From Nesterenkonia sphaerica (lineage in GTDB: Bacteria; Actinomycetota; Actinomycetes; Actinomycetales; Micrococcaceae), in NCBI RefSeq assembly GCF_005771565.1, contig NZ_VAWA01000019.1, positions 1 through 39,002 of the forward strand: a DNA stretch of 39,002 nucleotides, written 5' to 3'. Position 1 is the stretch's first letter, and each line of letters opens with the position of its first letter. The notes beneath the pieces are model-generated. The model made no database searches, had not been told where the DNA came from, and saw nothing but the letters and a program-made list of their open reading frames with translations. The position numbers were made by a program, and so were the translations under genes. Positions 1-39,002 of the stretch are shown here, one piece after another.

Positions 1-146
1 CCGGGGAGAGCCTCAACCGGGCAGGTGTCGCCGTGGAACCGATGACATGCCCACCCAACGCCTTCAACTCCGGGAAGAACCTCATAGAGCTCGAACCCGG
101 AGTGTGGCACCGAGTCGGCTACTCACTCGAGGCCTTCAACCTCTAA
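1..146 (+). CDS. Aldose 1-epimerase (mutarotase), 3' end only
   Basis: The frame is open from the window edge to a TAA at 144-146, giving the last 47 residues. The segment V-A-V-E-P-M-T-C-P-P-N-A-F-N-S-G followed by L-I-E-L-E-P-G is the conserved C-terminal strand of the GalM/aldose 1-epimerase family, which interconverts alpha and beta anomers of free sugars. The start and the catalytic His/Glu region lie outside the window. It is followed on the opposite strand by a ROK repressor and then xylAB, so xylose is a reasonable substrate (inference). Family assignment is confident from the C-terminal motif. Substrate is unknown. Confidence 0.8.
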   Translation, partial: GESLNRAGVAVEPMTCPPNAFNSGKNLIELEPGVWHRVGYSLEAFNL

Positions 147-212
147 AGCGCCGAGGCCTCAGGACCCGCGCCGGCCCAGCCGTCCGGCCCGGGTGCCCGG
201 CCTTACTGAGCC

Positions 213-299
213 CTGGCCACGGGCAACCGTCCACTTACCTCCTGACCACGGCCCACTCGCCACTGATTCCCTGGCCACGGCCCACTGGCCGAATATGCT
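213..299. repeat. Degenerate 29-bp tandem units
   Basis: Three units begin with CTGGCCACGG, CTGACCACGG and CTGGCCACGG at 213, 242 and 271, exactly 29 bp apart. The first ~12 bases are well kept and the rest drifts. The third unit runs into the 61-bp palindrome. They lie in the gap between two convergent genes, in which I see no coding sequence. Function is unknown. Confidence 0.5.
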
Positions 300-345
300 G
301 CTAATTACGCGCAAAATGACACGTTGAAGCGGCAGATTTGGCCAA
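285..345. repeat. 61-bp palindromic repeat, copy 1
   Basis: Two 22-base arms (285-306 and 324-345) form an imperfect inverted repeat around a 17-base loop (307-323). The arm core reads TGGCCGAATATGC. The same arms, arm length and loop length recur at 32851-32911, with a different loop sequence. Both copies sit between convergent genes. A REP-like element or a bidirectional terminator are the two obvious readings. There is no U-tract, so a classical terminator is not well supported. Confidence 0.7.
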
Positions 346-388
346 TGAGAGCCGGCGTGGGCTCAGGGCGTTTCGGGGTGCCGGTCCC

Positions 389-1675
389 TCAGCTGGTCGG
401 GACCCATGCCTCGGGGGCGTCGAGGACTGCGCGTAGCGCCCGCATTGCCCCTCCGCTGGTGGCAGGTGCCGGCCCCGTCCCCGATTCCCTGACCCGGAAC
501 TCCACCCAGCGGGCAGCAAGCACTCGACGCTGGAGCTGCTGTTCGATATGTGGGCGCAACAGGTCAGTCAACGGTCCGAACTCCCCGCCGAGGACCACGT
601 CGTGCACGTCCCATACATTCATCGCCCCCGCAAGCGCGATCCCCAGCGACCACCCGGCGCGACTGAGCGCCTCCTCGGCTTGAGTCTGCAGCTGTTCAGG
701 GTGCCCCAATCCGGACTTGACGAGGTAAATCAGGTCCTCTGCAGTGGCGGACGCTGGAAGTCCCGCAGCTTCTAGTAGAGCGTGTTTTCCAGCGTAAACC
801 TCCAGGCACCCATTGGAGCCGCAGCTGCAGTCCGGTCCAGATGGCTCTACCGAAATGTGCCCCAGCTCCCCGGCCCAGCCGTGCGGGCCCGCTTCCACGA
901 TCCCGTTGATGACCACCGCCGAGCCAATGCCCATCTGCGCAGAGACATAGAGGAACGTCTGTTCCTCACCGTCAACCTCGGTGAGTTCCTGGGCGACTGC
1001 CAACGCCGCCAGCTTGGCCTCATTGGCGACCCGGACACTTTGCCCAAACACACCTTCGGGCGCGGAGGCACATAACAGATCGACGACGTCGACGTCGATC
1101 CAGCCCAGGTTCGGCGCCAGGAGCAGGGAACGCTCATCCTCGGCGACCAAGCCCGGGAGCGCAAGGGTGGTGCCAACGACGGTTGCACCGGTGGCTCCGG
1201 CCTCTTTTGCGACCCGCACGGCCAAGTCGCCAGCTGCGCCAAGCACCTCCGCCGGGTCTGAGGACCGGAAGTCACCTTCCACCATCGCCTCGGCAAGCAC
1301 GCTGCCGGTGAGGTCAAGCACCCTGGCCGCCATGAAGTCCACATTGACCTCGACCCCGAGGCCCGCCAGGGTCCGCGGTGCGGGCATCAGTGGCACAGCC
1401 GGCCGACCTCGGGAGGGGCCGATGAGGGGGGAGCCTTCGCGGACAATCGCAGCCGCCAGCAGATCCTCCACCAAACGGGAGACTGTGGACCGGGTCATGC
1501 CGGTGCGGACAGAAAGGTCGGCACGGGAGAGAGGCTCGGTGGAGGCGAAGATCTCCTCAGTAATGAGCAGGAGGTTCGCCTCCCGCAGACTCTCCTGCCG
1601 CGCCCCCGGGCGTGCGAGGTCGCGGGTGGGTGAACGCCTGCCCAGGCGCGCCAACGAACCAGAACCGTTCCGCAT
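389..1675 (-). CDS. xylR: ROK-family transcriptional regulator, probable xylose repressor
   Basis: A 428-residue protein if started at the ATG (1675). An in-frame GTG at 1699 would add eight residues, and neither start has a clear ribosome-binding site. Residues ~35-82 form a winged helix-turn-helix (T-G-M-T-R-S-T-V-S-R-L-V-E-D-L). From ~100 the ROK fold follows, with the zinc motif C-S-C-G-S-N-G-C-L-E at 283-292 (C283, C285, C290) and G-E-L-G-H-I-S just before it. Length and layout match XylR/NagC-type repressors rather than sugar kinases. It is divergent from xylA across about 120 bp that hold a candidate operator. Role as xylose repressor is inferred from position. Family assignment is firm. 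Confidence 0.85.
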   Translation of the reverse strand: MRNGSGSLARLGRRSPTRDLARPGARQESLREANLLLITEEIFASTEPLSRADLSVRTGMTRSTVSRLVEDLLAAAIVREGSPLIGPSRGRPAVPLMPAPRTLAGLGVEVNVDFMAARVLDLTGSVLAEAMVEGDFRSSDPAEVLGAAGDLAVRVAKEAGATGATVVGTTLALPGLVAEDERSLLLAPNLGWIDVDVVDLLCASAPEGVFGQSVRVANEAKLAALAVAQELTEVDGEEQTFLYVSAQMGIGSAVVINGIVEAGPHGWAGELGHISVEPSGPDCSCGSNGCLEVYAGKHALLEAAGLPASATAEDLIYLVKSGLGHPEQLQTQAEEALSRAGWSLGIALAGAMNVWDVHDVVLGGEFGPLTDLLRPHIEQQLQRRVLAARWVEFRVRESGTGPAPATSGGAMRALRAVLDAPEAWVPTS

Positions 1676-1704
1676 CACAGACTTGATCTTAGCCCCCACA
1701 GCAA

Positions 1705-1727
1705 TTAGGTTTTATCTAGAAACAAAA
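1705..1727. promoter_or_regulatory. Candidate ROK (XylR) operator between xylR and xylA
   Basis: An AT-rich 23-base site in otherwise GC-rich DNA begins TTAG and ends AAAA, with GTTT (1709-1712) and AAAC (1720-1723) as inverted half-sites. It lies in the divergent promoter region of the repressor and xylA. TTAGTTT-type half-sites are known for XylR operators in Bacillus. Assignment here is inference. A loosely similar 23-mer lies at 10254-10276. Confidence 0.35.
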
Positions 1728-1800
1728 TGCGGGCCACGTCACACCTTCCCCATACTTGGTGGCCGCACAACGCCACACCCGAGCCTTTTGGAGGAACCCC

Positions 1801-2979
1801 ATGGCGTCTTCGCCTTCAGACTACAAACTGTCCTTCGGCCTTTGGACCGTCGGCTGGACAGCGCAGGACCAGTTCGGCTCCTCCTCTCGTCCTGCGTTCG
1901 AGCCCTGGGAATACCTGCCCAAGCTCAAAGAGGCCGGGGCTTCCGGAGTGACGTTCCACGATGACGACGTCGCCCCGTTCGGCACTGACGACACCGAGCG
2001 GGAGAAGTACTTCTCCCGGTTCAAAGAGGCGGCAGACCAGGTGGGCCTCAAAGTAGAAATGCTGACCACCAACACTTTCTCCCACCCCGTCTTCAAAGAC
2101 GGCGGACTGACCTCCAACGACCGGTCTGTCCGCCGGTTCGGCCTGCGGAAACTGCTGCGCAACGTGGACCGGGCAGCGGAGTTCGGTGCCGAGACGTTCG
2201 TCATGTGGGGCGGCCGCGAAGGCTCGGAGTATGACAACGCCAAGGACCTCAACGCTGCCCATGCTCGCTATGCAGAGGGCATTGACACGGTGGCCTCCTA
2301 CATCAAGGAGAAAGGCTACAACTTACGCATCGGCCTGGAGCCGAAGCCCAATGAGCCGCGCGGCGACATCCTTCTTCCGACTATCGGGCACGCACTAGGC
2401 TTCATCGCTGAGTTGGAACACGGTGACATTGTGGGGCTGAACCCAGAGACCGGACACGAGCAGATGGCGGGGCTGAATTTCACTCATGGCATCGCACAGG
2501 CACTCTGGGCCGGCAAACTGTTCCACATTGACCTCAACGGTCAGCGTTCGATCAAGTATGACCAGGACCTGGTGTTCGGCCATGGTGACCTGACTTCGGC
2601 TTTCTTCACCATTGACCTGCTGACCAATGGCTTTCCCAATGGTGGACCGACGTACGACGGCTGGCTGCACTTCGACTACAAGCCCTCCAGAACTGACTAC
2701 GTGCAGGGAATCTGGGACTCCGCCAGGGCTAACACCGAGATGGTCACCATGCTTGCCGACAAGGCGAAAGCCTACCGCGCTGACCCTGAGGTGCAGGCTG
2801 CGTTCGAGACGGCCGGCATCTTTGACCTGGCCGAGCCTACCCTTGCTGAAGGTGAGTCCCTCAGCGATCTCCTGGCGGATCCCTCAGCCTATGAGCAGTT
2901 TGACGTGGAAAAGGCAGCAGAACGGAACTTTGGCTTTGTGCAGCTGAACCAACTGGCGCTGAAGCACCTAATCGGCTGA
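1801..2979 (+). CDS. xylA: Xylose isomerase
   Basis: A 392-residue protein that converts D-xylose to D-xylulose in the cytoplasm. The length fits the short class I actinobacterial isomerases. The ATG at 1801 is preceded by GGAGGA seven bases upstream; an earlier in-frame start at 1756 lacks such a site. The catalytic segment [10 protein letters not shown] holds H53 and D56. The metal segment [13 protein letters not shown] holds E180 and K182. The histidine and aspartate ligands of F-H-I-D-L-N-G and F-G-H-G-D-L are also present. xylB follows after 45 bp, and the two are presumably co-transcribed under the divergent ROK repressor. Confidence 0.97.
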
Positions 2980-3024
2980 GCCCCCAGACTGGACCGCCCG
3001 CACCACGCTACTAAAGGAGTTCCT

Positions 3025-4467
3025 GTGACGCTCGTCGCCGGCATCGATTCCTCCACACAGTCCTGCAAGGTGGTGATCCGGGAGGCCGACAGCGGACGGC
3101 TTGTCCGCTCCGGGTCCGCGCAGCATCCTGAAGGCACAGAGGTGGACCCACACGCGTGGTGGGAGGCGCTGCTTGGCGCGATCGACGCCGCAGGTGGGCT
3201 AGGCGACGTCGCCGCCGTTGCCGTGGGTGGCCAGCAGCACGGCATGGTGGCGCTAGATGCCTCCGGCGAGGTCATTCGTGACGCTCTGCTGTGGAACGAC
3301 ACCCGTTCCGCTGAGGCGGCGGAGCAGCTGGTCAATGAGTACGGAGAAGGAGCCAGGGGCAAAGCGACCTGGGCTCGGATGGTGGGCTCAGTCCCGGTGG
3401 CATCGCTGACAATCACCAAGCTGCGCTGGCTGGCAGATACCGAGCCGGAGAACGCGGGACGAGTCGCAGCCGTGGCTCTTCCTCACGACTGGCTGACCTG
3501 GAAGATGTCCGGCTCCCACCATCTGGCGGACCTGGTCACCGACCGTTCGGAGGCCTCGGGGACTGGGTACTTTGACCCGTCGACAGGTGAATACCGGTAT
3601 GAGCTGCTGGCCTGTGCTCTGCGGATACCTCAGGCGCAGGCTCGCAGCGTGGTGCTTCCGCGTGTGGCCGCTCCAGGGGAAGCTGTGGGCTCCGGCGACT
3701 CTTCACGCGGCTGGGGACACCTGGTACTGGGCCCCGGGGGCGGAGATAACGCCATGGGCGCGCTCGGGGTCGGGATGAGCACCGGGGATGTCTCTATCTC
3801 CCTCGGTACCTCCGGAGTGGTCGCCGCAACCTCCCCCACGCCGGTGCAGGACCCCACCGGGAAAATCGCCGGCTTTGCCTCCGCCACAGGGGAATTCCTG
3901 CCCCTGGCAGTGACGCTCAACGGCTCCCGGGTGCTCGACGGAGCCTGCCGGATGCTCGGGGTTAATCACCGCCAGTTGGCCACACTGGCGCTGGCTGCAG
4001 AGCCGGGAGCACATGGGATGACTCTGGTCCCGTACCTCGAGGGCGAACGCACCCCGAATCTGCCACACGCCACGGGCTCCCTCCTGGGCATGTCCCTGGC
4101 TTCGATGAACCCCCAGGACGTGGCCCGGGCTGCCGTGGAGGGGCTCTTGTGCCTAGTGGCCGACGGCCTCAAAGCGATGACCGATATGGGCGTCCCGGTG
4201 AACTCCATCCGGCTGATCGGCGGGGCGGCCAAGAACCCGGCCGTCCAGCAGATTGCACCGGCGATTTTGGAACGCGACATTTTGGTCCCGGGAGCCGGGG
4301 AGTATGTGGCCGACGGCGCCGCGCGTCAGGCCGCTTGGGTGCTGGCAGGCTCGGCCACCCCACCTGAATGGGAGACTTCTGAGGTCACCGTCTGCACTGC
4401 TGAGCCCACACAGTTCGTCCGCGAGCGCTACAGTCAACGCCGCCATCTCTTTGCCGAAGGCCGCTGA
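3025..4467 (+). CDS. xylB: Xylulokinase
   Basis: A 480-residue FGGY-family kinase that phosphorylates D-xylulose to xylulose 5-phosphate for the pentose phosphate pathway. The N-terminal ATPase-fold segment G-I-D-S-S-T-Q-S-C-K is at residues 6-15, followed by G-G-Q-Q-H-G-M-V (68-75) and L-W-N-D-T-R-S. The catalytic aspartate is D241 in G-G-G-D-N-A-M-G. The adenosine-binding region G-G-A-A-K-N-P lies near the C terminus. The start is GTG with AAAGGAG just upstream. It ends 30 bp from the convergent GH3 gene. Confidence 0.96.
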   Translation: MTLVAGIDSSTQSCKVVIREADSGRLVRSGSAQHPEGTEVDPHAWWEALLGAIDAAGGLGDVAAVAVGGQQHGMVALDASGEVIRDALLWNDTRSAEAAEQLVNEYGEGARGKATWARMVGSVPVASLTITKLRWLADTEPENAGRVAAVALPHDWLTWKMSGSHHLADLVTDRSEASGTGYFDPSTGEYRYELLACALRIPQAQARSVVLPRVAAPGEAVGSGDSSRGWGHLVLGPGGGDNAMGALGVGMSTGDVSISLGTSGVVAATSPTPVQDPTGKIAGFASATGEFLPLAVTLNGSRVLDGACRMLGVNHRQLATLALAAEPGAHGMTLVPYLEGERTPNLPHATGSLLGMSLASMNPQDVARAAVEGLLCLVADGLKAMTDMGVPVNSIRLIGGAAKNPAVQQIAPAILERDILVPGAGEYVADGAARQAAWVLAGSATPPEWETSEVTVCTAEPTQFVRERYSQRRHLFAEGR

Positions 4468-4497
4468 GCGGACGGACCTGAACCCACCGGATGCGTC

Positions 4498-6825
4498 TTA
4501 GATGATGTGCGCCGGGGTGACGAGGATCCTGGGGCCGTTGACCCGGCGGGTCTCCCCTACCAGGTTGATCTCCCCGGCCAGCGGCAAGTCACCGGCGGAG
4601 GGACCTATCCAGAGATCGATGATTCCCGGCTCAACGATCCTGGTGTAGTCCACCCCGCTGAATGCGAACCTGTCAGCGTGGACCCAGAAAGTGACCTTCT
4701 TAGACGCCCCCGGTGCCAATTCCACACGCGCATAAGACAGCAGCTGGCGGACCGGGCGTGCGACCTGGGCATGGCGATCGCCGAAGTAGAGCTGCACCAC
4801 CTCGGCGGCCGGGCGCCGCCCGGTGTTGTGCACCGTGGCCGAGACATTGACGGATCCGTCTACAGCCAGCTCAGCTGACTCCAGTTGAAAGTCGGTGTAG
4901 TGCACCGCGGAATAACTCAACCCGTGGCCGAAGGGGTACAGAGGTGTGGGATCCAGGTTGGAGACGCCCTGGCTGTTCTGGCCCAAGGGAGCTGCGATGT
5001 ATCCCGTGGGTTGGCCTCCGGGACGGGCCGGGACCCCAATAGGCAGGCGCCCGGTGGGCTCCACCGCCCCTGTGAGCAGGTCCGCCAGGGCGGGGCCGCC
5101 TTCCTCGCCGGGGAAGAATCCCTGCACGATGGCTGCGCACCTGTCAGCCACCTCGCCCAATGCGTAGGGACGTCCGGAGATCACCACCAACACCGTGGGG
5201 GTTCCGGTAGCCAGGACGGCCTCAACGAGCTCTTGCTGGGCACCCGGGAGCTTGAGGTCCTCCACATCGCAGCCCTCACCGGAGGTGCCGGCGCCAAACA
5301 TACCTGCCAGATCCCCCACGGTGACCACGGCGAGATCCGCCTCAGCTGCCGCGTTCGCAGCCCCGGCGATGTTGGCGTCGTCGTACTCCACAATGGGGCA
5401 GCCGGCCTCATGGGTGACGTGGGAGAGACGCTCACGCAGTGCGTCCAGAATCGACGGCATGGGAACGCCGATGCCCTTATGCGGGAACGTGCCCGCAGGG
5501 TACTTGGCCAGCACATGGTTAGGGAACGAATAACACCCCATCATGGTGCGCGGGTCATCAGCCGAGGGGCCGAGTACTGCCACGCGGCCCGCAGCGCTGG
5601 GGTCCAAGGGAAGGGTGCCGTTATTCTTCAGCAGCACCAGCGACTGTTGAGCCACCCTCCTAGCCAGAGCCCGGTTCGCATCAGAATCCAGATCTACAGC
5701 CTCGTCGATCTCCGGTTCCCAGCCGGGTTCGAGCATCCCCAGCTTGACCTTCTGCGTGAGAACCCGCCGCACCGAGCGGTCCAGCACGGCCTCTTCCAAC
5801 CGGTCTTCGCGAACTTGTGCGGCGAGGGTCCGGTACCCCCCGGTATGCGGCAACTCGATGTCCAGTCCCGCGGAGATCGCCAGCCGGGCGGCTTCCTCCT
5901 GATCGGCGGCGACCCGGTGCATCTTCTCCAGAAATGCCACCGACCAGTAATCAGCGACCACCGTGCCCTGGAAACCCCACTCCTGCCGCAGGACGTCGGT
6001 CAGCAGCCATTTCGAGGCCGCGGGTGCCTCACCGTCGAGATCCGAGTAGGAGTTCATCACCGAGCCGACCTGACCTTCCCGGAGAGCCATCTCAAAGGGG
6101 AAGAAAATCAGGTCCAGCAGTTCACGTCGGCCCATGTGCACCGGCGCGTGGTTCCGAGCTCCGCGTGAGGCTGCGTATCCGGCGAAGTGTTTCAGCGTGG
6201 CGATGACCCCCGCCGACTGGAGTCCTCTGACATATGCGGTGGCCAGCGTGCCGATGACGTAGGGATCCTCACCGATGGTCTCCTCAACCCGGCCCCAGCG
6301 AGGGTCGCGCACCACGTCGAGCACCGGGGCAAGCCCCTGGTGGACGCCGGTAGCTCCCATGTCCCGGCCGATCGCGGCCGCCATCTCCTGGATCAGCTCC
6401 GGATTGAAGGTCGCGCCCCAGGCGAGCGAAGTGGGGTAGACGGTCGCCTGATAGGCGGTATAACCCGTCAGGCACTCCTCATGAGCGATGGCCGGAATGC
6501 CGAAGCGGTTGCTCGCCATGATGGCGGCCTGGCGCTCACGCAGGTCCTTGGCGCCCTCCGCCACCGAGACCGGGGTGGTCCCATAGGTGCGCGTCAGGTG
6601 CCCCTCACCGTTGAGGATTTCCTCAGCGAAAGGGAGCTTACCGGAGGACATCGCCTCCTCCATCGGAGCTACCTCACCTTGAGATTCTTCCTCCTGACGC
6701 ATCTCCCAGTGCGAACCAAGCTGAGAGACCTTTTCCTCAAGTGTCATCCGCCCCAGGAGTGCTTCCACACGCTGGTCAACGGACAGCGAAGCGTCGTTCC
6801 ATGGTCCGGTCTCTGGCTGACCCAT
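4498..6825 (-). CDS. Glycoside hydrolase family 3, beta-xylosidase or beta-glucosidase
   Basis: A 775-residue GH3 enzyme with no signal peptide, so probably cytoplasmic. The N-terminal TIM barrel includes A-P-V-L-D-V-V-R-D-P-R-W-G-R (166-179) and L-K-H-F-A-G-Y (211-217). The nucleophile is D292 in G-T-V-V-A-D-Y-W. The (alpha/beta)6 domain and a C-terminal fibronectin-III-like domain follow. GAAGGAG precedes the ATG. It is the last gene of a leftward run with a sugar ABC transporter. The order binding protein, permease, permease, GH3 matches the known bxlEFG-bxlA xylobiose operons, and xylAB is next door, so beta-xylosidase is preferred. Family is certain; substrate is inferred. Confidence 0.93.
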   Translation of the reverse strand: MGQPETGPWNDASLSVDQRVEALLGRMTLEEKVSQLGSHWEMRQEEESQGEVAPMEEAMSSGKLPFAEEILNGEGHLTRTYGTTPVSVAEGAKDLRERQAAIMASNRFGIPAIAHEECLTGYTAYQATVYPTSLAWGATFNPELIQEMAAAIGRDMGATGVHQGLAPVLDVVRDPRWGRVEETIGEDPYVIGTLATAYVRGLQSAGVIATLKHFAGYAASRGARNHAPVHMGRRELLDLIFFPFEMALREGQVGSVMNSYSDLDGEAPAASKWLLTDVLRQEWGFQGTVVADYWSVAFLEKMHRVAADQEEAARLAISAGLDIELPHTGGYRTLAAQVREDRLEEAVLDRSVRRVLTQKVKLGMLEPGWEPEIDEAVDLDSDANRALARRVAQQSLVLLKNNGTLPLDPSAAGRVAVLGPSADDPRTMMGCYSFPNHVLAKYPAGTFPHKGIGVPMPSILDALRERLSHVTHEAGCPIVEYDDANIAGAANAAAEADLAVVTVGDLAGMFGAGTSGEGCDVEDLKLPGAQQELVEAVLATGTPTVLVVISGRPYALGEVADRCAAIVQGFFPGEEGGPALADLLTGAVEPTGRLPIGVPARPGGQPTGYIAAPLGQNSQGVSNLDPTPLYPFGHGLSYSAVHYTDFQLESAELAVDGSVNVSATVHNTGRRPAAEVVQLYFGDRHAQVARPVRQLLSYARVELAPGASKKVTFWVHADRFAFSGVDYTRIVEPGIIDLWIGPSAGDLPLAGEINLVGETRRVNGPRILVTPAHII

Positions 6826-6948
6826 GTGGTCTTCTCCTTCGTATGGTCATCGTTCAGTGGCCTGTCGTGGCGCTACTTTGGCTGAGAAACCGGCGCCGGA
6901 GCGGCAGAATGGGCCGCTGAGTCAACGGTGGTGGTGCGAGCAGATCAC

Positions 6949-7893
6949 TTACTTGCTGAATCCCGCGGTCAGGCCTGCCACGATGTAGCGCCTGCCCACA
7001 ACGTAAGCAATGAACAGAGGTACCGCCGAGAGCACCACCGCCGCCAGTGTGGCGGGGACGTCGATGCCGAACTGGCCCTGATACTCCCACAGTGACAGCG
7101 GCAGCACCCGCACATCACGGGACTGGGTGAGCACCAGCGGGAAGAGGAACCCGTTCCACACCTGAAGGGCCTGATAGATGCCCACTGTCATCAGTGCAGG
7201 TTTGGCCATAGGCAGTACCAGGGACCAGAGGATCTTCCATTCCCCGGCTCCGTCGACCCGCATGGACTCGAAGAGTTCGTTGGGGATATCACGCACAAAG
7301 TTCACGATGATGAGCACACTGAGCGGGATCGCGAAAGCAATTTGGGGCAGAATCAGCGCCCACAATGTGTCGTACAGGCCCAGCTGCCGGATCAGGTAAT
7401 ACACCGGGATGATGGTCGCCTGGACCGGGATGGCGATACCGAGGAGGATCAGTTGAAACAGCCTGGTTCCGCCGAATGAGGTCGAGCGCACGATGTAGTA
7501 GGCAGCCATGAGTGACAGTGCCAGCACCACAGCAACCGTGGAGGCCGTGACGACCACTGAGTTGAAGAAAAAGTGAAAGAAGTCGTTCTCGATAACCCGG
7601 ATAAAGGGGGCAATAGTGGGCTGCGAGGAGGGGATCAGCTGGTTGTTCGCCCGTAGATCCTGGCTGGTCCGGAAGCTGGTGATGACGATGTAATAGATCG
7701 GCAGAATGATGACCGCTAGCCACACCCATCCGAGAGTCCCCGCAAGGATGTTTGGCTTTTCACCGGTCTTGCGCCCCTGGGGCCGGCGGGCCGCGGGACG
7801 GGGCAGGCCGACGACGCCGCCGTCAGGTTGCTTCGGGTCCAGGGCGGTCCCGGCGGTGGGAATTCTGGATTCGGTGGATGCAGCGTGGGGCAT
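6949..7893 (-). CDS. Sugar ABC transporter permease, MalG type
   Basis: A 314-residue inner-membrane protein with about six hydrophobic segments after a cytoplasmic tail of ~45 residues. The EAA loop that contacts the ATPase reads E-S-M-R-V-D-G-A-G-E-W-K-I-L-W. The fold and length are those of MalG/CUT1 permeases. It starts three bases after the stop of the partner MalF-type permease, and the GH3 gene follows after 123 bp. No ATP-binding subunit is encoded in the cluster, so a shared MsiK/MsmK-like ATPase elsewhere is probable, as is common in actinobacteria (inference). Xylobiose or xylo-oligosaccharide is the likely cargo. Confidence 0.93.
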   Translation of the reverse strand: MPHAASTESRIPTAGTALDPKQPDGGVVGLPRPAARRPQGRKTGEKPNILAGTLGWVWLAVIILPIYYIVITSFRTSQDLRANNQLIPSSQPTIAPFIRVIENDFFHFFFNSVVVTASTVAVVLALSLMAAYYIVRSTSFGGTRLFQLILLGIAIPVQATIIPVYYLIRQLGLYDTLWALILPQIAFAIPLSVLIIVNFVRDIPNELFESMRVDGAGEWKILWSLVLPMAKPALMTVGIYQALQVWNGFLFPLVLTQSRDVRVLPLSLWEYQGQFGIDVPATLAAVVLSAVPLFIAYVVGRRYIVAGLTAGFSK

Positions 7894-7896
7894 AGG

Positions 7897-8823
7897 TTAG
7901 GCACCTGCCTTATCAGATTCCATTTTCGTGGACCCAGAAAACTTGTTGAGCAGCAAGGACATCGTGAGCCCGATCGCCACCAAAATGACGGCGATCACGG
8001 ATGCGTGGCCCAGGTTGTTGGCGCTGAAGCCGGTGATGTACATGTCCAGCGGAAGGATACGCACGGCGTTTTGTGGCTGCCCGCCGGTGAGCACGAAGAT
8101 CAGGTCAAAGTATGTCAATGACCCGACCAGCATCAACGTAGACGAAGTGATGATGGTATAGCGCAGCTGTGGCAACGTGATGGAAAAGAACTGCCGCACC
8201 CTGCCCGCACCGTCAATAGTGGCGGCTTCATACATATCGGCGGGAATCTGCCGGACACCGGCTTGGTAAAGGAGCGCGTGGAACGGTATGAAACACCAGC
8301 CGACGACGAAGATCATCACGTACATCACGATGTCGCTGTTGGACAGCCAGTCACTGGGGAGCCAGTCGAAGGGCAGTGCGGCAGAGATCCCATAGTAGGG
8401 ACTCAATAACGATTGAAAGGTCAGCCCGACTGCGACGGAGGAGAAGAGCAGGGGCAGGAAGTACAGCACTGATAGGAACGCTCGGTACTTCTGCTGACCG
8501 GCCATGAAAACCCCGAGCAGCAGGGCGATGGGCGCCTGGAAGAGATAGGAGCCGACGACGAAGATGAGGGTCAACGTCAGAGCGCGCCAGGTGAAGGGCC
8601 GATCGTTGATCACGGTGTCCCAGTTATCAGTACCCACCCAGGATGGAGATCCCAGTATGTTCCATTCCATGAAGGAAATGGCGAGCACTCCACCAAGGGG
8701 AACTAAGGCAAAGAGTCCGAAGAATAGGACTGCGGGAAGCGCCATCAGGAATGTCGGTCCCTGACGGCGCTTCCCATTCACCTTGCCCTGGGCGTTGACG
8801 ATGTGTGAGGCAATGGTAGTCAT
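7897..8823 (-). CDS. Sugar ABC transporter permease, MalF type
   Basis: A 308-residue CUT1-family permease with six predicted membrane spans. The EAA loop is E-A-A-T-I-D-G-A-G-R-V-R-Q-F-F-S, followed by I-T-L-P-Q-L-R. It pairs with the MalG-type permease immediately downstream to form the membrane channel of a sugar importer. The upstream solute-binding protein gene ends 48 bp away, consistent with one operon. Cargo is inferred as a xylo-oligosaccharide from the adjacent GH3 and xylose genes. Confidence 0.93.
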   Translation of the reverse strand: MTTIASHIVNAQGKVNGKRRQGPTFLMALPAVLFFGLFALVPLGGVLAISFMEWNILGSPSWVGTDNWDTVINDRPFTWRALTLTLIFVVGSYLFQAPIALLLGVFMAGQQKYRAFLSVLYFLPLLFSSVAVGLTFQSLLSPYYGISAALPFDWLPSDWLSNSDIVMYVMIFVVGWCFIPFHALLYQAGVRQIPADMYEAATIDGAGRVRQFFSITLPQLRYTIITSSTLMLVGSLTYFDLIFVLTGGQPQNAVRILPLDMYITGFSANNLGHASVIAVILVAIGLTMSLLLNKFSGSTKMESDKAGA

Positions 8824-8871
8824 GGAGCTCGACTCAGCTTCTTTCGCGTCGGCGCAGCAGCATCTGAAGGA

Positions 8872-10146
8872 TTACTGAGAGTTCATGCTGTCTACGAACT
8901 CCTGAGGGGTCATGTTCCCCTGGAGGATTGCCGCAACGTTATCGCCGAAGGCCTGTTCTTCCGAGGGGCTGATGGCCTGATCCCAGGAGAGCTGGAAGTG
9001 GTTGGCGCTGCCGACCAGCTCATCGGCGAAGCTCAAGAACTCTTCCGCCTCGGATCCTTCGATGCGGTCACCGATGTCATTCAGCGGAGGCAGCGATCCT
9101 GCCTCGAGCATTTCGTCGACGGCTTGGTCGTTGTAGAGGTGCTCTGAGATGTAGTCGAAGGCAACTTCTTGCTCCTGCTCTGTGGCGTCGGCGGAGACTG
9201 ACCAGAAATTGGCTGGGTTCCCGACAATGTTGCTCGGGTCGCCAGCGCCCTCCTCGAGCACGGGGAACTCGGTGAAGCCGAAGTTACCGGAGTCCGCAAA
9301 TTCCGGGAAGTCCTGGTTGATGGTGGCATAGACCCAAGAGCCCTGCAGCAAGAAGGCGGCCCTACCGTCTGCCAGCAATTGGGCGTCCTCATTCTGACCT
9401 GCGTCCACGGCGTTGTAGTCGCGGATGAAGCCAGCGTCGCCCAGATCCTGCATTGTCTCCAACGCCCAGATGATGGACTCGTGGTCCCAGGCGCCCTCCT
9501 CACCTTCGACAACAGCCTGGAACACCTCTTCGCCACCGTGGCGATCGGTGAGGTAGGCAAGCCACATGAAGGCGGGCCAGACGGAGCCGCCAGCCAGGGA
9601 GAAGGCGTCGACATCCTCAACGTCCCCGAGTGCATCAATTATGTCCTCGACATCAGACCAGGTCTCGGGGAGGGATAAGTCGTGCTCGTCGAGGACTTCC
9701 TGGTTGTAGTACATGACCACAGGCTGCACGTCGTTCAGCGGAACGGCGTAGACGGAGTCATCCACCACGCCGTTCTGCCATACCGATTCGTACACACGGT
9801 CATCTAACTCACCGGTGTTCCCATCGAGGGGGATGATTCGGTCCTGCTCGACGTATTCGAGCAGGGCACCACCAGTCCAGGACATGATCATTGTCGGCGC
9901 GTCTCCGGAGCCCACGGCAGTACGGATCTGCTGTTTGTAGGCGTCATTTTCGAGTGCTTCGACGTCGATCTCAGCTTCGCGGTCTTCGTTGAAACGCTCA
10001 AGATCCTCCTCAATAGCGGGCCAGCCACCACCGGTGAGAATCCACGCGGAGGCTTCCTCATCCCCACCACCACAGGCAGCCAGGGCGAACAGTGAGAAGG
10101 AAGCGATACCGGCGGTGCCGGCGCGCAGTGTCAGAGTACGCGGCAT
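8872..10146 (-). CDS. Sugar-binding lipoprotein of the ABC importer
   Basis: A 424-residue extracellular solute-binding protein. The start chosen is the ATG at 10146, which has AAAGGA upstream and gives a proper lipoprotein signal: basic M-P-R-T-L-T-L-R, a hydrophobic stretch, then the lipobox L-A-A-C with the lipidated C25 and a glycine-rich tether. The mature part has features of the CUT1 binding proteins (family 1), such as V-P-L-N-D-V-Q-P-V-V-M-Y-Y-N and an internal A-A-F-L-L-Q-G-S-W. It is the first gene of the leftward operon with two permeases and the GH3 enzyme. The upstream region carries candidate operators. The many acidic residues suit a salt-tolerant secreted protein. Confidence 0.93.
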   Translation of the reverse strand: MPRTLTLRAGTAGIASFSLFALAACGGGDEEASAWILTGGGWPAIEEDLERFNEDREAEIDVEALENDAYKQQIRTAVGSGDAPTMIMSWTGGALLEYVEQDRIIPLDGNTGELDDRVYESVWQNGVVDDSVYAVPLNDVQPVVMYYNQEVLDEHDLSLPETWSDVEDIIDALGDVEDVDAFSLAGGSVWPAFMWLAYLTDRHGGEEVFQAVVEGEEGAWDHESIIWALETMQDLGDAGFIRDYNAVDAGQNEDAQLLADGRAAFLLQGSWVYATINQDFPEFADSGNFGFTEFPVLEEGAGDPSNIVGNPANFWSVSADATEQEQEVAFDYISEHLYNDQAVDEMLEAGSLPPLNDIGDRIEGSEAEEFLSFADELVGSANHFQLSWDQAISPSEEQAFGDNVAAILQGNMTPQEFVDSMNSQ

Positions 10147-10253
10147 GGCGTAGTCCTTTCTTATTGGTGCGAGATGGAGCGAGTGAGTGAGAGGCAACGG
10201 CGTGGAATGTGTTCCGGACGGTCGAGGAGACTCCCTGTGCGGGGTGTGATTCG

Positions 10254-10276
10254 TTTTCGTCTTTCCGAAAGACTAA
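10254..10276 (-). promoter_or_regulatory. Palindromic candidate operator upstream of the sugar ABC operon
   Basis: The core GTCTTTC-C-GAAAGAC (10259-10273) is a perfect 7-bp inverted repeat around a single base. Read on the minus strand the 23-mer begins TTAG and ends AAAA, matching 13 of 23 positions of the site at 1705-1727 upstream of xylA. It lies about 110 bp before the binding-protein start. A shared xylose-responsive ROK site is possible but unproven. Confidence 0.35.
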
Positions 10277-10289
10277 ATAGCCTGGGAAG

Positions 10290-10307
10290 ATGTGTCAAGC
10301 GACACAT
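10290..10307. promoter_or_regulatory. ATGTGTC-N4-GACACAT palindrome upstream of the sugar ABC operon
   Basis: Perfect 7-bp arms flank the four bases AAGC. The right arm extends into ACACATTCCA, whose reverse complement TGGAATGTGT recurs at 10203-10212, about 90 bp closer to the operon. It is a plausible regulator-binding site. Which regulator binds is unknown and no LacI-type regulator is present in the window. The rest of the 10147-10388 gap holds no gene. Confidence 0.35.
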
Positions 10308-10388
10308 TCCACCACCAGGACGCGTTGTTAACTTCCGGCAAGACCAGGACCACCTCGCATCCGTCACCAAGAACCTCTAGGACGCAAA

Positions 10389-10434
10389 AGAGGCGACGAG
10401 GCCGCCATCGATGCATGGCAGCGTCGTCGCCTCT
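10389..10434 (-). terminator. Rho-independent terminator of dps
   Basis: Perfect 11-bp arms AGAGGCGACGA (10389-10399) and TCGTCGCCTCT (10424-10434) enclose an inner GCCAT/ATGGC stem. Read leftward, the stem is followed by TTTTGCG. It lies 25 bp past the dps stop codon. Confidence 0.8.
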
Positions 10435-10459
10435 GAGGAAGCGGGGAAGCTTTGAGCTC

Positions 10460-10954
10460 CTAAGCGGTGAGCTTCTCGCCGTGGCTGCGGATGAACCACT
10501 GGAAGAGTTCCAGCTCCTTCGTCTGGCCGATCAGCAGGTCCTCAGTCACCGGGTCGGTGTCGCCGACCTTGCCAAGCACCTGCCGATGGTCTTCGATGAC
10601 ACCGGTGTAGACCTTGTCCAGCTCCGCCAGATGGTCCTCCACAGAGGCCTTGTGCAGCGGGTAGTCCTCCCACCGGCGCTCGGAGACCAGCTCCCCGGAC
10701 AGGCCGGAGGGCGCGGTGCCCAGGGTGGCGATCCGCTCAGCGATCTCATCGGCGAATTCCCGGACCTGGGCGGTCTGCGGGTCCAGCATCTCGTGGACCG
10801 CGATGAAGTTAGGTCCCACGACATTCCAGTGCACATGCTTGAGCACCAGCTGCAGGTCATTGAGGGCATGCAGACGGTCCTGCAGCAGGCCTGCGATCTC
10901 CTCGCCGTTGGCCTTGCCGAGACCCGGAACCGTGTAATCAGCAGTCTTACTCAT
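10460..10954 (-). CDS. dps: Dps-family DNA-protecting ferritin
   Basis: A 164-residue four-helix protein of the Dps family, which forms dodecamers that oxidise and store iron and shield DNA during stress. The signature L-K-H-V-H-W-N-V-V-G-P-N-F with the following H-E-M-L-D supplies the intersubunit ferroxidase ligands (His, His, Asp, Glu). GAAGGAG precedes the ATG by a good distance. It is monocistronic, with its own terminator. A -10-like TACTAAGAT lies in the upstream gap on the minus strand (weak). Assignment is firm. Confidence 0.95.
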   Translation of the reverse strand: MSKTADYTVPGLGKANGEEIAGLLQDRLHALNDLQLVLKHVHWNVVGPNFIAVHEMLDPQTAQVREFADEIAERIATLGTAPSGLSGELVSERRWEDYPLHKASVEDHLAELDKVYTGVIEDHRQVLGKVGDTDPVTEDLLIGQTKELELFQWFIRSHGEKLTA

Positions 10955-11138
10955 CTTGACACTCCTTCGATGCGCGAACAGTGCGCCGGCGCTCTGTCGG
11001 CGTCACACCTAAATCTTAGTAACTCAGAAGAGGCGGTGCCAGCAAGATGAGGCTGGCCTTGCCTGGCCGCTCCTTAAGCTCTGGTGTCTTTGCTATCGAG
11101 GAAAGGTGGACGCTGCCTGAGTGTCTGCTGAATGGACC

Positions 11139-12422
11139 CTACTGCGGGTCCAGGACTTCCAAGCCGCCCATGTACCGGCGGAGCGCGGAGGGGACGCGCA
11201 CCGACCCATCAGCCTGCTGGTGATTTTCCAGCAGGGCGACGATCCACCTCGTGGTGGCCAGGGTGCCGTTCAGCGTAGCCACGGGCTGGGTGGATCCTTT
11301 GGCCCCATCGGCACGCACCGTGCGCTCACGGATGTTGAGTCTGCGGGCCTGGAAGGTCGTCGTGTCCGAGGTGGAGGTCAGCTCCCGGTAGGTCTTTTGC
11401 GACGGCACCCACGCCTCGCAGTCGAACTTCCGGGCCGCGGAGAGGCCGAGGTCGCCGGCAGCGGTGTCGATGACGCGGTAGGGCAGCTCCAGATTGCCCA
11501 GCATCTGCTCTTCCCACGCCAGCAGCCGCTCATGCTCGGCCTTGGACTCCGCGGCGGTGCAATAGACGAACATTTCCAGTTTGTTGAACTGGTGGACACG
11601 GATGATGCCGCGGGTGTCCTTGCCGTGCGACCCAGCTTCACGCCGGTAGCAGGTGGACCACCCCGCGTAGCGCAACGGGCCCGCGGAGAGGTCCAGGATC
11701 TCGTCGGCGTGGTACCCGGCGAGGGCGACTTCCGAGGTCCCGACCAGATACAGGTCATCGCGCTCGAGGTGATAAACGTCATCGTGGGCCTCAAGGTATC
11801 CGGTGCCGTCCATCGTCTCGGGCCGGACCAGAGTCGGGGTGATCATGGGGGTGAAGCCAGCCTCCACCGCCTGGTCGAGGCCCATCTGCATGATGGCCAG
11901 CTCCAGCCGCGCGCCCGGCCCCTTGAGGAAGTAGAAGCGCGAACCCGACACCTTCGCGCCGCGCTCCATATCCACCGCGCCCAGCAGCTCCGCCAGAGCC
12001 AGGTGGTCCCGGGGCTCGAAGCCCTCCGCCTCGAAGTCTCGGGGCGACCCCTCGGTGCGCAGGGTGATGAAATCATCCTCTCCGCCGGCGGGTACACCGT
12101 CGTGAATGAGATTGGGGAAGGATGACTGGATGCGGCGTAGGCGGGCTGCGGCGGCGTCGGCGGTGGCTTCAGCTGCCTTCACATCTGAGGCCAGCTGCTT
12201 CACCTGCTCCAGCAGCTCCTGCTTCTGCGCACCCTGGGCCTGGGCGACCTGCTTGCCCTGCGCTTTCTGCTCAGCGCGCAGTGTCTCGAACTGGGTCAGC
12301 GCGCGGGAACGAGCCTGGGATGCCTCTAACAGAGCGTCCACCACAGACTCATCGGCCCCGCGAGCTCGCTGGCTCGCGCGGTATTTGTCGGGTTGGGCGA
12401 TGAGGTCCTTGATGTCAATCAC
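11139..12422 (-). CDS. serS: Seryl-tRNA synthetase
   Basis: A 427-residue class II synthetase charging tRNA-Ser. The start chosen is GTG at 12422, giving [12 protein letters not shown] at the N terminus as usual for SerRS; the frame runs open far upstream but that part overlaps the divergent lipid-kinase gene and is not coding. The N-terminal coiled-coil arm spans ~25-100. Motif 2 is around [15 protein letters not shown], with T-S-E-V-A-L before it. Motif 3 is near the C terminus ([10 protein letters not shown]). No strong ribosome-binding site is seen, so a leaderless or weakly led message is possible. The 184-bp gap to dps holds no gene. Confidence 0.97.
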
Positions 12423-12506
12423 AGTGGTAAGCCTAGTACGCCGCGGGGCCGGAATCTCCCGCGCTGGCCGCGGCCAATCTCGGTGGCTCCCGTTAGGCTC
12501 TATGTC

Positions 12507-13628
12507 ATGACGGTTGACTATGGGTGGATCATCGCTGCGGCACTGGTCCTGGTGGTGGTGCTGGGGATTGTCATCATTCAGCTGGCGCGCCGGGTACGGG
12601 GACTGAAGCACCAGGTCAGCGAGCTGGAGCAGCGGGCCGAAATCACCGCCGCGGTGGCCGCCCATCCCAAGCGCCCCGAGGACCGGCTGGTCGGAGTGGT
12701 GGTCAATGTCAGCAAGGACAACGCCGAGCAGGTCACCACACTGGTGCACCGGGCGTGCGCGGAGGCGGGCATGCCTGAACCGTTCGTCCAAGCATCGACT
12801 GCGGAGGACCCGGGCAGGGCCATGGCGCAGCGCGCAGTGGAACACGGCTGCGATGTGGTGATCGCGGTCGGCGGGGATGGCACTGTCCGGGCTGTGGCCT
12901 CCGCCTTGACGGGAACCAACGTGGCACTGGGAATCATCCCCCTGGGCACCGGCAATCTGTTCGCCCGGAACATCGGGCTGCCGTACCACGATCTCCCCGC
13001 CTGCACCGCGGAAGCCATCCACGGGACCGCGCACCGAGTGGATACCCTGCAGTTGGAGCTCAGGCGTCCCGGCGGACGGTCCGAACAGGAAATCAGCTTG
13101 GTCATTGCCGGGGGCGGACTGGACGCCGAGGTCATGGAGGACACCCGGGAGGTGCTCAAGGCCCGGGCCGGATGGCTGGCCTACGGCGAGGCCGGGCTGC
13201 GCCACGTCCTGGGTGCACGCAAGACCCTGTCGGTGAAGCTCGACGACGGTGAGCCTGAGACCTACCGGGTACGTTCGGTGCTGCTGGCCAACTGCGGGAC
13301 ACTGCAGGCGGGAATCCGGCTGATCCCGGAGGCGATGTTCGACGACGGCCATATGGACGTTGCTCTCTTCACCCCTCGGCACGCCTTGGACTGGGCCCGG
13401 GTGATTGCCAAGACTGCCTTCCGCTATTCGGCAGATATCCCGGTGATGAAGGTCCGCCAGGCTCGCACAGGTCGACTGACCATGGCCGAACCGATGCGTT
13501 TCCAGATCGACGGTGACGCGGTGGGGGACGTCATCAGTGTTTCCGCCCGCGTGGATCATGAATCACTGGTGGTCCACGGGGTCTCCCCCACTGTGCTCGA
13601 TCACCCTCACCAAGGAGCAGTGCAGTGA
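12507..13628 (+). CDS. Diacylglycerol kinase-family lipid kinase
   Basis: A 373-residue protein with one N-terminal membrane segment (~7-26), a short coiled linker (~28-50) and a DAGK catalytic domain from ~60. The nucleotide motif G-G-D-G-T is at 122-126 and [11 protein letters not shown] at 145-155. A C-terminal segment with F-Q-I-D-G-D completes the YegS/DgkB-like fold. It probably phosphorylates a membrane lipid. The first in-frame ATG after the gap is at 12507. Its stop overlaps the start of the HAD gene, so the two are translationally coupled. It is divergent from serS across 84 bp. Confidence 0.9.
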
Positions 13629-14365
13629 TGAAGGACCTCACGCAGTACCGGGTGCTGAGCTTCGACTGTTACGGCACACTGATCGACTGGGAAACCGGCC
13701 TCCTGGGCGTGCTCCGGCCGTGGGCGGATGAACAGGAGCTAAGCCTGGACGATGAGGACCTCCTGCGGGCCTATGCGGCAAGTGAGGCGGTCGTGATGCA
13801 GGAGCGCCCGTCGAGTCTGTACCCGGAGGTGTTGGCGGCAGCGTTTGAGCGTACAGGTCAGCAGCTGGGCCGGCCGGTCCACGCCGAATGGGCTCAACGG
13901 ATGGGCAGTTCGGTGCCTGACTGGCCAGCGTTCCCAGACTCAGCAGAGGCGCTGCGGCGGCTCGGTCAGCACTTTGACCTCGTCATCCTCTCCAATGTGC
14001 ATCATGCCGGTTTCGCCGGCAGCAATCAGCATTTGGCGGGCCAGTACGCCGCTGTCATCACCGCCGAGGACGTGGGAGCGTATAAGCCTGCGGCGCCGCA
14101 CTTTGAGGCGTTGTTGGACTGGCTGAAGCAGCGCCAGTTACAGCACAGTGACCTTCTGCATGTGGCGCAGAGCCTCTTCCACGACCACGTGCCCGCCGAA
14201 AAGTTTGGGCTCGACTCCGTATGGATCAACCGCCGTCATGACCGCCCGGGCTGGGGCGCCACCCCGGAGCCCAGCGCACAGTGGACCTACGGTGCCGAGT
14301 TCACCTCCATGGAGGAGTTCGCCGCTGCGGTGGAGGCGGAAGCCGGGGCCTCAGCTGCGCAGTGA
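13625..14365 (+). CDS. HAD-superfamily hydrolase, haloacid dehalogenase type II-like
   Basis: A 246-residue HAD hydrolase. Motif I is F-D-C-Y-G-T-L-I-D with the nucleophilic Asp at residue 14 (13 if translation starts at the next ATG, 13628). Motif II is I-L-S-N-V, the motif III Lys is in G-A-Y-K-P, and the V-A-Q-S-L-F-H-D-H segment replaces the usual G-D/E motif IV, as in type II dehalogenases. AAGGAG lies seven bases before the GTG. It overlaps the lipid-kinase stop, and its 3' end overlaps pheA by 15 bp in convergent orientation. The physiological substrate is unknown. Confidence 0.88.
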   Translation: MMKDLTQYRVLSFDCYGTLIDWETGLLGVLRPWADEQELSLDDEDLLRAYAASEAVVMQERPSSLYPEVLAAAFERTGQQLGRPVHAEWAQRMGSSVPDWPAFPDSAEALRRLGQHFDLVILSNVHHAGFAGSNQHLAGQYAAVITAEDVGAYKPAAPHFEALLDWLKQRQLQHSDLLHVAQSLFHDHVPAEKFGLDSVWINRRHDRPGWGATPEPSAQWTYGAEFTSMEEFAAAVEAEAGASAAQ

Positions 14366-15265
14366 GTCAATCCACTGGTGGGCGGCGGTGAACGCTGCTT
14401 CAGAGACTTCAGGGCCCACCTGCTGCGGCTTATTGTCGGCCCGGGGGTAGGACCCGAGGAACCTGATCCCCGGGGAGATGCGGTGAATCCCGGCAAGCGC
14501 GTCGGCGATGCGTGCTTCAGCAATGTGGCCTTCTAAATCCATGGAGAAGAAATAGTCCCCCATGCCGAAGCCCGTGGGGCGTGACTCGATCCGGCAGATG
14601 TTGACCCCATTGGTGGCGAAGTGCTCCAAGATCTCCATCAGGCCTCCTGGATGGTCCTCGGGCAGGGGGATCATCACAGTGGTCTTGTCCGCACCGGTCA
14701 TCGCAGGCACAGGCCCCGGCCTGGCTGCCATCACAAACCGCGTCACCGCCCCGGGAACGTCTTCAATCTCGCGGGCGATGATGTGCAGCCCCAACTGCTC
14801 AGCCACCAAGGGCGCGCACACTGCCGCATCGGCGATGGCCGGATCGCGAGTGAGACCGTGCGCGGCAGCAGCAGTCGACGACGCCGGCACAAACTCTGCC
14901 TGCGGAACAGTCGCCTCTGCCCAGCCGCGAACCTGGGCCCAGCCGTGGGAGTGGGTGGCAATGGACCGCACGTGCTCCACCGGCATCGGCACGGCCGAGG
15001 CCAGCACAAACGTGATCGGCACCAGCGCCTCAGCGGTGATATGCAGGCGGTGCCCCACTGAGACCGCGTCCAAGGTGGCGGTGACTCCACCTTCCACCGA
15101 ATTTTCGATGGGCACCACGGCGACGTCGGCGTCGTCGTCCTGGACCATGGCCAGGGCTGCCAACACACTGGAGGCTGGCAGCCGCTCAGCGGTTTCGGCA
15201 CCAGGCATCTGCAGCAGCGCAGCTTCCGTGAAGGTCCCGGGAGGACCCAGATAGGAATACCTCAC
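14351..15265 (-). CDS. pheA: Prephenate dehydratase
   Basis: A 304-residue monofunctional enzyme that converts prephenate to phenylpyruvate in phenylalanine synthesis. The catalytic T-R-F motif is at 175-177. The substrate-binding segment P-I-E-N-S-V-E-G-G is at 52-60. From ~195 an ACT domain follows, with the phenylalanine-binding E-S-R-P motif, so feedback inhibition by Phe is likely. Its ATG overlaps the stop of the upstream rhodanese gene by four bases. There is no chorismate mutase domain, as usual for actinobacteria. Confidence 0.96.
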   Translation of the reverse strand: MRYSYLGPPGTFTEAALLQMPGAETAERLPASSVLAALAMVQDDDADVAVVPIENSVEGGVTATLDAVSVGHRLHITAEALVPITFVLASAVPMPVEHVRSIATHSHGWAQVRGWAEATVPQAEFVPASSTAAAAHGLTRDPAIADAAVCAPLVAEQLGLHIIAREIEDVPGAVTRFVMAARPGPVPAMTGADKTTVMIPLPEDHPGGLMEILEHFATNGVNICRIESRPTGFGMGDYFFSMDLEGHIAEARIADALAGIHRISPGIRFLGSYPRADNKPQQVGPEVSEAAFTAAHQWIDSLRS

Positions 15266-15591
15266 AGGATCCGCGGCTCCTCACCGGTAGTGGACTCCAG
15301 GGGGTGGCCAGCGGAGATCCAGGCGTCGTACCCTCCAGCGACGAAAAACACCGAGTAGCCTTTGGCGGTGAGCCACGCAGCGATCTGGACGCTGCGGCCG
15401 CCGGTGCGGCAGATCACGTAGTAGTCCTCGTCGGGGTCAAGCGCCTGCTCGAACTGCGCGGGAATGTCATCCACCGGAATGTGCACCGCGCCCGGAGCGT
15501 GGCCGGGGAGGAACTCGTATGTCTCACGGACGTCCAGCACCGCAGCCTCGGCGGGGACCTCCGCGGCAGGAACGGTTTCGAAATCGGCCAT
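15262..15591 (-). CDS. Single-domain rhodanese-like protein
   Basis: A 109-residue protein that is a single rhodanese domain. The start region contains V-L-D-V-R-E and H-I-P. The active-site loop is C-R-T-G-G-R-S with C61, the six-residue loop typical of sulfurtransferases. It is likely cytoplasmic since no signal is visible. Translation is coupled to pheA by a 4-bp overlap, although no functional link to phenylalanine synthesis is known. The sulfur acceptor cannot be inferred. Confidence 0.9.
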   Translation of the reverse strand: MADFETVPAAEVPAEAAVLDVRETYEFLPGHAPGAVHIPVDDIPAQFEQALDPDEDYYVICRTGGRSVQIAAWLTAKGYSVFFVAGGYDAWISAGHPLESTTGEEPRIL

Positions 15592-15659
15592 ACCTCCACA
15601 TTAGTCCGAGAAACTGCTCAATGCCTGCGGTGCGGGCCGAAATTCCATAGGGTGAAGTC

Positions 15660-17093
15660 ATGGAGCAGGCCGAGGACACCACTAATTTTTCCCGCACTGG
15701 GGTGGGCGGTGGCACCGCACTGCGCTGGCGCCGTGCGCTGGAGACCGGCGCGGCCTCCTGTGTGGAACTGACCTCGACAGCCCTTGCTGCTGCTGCGCGC
15801 AATGACGTGGGCGCCTTCATCCACCTGGACCGGGAGCTCGCGCTGGCCCGGGCTGAGCAGCAGGACCGGACGCTGGCACTGCTGCGCCGGTTCACTGCGG
15901 TGCCGGAGGTTTTCCGCAGAGCTCCGCTGTTGGGGTTGCCGACGGGGTTCAAAGACCTGGTGCCCGTGGCGGGACTGCCCCTGACTTTCGGCAGTGCCGC
16001 CGTTCCGGCGTCCGTTCCTCCCCAAGATGCCCCATTGGCCCGCACAGTTCACCGCGCCGGAGCGATCAGCATCGGCAAGACCCAGGTGCCGGAGTTTGGG
16101 CTCCCCTGTTATTCGGAGAATCAGCTGGCCGAGCCGGCACGGAACCCGCTGGCCCCACACCGCACCGCTGGGGGCTCCACCGGTGGTGGGGCGGCCGCTG
16201 TGGCGGCGGGGATCATTCCGCTGGCTCCGGGCAGCGACGGTGGCGGGTCCATTCGTATTCCAGCGGCAGCCTGCGGGCTGGTGGGTCTGAAACCGGGCCG
16301 CGGCAGGATGCCCGACGACGATCCCTCGCTCTCGGTCCGGAACCTCGTCACCTCCGGGCCCATCGCCACCACCGCCGCCGAGGCCGCGCTGCTGTTCGAT
16401 GTGATGGCACAGCAGGGCACTGCCGCGCAGACCACTGTGCAGCAGGCGCTGGCGCGCGGACTGGACCCGCTGCGGGTGGGAGTGACCACAGAGTCACCCT
16501 TCTCCCCGGACCTCGACATCGTCCTGGCTGAGGACGCCTACGTGGCCCTCGAGGAGGGGGTCTCCGCCCTGGCGGCAGGAGGACACCACATCCAGGGCAC
16601 AGAAAGCTGCACCGGTCCGGAACGCTTCTGGGTGGAGGGCTATCACCAGGACTTCCAAACGCTGTGGACCTCGCGCCTGGCAGCTGTGCGGCTGAGCAAC
16701 GAGCAGGAGCAGCAGCTTGAACCGCTGACGCGGTACTTCGTGGAGTCAGCACGCTCCCGCGCCGAAGCGTCCACCGCAGCCTCGATCGCTGCCCTGCAGG
16801 AATTCGCCGACCATGCTCATGACATCTTTGGGCCGTGGGACCTGCTGATGACTCCGATGCTGGCCACCGCACCCCCGGAAGTGGGCTGGTTCTCCTCGAT
16901 GGCACCGGAGGAGAATTATGTGCAGCAGTGCCGCTTCACCCCGTACAGCTCGGTGGCCAATGTGCTGGGTCTGCCAGCGATCAATGTGCCGGTGCACACC
17001 AGCGCTGACGGTCTCAGCTGGTCGGTGCAGCTGATCGGGAAGCACGGCACTGAGGACCAGCTGCTGGCACTGGCTGCCCTCATGATGCGGTGA
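15660..17093 (+). CDS. Amidase-signature family enzyme
   Basis: A 477-residue amidase-signature hydrolase. The Ser-cisSer-Lys triad is visible as K98 (G-F-K-D), S173 (G-G-S-T-G-G-G) and S197 (G-S-D-G-G-G-S-I-R-I-P). It lacks a signal peptide and is not next to gatB/gatC, so it is probably a free amidase acting on a small amide rather than GatA. The N-terminal ~20 residues are low in conservation and the start at 15660 has only a weak AGGG upstream. It converges on ribH with 21 bp between stops. Confidence 0.88.
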   Translation: MEQAEDTTNFSRTGVGGGTALRWRRALETGAASCVELTSTALAAAARNDVGAFIHLDRELALARAEQQDRTLALLRRFTAVPEVFRRAPLLGLPTGFKDLVPVAGLPLTFGSAAVPASVPPQDAPLARTVHRAGAISIGKTQVPEFGLPCYSENQLAEPARNPLAPHRTAGGSTGGGAAAVAAGIIPLAPGSDGGGSIRIPAAACGLVGLKPGRGRMPDDDPSLSVRNLVTSGPIATTAAEAALLFDVMAQQGTAAQTTVQQALARGLDPLRVGVTTESPFSPDLDIVLAEDAYVALEEGVSALAAGGHHIQGTESCTGPERFWVEGYHQDFQTLWTSRLAAVRLSNEQEQQLEPLTRYFVESARSRAEASTAASIAALQEFADHAHDIFGPWDLLMTPMLATAPPEVGWFSSMAPEENYVQQCRFTPYSSVANVLGLPAINVPVHTSADGLSWSVQLIGKHGTEDQLLALAALMMR

Positions 17094-17114
17094 CCACGCG
17101 CCTCGCCGACGGGC

Positions 17115-17579
17115 TCAGCGCGGCACCGAGGACAGGATCGCCAGAGTCGAAACCATCGCCTCGGCCAGCTCTCTTCCCTTGGTCACAAAGTGCCGGTAGA
17201 ACTGAGTGTGGTGCTCGGCGTGCTCATGAAAGTGGTGCGGGGTCAACACACCGGAGAAGACCGGCACATCGGTCTCCAACTGGATGCGCATCAGCGCATC
17301 CACCACCGTGGTGGCCACGAACTCGTGGCGGTAGATTCCTCCGTCGACCACGAGGGCGGCCGCCGCGATGCCGCTGAACTGACCGGAGAGCGCCAGACGC
17401 CGCACCAGCAGTGGGATCTCGAATGCCCCGGGGACCCAAAGCGTCTCCACCTCCGTGATTCCGCTCTCGGCCAGCCGCGACTCACAGCTCTGCACCGCCT
17501 GACCGACGATATCCCCGTGCCAGCGGGCGGCAACGACAGCTACGCGGGGCGCGGGAGGCAGCCCAGAGTCTCCAGACAT
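17115..17579 (-). CDS. ribH: 6,7-dimethyl-8-ribityllumazine synthase, RibH2-like
   Basis: A 154-residue protein starting at the ATG 17579 (an upstream in-frame start at 17633 is less likely). It condenses ribityl-aminouracil with dihydroxybutanone phosphate, the penultimate riboflavin step. P-G-A-F-E-I-P is conserved. The stretch V-D-G-G-I-Y-R-H-E-F-V-A and then L-T-P-H-H-F-H is typical of the decameric type II (RibH2) enzymes known from Brucella and Mesorhizobium rather than of the icosahedral type. It stands alone, without ribD, ribE or ribBA, and I see no FMN-riboswitch signature upstream. It may be a second copy or a specialised paralogue. Confidence 0.9.
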   Translation of the reverse strand: MSGDSGLPPAPRVAVVAARWHGDIVGQAVQSCESRLAESGITEVETLWVPGAFEIPLLVRRLALSGQFSGIAAAALVVDGGIYRHEFVATTVVDALMRIQLETDVPVFSGVLTPHHFHEHAEHHTQFYRHFVTKGRELAEAMVSTLAILSSVPR

Positions 17580-17623
17580 GGCAAGGGTCCCTTCTTTCTT
17601 TCGATTCGCATCTCGACCAACGG

Positions 17624-17764
17624 TCAGGAACACACTAGCGGCTGGATAGGCTCCACCGGTGAGGAAGACGTCTGTACCGTAACGCCACCGACCGTCTCGG
17701 GCCGCAGCTGCAGGCCCAGGTGCGCGTAACCGGCGCGCAGTGGCTCCTGGGTGAGGTCGAACAC
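17624..17764 (-). CDS. Doubtful short ORF between the HAD and ribH genes
   Basis: The 231-bp gap upstream of ribH contains a minus-strand frame open from 17830 to the TGA at 17624. It reads like real protein (for example A-H-F-G-D-A-V-F-D-L-T-Q-E-P-L-R and H-L-G-L-Q-L-R-P-E-T-V-G-G), but has no ATG and only a GTG at 17764 without a ribosome-binding site. It may be a short hypothetical gene or a remnant of a longer gene. I do not recognise a family. Confidence 0.2.
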   Translation of the reverse strand: MFDLTQEPLRAGYAHLGLQLRPETVGGVTVQTSSSPVEPIQPLVCS

Positions 17765-17810
17765 TGCATCGCCAAAGTGGGCGTTGACCTGGAGTAGGCG
17801 GTCATTGGAG

Positions 17811-18626
17811 TCAGCTGCGGGGCAGTGGGGTCAGGAGGTCGTCGATGCGTTCCAGCAACCACGTCGGGCGTCGTTCCGGGGGCAAGGCCTCGACCATCTC
17901 AGGTGTCGCCTCGCCAGTGAGCACCAGGGCGGAATCCATGCCGGCATCCACAGCCATGGCAATATCGGTGGAGAGCCGGTCGCCAATCATCACGCAATCT
18001 GCAGCCGGTAGGTCAAGGATGTCCAGAGCCGTCTGCAGCATCACCGGTGCAGGCTTACCTACATTGACTTCGCACTTCACCCCGGAACAGGCCTCAATCG
18101 CGGCCACGATCGCGGCGGCGTCGGGCTCTCCCCGTCCACCAGGGAAGGGACAGTAAGCGTCGGGGTTGGTGGTGACCAGTCGGGCACGACGGTGCATCCA
18201 GAGCGCGTCGAAGGCGATCTGGAGCTTCTGGTAGTCAAAGCCCCGGTCATAGCTGGCCACGACAATGTCAATTTCCTCGGGATTATCGCTCAGGCGCAGG
18301 CCCGCCTCCCGGATGGCACGCTCCAGCGGCTCCTCGCCGATGACGAACACAGTGGCCGTGGGGACCTCCCTGCGCAGCCAGGCGACCATGGTGACCACGG
18401 TGTTGACAATGTGGCTGGTCGAGGTGGGAATCCCCAACTTCTCCAGCTTCTGGGCGTACATCTGCCGGTTCCGCGTGGGATTGTTGGTCAGGAAGAGCGT
18501 CTTGCGCCCCTGCTGGCGCAGGGTGGTGATGAGCTCGTGCGAACCCGGCAGCAGCTTGTCCCCTAAGTACACGGTGCCGTCGAGGTCGAACAGGTAGCCG
18601 GCGTAGGCCTTCACATCGGCGATCAT
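17811..18626 (-). CDS. HAD-IIA family phosphatase (NagD-like)
   Basis: A 271-residue HAD hydrolase of subclass IIA. Motif I is F-D-L-D-G-T-V-Y with D14 as nucleophile and D16 as acid/base. Motif II is F-L-T-N-N, followed by a C2 cap with V-V-A-S-Y-D-R-G-F-D-Y. The Lys is in V-G-K-P and motif IV is M-I-G-D-R-L-S-T-D-I. The closest named relatives are NagD and 4-nitrophenylphosphatase/phosphoglycolate phosphatase types. Cytoplasmic; the exact substrate is not readable from sequence. Confidence 0.92.
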   Translation of the reverse strand: MIADVKAYAGYLFDLDGTVYLGDKLLPGSHELITTLRQQGRKTLFLTNNPTRNRQMYAQKLEKLGIPTSTSHIVNTVVTMVAWLRREVPTATVFVIGEEPLERAIREAGLRLSDNPEEIDIVVASYDRGFDYQKLQIAFDALWMHRRARLVTTNPDAYCPFPGGRGEPDAAAIVAAIEACSGVKCEVNVGKPAPVMLQTALDILDLPAADCVMIGDRLSTDIAMAVDAGMDSALVLTGEATPEMVEALPPERRPTWLLERIDDLLTPLPRS

Positions 18627-18732
18627 CTCACACCAGACGGCGCTGGGTGCTCCGCCCAGAGTGGATCCCGCCGGTCACCGGCTGCCCGGCCTCGGCACCA
18701 CTCTGCAGGTCAACGATCTAGAACTTAAACAC

Positions 18733-18770
18733 GATGGTGTCGGGTCCCCTGAGGTGAACCCGACACCATC
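18733..18770 (-). terminator. Hairpin terminator after csbD-like gene
   Basis: Perfect 13-bp arms GATGGTGTCGGGT (18733-18745) and ACCCGACACCATC (18758-18770) with a 12-base loop. It lies 25 bp past the stop of the CsbD-like gene. The leftward flank GTGTTTAAGTTC is only weakly T-rich. The remaining ~100 bp before the HAD gene show nothing recognisable. Confidence 0.7.
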
Positions 18771-18795
18771 GGTCAGCGTGGAGCGCAGGCTCCAC

Positions 18796-19026
18796 TCACA
18801 GCTGGTTGTCTCGGTTGTCTTGGTCGTCGTCGCGGCCGAACAGCGCACCTTCAGCCTGACCCTTGGCGTCCTTGACGGACTCCGCGGTGTCCTTGCCTTT
18901 GCCCTTCAGCTTCTGCGCCTTGCCTTCGCCCTGCAGCTGCTGGTTGTCAGTGACTTTTCCGGTCGTTTCCTTCGTCGCGCCGCTGACCTTGTCTTTGGCT
19001 GCGTCAAATTTGTCGCCGAGACCCAT
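18796..19026 (-). CDS. CsbD-like stress-response protein
   Basis: A 76-residue, very hydrophilic, lysine/aspartate/glycine-rich protein. The ATG at 19026 has AAAGGAG upstream. M-G-L-G-D-K-F-D-A-A-K-D-K-V-S-G-A-T-K-E, then K-V-T-D-N and K-D-T-A-E-S-V-K-D, is the repeated helical pattern of the CsbD/YjbJ family. These are general-stress proteins (SigB-controlled in Bacillus) of unknown mechanism. It is divergent from ectA across ~210 bp, in keeping with an osmotic-stress setting. Confidence 0.9.
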   Translation of the reverse strand: MGLGDKFDAAKDKVSGATKETTGKVTDNQQLQGEGKAQKLKGKGKDTAESVKDAKGQAEGALFGRDDDQDNRDNQL

Positions 19027-19237
19027 GGGATCTCCTTTCGCTCGGGAACGGTACACACCTGACGCTACCGTCGTGATCACCACATGTCACCAGGTCAGAG
19101 CACACTCACAGCCAATCGTGAGTCGTTCTCCGGGTTCTACAAAGCTAGGCTGAGGCCACCCGCGGCAGTCTGGGAGTCCGCCGGGAAAACGGTACGGCCT
19201 CCTCCTCTCCCGGCGGAACTTGCTAATGTGGTCAGGG

Positions 19238-19762
19238 ATGAATGCCGACGACAGCTCTGCCCACGCAGATGAACTCATAATCCTCCGTGCCCCTACGGTG
19301 GCCGACGGTGCGGACCTCTGGCGGCTTGCCAAGGGGACCGGAGTGCTGGACACCAACACGCCGTACGCGTACCTCCTATGGGCACGGGACTTTGCTTCCT
19401 CCAGCGTGATCGCCGATGTGGAAGCAGAACCAGCAGGATTTATCTCCGGGTATCGCAAGCCGTCGGACCCGGAGACGCTGTTCATCTGGCAAGTGGCTGT
19501 GGACTCGGCATTCCGTGGCCGAGGTTTGGCGAAGAAGATGCTCTTCGAGTTGGTTCAGCGCACTGGCGCGACCCGCTTGGAGACGACCATCACCGCAGAC
19601 AATGATGCGTCTATCGCGTTGTTCACCGCCCTGGCGCGGGAACATGGCACGGAGATCGAGAGGCGATCCCTGTTCACCGAGGACCTCTTCCCCTCAGCGG
19701 AAGAGTCCGGCGAGGCTCATGCCGCAGAGGACCTCTACATCGTAGAGCCCCTGAACCGCTGA
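19238..19762 (+). CDS. ectA: L-2,4-diaminobutyrate N-gamma-acetyltransferase
   Basis: A 174-residue GNAT enzyme, second step of ectoine synthesis, which acetylates diaminobutyrate. The family opening I-L-R-A-P-T-V-A-D-G is followed by L-D-T-N-T-P-Y-A-Y-L-L. The acetyl-CoA-binding loop is V-D-S-A-F-R-G-R-G-L-A-K-K-M. T-T-I-T-A-D-N-D-A-S-I-A-L-F is diagnostic of EctA. The start is uncertain among 19226 and 19238. The ~210-bp upstream gap holds an ACTCAC/GTGAGT inverted repeat (19104-19123) that could be regulatory. ectB follows after 47 bp. Confidence 0.95.
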   Translation: MNADDSSAHADELIILRAPTVADGADLWRLAKGTGVLDTNTPYAYLLWARDFASSSVIADVEAEPAGFISGYRKPSDPETLFIWQVAVDSAFRGRGLAKKMLFELVQRTGATRLETTITADNDASIALFTALAREHGTEIERRSLFTEDLFPSAEESGEAHAAEDLYIVEPLNR

Positions 19763-19809
19763 CCTCACCCATCGTTCACCACTAGTAAGTAAGAGGACTG
19801 AGAGAGACT

Positions 19810-21096
19810 ATGGCTACTGACATTTTTGAGACCCGCGAATCCCAGGTGCGCAGCTACAGCAAGAACTGGCCCGCCGTGTTCGACAAGGCGGAGGGCTGCT
19901 ACCAGTTCACAGAGAGCGGATCCCGCTATCTGGACTTCTTCTCCGGGGCCGGGGCGCTCAATTACGGACACAACCACCCCGAGCTGCGGGACCTGGTGGT
20001 GGACTATGTGGCCAACTCCGGCGTCACTCACTCCATGGATATGAACACCCCGGCCAAGCGGCGGTTCCTCGAAACCTTTGAACGGGTCATTCTGGAGCCC
20101 AGAAACCTCGACTACAAGGTCATGTTCCCCGGTCCCACCGGCACGAACACCGTGGAGGCCGCACTGAAGCTGGCCCGCAAAGTGACCGGCCGGCAGCACA
20201 TCCTGTCCTTCACCAACGCCTTCCATGGGATGACCCTCGGCGCACTCTCCGTCACGGGCAACTCCATGAAGCGCAAGGGTGCAGGCATCCCGCTGACCAA
20301 CTCCTCGAAGATTCCCTACGACGACTACTTCGACGGCGACATTCCTGACTTCCTCTGGTTGGAGAAGGTGCTGGAAGACTCCGGCTCCGGAGTGGACAAG
20401 CCAGCAGCTGTCATCGTGGAGACCGTGCAGGGCGAGGGCGGACTCAACGCCGCTCGCATGGAGTGGCTGAGAGGATTGGCCAACCTGCTGCGCCGGCACA
20501 ACATCCTGCTTATCGTCGACGACGTCCAAGCCGGGTGCGGGCGGACCGGCACCTTCTTCAGCTTCGAAGAGGCCGGGATCGTGCCGGATATTGTCTGCGT
20601 CTCAAAGTCCATCTCCGGCTACGGCCTCGCCATGGCGCTGACTCTGTTCAAGCCGCAGCTGGATGTGTGGGAGCCCGGGGAGCACAATGGCACATTCCGC
20701 GGCAACAACCTGGCATTCGTCACCGCAGCGCGGGCCTTGGAGCTGTTCTGGTCGGATGACTCCTTCCAGAAGGAGCTTGCCGGGAAGATCGATGAACTGC
20801 ACGCCGGGATGGCTAAGATCGCCGAGCATGTCAAGGGTGCGGGCATCCGCGGCCGCGGGTTCCTCTCCGGCATCTATTTCCCCGACGCTGACACCGCTGG
20901 CAAGGTTGCCGCCGAGGCGTATAAGCGCAATATGCTGGTCGAGACATCCGGGCCCAAGGACGAAGTCATCAAGCTCATGCCTCCGCTGAACATCGGCTCT
21001 GAGGACCTCCAGAAGGGCCTGCAGATCCTGGAAGAGTCCGTGCTGGCCGCCACCGGTCAGCTCGGCGAACCCAGCCGACTGCGTCCGCCGCACTGA
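19810..21096 (+). CDS. ectB: Diaminobutyrate-2-oxoglutarate transaminase
   Basis: A 428-residue class III PLP aminotransferase that makes L-2,4-diaminobutyrate from aspartate semialdehyde with glutamate as donor, the first committed step to ectoine. Conserved blocks are [38 protein letters not shown] and the PLP-lysine segment [10 protein letters not shown]. Length matches EctB. It lies between ectA and ectC, in the usual order. Confidence 0.97.
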
Positions 21097-21134
21097 GGAC
21101 CCCCACACGCTTTCACGAACTGAACGGAGAATCC

Positions 21135-21527
21135 ATGTACACACTGCACATCGATGACCTCAACGGCACCGATCGTGACATCCAGACCCCCAATTGGCGC
21201 TCACGCAGGATGGTGCTGGGGAAGGAGAAGGTCGGCTTCTCCCTCCACGAGACCACTCTCCACCCGGGTACCGACAACGAATTCTGGTACGCCAACCACG
21301 TGGAGGCTGTCTACTGCGTGGGGGGCAAGGGCAAGCTGACCAACCTCGAAACCGGTGAGGAGCACCAGGTCACGGACGGGTTCCTGTACCTCCTGGACGG
21401 CCACGAGAAGCACCGGTTGCAGGTGGAGGAAGAGCTGCGCATGGTCTGCGTCTTCAACCCCCCGGTCACCGGGCGTGAAGTCCACGACGAGAACGGCGTC
21501 TACCCCTTGGTGGTCGAAGAGGACTGA
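21135..21527 (+). CDS. ectC: L-ectoine synthase
   Basis: A 130-residue cupin that closes N-gamma-acetyl-diaminobutyrate to ectoine. Diagnostic segments are R-M-V-L-G-K-E-K-V-G-F-S-L-H-E-T-T, E-F-W-Y-A-N-H-V-E-A-V-Y-C-V and the C-terminal cupin motif with L-L-D-G-H-E-K-H. CGGAGA precedes the ATG. A hairpin terminator follows, so the operon ends here. No ectoine hydroxylase gene (ectD) and no specialised aspartokinase gene accompany it. Confidence 0.97.
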   Translation: MYTLHIDDLNGTDRDIQTPNWRSRRMVLGKEKVGFSLHETTLHPGTDNEFWYANHVEAVYCVGGKGKLTNLETGEEHQVTDGFLYLLDGHEKHRLQVEEELRMVCVFNPPVTGREVHDENGVYPLVVEED

Positions 21528-21564
21528 CACCACCGGCAGCCACAGTGCTGTCTTCTGGATCAAG

Positions 21565-21598
21565 GTTGAGGCTCGGCTGGAAACAGTCGAGCCTCAAC
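21565..21598 (+). terminator. Hairpin terminator of the ectABC operon
   Basis: Perfect 11-bp arms GTTGAGGCTCG (21565-21575) and CGAGCCTCAAC (21588-21598) enclose a 12-base loop. It begins 38 bp past ectC and ends 25 bp before ktrB. The T-tract is poor. Confidence 0.65.
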
Positions 21599-21623
21599 GC
21601 GTTCATAGGCGTACGATGGCCCC

Positions 21624-23018
21624 GTGCCACAAGGGGACGCCGAACCGCGCCATGCGCGCTCACTCTGGAAGAGGACCACCGGGATACTGAGCAGGAGCTC
21701 GCAGTCCTCTCCGCCGCGCGCCGCGCTGCTGATCTTCGCGATCGTCATCGGGTTCTTCACCGCCCTGCTGATGCTGCCGTGGGCCACTCCCGGACGGAGC
21801 TCTGCTGCCCTGCACGATGCCCTTTTCGTCGCGACCTCCGCCGTCACGATCACGGGCCTGACCCCGGTCAACACCGCCGATGATTGGACCCTGGGTGGTC
21901 AAATTGTCATTCTGATCGGCATCCAGGTCGGCGGTCTCGGCATCGTCACTACTGCGGCGCTGTTGGCGGTATCCGTGACGCGCCGTTTAGGTCTACGCAC
22001 CCGGCTGGTCGCCCAGGAGGGCATGTCCACCGGCCGGTTGGGCGAGGTGGGTCACCTGCTGAAAACTGTCATTGTCTGTTCTGCAGTGGTCCAAGGCGCT
22101 CTGGCCGCTGTGCTGATCCCTCGGCTGATCTCCCTCGAGGGCGACGTCGTCCGTGGCGCCTGGTACGGCCTGTTCTACGCCATCAGCGCGTTCAACAACG
22201 CTGGGTTCGTCATCCACTCCGACGGGCTGGGCGGGGTGGACAATGACCCCCTGGTGGTGTGGGTGATCATGCTCGGGGTCTTCGTGGGCAGCCTGGGCTT
22301 CCCGGTGCTGTACGTGCTGTGGAAGTACCGGTGGCACTTCCAGCGGTGGAGCTTGCACACCAAGCTCACCATGGAGGTGACCACGATCCTGCTGTTCGTC
22401 GGCGCTGCGATCTACGCGTTCCTGGAGTGGAACAACACCGCCACCATCGGTGACATGACCTGGTTGGAGAAGATCCAGGGCTCGCTGTTCGCCTCTGTGA
22501 ACATGCGCTCCGGGGGCTTCTCGGTGGTGGAGTCGAATCTGGAGCACTCGGAGACCATGTTGGTCTCCGACGCCCTGATGTTCGCCGGCGGAGGGTCCGC
22601 CTCCACCGCAGGCGGCATCAAGGTCACCACCCTCGCGGTGATCTTTCTGGCTTTCCTGGCTGAGGCCCGCGGTCATGAGGAATCCTCCGCCCACGGCCGC
22701 ACCATTCCAGCACAGGTGGTCCGGGTCGCGGTCTCCGTGGTGGCGATGGGAGCCACCGCCGTGCTGCTGTCCACCCTGGCACTGATGACGTTCAGCGGTG
22801 AGGACATGGGCCGGCCGCTCTATGAGTCGATCTCTGCCTTCGCCACGGTGGGGCTCACCTCCGGCATGACCGAAGAGCTCCCTCCAGAAGGGCTTTATGT
22901 CCTGGTCGCGCTGATGTTCACCGGCCGCGTGGGAATCATCACCTTCGCCGCGGCCCTGACCGTCCGCCAGAAACGAGTTCGTTACCGCTATCCGGAAGGA
23001 AGGCCGATCATTGGCTAG
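21624..23018 (+). CDS. ktrB: Ktr/Trk potassium transporter membrane subunit
   Basis: A 464-residue membrane protein of the TrkH/KtrB superfamily. It has four M1-P-M2 repeats, each with a filter glycine: V-T-I-T-G-L-T-P, F-N-N-A-G-F, M-R-S-G-G-F and F-A-T-V-G-L-T-S-G. Size and Gram-positive setting favour KtrB over the longer TrkH. The start is GTG at 21624, with no strong ribosome-binding site. It mediates K+ uptake, the first response to osmotic upshift, and lies directly after ectABC. Confidence 0.94.
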   Translation: MPQGDAEPRHARSLWKRTTGILSRSSQSSPPRAALLIFAIVIGFFTALLMLPWATPGRSSAALHDALFVATSAVTITGLTPVNTADDWTLGGQIVILIGIQVGGLGIVTTAALLAVSVTRRLGLRTRLVAQEGMSTGRLGEVGHLLKTVIVCSAVVQGALAAVLIPRLISLEGDVVRGAWYGLFYAISAFNNAGFVIHSDGLGGVDNDPLVVWVIMLGVFVGSLGFPVLYVLWKYRWHFQRWSLHTKLTMEVTTILLFVGAAIYAFLEWNNTATIGDMTWLEKIQGSLFASVNMRSGGFSVVESNLEHSETMLVSDALMFAGGGSASTAGGIKVTTLAVIFLAFLAEARGHEESSAHGRTIPAQVVRVAVSVVAMGATAVLLSTLALMTFSGEDMGRPLYESISAFATVGLTSGMTEELPPEGLYVLVALMFTGRVGIITFAAALTVRQKRVRYRYPEGRPIIG

Positions 23019-23679
23019 GAATCAACAAGTCAACAAGCCGGTGCTGCTCATCGGCATGGGACGTTTCGGGATTGCGCTGGCCCAGCAGCTGGTGGACCAG
23101 GAAAAGGAAGTCCTGGCCGTGGACCGGCACCGCAGCCTGGTTCAGAAGTACGCCGACGCCCTGACCCACACCGTGGAAGCCGACGCCACCGACATCGAAG
23201 CGCTGCGCCAACTCGGGGCAGCCGAGTTCGACTCCGCAGTGGTGGGCGTGGGCACCTCGATCGAGTCAAGTGTGCTCATCGCCGCCAACCTGGTGGACCT
23301 CGGGGTGAACCAAGTCTGGGCCAAAGCCATCAACCCCACACACGGGAAAATCTTGACCAGGATCGGCTGCCACCACGTCATTTACCCTGAGCATGACGCC
23401 GGCGTCCGGGCCGCCCACCTGGTCAGCGGGCAGATGATGGACTTCATCAAGTTCGACGACGACTTCGCCATTGTGAAGATGCGCCCGCCGAAGGCACTGC
23501 AGGGCAAGACGATTGATGAGTCCCAGCCGCGCAAGCGCCACCAGGTCAATGTGGTGGGCGTGAAATCCCCGGGCAAGGACTTCGTCTACGCCCAGCCGGA
23601 CACGATGGTCTCCCCCGGCGACACCATCGTGGTCAGCGGAGACGTCTCGCGGCTCGAATACTTCGCCGACCACGCGTAG
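23011..23679 (+). CDS. ktrA: Ktr potassium uptake regulatory subunit (RCK)
   Basis: A 222-residue cytoplasmic RCK protein that gates KtrB. The RCK_N nucleotide-binding motif G-M-G-R-F-G is at 15-20, followed by V-D-R-H and E-A-D-A-T-D. A C-terminal RCK_C domain starts at ~140. One RCK unit, as in KtrA, not the tandem TrkA. The TTG start overlaps the ktrB stop by eight bases and has GGAAGGAAGG upstream, so translation is coupled. Confidence 0.94.
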   Translation: MARNQQVNKPVLLIGMGRFGIALAQQLVDQEKEVLAVDRHRSLVQKYADALTHTVEADATDIEALRQLGAAEFDSAVVGVGTSIESSVLIAANLVDLGVNQVWAKAINPTHGKILTRIGCHHVIYPEHDAGVRAAHLVSGQMMDFIKFDDDFAIVKMRPPKALQGKTIDESQPRKRHQVNVVGVKSPGKDFVYAQPDTMVSPGDTIVVSGDVSRLEYFADHA

Positions 23680-23690
23680 GCTTCTGAGTT

Positions 23691-24887
23691 GTGACCCGCC
23701 CCACCCCAGCGCCCCCCACCACCGTGGTCTGGGACCCCCAGCTGCTGAGTCACCGCTTCACGGCCTCCCACCCCATGGATCCGGTGCGCCTGGAGCTGAC
23801 CGAACGGCTCAGCCGCGATCTGGGCATTTTCGACGCCGCCCACCTCGCCGTTGCTGGCCCGGACATCGCCGACGACGACGCCCTCGCCACCGTCCACGAC
23901 CGTGACTACATCTCCGCTGTCCGCGCCTGCTCCACCTCTGGTGAGCCGGCGTCGGCACACGGACTCGGCACTGAGGATGTGCCGGTCTTCGCTGATATGC
24001 ACACCAGTGCGGCGCGCATCGCCGGTGGCACGCTGCACTTGGCTGAGGAGTTACTCTCTGGCCGCACCCTCCACGGGGTGAACTTCGCCGGCGGGATGCA
24101 CCACGCCTCCCGTGCCCACGCCAGCGGCTTCTGCATCTACAACGACGCCGCACTAGCTATCCAGCACCTGCTCGACAACGGCACCAGACGGGTCGTCTAC
24201 ATTGATGTGGACGCCCACCACGGGGACGGCACCCAAAGCATCTTTTACACCGACCCCCGGGTGATGACCATCTCGCTCCATCAGAGCGGCGTCAGCCTCT
24301 ACCCCGGCACCGGCTTTCCCAACGAGTCCGGCACTGGTGAGGCCCTCGGCACCTCGGTCAATATCGCCCTGCCTGCCGGCACCGGCGATGCCGGGTTCCT
24401 CCGCGCGTTCCACGCCGTGGTGCCAGCCCTGGTCAGAGCCTTCGACCCAGAGGTGCTGGTCACCCAGCACGGCTGTGACTCCCACGCCGATGACCCGCTG
24501 ACCGATCTCAATATGAGCGTCGACGGTCAGCGCCAGCTTGCCCTGGATATCAGCCAACTGGCCGAAGAGGTCACCGAAGACCGGTGGATCGCCACCGGTG
24601 GCGGGGGCTACAGCATCTACCAGGTGGTGCCGCGGGCCTGGGCGCACCTGACCGCAGTGGCCGCCGGCGCCCCCGTACCGCTGAGCACACCGACCCCCAT
24701 CAGCTGGCGGGAATACGTCCAGTCCACATTCGGGGTCTCCGCCCCCCAGAGGATGCACGACGACGTCCAATTGTGGTGGAGGACCTGGGAGCTGGGCTAC
24801 GACCCGGAAGACTCTGTGGATCGCGCGATCATTCAAACCCGCCGGGAAATCTTCCCCCTGCACGGGCTCGACCCCTGGTTCGACTGA
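23691..24887 (+). CDS. AcuC / class II histone-deacetylase-like amidohydrolase
   Basis: A 398-residue zinc amidohydrolase of the arginase/deacetylase fold. Catalytic G-G-M-H-H-A has H137 and H138. The zinc segment Y-I-D-V-D-A-H-H-G-D-G has D174 and H176. Q-H-G-C-D-S-H-A-D-D-P-L has the third ligand, in the AcuC pattern, and G-G-G-G-Y supplies the Tyr. In Bacillus AcuC deacetylates acetyl-CoA synthetase. No acuA/acsA genes are near; instead it lies 11 bp after ktrA, downstream of ectABC. A role on acetylated small amines or proteins in osmotic stress is possible but unproven. Confidence 0.9.
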   Translation: MTRPTPAPPTTVVWDPQLLSHRFTASHPMDPVRLELTERLSRDLGIFDAAHLAVAGPDIADDDALATVHDRDYISAVRACSTSGEPASAHGLGTEDVPVFADMHTSAARIAGGTLHLAEELLSGRTLHGVNFAGGMHHASRAHASGFCIYNDAALAIQHLLDNGTRRVVYIDVDAHHGDGTQSIFYTDPRVMTISLHQSGVSLYPGTGFPNESGTGEALGTSVNIALPAGTGDAGFLRAFHAVVPALVRAFDPEVLVTQHGCDSHADDPLTDLNMSVDGQRQLALDISQLAEEVTEDRWIATGGGGYSIYQVVPRAWAHLTAVAAGAPVPLSTPTPISWREYVQSTFGVSAPQRMHDDVQLWWRTWELGYDPEDSVDRAIIQTRREIFPLHGLDPWFD

Positions 24888-24936
24888 CCCCGCCTCCTCC
24901 CTCCTTTCTCCTGCGTCCCTCCTGCCTCCTTCGTAG

Positions 24937-24999
24937 AGCGTCTCGGGATGTTGGAAACTCGCCCTACTTTCGAGGGAGTTTCCAACATCCCGAGACGCT
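24937..24999. repeat. Perfect 24-bp inverted repeat with 15-base loop
   Basis: Arms 24937-24960 and 24976-24999 are exact reverse complements (left arm begins AGCGTCTCGGGATG). The element sits 49 bp after the deacetylase and 121 bp before the asparagine-synthetase-like gene. Neither side has a T-tract. A strong terminator hairpin, a REP-like or MITE-like element are possible. The rest of the 233-bp gap shows no gene. Confidence 0.85.
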
Positions 25000-25120
25000 G
25001 TGCTGCCAGACAGGAGGACCATCTACCGTGCCGGGGCTGCAGGGAGCAAGGGACTGCGGCTAGGCTGAGTGGACACAGCCCAAACGGCCCCGCAGCGGGC
25101 CACCACAGGTAGGGAAGCAC

Positions 25121-26641
25121 ATGTCAGCGATTGTCGCCGCACACGGACCCACTGATGAGGGCCTCGGCCCGCGGATGTTGGGGAGAATGGCACACCGGGG
25201 CCCGGACGGCTCCCAGTCCCGCCAGGTGGGTGACTCCTGGCTCGGCTCCCAATACCTCTCCATCACCGACCCCGAGGGGGGCGCCCAACCGCTCGGCGAC
25301 GTCCAACAGTCGGTGTGGCTGGTGGGTGACGGACGGATCTACAACTACCGCCGGGTCCGCCAGGAGCTGGGTGAGGATCGGTTCCGCACCCGCTCGGACC
25401 TCGAGGCCGCCCTGCAGCTCTACCTGGAACGGGGCCTGCCGGCCTTCAGCCAGCTGTGGGGCAACTTTGCTCTGGTACTTGCCGCCGAGGACGGCCGATT
25501 CGTCGCGACCCGGGACGCTTTGGGCATCGCCCCGCTGTACTGGGCAAAGCGCGGCGAGACTGTCCTCTTCGCCTCGGAGCTCAAAGCCTTCGACGACGAG
25601 TGGCGGCCCGCGGTGGAGCCCTTCCCTCCCGGTCACGTGTGGACTCCCGAGGGCGGCTTGATCACCGGTCCTACGTTCCCCGGCACTACACCGGTGCTGC
25701 TCAACAGTCGCGCCCCGTATGAAGAACCCCCGGCGTGGGTCTTCGATGCCCTGCGGGACACCGTGATCCGTGCGGTGGAGCGCAGCCTCGATGCAGCGGT
25801 GCCGGTCGGCGTGCTTCTGTCCGGAGGTGTGGACTCGAGCATCGTCACCGCCGTGGCGGCGAAGCTTGCAGCTGACCGCGGAATGACGATCCCGACCTTC
25901 GCAGTGGGAATGCAGGACAGCGGAGACCTGCAAGCTGCCCGAATGGTGGCCGAGCACGCAGGCACAGACCACCATGAGCTGACCTATACGGCCGACGACG
26001 CCATCGCCCTGGTCCCGCAGATTGTGGCTGAGCTGGAATCCTTCGACCCCACCCTGGTGCACAGTGCAGTGCCGCACCATATGGTCAGCGAACTGGCAGC
26101 CCGTCATGTCAAAGTTGTCTTGGCTGGTGAAGGTGCCGACGAACTCTTTGCCGGCTACGCCCACTACGCGGAGCACAAGACCGGGGCCGCGCTGCATGAA
26201 GACCTGCTGTCCACCATTGAGGGTATGCACATCGGTGGCCTACAGCGGGTGGACCGGGTGGCGGGCGCCCACGGGCTCGAGCCCCGGGTGCCGTTCCTGG
26301 ACTTGGATGTGGTGGAGCTGGCATTGGCCCTGCCCCCGGAGTGGAAGCTGACCGGGCCTGATCGGCCAGCCAAGTGGATGCTGCGCCGGGCGTTCGACGG
26401 CTGGCTGCCCGATGAGGTGCTCTGGCGCCGCAAGGAACAGTTCGGTCAGGGCACGGGCATGAACGAGGTGCTGCGTGAGCACTTTGAGCACGCGGCCACC
26501 GAGCAGGACCTGCGTGAAGAGGCCGACGTGGTGGACCCACCGCTGCGGACCCGGGAAGAGCTGGCCTACTACCGGATGTTCACTGACACTTTGCCCGGCA
26601 TCAACGTGGGCCGCACCATCGGCCGCTTTGTGGAGGCCTGA
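25121..26641 (+). CDS. Asparagine-synthetase-like protein with degenerate glutaminase site
   Basis: A 506-residue AsnB-family protein. The N-terminal Ntn domain (~1-200) keeps H-R-G-P-D-G and I-Y-N-Y. However, the nucleophile at residue 2 is Ser, the Arg of R-L-S-I-V-D is Tyr (45), and the N-G-E motif is D-G-R (70-72). Only the Asp of S-D-L-E (93) is kept. The whole protein has no cysteine. The C-terminal synthetase domain is intact: S-G-G-V-D-S-S (234-240) and G-E-G-A-D-E-L-F-A-G-Y (336-346). AGGGA precedes the ATG, and no alternative start restores Met-Cys. It should adenylate a carboxylate but take ammonia or another amine, as in beta-lactam-synthetase-type members. Product unknown. Confidence 0.88.
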   Translation: MSAIVAAHGPTDEGLGPRMLGRMAHRGPDGSQSRQVGDSWLGSQYLSITDPEGGAQPLGDVQQSVWLVGDGRIYNYRRVRQELGEDRFRTRSDLEAALQLYLERGLPAFSQLWGNFALVLAAEDGRFVATRDALGIAPLYWAKRGETVLFASELKAFDDEWRPAVEPFPPGHVWTPEGGLITGPTFPGTTPVLLNSRAPYEEPPAWVFDALRDTVIRAVERSLDAAVPVGVLLSGGVDSSIVTAVAAKLAADRGMTIPTFAVGMQDSGDLQAARMVAEHAGTDHHELTYTADDAIALVPQIVAELESFDPTLVHSAVPHHMVSELAARHVKVVLAGEGADELFAGYAHYAEHKTGAALHEDLLSTIEGMHIGGLQRVDRVAGAHGLEPRVPFLDLDVVELALALPPEWKLTGPDRPAKWMLRRAFDGWLPDEVLWRRKEQFGQGTGMNEVLREHFEHAATEQDLREEADVVDPPLRTREELAYYRMFTDTLPGINVGRTIGRFVEA

Positions 26642-26677
26642 CGGGGCTGGACTGCTCCGTCAGACCTCCCAGAGGGT

Positions 26678-27616
26678 TCAGTCGATGAATCCCTGCTCAG
26701 TCAGCCAATCCTCGGCGACGTCGCGGGGATCCTCCCCAGCGGTATCCACCCGGCCATTGAGCTCCATGACGACTTCGTCAGTCAGTGCTTCACTGACCGG
26801 CTGGTGAAGCTCCTCAATGACGGGGTACTCATCCAGCGTCTCCTGACGCAGCGTGAGTGCGCCCTCATAGGGGACGAAGAAGTCCTGGTCATCGTCGAGG
26901 ACGACCAGATCGTTGGCATCGATTCGCGCATCGGTCGAGAAGACTTCGCCGAACTCACAGGAGTCGCCGACCTGCGGGTAGATCAGGTTCAGGTCCAACT
27001 CCACGGCTTGGAAATCAACGTCGTATGCCTCCTCGAGTCCGGGCAGCCCGTCATCGCGGTTGATGAACTCCGAGGCGGCACACAGGCGGTTCTGGTCGGG
27101 GTTCTCGTCAATGAAGTCGGCGGCATCGGTCACAGTGCTGAGACCGTGTTCGCCAGCGAAGTCCTCCGTGACCGCGATCCGGTAGGTGTTTTCGAAGTTC
27201 GCCGGCTCCAACCATGCGATGCCGTTCTCCGCGTCTTCTTCCACCACCGCGCTGTAGAGGTCGTCCGGGAGGTCCTCAGTGGTGTTGCCCAGAATGTCCA
27301 CCCACCCGGTGCCGGTGTAGTCCCAGTACAGGTCGATCTCCTCCGACTCCAGCGCCGCGCGGACGGTCGCTGTGCCGGAAATGCCGGTCTGGTCCACAAT
27401 TTCGGCGCCGGCGTCTTCCAGCAGCAGTGCGGAAATATTGCTCAGCACGTGGGATTCGGTGAACTCCTTGGAGCCGACGGTGAACGTTTCACCGGCCAGC
27501 TCGCGGTCGTCGCCGTTGTCCCCGTCGTCGCCGTTGCCTCCGCAGGCGCTCAGGGCCAGCACCAGCGCTAGGCCTCCGCCGGCGACGCGGGTGTTCCATA
27601 CTCTGTTGTTCCTCAT
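26678..27616 (-). CDS. Osmoprotectant-binding lipoprotein, OpuCC/ProX type
   Basis: A 312-residue substrate-binding lipoprotein. The signal ends in the lipobox L-S-A-C with C25, followed by an acidic linker. The mature part opens T-F-T-V-G-S-K-E-F-T-E-S, then Y-W-D-Y-T-G-T-G-W, both typical of the OpuAC/OpuCC family for glycine betaine, choline or carnitine. GAGGAGG precedes the ATG. It is the last gene of the leftward Opu operon, 74 bp after the second permease. Strongly acidic surface composition fits a high-salt exterior. Confidence 0.92.
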   Translation of the reverse strand: MRNNRVWNTRVAGGGLALVLALSACGGNGDDGDNGDDRELAGETFTVGSKEFTESHVLSNISALLLEDAGAEIVDQTGISGTATVRAALESEEIDLYWDYTGTGWVDILGNTTEDLPDDLYSAVVEEDAENGIAWLEPANFENTYRIAVTEDFAGEHGLSTVTDAADFIDENPDQNRLCAASEFINRDDGLPGLEEAYDVDFQAVELDLNLIYPQVGDSCEFGEVFSTDARIDANDLVVLDDDQDFFVPYEGALTLRQETLDEYPVIEELHQPVSEALTDEVVMELNGRVDTAGEDPRDVAEDWLTEQGFID

Positions 27617-27690
27617 GTCTCATTCCTCCTCTGCGGGCCGCGTTGAATGGCCCATCGTGTGGTTGTTCGCTCCAGCGCTGCCGCAGGAGC

Positions 27691-28467
27691 TCATAGTCCC
27701 CTGGGTCGCAGTGCCTCTTCAATCAGCCCCGCAAGATAGTCGATGAGCAGGGCCAGAATCGCGGTCAGCGCGGCCCCGACGATCTGCACAGTGATGCGGT
27801 TGGTGGACAGCCCGGCCACGATGATGTCACCGAGCCCGCCGGCGTTGATGTATGTCACCAGCGCCGCTGTCCCGACATTGATGACCAAGGCGGTGCGAAT
27901 TCCGGCCAGCATCACCGGTATGGCCAGTGGCAGCTCGATCTTCTGCAACACCGTGCTGCGCGACATGCCCATACCGCGCCCGGCCTCCAACACGGACTTG
28001 TCCACCTGCTCCAGGCCCACCATGGTGTTCAGCAGCACCGGGACGATGGCGTAGAGCACCAAACCGACAATGGCTGCCGCGAAGCCCAGGAACAGGAACG
28101 CCACTGCCAGCAGGACCAGGATGGCGATGGTGGGGACCGCCTGCAGCACGGTGAGCACCGTGACGATGTAGGGCCGGATCCGGCGGGTGAAGGGCCGGGT
28201 GAGCAGTATGCCCAACGGGATCGCAATCAGCAGTGTCAGCGCAGTCGAGACGCCCGTGAGCTGGACGTGCTCCCACACGGCGCGGGTGAGCCGGGCGGCG
28301 TTGAGCGAGCGCTGTTCGATCGAGTCCAGCTCCTGCAGCGACACGTAGATGTAGAGCGCCAGCAGGGAGAGCCCCAGCACTACCGGCATGACCACATAGT
28401 GGCTCAGGCCGGGGGAGCTGGACGCTGCTCTTTCCGGGTGAGCGGTCGGTGGTGCCTGCGTGCTCAT
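27691..28467 (-). CDS. Osmoprotectant ABC transporter permease, second copy
   Basis: A 258-residue permease with about six membrane segments and the family motif G-R-G-M-G-M-S-R-S-T-V-L-Q-K-I-E-L-P, the ATPase-contact loop. It matches OpuCB/OpuCD proteins with an N-terminal extension of ~30 residues. Its ATG overlaps the stop of the ATPase gene by four bases. It pairs with the first permease of the operon as a heterodimeric channel. Confidence 0.92.
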   Translation of the reverse strand: MSTQAPPTAHPERAASSSPGLSHYVVMPVVLGLSLLALYIYVSLQELDSIEQRSLNAARLTRAVWEHVQLTGVSTALTLLIAIPLGILLTRPFTRRIRPYIVTVLTVLQAVPTIAILVLLAVAFLFLGFAAAIVGLVLYAIVPVLLNTMVGLEQVDKSVLEAGRGMGMSRSTVLQKIELPLAIPVMLAGIRTALVINVGTAALVTYINAGGLGDIIVAGLSTNRITVQIVGAALTAILALLIDYLAGLIEEALRPRGL

Positions 28468-29657
28468 GGTTCATTACCCAGACTCGCGCGGGCCTCCGTC
28501 ACGGCTGACGCGCGCATCGATCGGATGGCGTCGTTGATCTGCTCGATGTCCACCACGCCCTGCAGTCGCCCGGCGTCGTCGACCACCAGCGTGACCGCGT
28601 AGCGTGCGGCGATGAGCTCGTTCAATGCGTCACTCAGGGTGGCCCGGGGCTCCACAATCGCTCGCGGAGGCTGCCCGATCTCGCCCAGCGAGGCCCCTTC
28701 GGGTGCGCGTTTCAGGTCCTCGGGACCCACCCAGCGGTGCGGGCGGCCCGCCTCATCGACCACAATCAGGGCACTCTCAGAAGAGTTCCGCAGTATCTCC
28801 CGGGCCTCAGCCAGGGTGGTGGTCGCTGGCGCAGTCGGCCAGGGCCGAGGATCAATATCCCCCACATGGCTGAGGTTGAGACGTTTCAGTGAGGCGCCTC
28901 CACCGATGAACTCAGCGACAAAATCATCCGCAGGTGCCGCCAGGATCTGCTCCGGGGTGTCGTACTGAGCCAGCTCCGAGCCTTCCTTGAAGATCGCAAT
29001 GCGGTCACCCATCTTGATGGCCTCGTCAATGTCGTGGGTGACGAACACGATCGTCTTGCGGACTTCGCTCTGCACCCGCAGGAACTCATTCTGCAACCGG
29101 TCACGGGTGATGGGGTCGATCGCGCCGAACGGCTCATCCATCAGCAACACACTAGGGTCTCCCCCCAGCGCGCGGGCCACCCCGACGCGCTGCTGCTGCC
29201 CGCCTGACAGCTGCTTGGGGTACCGGTGCCGGTAAATCTCCGGGTCCATGTTGACCATGTGGAGCAGCTCGTCGACCCGCGCATCGATCCGGCTCTTCTC
29301 CCAGCCGAGCAGCTTCGGGACCGTGGCCACATTCTCCCCAATGGTCATGTGCGGAAAGAGGCCGGTCTGCTGAATGACGTAGCCGATGCGCCGGCGCAGC
29401 TGGTCGGCGTCAGTCCGGGTGACGTCCTCCCCGTTGAGGATGATCCGGCCAGAGGTCGGCTCAATGATCCGGTTGATCATCTTCATCGTGGTGGTCTTGC
29501 CACACCCGGAGGGACCCACCAGCACCACGATCTCACCTTCGTTGATGTCCAGGTTCAGCCCGTCCACGGCATTGCGCTGCTGCCCCGGGTAGTGCTTGGT
29601 GAGCTTCTCGAGGCGGATCATCACCTGACGGGTCTCATGTGAGTCTGCAGAGGTCAT
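28464..29657 (-). CDS. Osmoprotectant ABC transporter ATPase with tandem CBS domains
   Basis: A 397-residue OpuCA/ProV-type ATPase. Walker A is G-P-S-G-C-G-K-T (48-55), the signature L-S-G-G-Q-Q-Q-R, and Walker B L-L-M-D-E-P-F-G-A-I-D. Two CBS domains occupy the C-terminal ~120 residues. In OpuA such domains sense ionic strength or cyclic-di-AMP, so gating by osmotic state is probable (family knowledge). It overlaps both neighbouring permease genes by four bases. Confidence 0.94.
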   Translation of the reverse strand: MTSADSHETRQVMIRLEKLTKHYPGQQRNAVDGLNLDINEGEIVVLVGPSGCGKTTTMKMINRIIEPTSGRIILNGEDVTRTDADQLRRRIGYVIQQTGLFPHMTIGENVATVPKLLGWEKSRIDARVDELLHMVNMDPEIYRHRYPKQLSGGQQQRVGVARALGGDPSVLLMDEPFGAIDPITRDRLQNEFLRVQSEVRKTIVFVTHDIDEAIKMGDRIAIFKEGSELAQYDTPEQILAAPADDFVAEFIGGGASLKRLNLSHVGDIDPRPWPTAPATTTLAEAREILRNSSESALIVVDEAGRPHRWVGPEDLKRAPEGASLGEIGQPPRAIVEPRATLSDALNELIAARYAVTLVVDDAGRLQGVVDIEQINDAIRSMRASAVTEARASLGNEP

Positions 29658-30298
29658 TGGATTCCTTTGGATGTCGTCAGCTTCCGGGCGGTGTAGAACA
29701 GCAGGTCGAACAGCACCGCCAGGATCATCACGCCCAAGGCCCCGGCCAACACCAGGTTGACCGCCACCGGCGTTCCGACTCGGGCCAGACCGGTGAAGAT
29801 GAGGTCGCCGTATCCGGGTCCGTTGATGATCGCGGCAATGGCGGTGATGCCCAGCAGCACCAGCGTGGTGACCCGGATCCCGGTGATGATCACCGGCCAG
29901 GCCAGCGGCAGTTCGATCCGCAGCAGACGCTGCCGGCGGCTCAGTCCCATCCCCTTGGCTGCCTCCAGCACCGCCGGGTCGACGCCGCGGAGCCCGGTGA
30001 TGGTGTTACGCACCACCGGCATCAGCCCGTAGAGCGTCAGCGCCACCACAGTGGGCGGCCAGCCCAGCCCCAGCGGACCCAACAGCAGGATGAACAGCGC
30101 GAAGGAGGGAATGGTGAGGATTGCTCCGGTGACGGCCAGAACAGTTCCGCGAGCGCGCGCGTTCTGATACGTGGCGATCCCGAGGGTGACGCCGATGATG
30201 GTGGCCAGCAGCACCGAGAGAGCGACGACGCCGGCATGCTCAAGCCCCAGCTCGACCATGTCGGACGAGCGCGTCTCGAGAAACTCAAGAAAACTCAA
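29654..30298 (-). CDS. Osmoprotectant ABC transporter permease, first copy
   Basis: A 214-residue permease, first gene of the leftward Opu operon. M-S-F-L-E-F-L-E-T-R opens the protein in the usual OpuCB way, and the ATPase-contact loop is A-A-K-G-M-G-L-S-R-R-Q-R-L-L-R-I-E-L-P. The start is TTG at 30298 with GGAGG almost adjacent. An ATG at 30259 would remove the conserved N terminus. The 70-bp gap to glsA must hold the operon promoter, though no clear hexamers are seen. Confidence 0.91.
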   Translation of the reverse strand: MSFLEFLETRSSDMVELGLEHAGVVALSVLLATIIGVTLGIATYQNARARGTVLAVTGAILTIPSFALFILLLGPLGLGWPPTVVALTLYGLMPVVRNTITGLRGVDPAVLEAAKGMGLSRRQRLLRIELPLAWPVIITGIRVTTLVLLGITAIAAIINGPGYGDLIFTGLARVGTPVAVNLVLAGALGVMILAVLFDLLFYTARKLTTSKGIQ

Positions 30299-30368
30299 GC
30301 CTCCGCCTTTCTTCGAATCTCGGGTATTTCTGCTGTACGTCTTCTGGACAGGCTATCGCCTAATGGCG

Positions 30369-32183
30369 CTAGTAGTAGTCCCGAATCAGCGAGGTGACCT
30401 CGCGCATGTACTGATCGACCCGCGTGAAGGCCTCTCTGGTCAGCGCACGCCACATCTCTCCGGCCAGCCGCGGGTCATGCTTTTCCAGATGGTCGATGGT
30501 GGCAGCGCTGAGCACTTTGACCTCCACCGCCCCCTGCGCCCGCTGGGTGACTTCCTGGCGCTGTTCGCGGCCCAGGGCCAGTTCACCGAAGGTCATCCCC
30601 GGTCCCAGCGTGCCGAGCTCAACCCGGTTGCCCTCGGCGTCACGGGCGGTGGTCGTGATCCTTCCGGAGACGATGAAGTACACCCCGTCGAAGCGCTGAC
30701 CCACCCGGCGCACCACCTCAGCGTCCTGGTAGAAGCGTGACTCCATGTGCCGTTCCAGCTCTTCGGCCTCCGCCACCGACAGGGAGGATATTGCCGCAGC
30801 CTCGGTAACGGGCACTTTGCTGGGGGTGGACAGCTCCGGAGAGTGCCGTTGGAGCAGCTGATCCTCGCAATGGGCGATCGCCATGCTCCGCGTGAGGAAA
30901 ATAGTGGACTCCTCTGCACCCACAGCCGTGGCGAGTCGGTCCTCAGGGTCCACAAAGACCAGCTCACGGTGGGCGTGGCGCAGCTGCTTTTCCAGCGTAG
31001 CCAGCATGGTGTGTGACATGGTGCTGACCTCGTCCACCCGACGGGCGTCCAGCACCACAAACTCCACGGCTTCGTCGAGGCTGCTGAGCTCCCGGATCAC
31101 CGACTCTGTCCCGGCGAAGAGCAGGTCACCGGTCAGTTCAACCACGACCCCCCGGTCGCCCAGCTCACGCAGGATGGCCGCCGCCTCATCAGTCCGGCGG
31201 ACCGCCGAGGGCACATAGGCAATCGAGTGGATGGCGCGGATGGCAGAGCGTCCAGCCCGGGCAGAGCGCACAAAGTGCATCTCCATGTCAGCTGACATTC
31301 GCCGGCAGGTGGCCTCGCCACGCACGCTGGTGCCATGGACGTCCAGGGGCGGAGAGAACACGGCCAGGCCAGCCTGCCCCGGCAGCACCGCGAGGGTCCC
31401 CCCGCCGACACCCGACTTCGCAGGCATACCGACCGAGGCGACCCAGTCCCCGGCGTTGTCATACATCCCGGAGGTCATCATCACCGAGAGCACGCGCTCC
31501 ACGGCCTCCACCCCTAGAGCCTCGTGCCCAGTGACCGGGTTGGTCCCACTGTTGGCCAGGGTCGCTGCCATCAGGGACAGGTCCCGGCAGGTGATCTGGA
31601 CAGCACACTGGCGCAGGTACGTTTCCAGCGCGGTGGTGGGGGGCGATTCCAGGAGGCCGAAGGAGCTCATCAGGTAAGCCAGCGCGTGGTTATGGTCGCT
31701 GTTGCGCCGCTCGGCGGTGTAGACCCCCCGGTGACTGGCGAGCTGGCGGTCGGTGAACCCGGAATAGAAGTCGGCAATGCGGTTGATGGCGGTCTTGCCG
31801 CCTGCGCCCTTAATCAGCGACGCCACCGCCAGCGCCCCGGCATTGATCATGGCGTTGGCGGGCCGGCCCGTCTTCGGGGCCAGCGAAATTTCAGTGAAGG
31901 AATCCCCTGAGGGTTCGACGTCGACCTTTGCATCCACGGTCTCCAGCCCATGTTCCTCCAGCGCCAGCCCATAGCTGAAAGGCTTGGACAGCGACTGCAT
32001 GGAGAACTCTTTGCTGGTGGTGCCGACTTCATAGACGTACCCGTCCACAGTGGCCAGGCAGATGCCGAAGTCCTCGGGGTCAACGCGGCGACCCTTGGGC
32101 GCGACGGCATAGGGCTGGCCCTCTCGCAGCTCCGCGATCTCTGCGTGGAGCTGGTGCAGGTACTTCTCAATGGGAGAGTTCAT
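30369..32183 (-). CDS. glsA: Glutaminase fused to STAS and cyclic-nucleotide-binding domains
   Basis: A 604-residue protein starting at the ATG 32183. Residues 1-310 are a serine-dependent glutaminase with the S-x-x-K pair S64/K67 (Q-S-L-S-K-P-F), which makes glutamate and ammonia from glutamine. Residues ~330-430 form a STAS domain and ~465-590 a cNMP-binding/Crp-like sensor domain with G-x-Y-F-I-V-S-G and F-G-E-L-A-L-G. The sensor domains imply regulation by a small ligand or partner protein. No good ribosome-binding site is visible. It lies between the Opu operon and bS22, and may supply glutamate as K+ counter-ion or for proline and ectoine. Confidence 0.92.
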   Translation of the reverse strand: MNSPIEKYLHQLHAEIAELREGQPYAVAPKGRRVDPEDFGICLATVDGYVYEVGTTSKEFSMQSLSKPFSYGLALEEHGLETVDAKVDVEPSGDSFTEISLAPKTGRPANAMINAGALAVASLIKGAGGKTAINRIADFYSGFTDRQLASHRGVYTAERRNSDHNHALAYLMSSFGLLESPPTTALETYLRQCAVQITCRDLSLMAATLANSGTNPVTGHEALGVEAVERVLSVMMTSGMYDNAGDWVASVGMPAKSGVGGGTLAVLPGQAGLAVFSPPLDVHGTSVRGEATCRRMSADMEMHFVRSARAGRSAIRAIHSIAYVPSAVRRTDEAAAILRELGDRGVVVELTGDLLFAGTESVIRELSSLDEAVEFVVLDARRVDEVSTMSHTMLATLEKQLRHAHRELVFVDPEDRLATAVGAEESTIFLTRSMAIAHCEDQLLQRHSPELSTPSKVPVTEAAAISSLSVAEAEELERHMESRFYQDAEVVRRVGQRFDGVYFIVSGRITTTARDAEGNRVELGTLGPGMTFGELALGREQRQEVTQRAQGAVEVKVLSAATIDHLEKHDPRLAGEMWRALTREAFTRVDQYMREVTSLIRDYY

Positions 32184-32372
32184 TGGTAGACATCGTACGG
32201 GGCACCGCCCTCGGCCCTGCCGCCTGCGCCGACTCGGCCGCGCTGCCGCCACCAGCCACCCGGGCCTGCCTGGTTAGCCCTTCACCAGCAGAGTCGGTAG
32301 ACTTCCCCAAGACCTTTTTGGCCTACGGGGCAGGTAGTTGCTCCACCCACCGACGTAAGGACTGTTCACCCT

Positions 32373-32468
32373 ATGGGCTCAGTGATCAAGAAGCGCCGTA
32401 AGCGCATGGCGAAGAAGAAGCACCGCAAACGTCTGCGGAAAACCCGCCACCAGCGGCGCAATAAGTAG
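32373..32468 (+). CDS. bS22 / AURKAIP1-COX24-domain ribosomal protein
   Basis: A 31-residue, extremely basic peptide too short for most gene finders. It opens M-G-S-V-I-K-K-R-R-K-R-M and continues K-K-K-H-R-K, nearly identical to the small mycobacterial ribosomal protein bS22, which binds the 30S subunit. A perfect terminator follows within 20 bp. The ~190-bp divergent gap to glsA carries its promoter. Confidence 0.93.
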   Translation: MGSVIKKRRKRMAKKKHRKRLRKTRHQRRNK

Positions 32469-32485
32469 TACAAGTTTCACGCACG

Positions 32486-32509
32486 GCCCCGGCTCCGGCC
32501 GGGGCTTTT
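32486..32509 (+). terminator. Rho-independent terminator of the bS22 gene
   Basis: GCCCCGGC (32486-32493), loop TCCG, then GCCGGGGC (32498-32505) followed by TTTT. A textbook GC stem and T-run. Confidence 0.9.
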
Positions 32510-32544
32510 GCGTTTCCGGTCCCCTCCCCCGGCAGGAGCTACCT

Positions 32545-32811
32545 ATGTCTGAGTCGTCCGGCGTCGTCGTCGATGTGCTCACCCGGCCCGAGTGTCACCT
32601 CTGCACGGAGGCGCTGCGGGTCACTGCGGAAGTGTGCGCGGAGTTCGGCCTCACGCCCCAGGAGACCACTATTGAGCACGACGACGCCCTGCGCGCCCAG
32701 TTCTCCGAAGAGATCCCGGTACTGCGGATCAACGGGAAGGTCCGGGACTTCTGGAAGATTGACCCGGTGCGGCTGCGTCGGCTGCTGGCCGAGGCCACTG
32801 CCAGCCGCTGA
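32545..32811 (+). CDS. Glutaredoxin/thioredoxin-fold small protein
   Basis: An 88-residue protein with the redox motif C-H-L-C (C17, C20) after a beta strand V-V-V-D-V-L-T-R-P-E, and the cis-proline segment E-I-P-V-L-R-I-N-G-K. It matches the DUF836/glutaredoxin-like family common in actinobacteria. AGGAG precedes the ATG. It is a single gene, convergent with proC. Partner unknown. Confidence 0.88.
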   Translation: MSESSGVVVDVLTRPECHLCTEALRVTAEVCAEFGLTPQETTIEHDDALRAQFSEEIPVLRINGKVRDFWKIDPVRLRRLLAEATASR

Positions 32812-32850
32812 GCCGGATTCACTGGCGCCGACTGGCCCCTGGCGCCCTCA

Positions 32851-32911
32851 CTGGCCGAATCTGCCGCTAATTCGACGTCGCTGAGCCGGCTGAAGCGGCA
32901 TATTCGGCCAG
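32851..32911. repeat. 61-bp palindromic repeat, copy 2
   Basis: Arms 32851-32872 and 32890-32911 flank a 17-base loop, the same layout as copy 1 at 285-345. The arms are near-identical between copies (core TGGCCGAATATGC on the right arm read in reverse), while the loops differ. It fills the gap between the convergent glutaredoxin-like and proC genes and abuts the proC stop codon at 32912. Confidence 0.7.
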
Positions 32912-33748
32912 TCAGCCGCGCAGCTGGGCAGTGATCTCTGCCGCGCGCGCGGCACTGGCCTGCGCGCCGGCCCGGATGGTGGCGTCCATGCCTGCGGCGT
33001 CGAAGGTCTCGATAGCCTTTTGCGTGGTCCCGTTGGGGCTGGTCACGTTGCGCCGCAGCTGGGCGGCGTCGTTCTGTCCGCGGTTCTCGATGAGCATTTT
33101 GCCGGCACCGTAGATGGTCTGGGCGGCGAGGTCCGCGGCCAGTTCAGGGTCCAGGCCCATCTCCACACCTGCGGCGGCCATATGCTCGGCGAGGTAAAAC
33201 GCATAGGCCGGGCCGGAGCCGGCCACGCCGGTCAGCGCGTCAATCTGCTGTTCGTCCAGCACGTGGACCGAGCCTGCGGCGCCAAGCAGCTGTGCAACCA
33301 TCTCGGTCTGATCGTGGCCCACGGCCGAACCGGGCGACAGGCCCACCACTCCGGCCCCGACTGACATTGGCGTGTTCGGCATCGCCCGCAGGACGGGCTG
33401 GCCCGGGGCCAGGGCTGACTCCATCATCTCTACCGTGACGGCCGCGGCGACGGAGACCACGACGGCCTGCGGCTGGAGTGCGTCTTTGATCCCGGAGCAG
33501 AGGTCTACGATCTGGTGTGGCTTGACCCCGAGGAAAACCACGTCCGCCTGGGCTGCTGCGGTGGTGTTGGCAGCGTCGTCGTGCTCCTCAGAAAGCACAG
33601 TGACCCCGTATTGCTGCGAGCGCTGCTGCGCCGAGGCAGCCGAGCGTGCGGTGCCGACGACGTCTTCGGTCGGCACTCCAGAGCCCAACAGACCGGTCAG
33701 AATGGCGCCGTTCATGGACCCCAGCCCGAGCATGGCGATCTTGGTCAT
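32912..33748 (-). CDS. proC: Pyrroline-5-carboxylate reductase
   Basis: A 278-residue enzyme for the last step of proline synthesis, reducing pyrroline-5-carboxylate with NAD(P)H. The Rossmann motif is M-L-G-L-G-S-M-N-G-A-I. R-A-M-P-N-T-P and the family signature near G-V-A-G-S-G-P-A-Y are present, as is T-S-P-N-G-T-T. AAAGGAG precedes the ATG at 33748; a longer upstream frame is not convincing. Proline is also an osmolyte, so its place in this neighbourhood is fitting. Confidence 0.96.
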   Translation of the reverse strand: MTKIAMLGLGSMNGAILTGLLGSGVPTEDVVGTARSAASAQQRSQQYGVTVLSEEHDDAANTTAAAQADVVFLGVKPHQIVDLCSGIKDALQPQAVVVSVAAAVTVEMMESALAPGQPVLRAMPNTPMSVGAGVVGLSPGSAVGHDQTEMVAQLLGAAGSVHVLDEQQIDALTGVAGSGPAYAFYLAEHMAAAGVEMGLDPELAADLAAQTIYGAGKMLIENRGQNDAAQLRRNVTSPNGTTQKAIETFDAAGMDATIRAGAQASAARAAEITAQLRG

Positions 33749-33877
33749 AATGCTCCTTTCAAAGTGCGGCTGCCGGGCGCCCGCTGGCGCTGGGCTGCCA
33801 ACCTTCCTCCCCGACCCATCCACCCACTCTACAAGTCCGCCCAAGGCCCAGCGCCGCGACTCCCACCCTCGGGTGGT

Positions 33878-34753
33878 CTACCCCTGGTTCTGGGTGGAAT
33901 GCGCCGCGGCGTAAGCGTCAATGACCTCCTGCGGAGCCTCGCCGGGGAGCCGGAAGTCCTGGTGCAGCTGGCGGGTCAGTTTCTCCAGCGCGGCACTCAA
34001 TTGGTCAGCCCGCAGCCGCACCGACTCCTCCGGCCGCTCCAAGGCTGCATCGCGAATACGCAGTGCGTACGGAAGCTGACTGGACAAAGACTGATGGTGG
34101 TCCGTCTCCAGAAAATAGAAGACCTCAGCATGCTGCGTGAGGTCCACGCGGACCAAGCCGATCGCTTCCATGAGGGACTCAAGGGTTCTGCACACCGCGT
34201 CCGGTTCCACCCTGGCCACGTGGTGTGCGAAGTCGGCATCAGCCGGGGACCTCAGGTCCAGCGCCAGCGAACGGCGGCGAGCCAGCGGAGGAAAGATCTG
34301 ACTGAACCACGTCAAAGCGGCTGTGAGCAGGGCGAATCCCGTGATGGCCTGCAACGGTCCCAGAATCCGCGGCGCCGACTGGGTCGGGACCAGGTCTCCA
34401 TAACCGAGCGTGGACACGGTCACCATGGAGATATAGAACGCGTCCAGCACGTGCGTATGGGTCGCTGGCTCCACCTCAGAGGAATACTCGAACCCCTCGG
34501 GAAGATGGGGGTAATAGATCAAGGCCCACCCCACAATTTGCAGCGCCACCCACATCACGATCACGCCCACCATTGCCGCCGGGCCCACAATATGGCCCAC
34601 CCGGGACCTCAGGACCCTGGTAGCCCTCCACACCGCAGCAAGCAGCCCAGAACTGAGAGATCCTTGCCCTTTGGGGTGGAACAGCGTCTGAAACATATCC
34701 CAGAGCCCCACGGCCACCAGCGCCACTCCCGCCAAGGTCAGGACAATACTCAT
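33878..34753 (-). CDS. Two-TM potassium channel with C-terminal cytoplasmic domain
   Basis: A 291-residue membrane protein. A short N-terminal hydrophobic segment (2-20) is followed by an outer helix (~58-80), a pore loop with the selectivity filter T-L-G-Y-G-D at 115-120, and an inner helix (~132-152). The ~130-residue cytoplasmic tail is not an RCK domain. A diverged copy of its last ~70 residues recurs at 38759-38980. GAGGAC precedes the ATG. Function as K+ channel is confident. Gating is unknown. Confidence 0.88.
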   Translation of the reverse strand: MSIVLTLAGVALVAVGLWDMFQTLFHPKGQGSLSSGLLAAVWRATRVLRSRVGHIVGPAAMVGVIVMWVALQIVGWALIYYPHLPEGFEYSSEVEPATHTHVLDAFYISMVTVSTLGYGDLVPTQSAPRILGPLQAITGFALLTAALTWFSQIFPPLARRRSLALDLRSPADADFAHHVARVEPDAVCRTLESLMEAIGLVRVDLTQHAEVFYFLETDHHQSLSSQLPYALRIRDAALERPEESVRLRADQLSAALEKLTRQLHQDFRLPGEAPQEVIDAYAAAHSTQNQG

Positions 34754-34862
34754 CAGGTCCTCATTTCTGCATGGGAGGGCGGCTGCTTCTGGCCGCAGGA
34801 TCAGCGTCTCAGCTTAGGGCCCGTAGTCTGGATTAGTCCGACCCCGCGCTGAGGCCAGGGAC

Positions 34863-37800
34863 TTATGCGTGGATGGCGGTCTGTTCGGCCTGGGCGAGCA
34901 CCAGGTCTATAGCGCCTTCTTGGTGGTCTGGTGGATAGCCGTGGACGGCGAGCAATCGTCTGAGTCTGGAGCGCATGCCGGCCTTCACCGACTCCCGGCT
35001 TTGCCAGTCGATGGTGACGGAGGACTGCACAGATTGGACGAGATCAACGGTGATGTCGCGAAGCTTCTCATCACCCATCTCGGTCACCGCCGAACCATTC
35101 TGGGCGAGTGCGTCAAAGAAGGCGAGTTCCCCTACTGAGAGCTGCAGCTGTTCGGCGCGCTGCTGTTCGCCCTTCATCTCCTTGGCTACTTCTACCAGTT
35201 CAGCAATCACTTCGGCAGCGCTGAGGGCTTGGTTGGTGTACTTGTTGACCGCTGCGTCGAGCATTTCGGAGAATTTGCGTCCTTTGACCAGATTGGTGCG
35301 CCGCACGGTTTTGACTTCATCGTTGAGCAGCTTCCGGAGCATGGCCAGGTGGACGTGTTCCTTGTCCTTCTGAGCGGCAAGCCGATTGAGGAAGTCTTCG
35401 TCCAGCAGAGACAGCTCCGGTTTCTCTCTGCCTTCGAACCCGTAGACGTCGATGACCTGGTCGGCGGTGATCGCTTGGTTGACGATCTGACTGATGGCAG
35501 TGTCCATGTCTTCAGCCCCGGCACCGCCGGAACCGGAGTCTGGGGCTTGGAATTTGAGGATTGCTGCCCGCACTGCAGTGAACAAGGCCACGTCGTCCCG
35601 GATGCGGGCCGCTTCATCGCTTGCTCCACAGAGGGCGAAAGCTTTGATCAGCGCAAGGGTCTCATCGAGGAATCTTTCGGTGAGGTTCTTGCCTGCTGAT
35701 GAATCGGCTGCGCCTTGTTCCAGCACGTAGTTGATCACACGCTGATACATCTCAATGCGTAGGGCATCACTCATCTCTGACGTGACCTTGAAGTTGACCC
35801 CGTGCAGCATCGCGCTGACGATCTCGTACTTCTCCTGCATGAAGGCGATCATCTGTTCCAGGGGCACTCCTGTGGTCTCCCGGTCGGAGGGCGAATACTC
35901 GGCCAGAGCGTCTTGGAGCTTGGTGAAGATCCCGATGTAGTCGACAATCAGCCCGCCGGTCTTGTCCTTGTAGCGCCGGTTGACCCGGGCGATGGCCTGC
36001 ATGAGCCCCGCCCCCTGCATCGTTTTGTCCACGTACATGGTGTGCAGGGAGGGCGAGTCGAATCCGGTGAGCCACATATCGCGCACGATCACCAGTTCCA
36101 GCTCATCTGCAGGGTTTTTGGCTCGCGCTTTGAGCTGATTCCGCTGCTTCTTGTCATAGAGATGGGGTTGAAAGTAGGCGGGATCTGCCGCGGAGCCGGT
36201 CATGACGACTTTGATCTTTCCTGCGGAGGGATCCTCGGAATGCCATTCGGGCCGGAGGGCAGTGATTTTCTCGTAGAGCTCCACCGCAATGCGCCGGCTC
36301 ATGGTGACGATCATGGCTTTGCCTGCCAGCTCGTCCCGCCGGGCCTCCCAGTGCTGGACGATGTCGGCGGCCACCAGGTCGAGGCGGGCGTCAGAGCCCA
36401 CTACCGCTTCTAGGCGGGCCCACTTGCTCTTGGCCTTCTGCGCTGCGGACTCTTCGGCTTCTCCGGTGATCTCGTCGGTGAGTTGGTCGAGGGCTTCAAG
36501 ATCTTCTTTGTCCAGGTCGATCTTGGCCAACCGGGATTCGTAGTAGATCCTGACCGTCGCCTCATCGGCCACCGCCTGTGAGAGGTCGTAGACGTCAATA
36601 TATTCGCCGAAGACGGCTTTGGTGGACTTGTCGGTGGATTCGATGGGGGTGCCGGTGAAGCCTAAGTAGGTTGCATGGGGCAGAGCGTCGCGCATGTATT
36701 TCGCGAGCCCCCCGGTGAACTGCCCGCTCTGCTCATTGAACCGAGTCTGCAGACCGTATTGGGAACGGTGGGCCTCATCGGCGACCACCACCACATTGCG
36801 GCGGTCGGTGAGCAGGCGGTCCCCCTGAACTTCTCCCCCGAACTTCTGCAGGGTGGTGAAGATGATGCCTCCGCTGGCCCGGCGTAGTTTGTCGCGGAGG
36901 TCCTCGCGGGTCTCGGCTTGCACAGGCGGTTCGGGGAGCACTGAGGCCGGGGCGAAGACCTCTTCGAAGAGTTGATTATCCAGATCTTGGCGGTCAGTGA
37001 GGAAGACCAAAGTGGGGTTTGCCATCCGTGGGTCGGCCAATATTTTTCCGGCGAAGAAGACCATTTCAAGACTCTTGCCTGAGCCTTGGGTGTGCCACAC
37101 GACTCCTCCGCGCTTATCTCCTGTAGGTGAGGAGGCGACGACGACGGACTCCACTGCCTTGTTCACCGCCCAGTACTGGTGGTATTTGGCCACTCGTTTG
37201 AAGGTGATGTTCTTCGCCTGACCGGTCGGGGTGGAGGTGGTTTCCTCGGAGAAAACGATGAAGTTGGCCAGCAGGTCCAGGAACCGGTGCGGGGTGAAGA
37301 CGCCTTTTATGAGTATGTCCAGGGACGCGGTGCCGGTGATGGTTTCGGTTCCGTCAACGGTCTTCCACGGCGCATAGTGCTCGAATCCGGCGCTGAAGGT
37401 ACCCATGGTTGAGGCGGACCAGTCGCTGATGACGGTCACGGCGTTGGTGGTGAACAGTGAGGGGATGTCTTCACGGTAGGTCTGGACTTGGTTCCACGCA
37501 GATTTGAGGCTCGCCCCCAGCGTCGAGGGACTCTTCAGTTCGAAGAGGGCCACGGGGATACCGTTGAGGAAGGTCAGGATGTCGGGGCGCCGGTCCCGGT
37601 GCTCGATGACGGTGAACTGGTTGACGGCCACCCAGTCATTGGCGTCCGGGTGGTGGAAGTCAATGAGCGCAAGTCGCTTGGTGCGCTGCTGACCGCCCAC
37701 GCTGTAGGTGACGGGGACCCCGTGGATGAGGAACTCGTGTTTGCGCATGTTTTCCAGGATCAGGTCCTGGTGTTCTGTGCGCAGGAACCTTTTGGCCGCT

Positions 37801-38009
37801 TCGCTGTGATGCTCCGCTGTGGCTTCGGGGTTCAGCCGTGCGATTGCCTCCCGGAGTCGGCCTGTGAGGATCGCGTCTTGCCAGTTGTTGCGCTCGGCTT
37901 GCGGGGAGTCGGGGGCGATATCGGGACCATGCAGAGTCTCATAGCCCAGTCGGCGCAGGTGGTCGAGTGCAGCGTTTTCTGCTGTCTCCTCGTTGTAGGC
38001 GTGCCCCAT
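34863..38009 (-). CDS. hsdR: Type I restriction enzyme R subunit, orphan in this window
   Basis: A 1048-residue HsdR. The ATG at 38009 has GGGAGGG upstream. The N-terminal nuclease domain has the P-D-(D/E)-x-K residues D143, E157 and K159 (F-E-L-K). The SF2 motor follows with G-S-G-K-S at 309-313 and D-E-A-H at 411-414, then T-G-F-D-S-P and Q-A-I-A-R-V-N-R-R of motifs V-VI. The C-terminal helical domain is full length. It cuts DNA with HsdM and HsdS, but neither gene is present in the 4 kb to its right or anywhere in the window. By eye the gene is less GC-rich than its neighbours, suggesting transfer. No frameshift is seen. Confidence 0.94.
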   Translation of the reverse strand: MGHAYNEETAENAALDHLRRLGYETLHGPDIAPDSPQAERNNWQDAILTGRLREAIARLNPEATAEHHSEAAKRFLRTEHQDLILENMRKHEFLIHGVPVTYSVGGQQRTKRLALIDFHHPDANDWVAVNQFTVIEHRDRRPDILTFLNGIPVALFELKSPSTLGASLKSAWNQVQTYREDIPSLFTTNAVTVISDWSASTMGTFSAGFEHYAPWKTVDGTETITGTASLDILIKGVFTPHRFLDLLANFIVFSEETTSTPTGQAKNITFKRVAKYHQYWAVNKAVESVVVASSPTGDKRGGVVWHTQGSGKSLEMVFFAGKILADPRMANPTLVFLTDRQDLDNQLFEEVFAPASVLPEPPVQAETREDLRDKLRRASGGIIFTTLQKFGGEVQGDRLLTDRRNVVVVADEAHRSQYGLQTRFNEQSGQFTGGLAKYMRDALPHATYLGFTGTPIESTDKSTKAVFGEYIDVYDLSQAVADEATVRIYYESRLAKIDLDKEDLEALDQLTDEITGEAEESAAQKAKSKWARLEAVVGSDARLDLVAADIVQHWEARRDELAGKAMIVTMSRRIAVELYEKITALRPEWHSEDPSAGKIKVVMTGSAADPAYFQPHLYDKKQRNQLKARAKNPADELELVIVRDMWLTGFDSPSLHTMYVDKTMQGAGLMQAIARVNRRYKDKTGGLIVDYIGIFTKLQDALAEYSPSDRETTGVPLEQMIAFMQEKYEIVSAMLHGVNFKVTSEMSDALRIEMYQRVINYVLEQGAADSSAGKNLTERFLDETLALIKAFALCGASDEAARIRDDVALFTAVRAAILKFQAPDSGSGGAGAEDMDTAISQIVNQAITADQVIDVYGFEGREKPELSLLDEDFLNRLAAQKDKEHVHLAMLRKLLNDEVKTVRRTNLVKGRKFSEMLDAAVNKYTNQALSAAEVIAELVEVAKEMKGEQQRAEQLQLSVGELAFFDALAQNGSAVTEMGDEKLRDITVDLVQSVQSSVTIDWQSRESVKAGMRSRLRRLLAVHGYPPDHQEGAIDLVLAQAEQTAIHA

Positions 38010-38058
38010 GCGCCCTCCCTCAACCACTCAAGCGGTTTTTCACTACTCTACAAGTTAC

Positions 38059-38487
38059 TCAGGCGGAGGTCCCCCGGCCGTGTCCGGTCCCGCGTTCGAT
38101 GATCCATTCGTGTCTGAGGTCGGTGACCTCTGCGATAATCTCGTAATCCTTGTCATAGTGGAGCACTGCAGCCTCGTGCTCGAGTGCGACGGCCGCGATG
38201 ATGAGGTCCGGGATGTCTCGTCTCCATTGCCCGATCGCGGCCAGCTTCGATTGGATCGTCATGGCAAGCCGCAGAGTGGAGTTCTGCACGGACAGACATG
38301 GGAGGGCGTGGAGGAGCTTGGCGCCGTCCTCGTAGTGCTTGGGGCTGCGCGCGGAGTAGAGAATCTCGAGGTTGATGACTTCACAGGTGGCGAGGTTGCC
38401 ATTGAGCAGCAGTTCTTCATACCGCCGGGCGGCGATCGGGCTGTACTTGGTCTGTTCCTGGGCGGACTTGTCGGCGAGGAAGTACAC
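38059..38487 (-). CDS. vapC: PIN-domain toxin, VapC type
   Basis: A 142-residue PIN-domain ribonuclease with the acidic residues D6 (L-A-D-K-S-A), E41, D94 (I-P-D-L-I-I-A-A-V-A) and D112/D114 (H-Y-D-K-D-Y). It starts with GTG six bases after the antitoxin stop. In VapBC systems such proteins cleave tRNA or rRNA and are neutralised by the upstream antitoxin. All acidic residues are kept, so it should be active. Confidence 0.9.
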   Translation of the reverse strand: MYFLADKSAQEQTKYSPIAARRYEELLLNGNLATCEVINLEILYSARSPKHYEDGAKLLHALPCLSVQNSTLRLAMTIQSKLAAIGQWRRDIPDLIIAAVALEHEAAVLHYDKDYEIIAEVTDLRHEWIIERGTGHGRGTSA

Positions 38488-38493
38488 GGCGTG

Positions 38494-38700
38494 TCAGCGC
38501 CAGGCGTTGTCCATGACCCCGGGCTCGCCGAGGTCGTTTGCCTCGGCACTGCGGAGCCACTCGAGCAGCTTCAGCCGCTCTTTGCGCGCAGCGATCTCAC
38601 CCAGTGCTCGGTTGACCGTCTCCACTTTCGTCTTGGTACCTAACTCTTCTGCTGCAGCAGTGAGTGCATCGTCGTCTATATCGATAAGCGTGCGCGTCAT
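38494..38700 (-). CDS. vapB: VapB-type antitoxin
   Basis: A 68-residue protein starting at the ATG 38700, which has GGAGGTG seven bases upstream. The N-terminal ribbon-helix-helix M-T-R-T-L-I-D-I-D-D-D-A-L with T-K-T-K-V-E-T-V-N-R-A-L binds DNA, and the C-terminal ~20 residues should wrap the toxin. It precedes and is coupled to vapC. A palindrome in front of the gene is its probable operator. Confidence 0.9.
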   Translation of the reverse strand: MTRTLIDIDDDALTAAAEELGTKTKVETVNRALGEIAARKERLKLLEWLRSAEANDLGEPGVMDNAWR

Positions 38701-38715
38701 TTTTCTCACCTCCGT

Positions 38716-38741
38716 ATATCAAGACTACCGCTGATTGATAT
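38716..38741 (-). promoter_or_regulatory. Candidate VapBC autoregulatory operator and promoter
   Basis: Perfect 7-bp arms ATATCAA (38716-38722) and TTGATAT (38735-38741) flank 12 bases, immediately upstream of vapB. The AT-rich half-sites suit ribbon-helix-helix binding and overlap a -10-like GATATA on the minus strand. Confidence 0.55.
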
Positions 38742-38758
38742 CGAAATACAGGGGGAGG

Positions 38759-38980
38759 TCACTTGCGAGCGGTGCGCCCATGCTCGGCCGCGTAGGCCTC
38801 CATCACCTCTGCGGGCGTCTGGCCGGTCAGTCGGAAGTCCTTGAGCTTGGAGGTGAGTTCGTCGAGTGCAGCTGCCAGCTGTAGGCCGCTAAGCCGCACC
38901 CCTGGATCGAGCCGGTCCATCGCGGCGTCGCGCAGCCGCAGCGCATAGGGCAGTTGCCGGGCAAGGGAGAGACGGGGGTG
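38759..38980 (-). pseudogene. Truncated 3' remnant of a second channel gene
   Basis: The minus-strand frame ending at TGA 38759-38761 encodes 73 residues. They align with the C-terminal cytoplasmic tail of the channel at 33878-34753: L-P-Y-A-L-R-L-R-D-A-A, then L-A-A-A-L-D-E-L-T, and P-A-E-V-M-E-A-Y-A-A-E-H. Identity looks like roughly half, so it is an old paralogue, not a recent copy. Upstream the homology stops at 38980, and an in-frame stop (38981-38983) follows, so no pore domain can be joined. Confidence 0.75.
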
Positions 38981-39002
38981 TCAATTAGTTTGTGTACCGG
39001 GT
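38975..39002. mobile_element. Possible insertion-sequence terminus at window edge
   Basis: Where the channel homology ends, the sequence GGGTGTCAATTAGTTTGTGT begins (38975), AT-rich and unlike its surroundings. It resembles the terminal repeats of IS256/Mutator-type elements (from memory, not searched). The body of the element would lie beyond the window. Confidence 0.4.

Follow-up and report, generated by a model that had tools for sequence, protein, structure and literature searches.

Beta-lactam synthetase (PDB 1jgt) and carbapenam synthetase CarA (PDB 1q15) have the fold of asparagine synthetase B (AsnB), with a glutaminase domain that lacks the cysteine and no glutaminase activity. Lasso peptide cyclases perform an AsnB-like amide formation without external ammonia, and in osmolyte biology the N-acetylglutaminylglutamine amidotransferase of the NAGGN pathway is an AsnB-like enzyme. 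The nitrile synthetase PesC acts on ribosomal peptides and can also use ammonia, according to an excerpt of its description (PMC13060819).

In the open-access literature, searched by title and start of the abstract, neither a Cys-free AsnB nor a module of AsnB, importer and glutaminase was described. The protein studied here, AsnBx, is encoded at 25121..26641 on the + strand of the window, i.e. the whole analysed stretch of 39,002 nucleotides from Nesterenkonia sphaerica. It is an AsnB-family protein with Ser1, Tyr49 and Asp74 and an intact ATP-pyrophosphatase domain. Judging from sequence comparisons, AsnBx may well be (probability about 0.55) an amide synthetase that depends on ammonia and belongs to an osmolyte-uptake module, the neighbouring glutaminase perhaps supplying the ammonia.

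Materials and Methods

Residues are numbered according to mature E. coli AsnB from MG1655. Homologues were searched in 98 genomes including the organism's own, in 396 genomes of the order, and in GTDB contigs (20 loci, some outside the group). The window's group comprises the window protein plus, after removal of duplicates, 18 relatives that are 61-87% identical to it, all full or nearly full length (the C-terminus of L047 is masked), and 4 to 10 kb of upstream sequence were examined per locus. Rows dropped before counting were L010/L075 (G043, Cys-bearing, with an internal gap), L052 (interrupted), L058 (partial, at a contig end), L059 (on the same contig as L042), and L005, L007 and L008 (the same as L036, L037 and L043).

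A phylum-wide search of 396 genomes with a Cys-bearing relative gave at least 54 places in at least 49 genomes, and ten of the 54 were left out (G653, G509, G781, G673, G679, G574, G805, G714, G728, and the second of G663). The tree of 72 rows was built without the key columns and its support values are SH-aLRT from a quick search; L106-L108, L111a, L113a and L115a (duplicates) and L109a and L128a (partial or with a wrong start) were dropped from the tree only. Binding proteins were called unlinked when there was no AsnB match within 10 kb or within the stretch examined, some being on short contigs. By the pattern D.Y..Y.G, 15 of the 18 tried were extracted, while L158, L129 and L130 gave none. 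Gene families at the f34 loci are protein clusters, one representative of each being scanned; the nitrilase-like representative matched CN_hydrolase.

Domain structure and active-site residues

The AsnBx open reading frame starts with ATG and encodes 506 amino acids. The protein matches the AsnB fold across its entire length, with Pfam matches to Asn_synthase (E 6.7e-72) and GATase_7 (E 9.1e-29). Its score against TIGR01536 (glutamine-hydrolysing asparagine synthase) is 339.7 bits, above the cut-off of 267.1, and that against PRK09431 (asparagine synthase B) is 431.5, below the cut-off of 499. Owing to the first of these, automatic annotation would tend towards glutamine-hydrolysing asparagine synthase, which is very probably wrong for AsnBx. 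An earlier note on this DNA had described the protein as cysteine-free, and the window protein indeed contains no Cys; absence from the whole protein is no family trait, since seven of the 19 group members have none and the rest have one to three.

Alignment with E. coli AsnB gives the replacements C1 to S, R49 to Y, N74 to D and E76 to R, so that D98 alone is kept in the glutamine pocket formed by R49, N74, E76 and D98. The same residues (Ser1, Tyr49, Asp74, Arg76, Asp98), as well as the intact synthetase motifs SGGVDSS and GEGADEL, had been read correctly in the earlier note. The N-terminal Cys nucleophile of class II amidotransferases is replaced by Ser1 throughout the window's group (19/19) and throughout the wider Ser1 clade (28/28). 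In the window's group, Asp74 accompanies Ser1 in all 19 sequences, R49 is found in none (Y in 15, N in two, F in two), and position 76 is M in eight, E in six, T in two, and R, K and G in one each. By contrast, C1, R49, N74 and E76 are all present in each of the 11 Cys-bearing members included in that alignment.

Among the 28 members of the Ser1 clade that were examined, S1, D74, G75 and N79 are each invariant, and D98 is present in 27, with one gap. R49 is kept in nine of nine sequences of one branch and lost in 19 of 19 of the window's branch; the latter also varies at E76, Y78 and H47. The invariance of S1 and D74 may point to a remaining role for the N-terminal site, but it is given little weight because 51 of the 181 N-domain columns (28%) are invariant among the 19 sequences anyway. 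A retooled site, in which Ser1 would be the Ntn nucleophile together with Asp74 and would use an amide donor other than glutamine, would explain why these two residues, with G75, N79 and nearly always D98, persist while their neighbours vary. Ser can serve as the nucleophile in other Ntn hydrolases, and a related member of the fold, 7ylz, is named hydroxyamidotransferase. However, besides the base rate of invariance, position 74 belongs to the oxyanion hole, where Asp in place of Asn is unfavourable, and in L009 the genomic linkage persists although the D98 region is gone. Such retooling is therefore considered decidedly unlikely.

The synthetase half shows a different picture. S234, D238, S239, E348, D351, E352, Y357 and K449 are each present in 19 of 19 group members, and thus the adenylating machinery of the AsnB family (PP-loop SGGxDSS with E348, D351, E352, Y357 and K449) is complete. 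The human variants E364A, E364Q and D367A are inactive according to an excerpt of PMC6748925; by our own reading of the numbering, human E364 and D367 would correspond to E348 and D351 here. Five enzymes, E. coli AsnB among them, share a conserved Glu-Tyr pair, whose Tyr is essential in PesC, as stated in part of PMC13060819. From their spacing, E352 and Y357 are taken as the putative counterpart of this pair, PesC itself being outside the alignment.

On the acceptor side, D384 is replaced by G, R324 by H and E428 by A, each in 19 of 19 sequences, so the aspartate side differs from that of E. coli at all three positions (R324 and E428 being assigned to it putatively). S346A/V is likewise fixed in all 19. 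In a computed model, as given in an excerpt of its source, human Asp400 (D384 here) helps to line the pocket for the amino group of an inhibitor. D384 is no clean marker of a new substrate, because the Cys-bearing sisters already carry N384; His324 is already present in five Cys-bearing rows of the tree. Since acceptor-side positions are changed throughout the group, the substrate is probably a carboxylate other than plain aspartate. This bears on the possibility that AsnBx is an ordinary asparagine synthetase now using free ammonia only, with asparagine as an amino acid or minor osmolyte. That possibility overlaps the amide synthetase reading and differs from it in the substrate. It agrees with the score above the TIGR01536 cut-off, although not with that against PRK09431. 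The fixed changes D384G, R324H, E428A and S346A/V speak against it, as do the absence of AsnBx from 28 of 30 sampled genomes of the genus and a tight association with a single importer type, which would be unexpected. It is regarded as somewhat unlikely. PDB sequence matches to 1jgt (E 1.2e-16) and 1q15 (E 7.2e-14) would agree with intramolecular amide (lactam) formation as in beta-lactam or carbapenam synthetase, which we consider very unlikely here.

Phylogeny and distribution

The window's group includes members from Nesterenkonia, Georgenia, Brevibacterium, Citricoccus, other Micrococcaceae, and further genomes of the order, in which it is patchy: only 12 of 396 genomes match at E ≤ 1e-100, ten of them within the group (G344 being a contig-end piece) and two with Cys. 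Within the genus, AsnBx was found in two of 30 sampled genomes (three of the 30 being less than 80% complete). In the organism's own genome nothing matched AsnA, and AsnRS was not found above the cut-off. Together with the 28 genomes of the genus that lack the gene, this indicates that AsnBx is not the housekeeping asparagine synthetase; Asn-tRNA is presumably made by transamidation in this genome, which would fit a non-housekeeping role. A second PF00733 protein in the same genome, C34 (L074 3538-5271; 577-586 aa), is divergent, with a weak Asn_synthase match and no relative in the PDB at E up to 1; its altered PP-loop, SGGRDS, excludes it as a canonical AsnB.

The phylum-wide search yielded nine further Ser1/Asp74 sequences, in which Arg49, His47 and Glu76 are still present. 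In the 72-row tree Ser1 requires a single change and has one origin; support is 100 both for the 28 Ser1 rows and for the 19 rows of the window's group, and 99 for the sister branch of nine rows. Since Ser1 and Asp74 are found in all 28 sequences while Arg49 is lost in 19 of them, a stepwise decay is suggested. The simplest reading of the order of changes leads from Cys1/Arg49/Asn74 to Ser1/Arg49/Asp74 and then to Ser1/Tyr49/Asp74. Near-identical relatives that retain the Cys, which the earlier note had named as grounds for abandoning its proposal, were not found among the 28 clade members; these agree on Ser1 and Asp74, so a sequencing error or a recent loss of Cys is ruled out. Four genomes (G609, G758, G733 and G588; L109-L116) each hold both a Cys-bearing copy with His324 and a Ser1 copy.

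Plasmid spread was considered and rejected: among the proteins of 72,556 plasmid records, 14 matched at E ≤ 1e-60, each only 33-35% identical and named asnB wherever annotated.

AsnBx is under purifying selection, with dN/dS of 0.08-0.22 over eight pairs (dS 0.4-1.4) and below 0.3 for each domain. The stepwise differences at the glutaminase site between branches could also be expected of a non-catalytic regulator or a decaying gene. This is extremely unlikely, since the synthetase catalytic residues are conserved in 19 of 19 sequences, dN/dS is low, and an interruption was seen in only one of the 20 GTDB-contig loci. In that locus, L052 (Arthrobacter sp. H14), AsnBx lies in two pieces (1-390 and 2929-3450) about 2.5 kb apart, followed by importer genes.

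Gene neighbourhood

Upstream of AsnBx on the + strand, the window contains ectABC (19220..21527), i.e. a GNAT protein (19220-19762; PF00583), an aminotransferase-like protein (19810-21096), which we take to be EctB, and an ectoine synthase (21135-21527; PF06339, E 7.4e-55). An amidohydrolase of the histone deacetylase family (23691..24887, + strand; PF00850, E 4.1e-86) follows. The earlier note had placed AsnBx between ectABC, ktrAB and a deacetylase on one side and an Opu importer on the other, and proposed that conservation beside ectABC be checked in relatives. The placement is true of the window; across the group, ectABC, the putative ktrAB and the deacetylase are neighbours in two of 19 loci only, those of the window and of N. 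natronophila (L034). A tie to ectABC or to the deacetylase is thereby rejected for the 4 to 10 kb of upstream sequence examined per locus, and that part of the earlier interpretation is given up, while its osmolyte-importer context and use of ammonia are favoured. Between the deacetylase and AsnBx, at 24937-24999, is a perfect 24-bp inverted repeat with a 15-nt loop. One arm has ten matches in the own genome (up to 3 mismatches), three of them tight inverted pairs, and the reversed control has none, which indicates a small dispersed palindromic element. Near the window end, a Type I restriction enzyme R subunit is encoded at 34863-38027.

The importer genes and the glutaminase lie on the - strand. 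An OpuC/OsmF-type substrate-binding protein (26678..27616), tail to tail with AsnBx, is followed by a ChoW/ProW-like permease (27691..28467; below cut-offs), an ATPase (28464..29657; TIGR01186 proV, 353 bits, over the cut-off of 326.6) and a ProW-like second permease (29654..30298; below cut-off). The binding protein has PDB matches from 2.5e-39 (an acetylcholine-sensor binding protein), also to ProX, EgtUC and OsmF, and its 158.6 bits against NF049931 are below the cut-off of 400. Next comes a GlsA-type glutaminase with STAS and cNMP-binding domains (30369..32252, with the true start possibly at 32183; PF04960, E 3e-99), which carries an SLSK motif and scores 299.3 bits against TIGR03814, over the cut-off of 255.4.

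This arrangement, with AsnBx facing the tail of binding protein-permease-ATPase-permease-glutaminase, is the usual one. The importer is within 5 kb of AsnBx in 18 of 19 loci; L043 has none within 10 kb and retains the glutaminase. The glutaminase is beside the module in 16 of 19 loci; L072 and L073 have none in the surrounding 19 kb, and the contig of L035 ends before that point. The order differs in L072, where AsnBx shares the strand of the binding-protein match and lies about 18 bp behind it, and where the importer is only 42-50% identical to that of the window. NadE, probably a housekeeping gene, is beside five loci. The glutaminase is not confined to AsnBx-bearing genomes: G036 and G059, which lack AsnBx, encode homologues of 55-57% identity, and a second copy in the own genome is 44% identical. 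The link between glutaminase and AsnBx may represent one evolutionary event.

Binding proteins at least 64% identical to that of the window are restricted to four of 98 genomes, all with AsnBx, and eight of 98 match at E ≤ 1e-60. Y97, W98, Y100, W105, Y145, F184, Y198 and F226 are conserved in 24 of 24 aligned binding proteins (L072 gave none), and in a sequence alignment several of these aromatics line up with those of the acetylcholine/nicotine sensor template. The cation-pi residues of that sensor are Tyr65 and Tyr357, according to an excerpt of PMC8820738. Ligand residues specific to AsnBx-linked importers are ruled out, since each of the 15 extracted unlinked binding proteins likewise carries the YW(D/E)Y motif.

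The link with the importer extends beyond the window's group. The binding-protein family (E ≤ 1e-60) occurs in at least 59 of 396 phylum genomes and the AsnB subfamily in at least 49; they co-occur in at least 35 (Fisher p 3e-23, phylogeny not controlled) and lie within 10 kb of each other in at least 17 of the 49, own genome included. Since the linked set includes Cys-bearing enzymes, the link is not confined to enzymes without Cys. Four of the nine rows with Ser1 and Arg49 are linked (L112, L119, L126, L125), several other contigs being short, and L129-L131, with binding proteins about 40-42% identical, have no AsnB relative in 18 kb. A single importer clade throughout is rejected, as the binding proteins that neighbour Ser1 enzymes are split over three positions in the tree and those of Micrococcales (16 rows) are the sole set to form one clade. 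The L125 binding protein, near a Ser1 enzyme, is sister to that of L109, beside a Cys enzyme; it appears as if the two enzyme types are exchangeable next to the same importer.

At the nine f34 loci (L165-L173), where a Cys-bearing AsnB is near the importer, a nitrilase-like gene is head to head with AsnB in eight. An Fe-type alcohol dehydrogenase and an FAD oxidase are each found in seven, an AttM-type lactonase in four, and an aldehyde dehydrogenase (PuuC/BADH-like) in three. The f34 locus has the appearance of a gene set for the breakdown of an imported amine or betaine; its shared gene order may simply be inherited, because all nine loci come from one family.

Discussion

A proposed mechanism for AsnBx as an ammonia-dependent amide synthetase can be described as follows. 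The enzyme would no longer hydrolyse glutamine, and its N-terminal Ntn domain would be retained as a scaffold. The C-terminal ATP-pyrophosphatase domain would adenylate a carboxylate, which would then be attacked by ammonia from the cell pool or, possibly, from the GlsA-type glutaminase of the module, an attractive candidate source; the product may not be asparagine. AsnBx would work with the adjacent OpuC-type importer, and for this reason its substrate or product would probably be an osmolyte or a quaternary-ammonium compound.

A more specific scheme suggests a split glutamine amidotransferase within an import-and-amidate module. The Ntn glutaminase would have died after the change of Cys1 to Ser, a recruited, unrelated GlsA-type glutaminase would feed ammonia in trans, and an imported, probably quaternary-ammonium, carboxylate would be amidated to an undescribed osmolyte or catabolic intermediate. 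The pairing with a nitrilase-like amidase at the Cys-bearing f34 loci would fit a cycle of amide addition and removal. As a whole, this scheme is unlikely. As regards the ammonia-dependent amide synthetase itself, its close linkage to an importer of the osmoprotectant type suggests that an uncharacterised amide takes part in bacterial osmolyte metabolism. The clade forms a natural series of glutaminase loss at positions 1, 49 and 74 (Cys/Arg/Asn, Ser/Arg/Asp, Ser/Tyr/Asp), which lends itself to the study of how ammonia channelling is lost in amidotransferases.

Compared with known systems, AsnBx shares with E. coli AsnB (1ct9; TIGR01536) the two-domain fold, the PP-loop SGGxDSS, and E348, D351, E352, Y357 and K449. 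It differs in lacking Cys1, R49 and N74, in the changes D384G, R324H and E428A, in its length (506 versus 554 aa), and in its association with an importer and with a glutaminase encoded by a gene of its own. AsnBx falls below the cut-offs for the NAGGN amidotransferase (TIGR03104, 217.9 versus 570.1 bits) and for the lasso peptide cyclase (NF033535, 136.4 versus 525 bits). It resembles the nitrile synthetase PesC and the peptide-amidating enzymes like asparagine synthetase, as far as these are covered by an excerpt of PMC13060819, in belonging to the AsnB family and in the Glu-Tyr pair.
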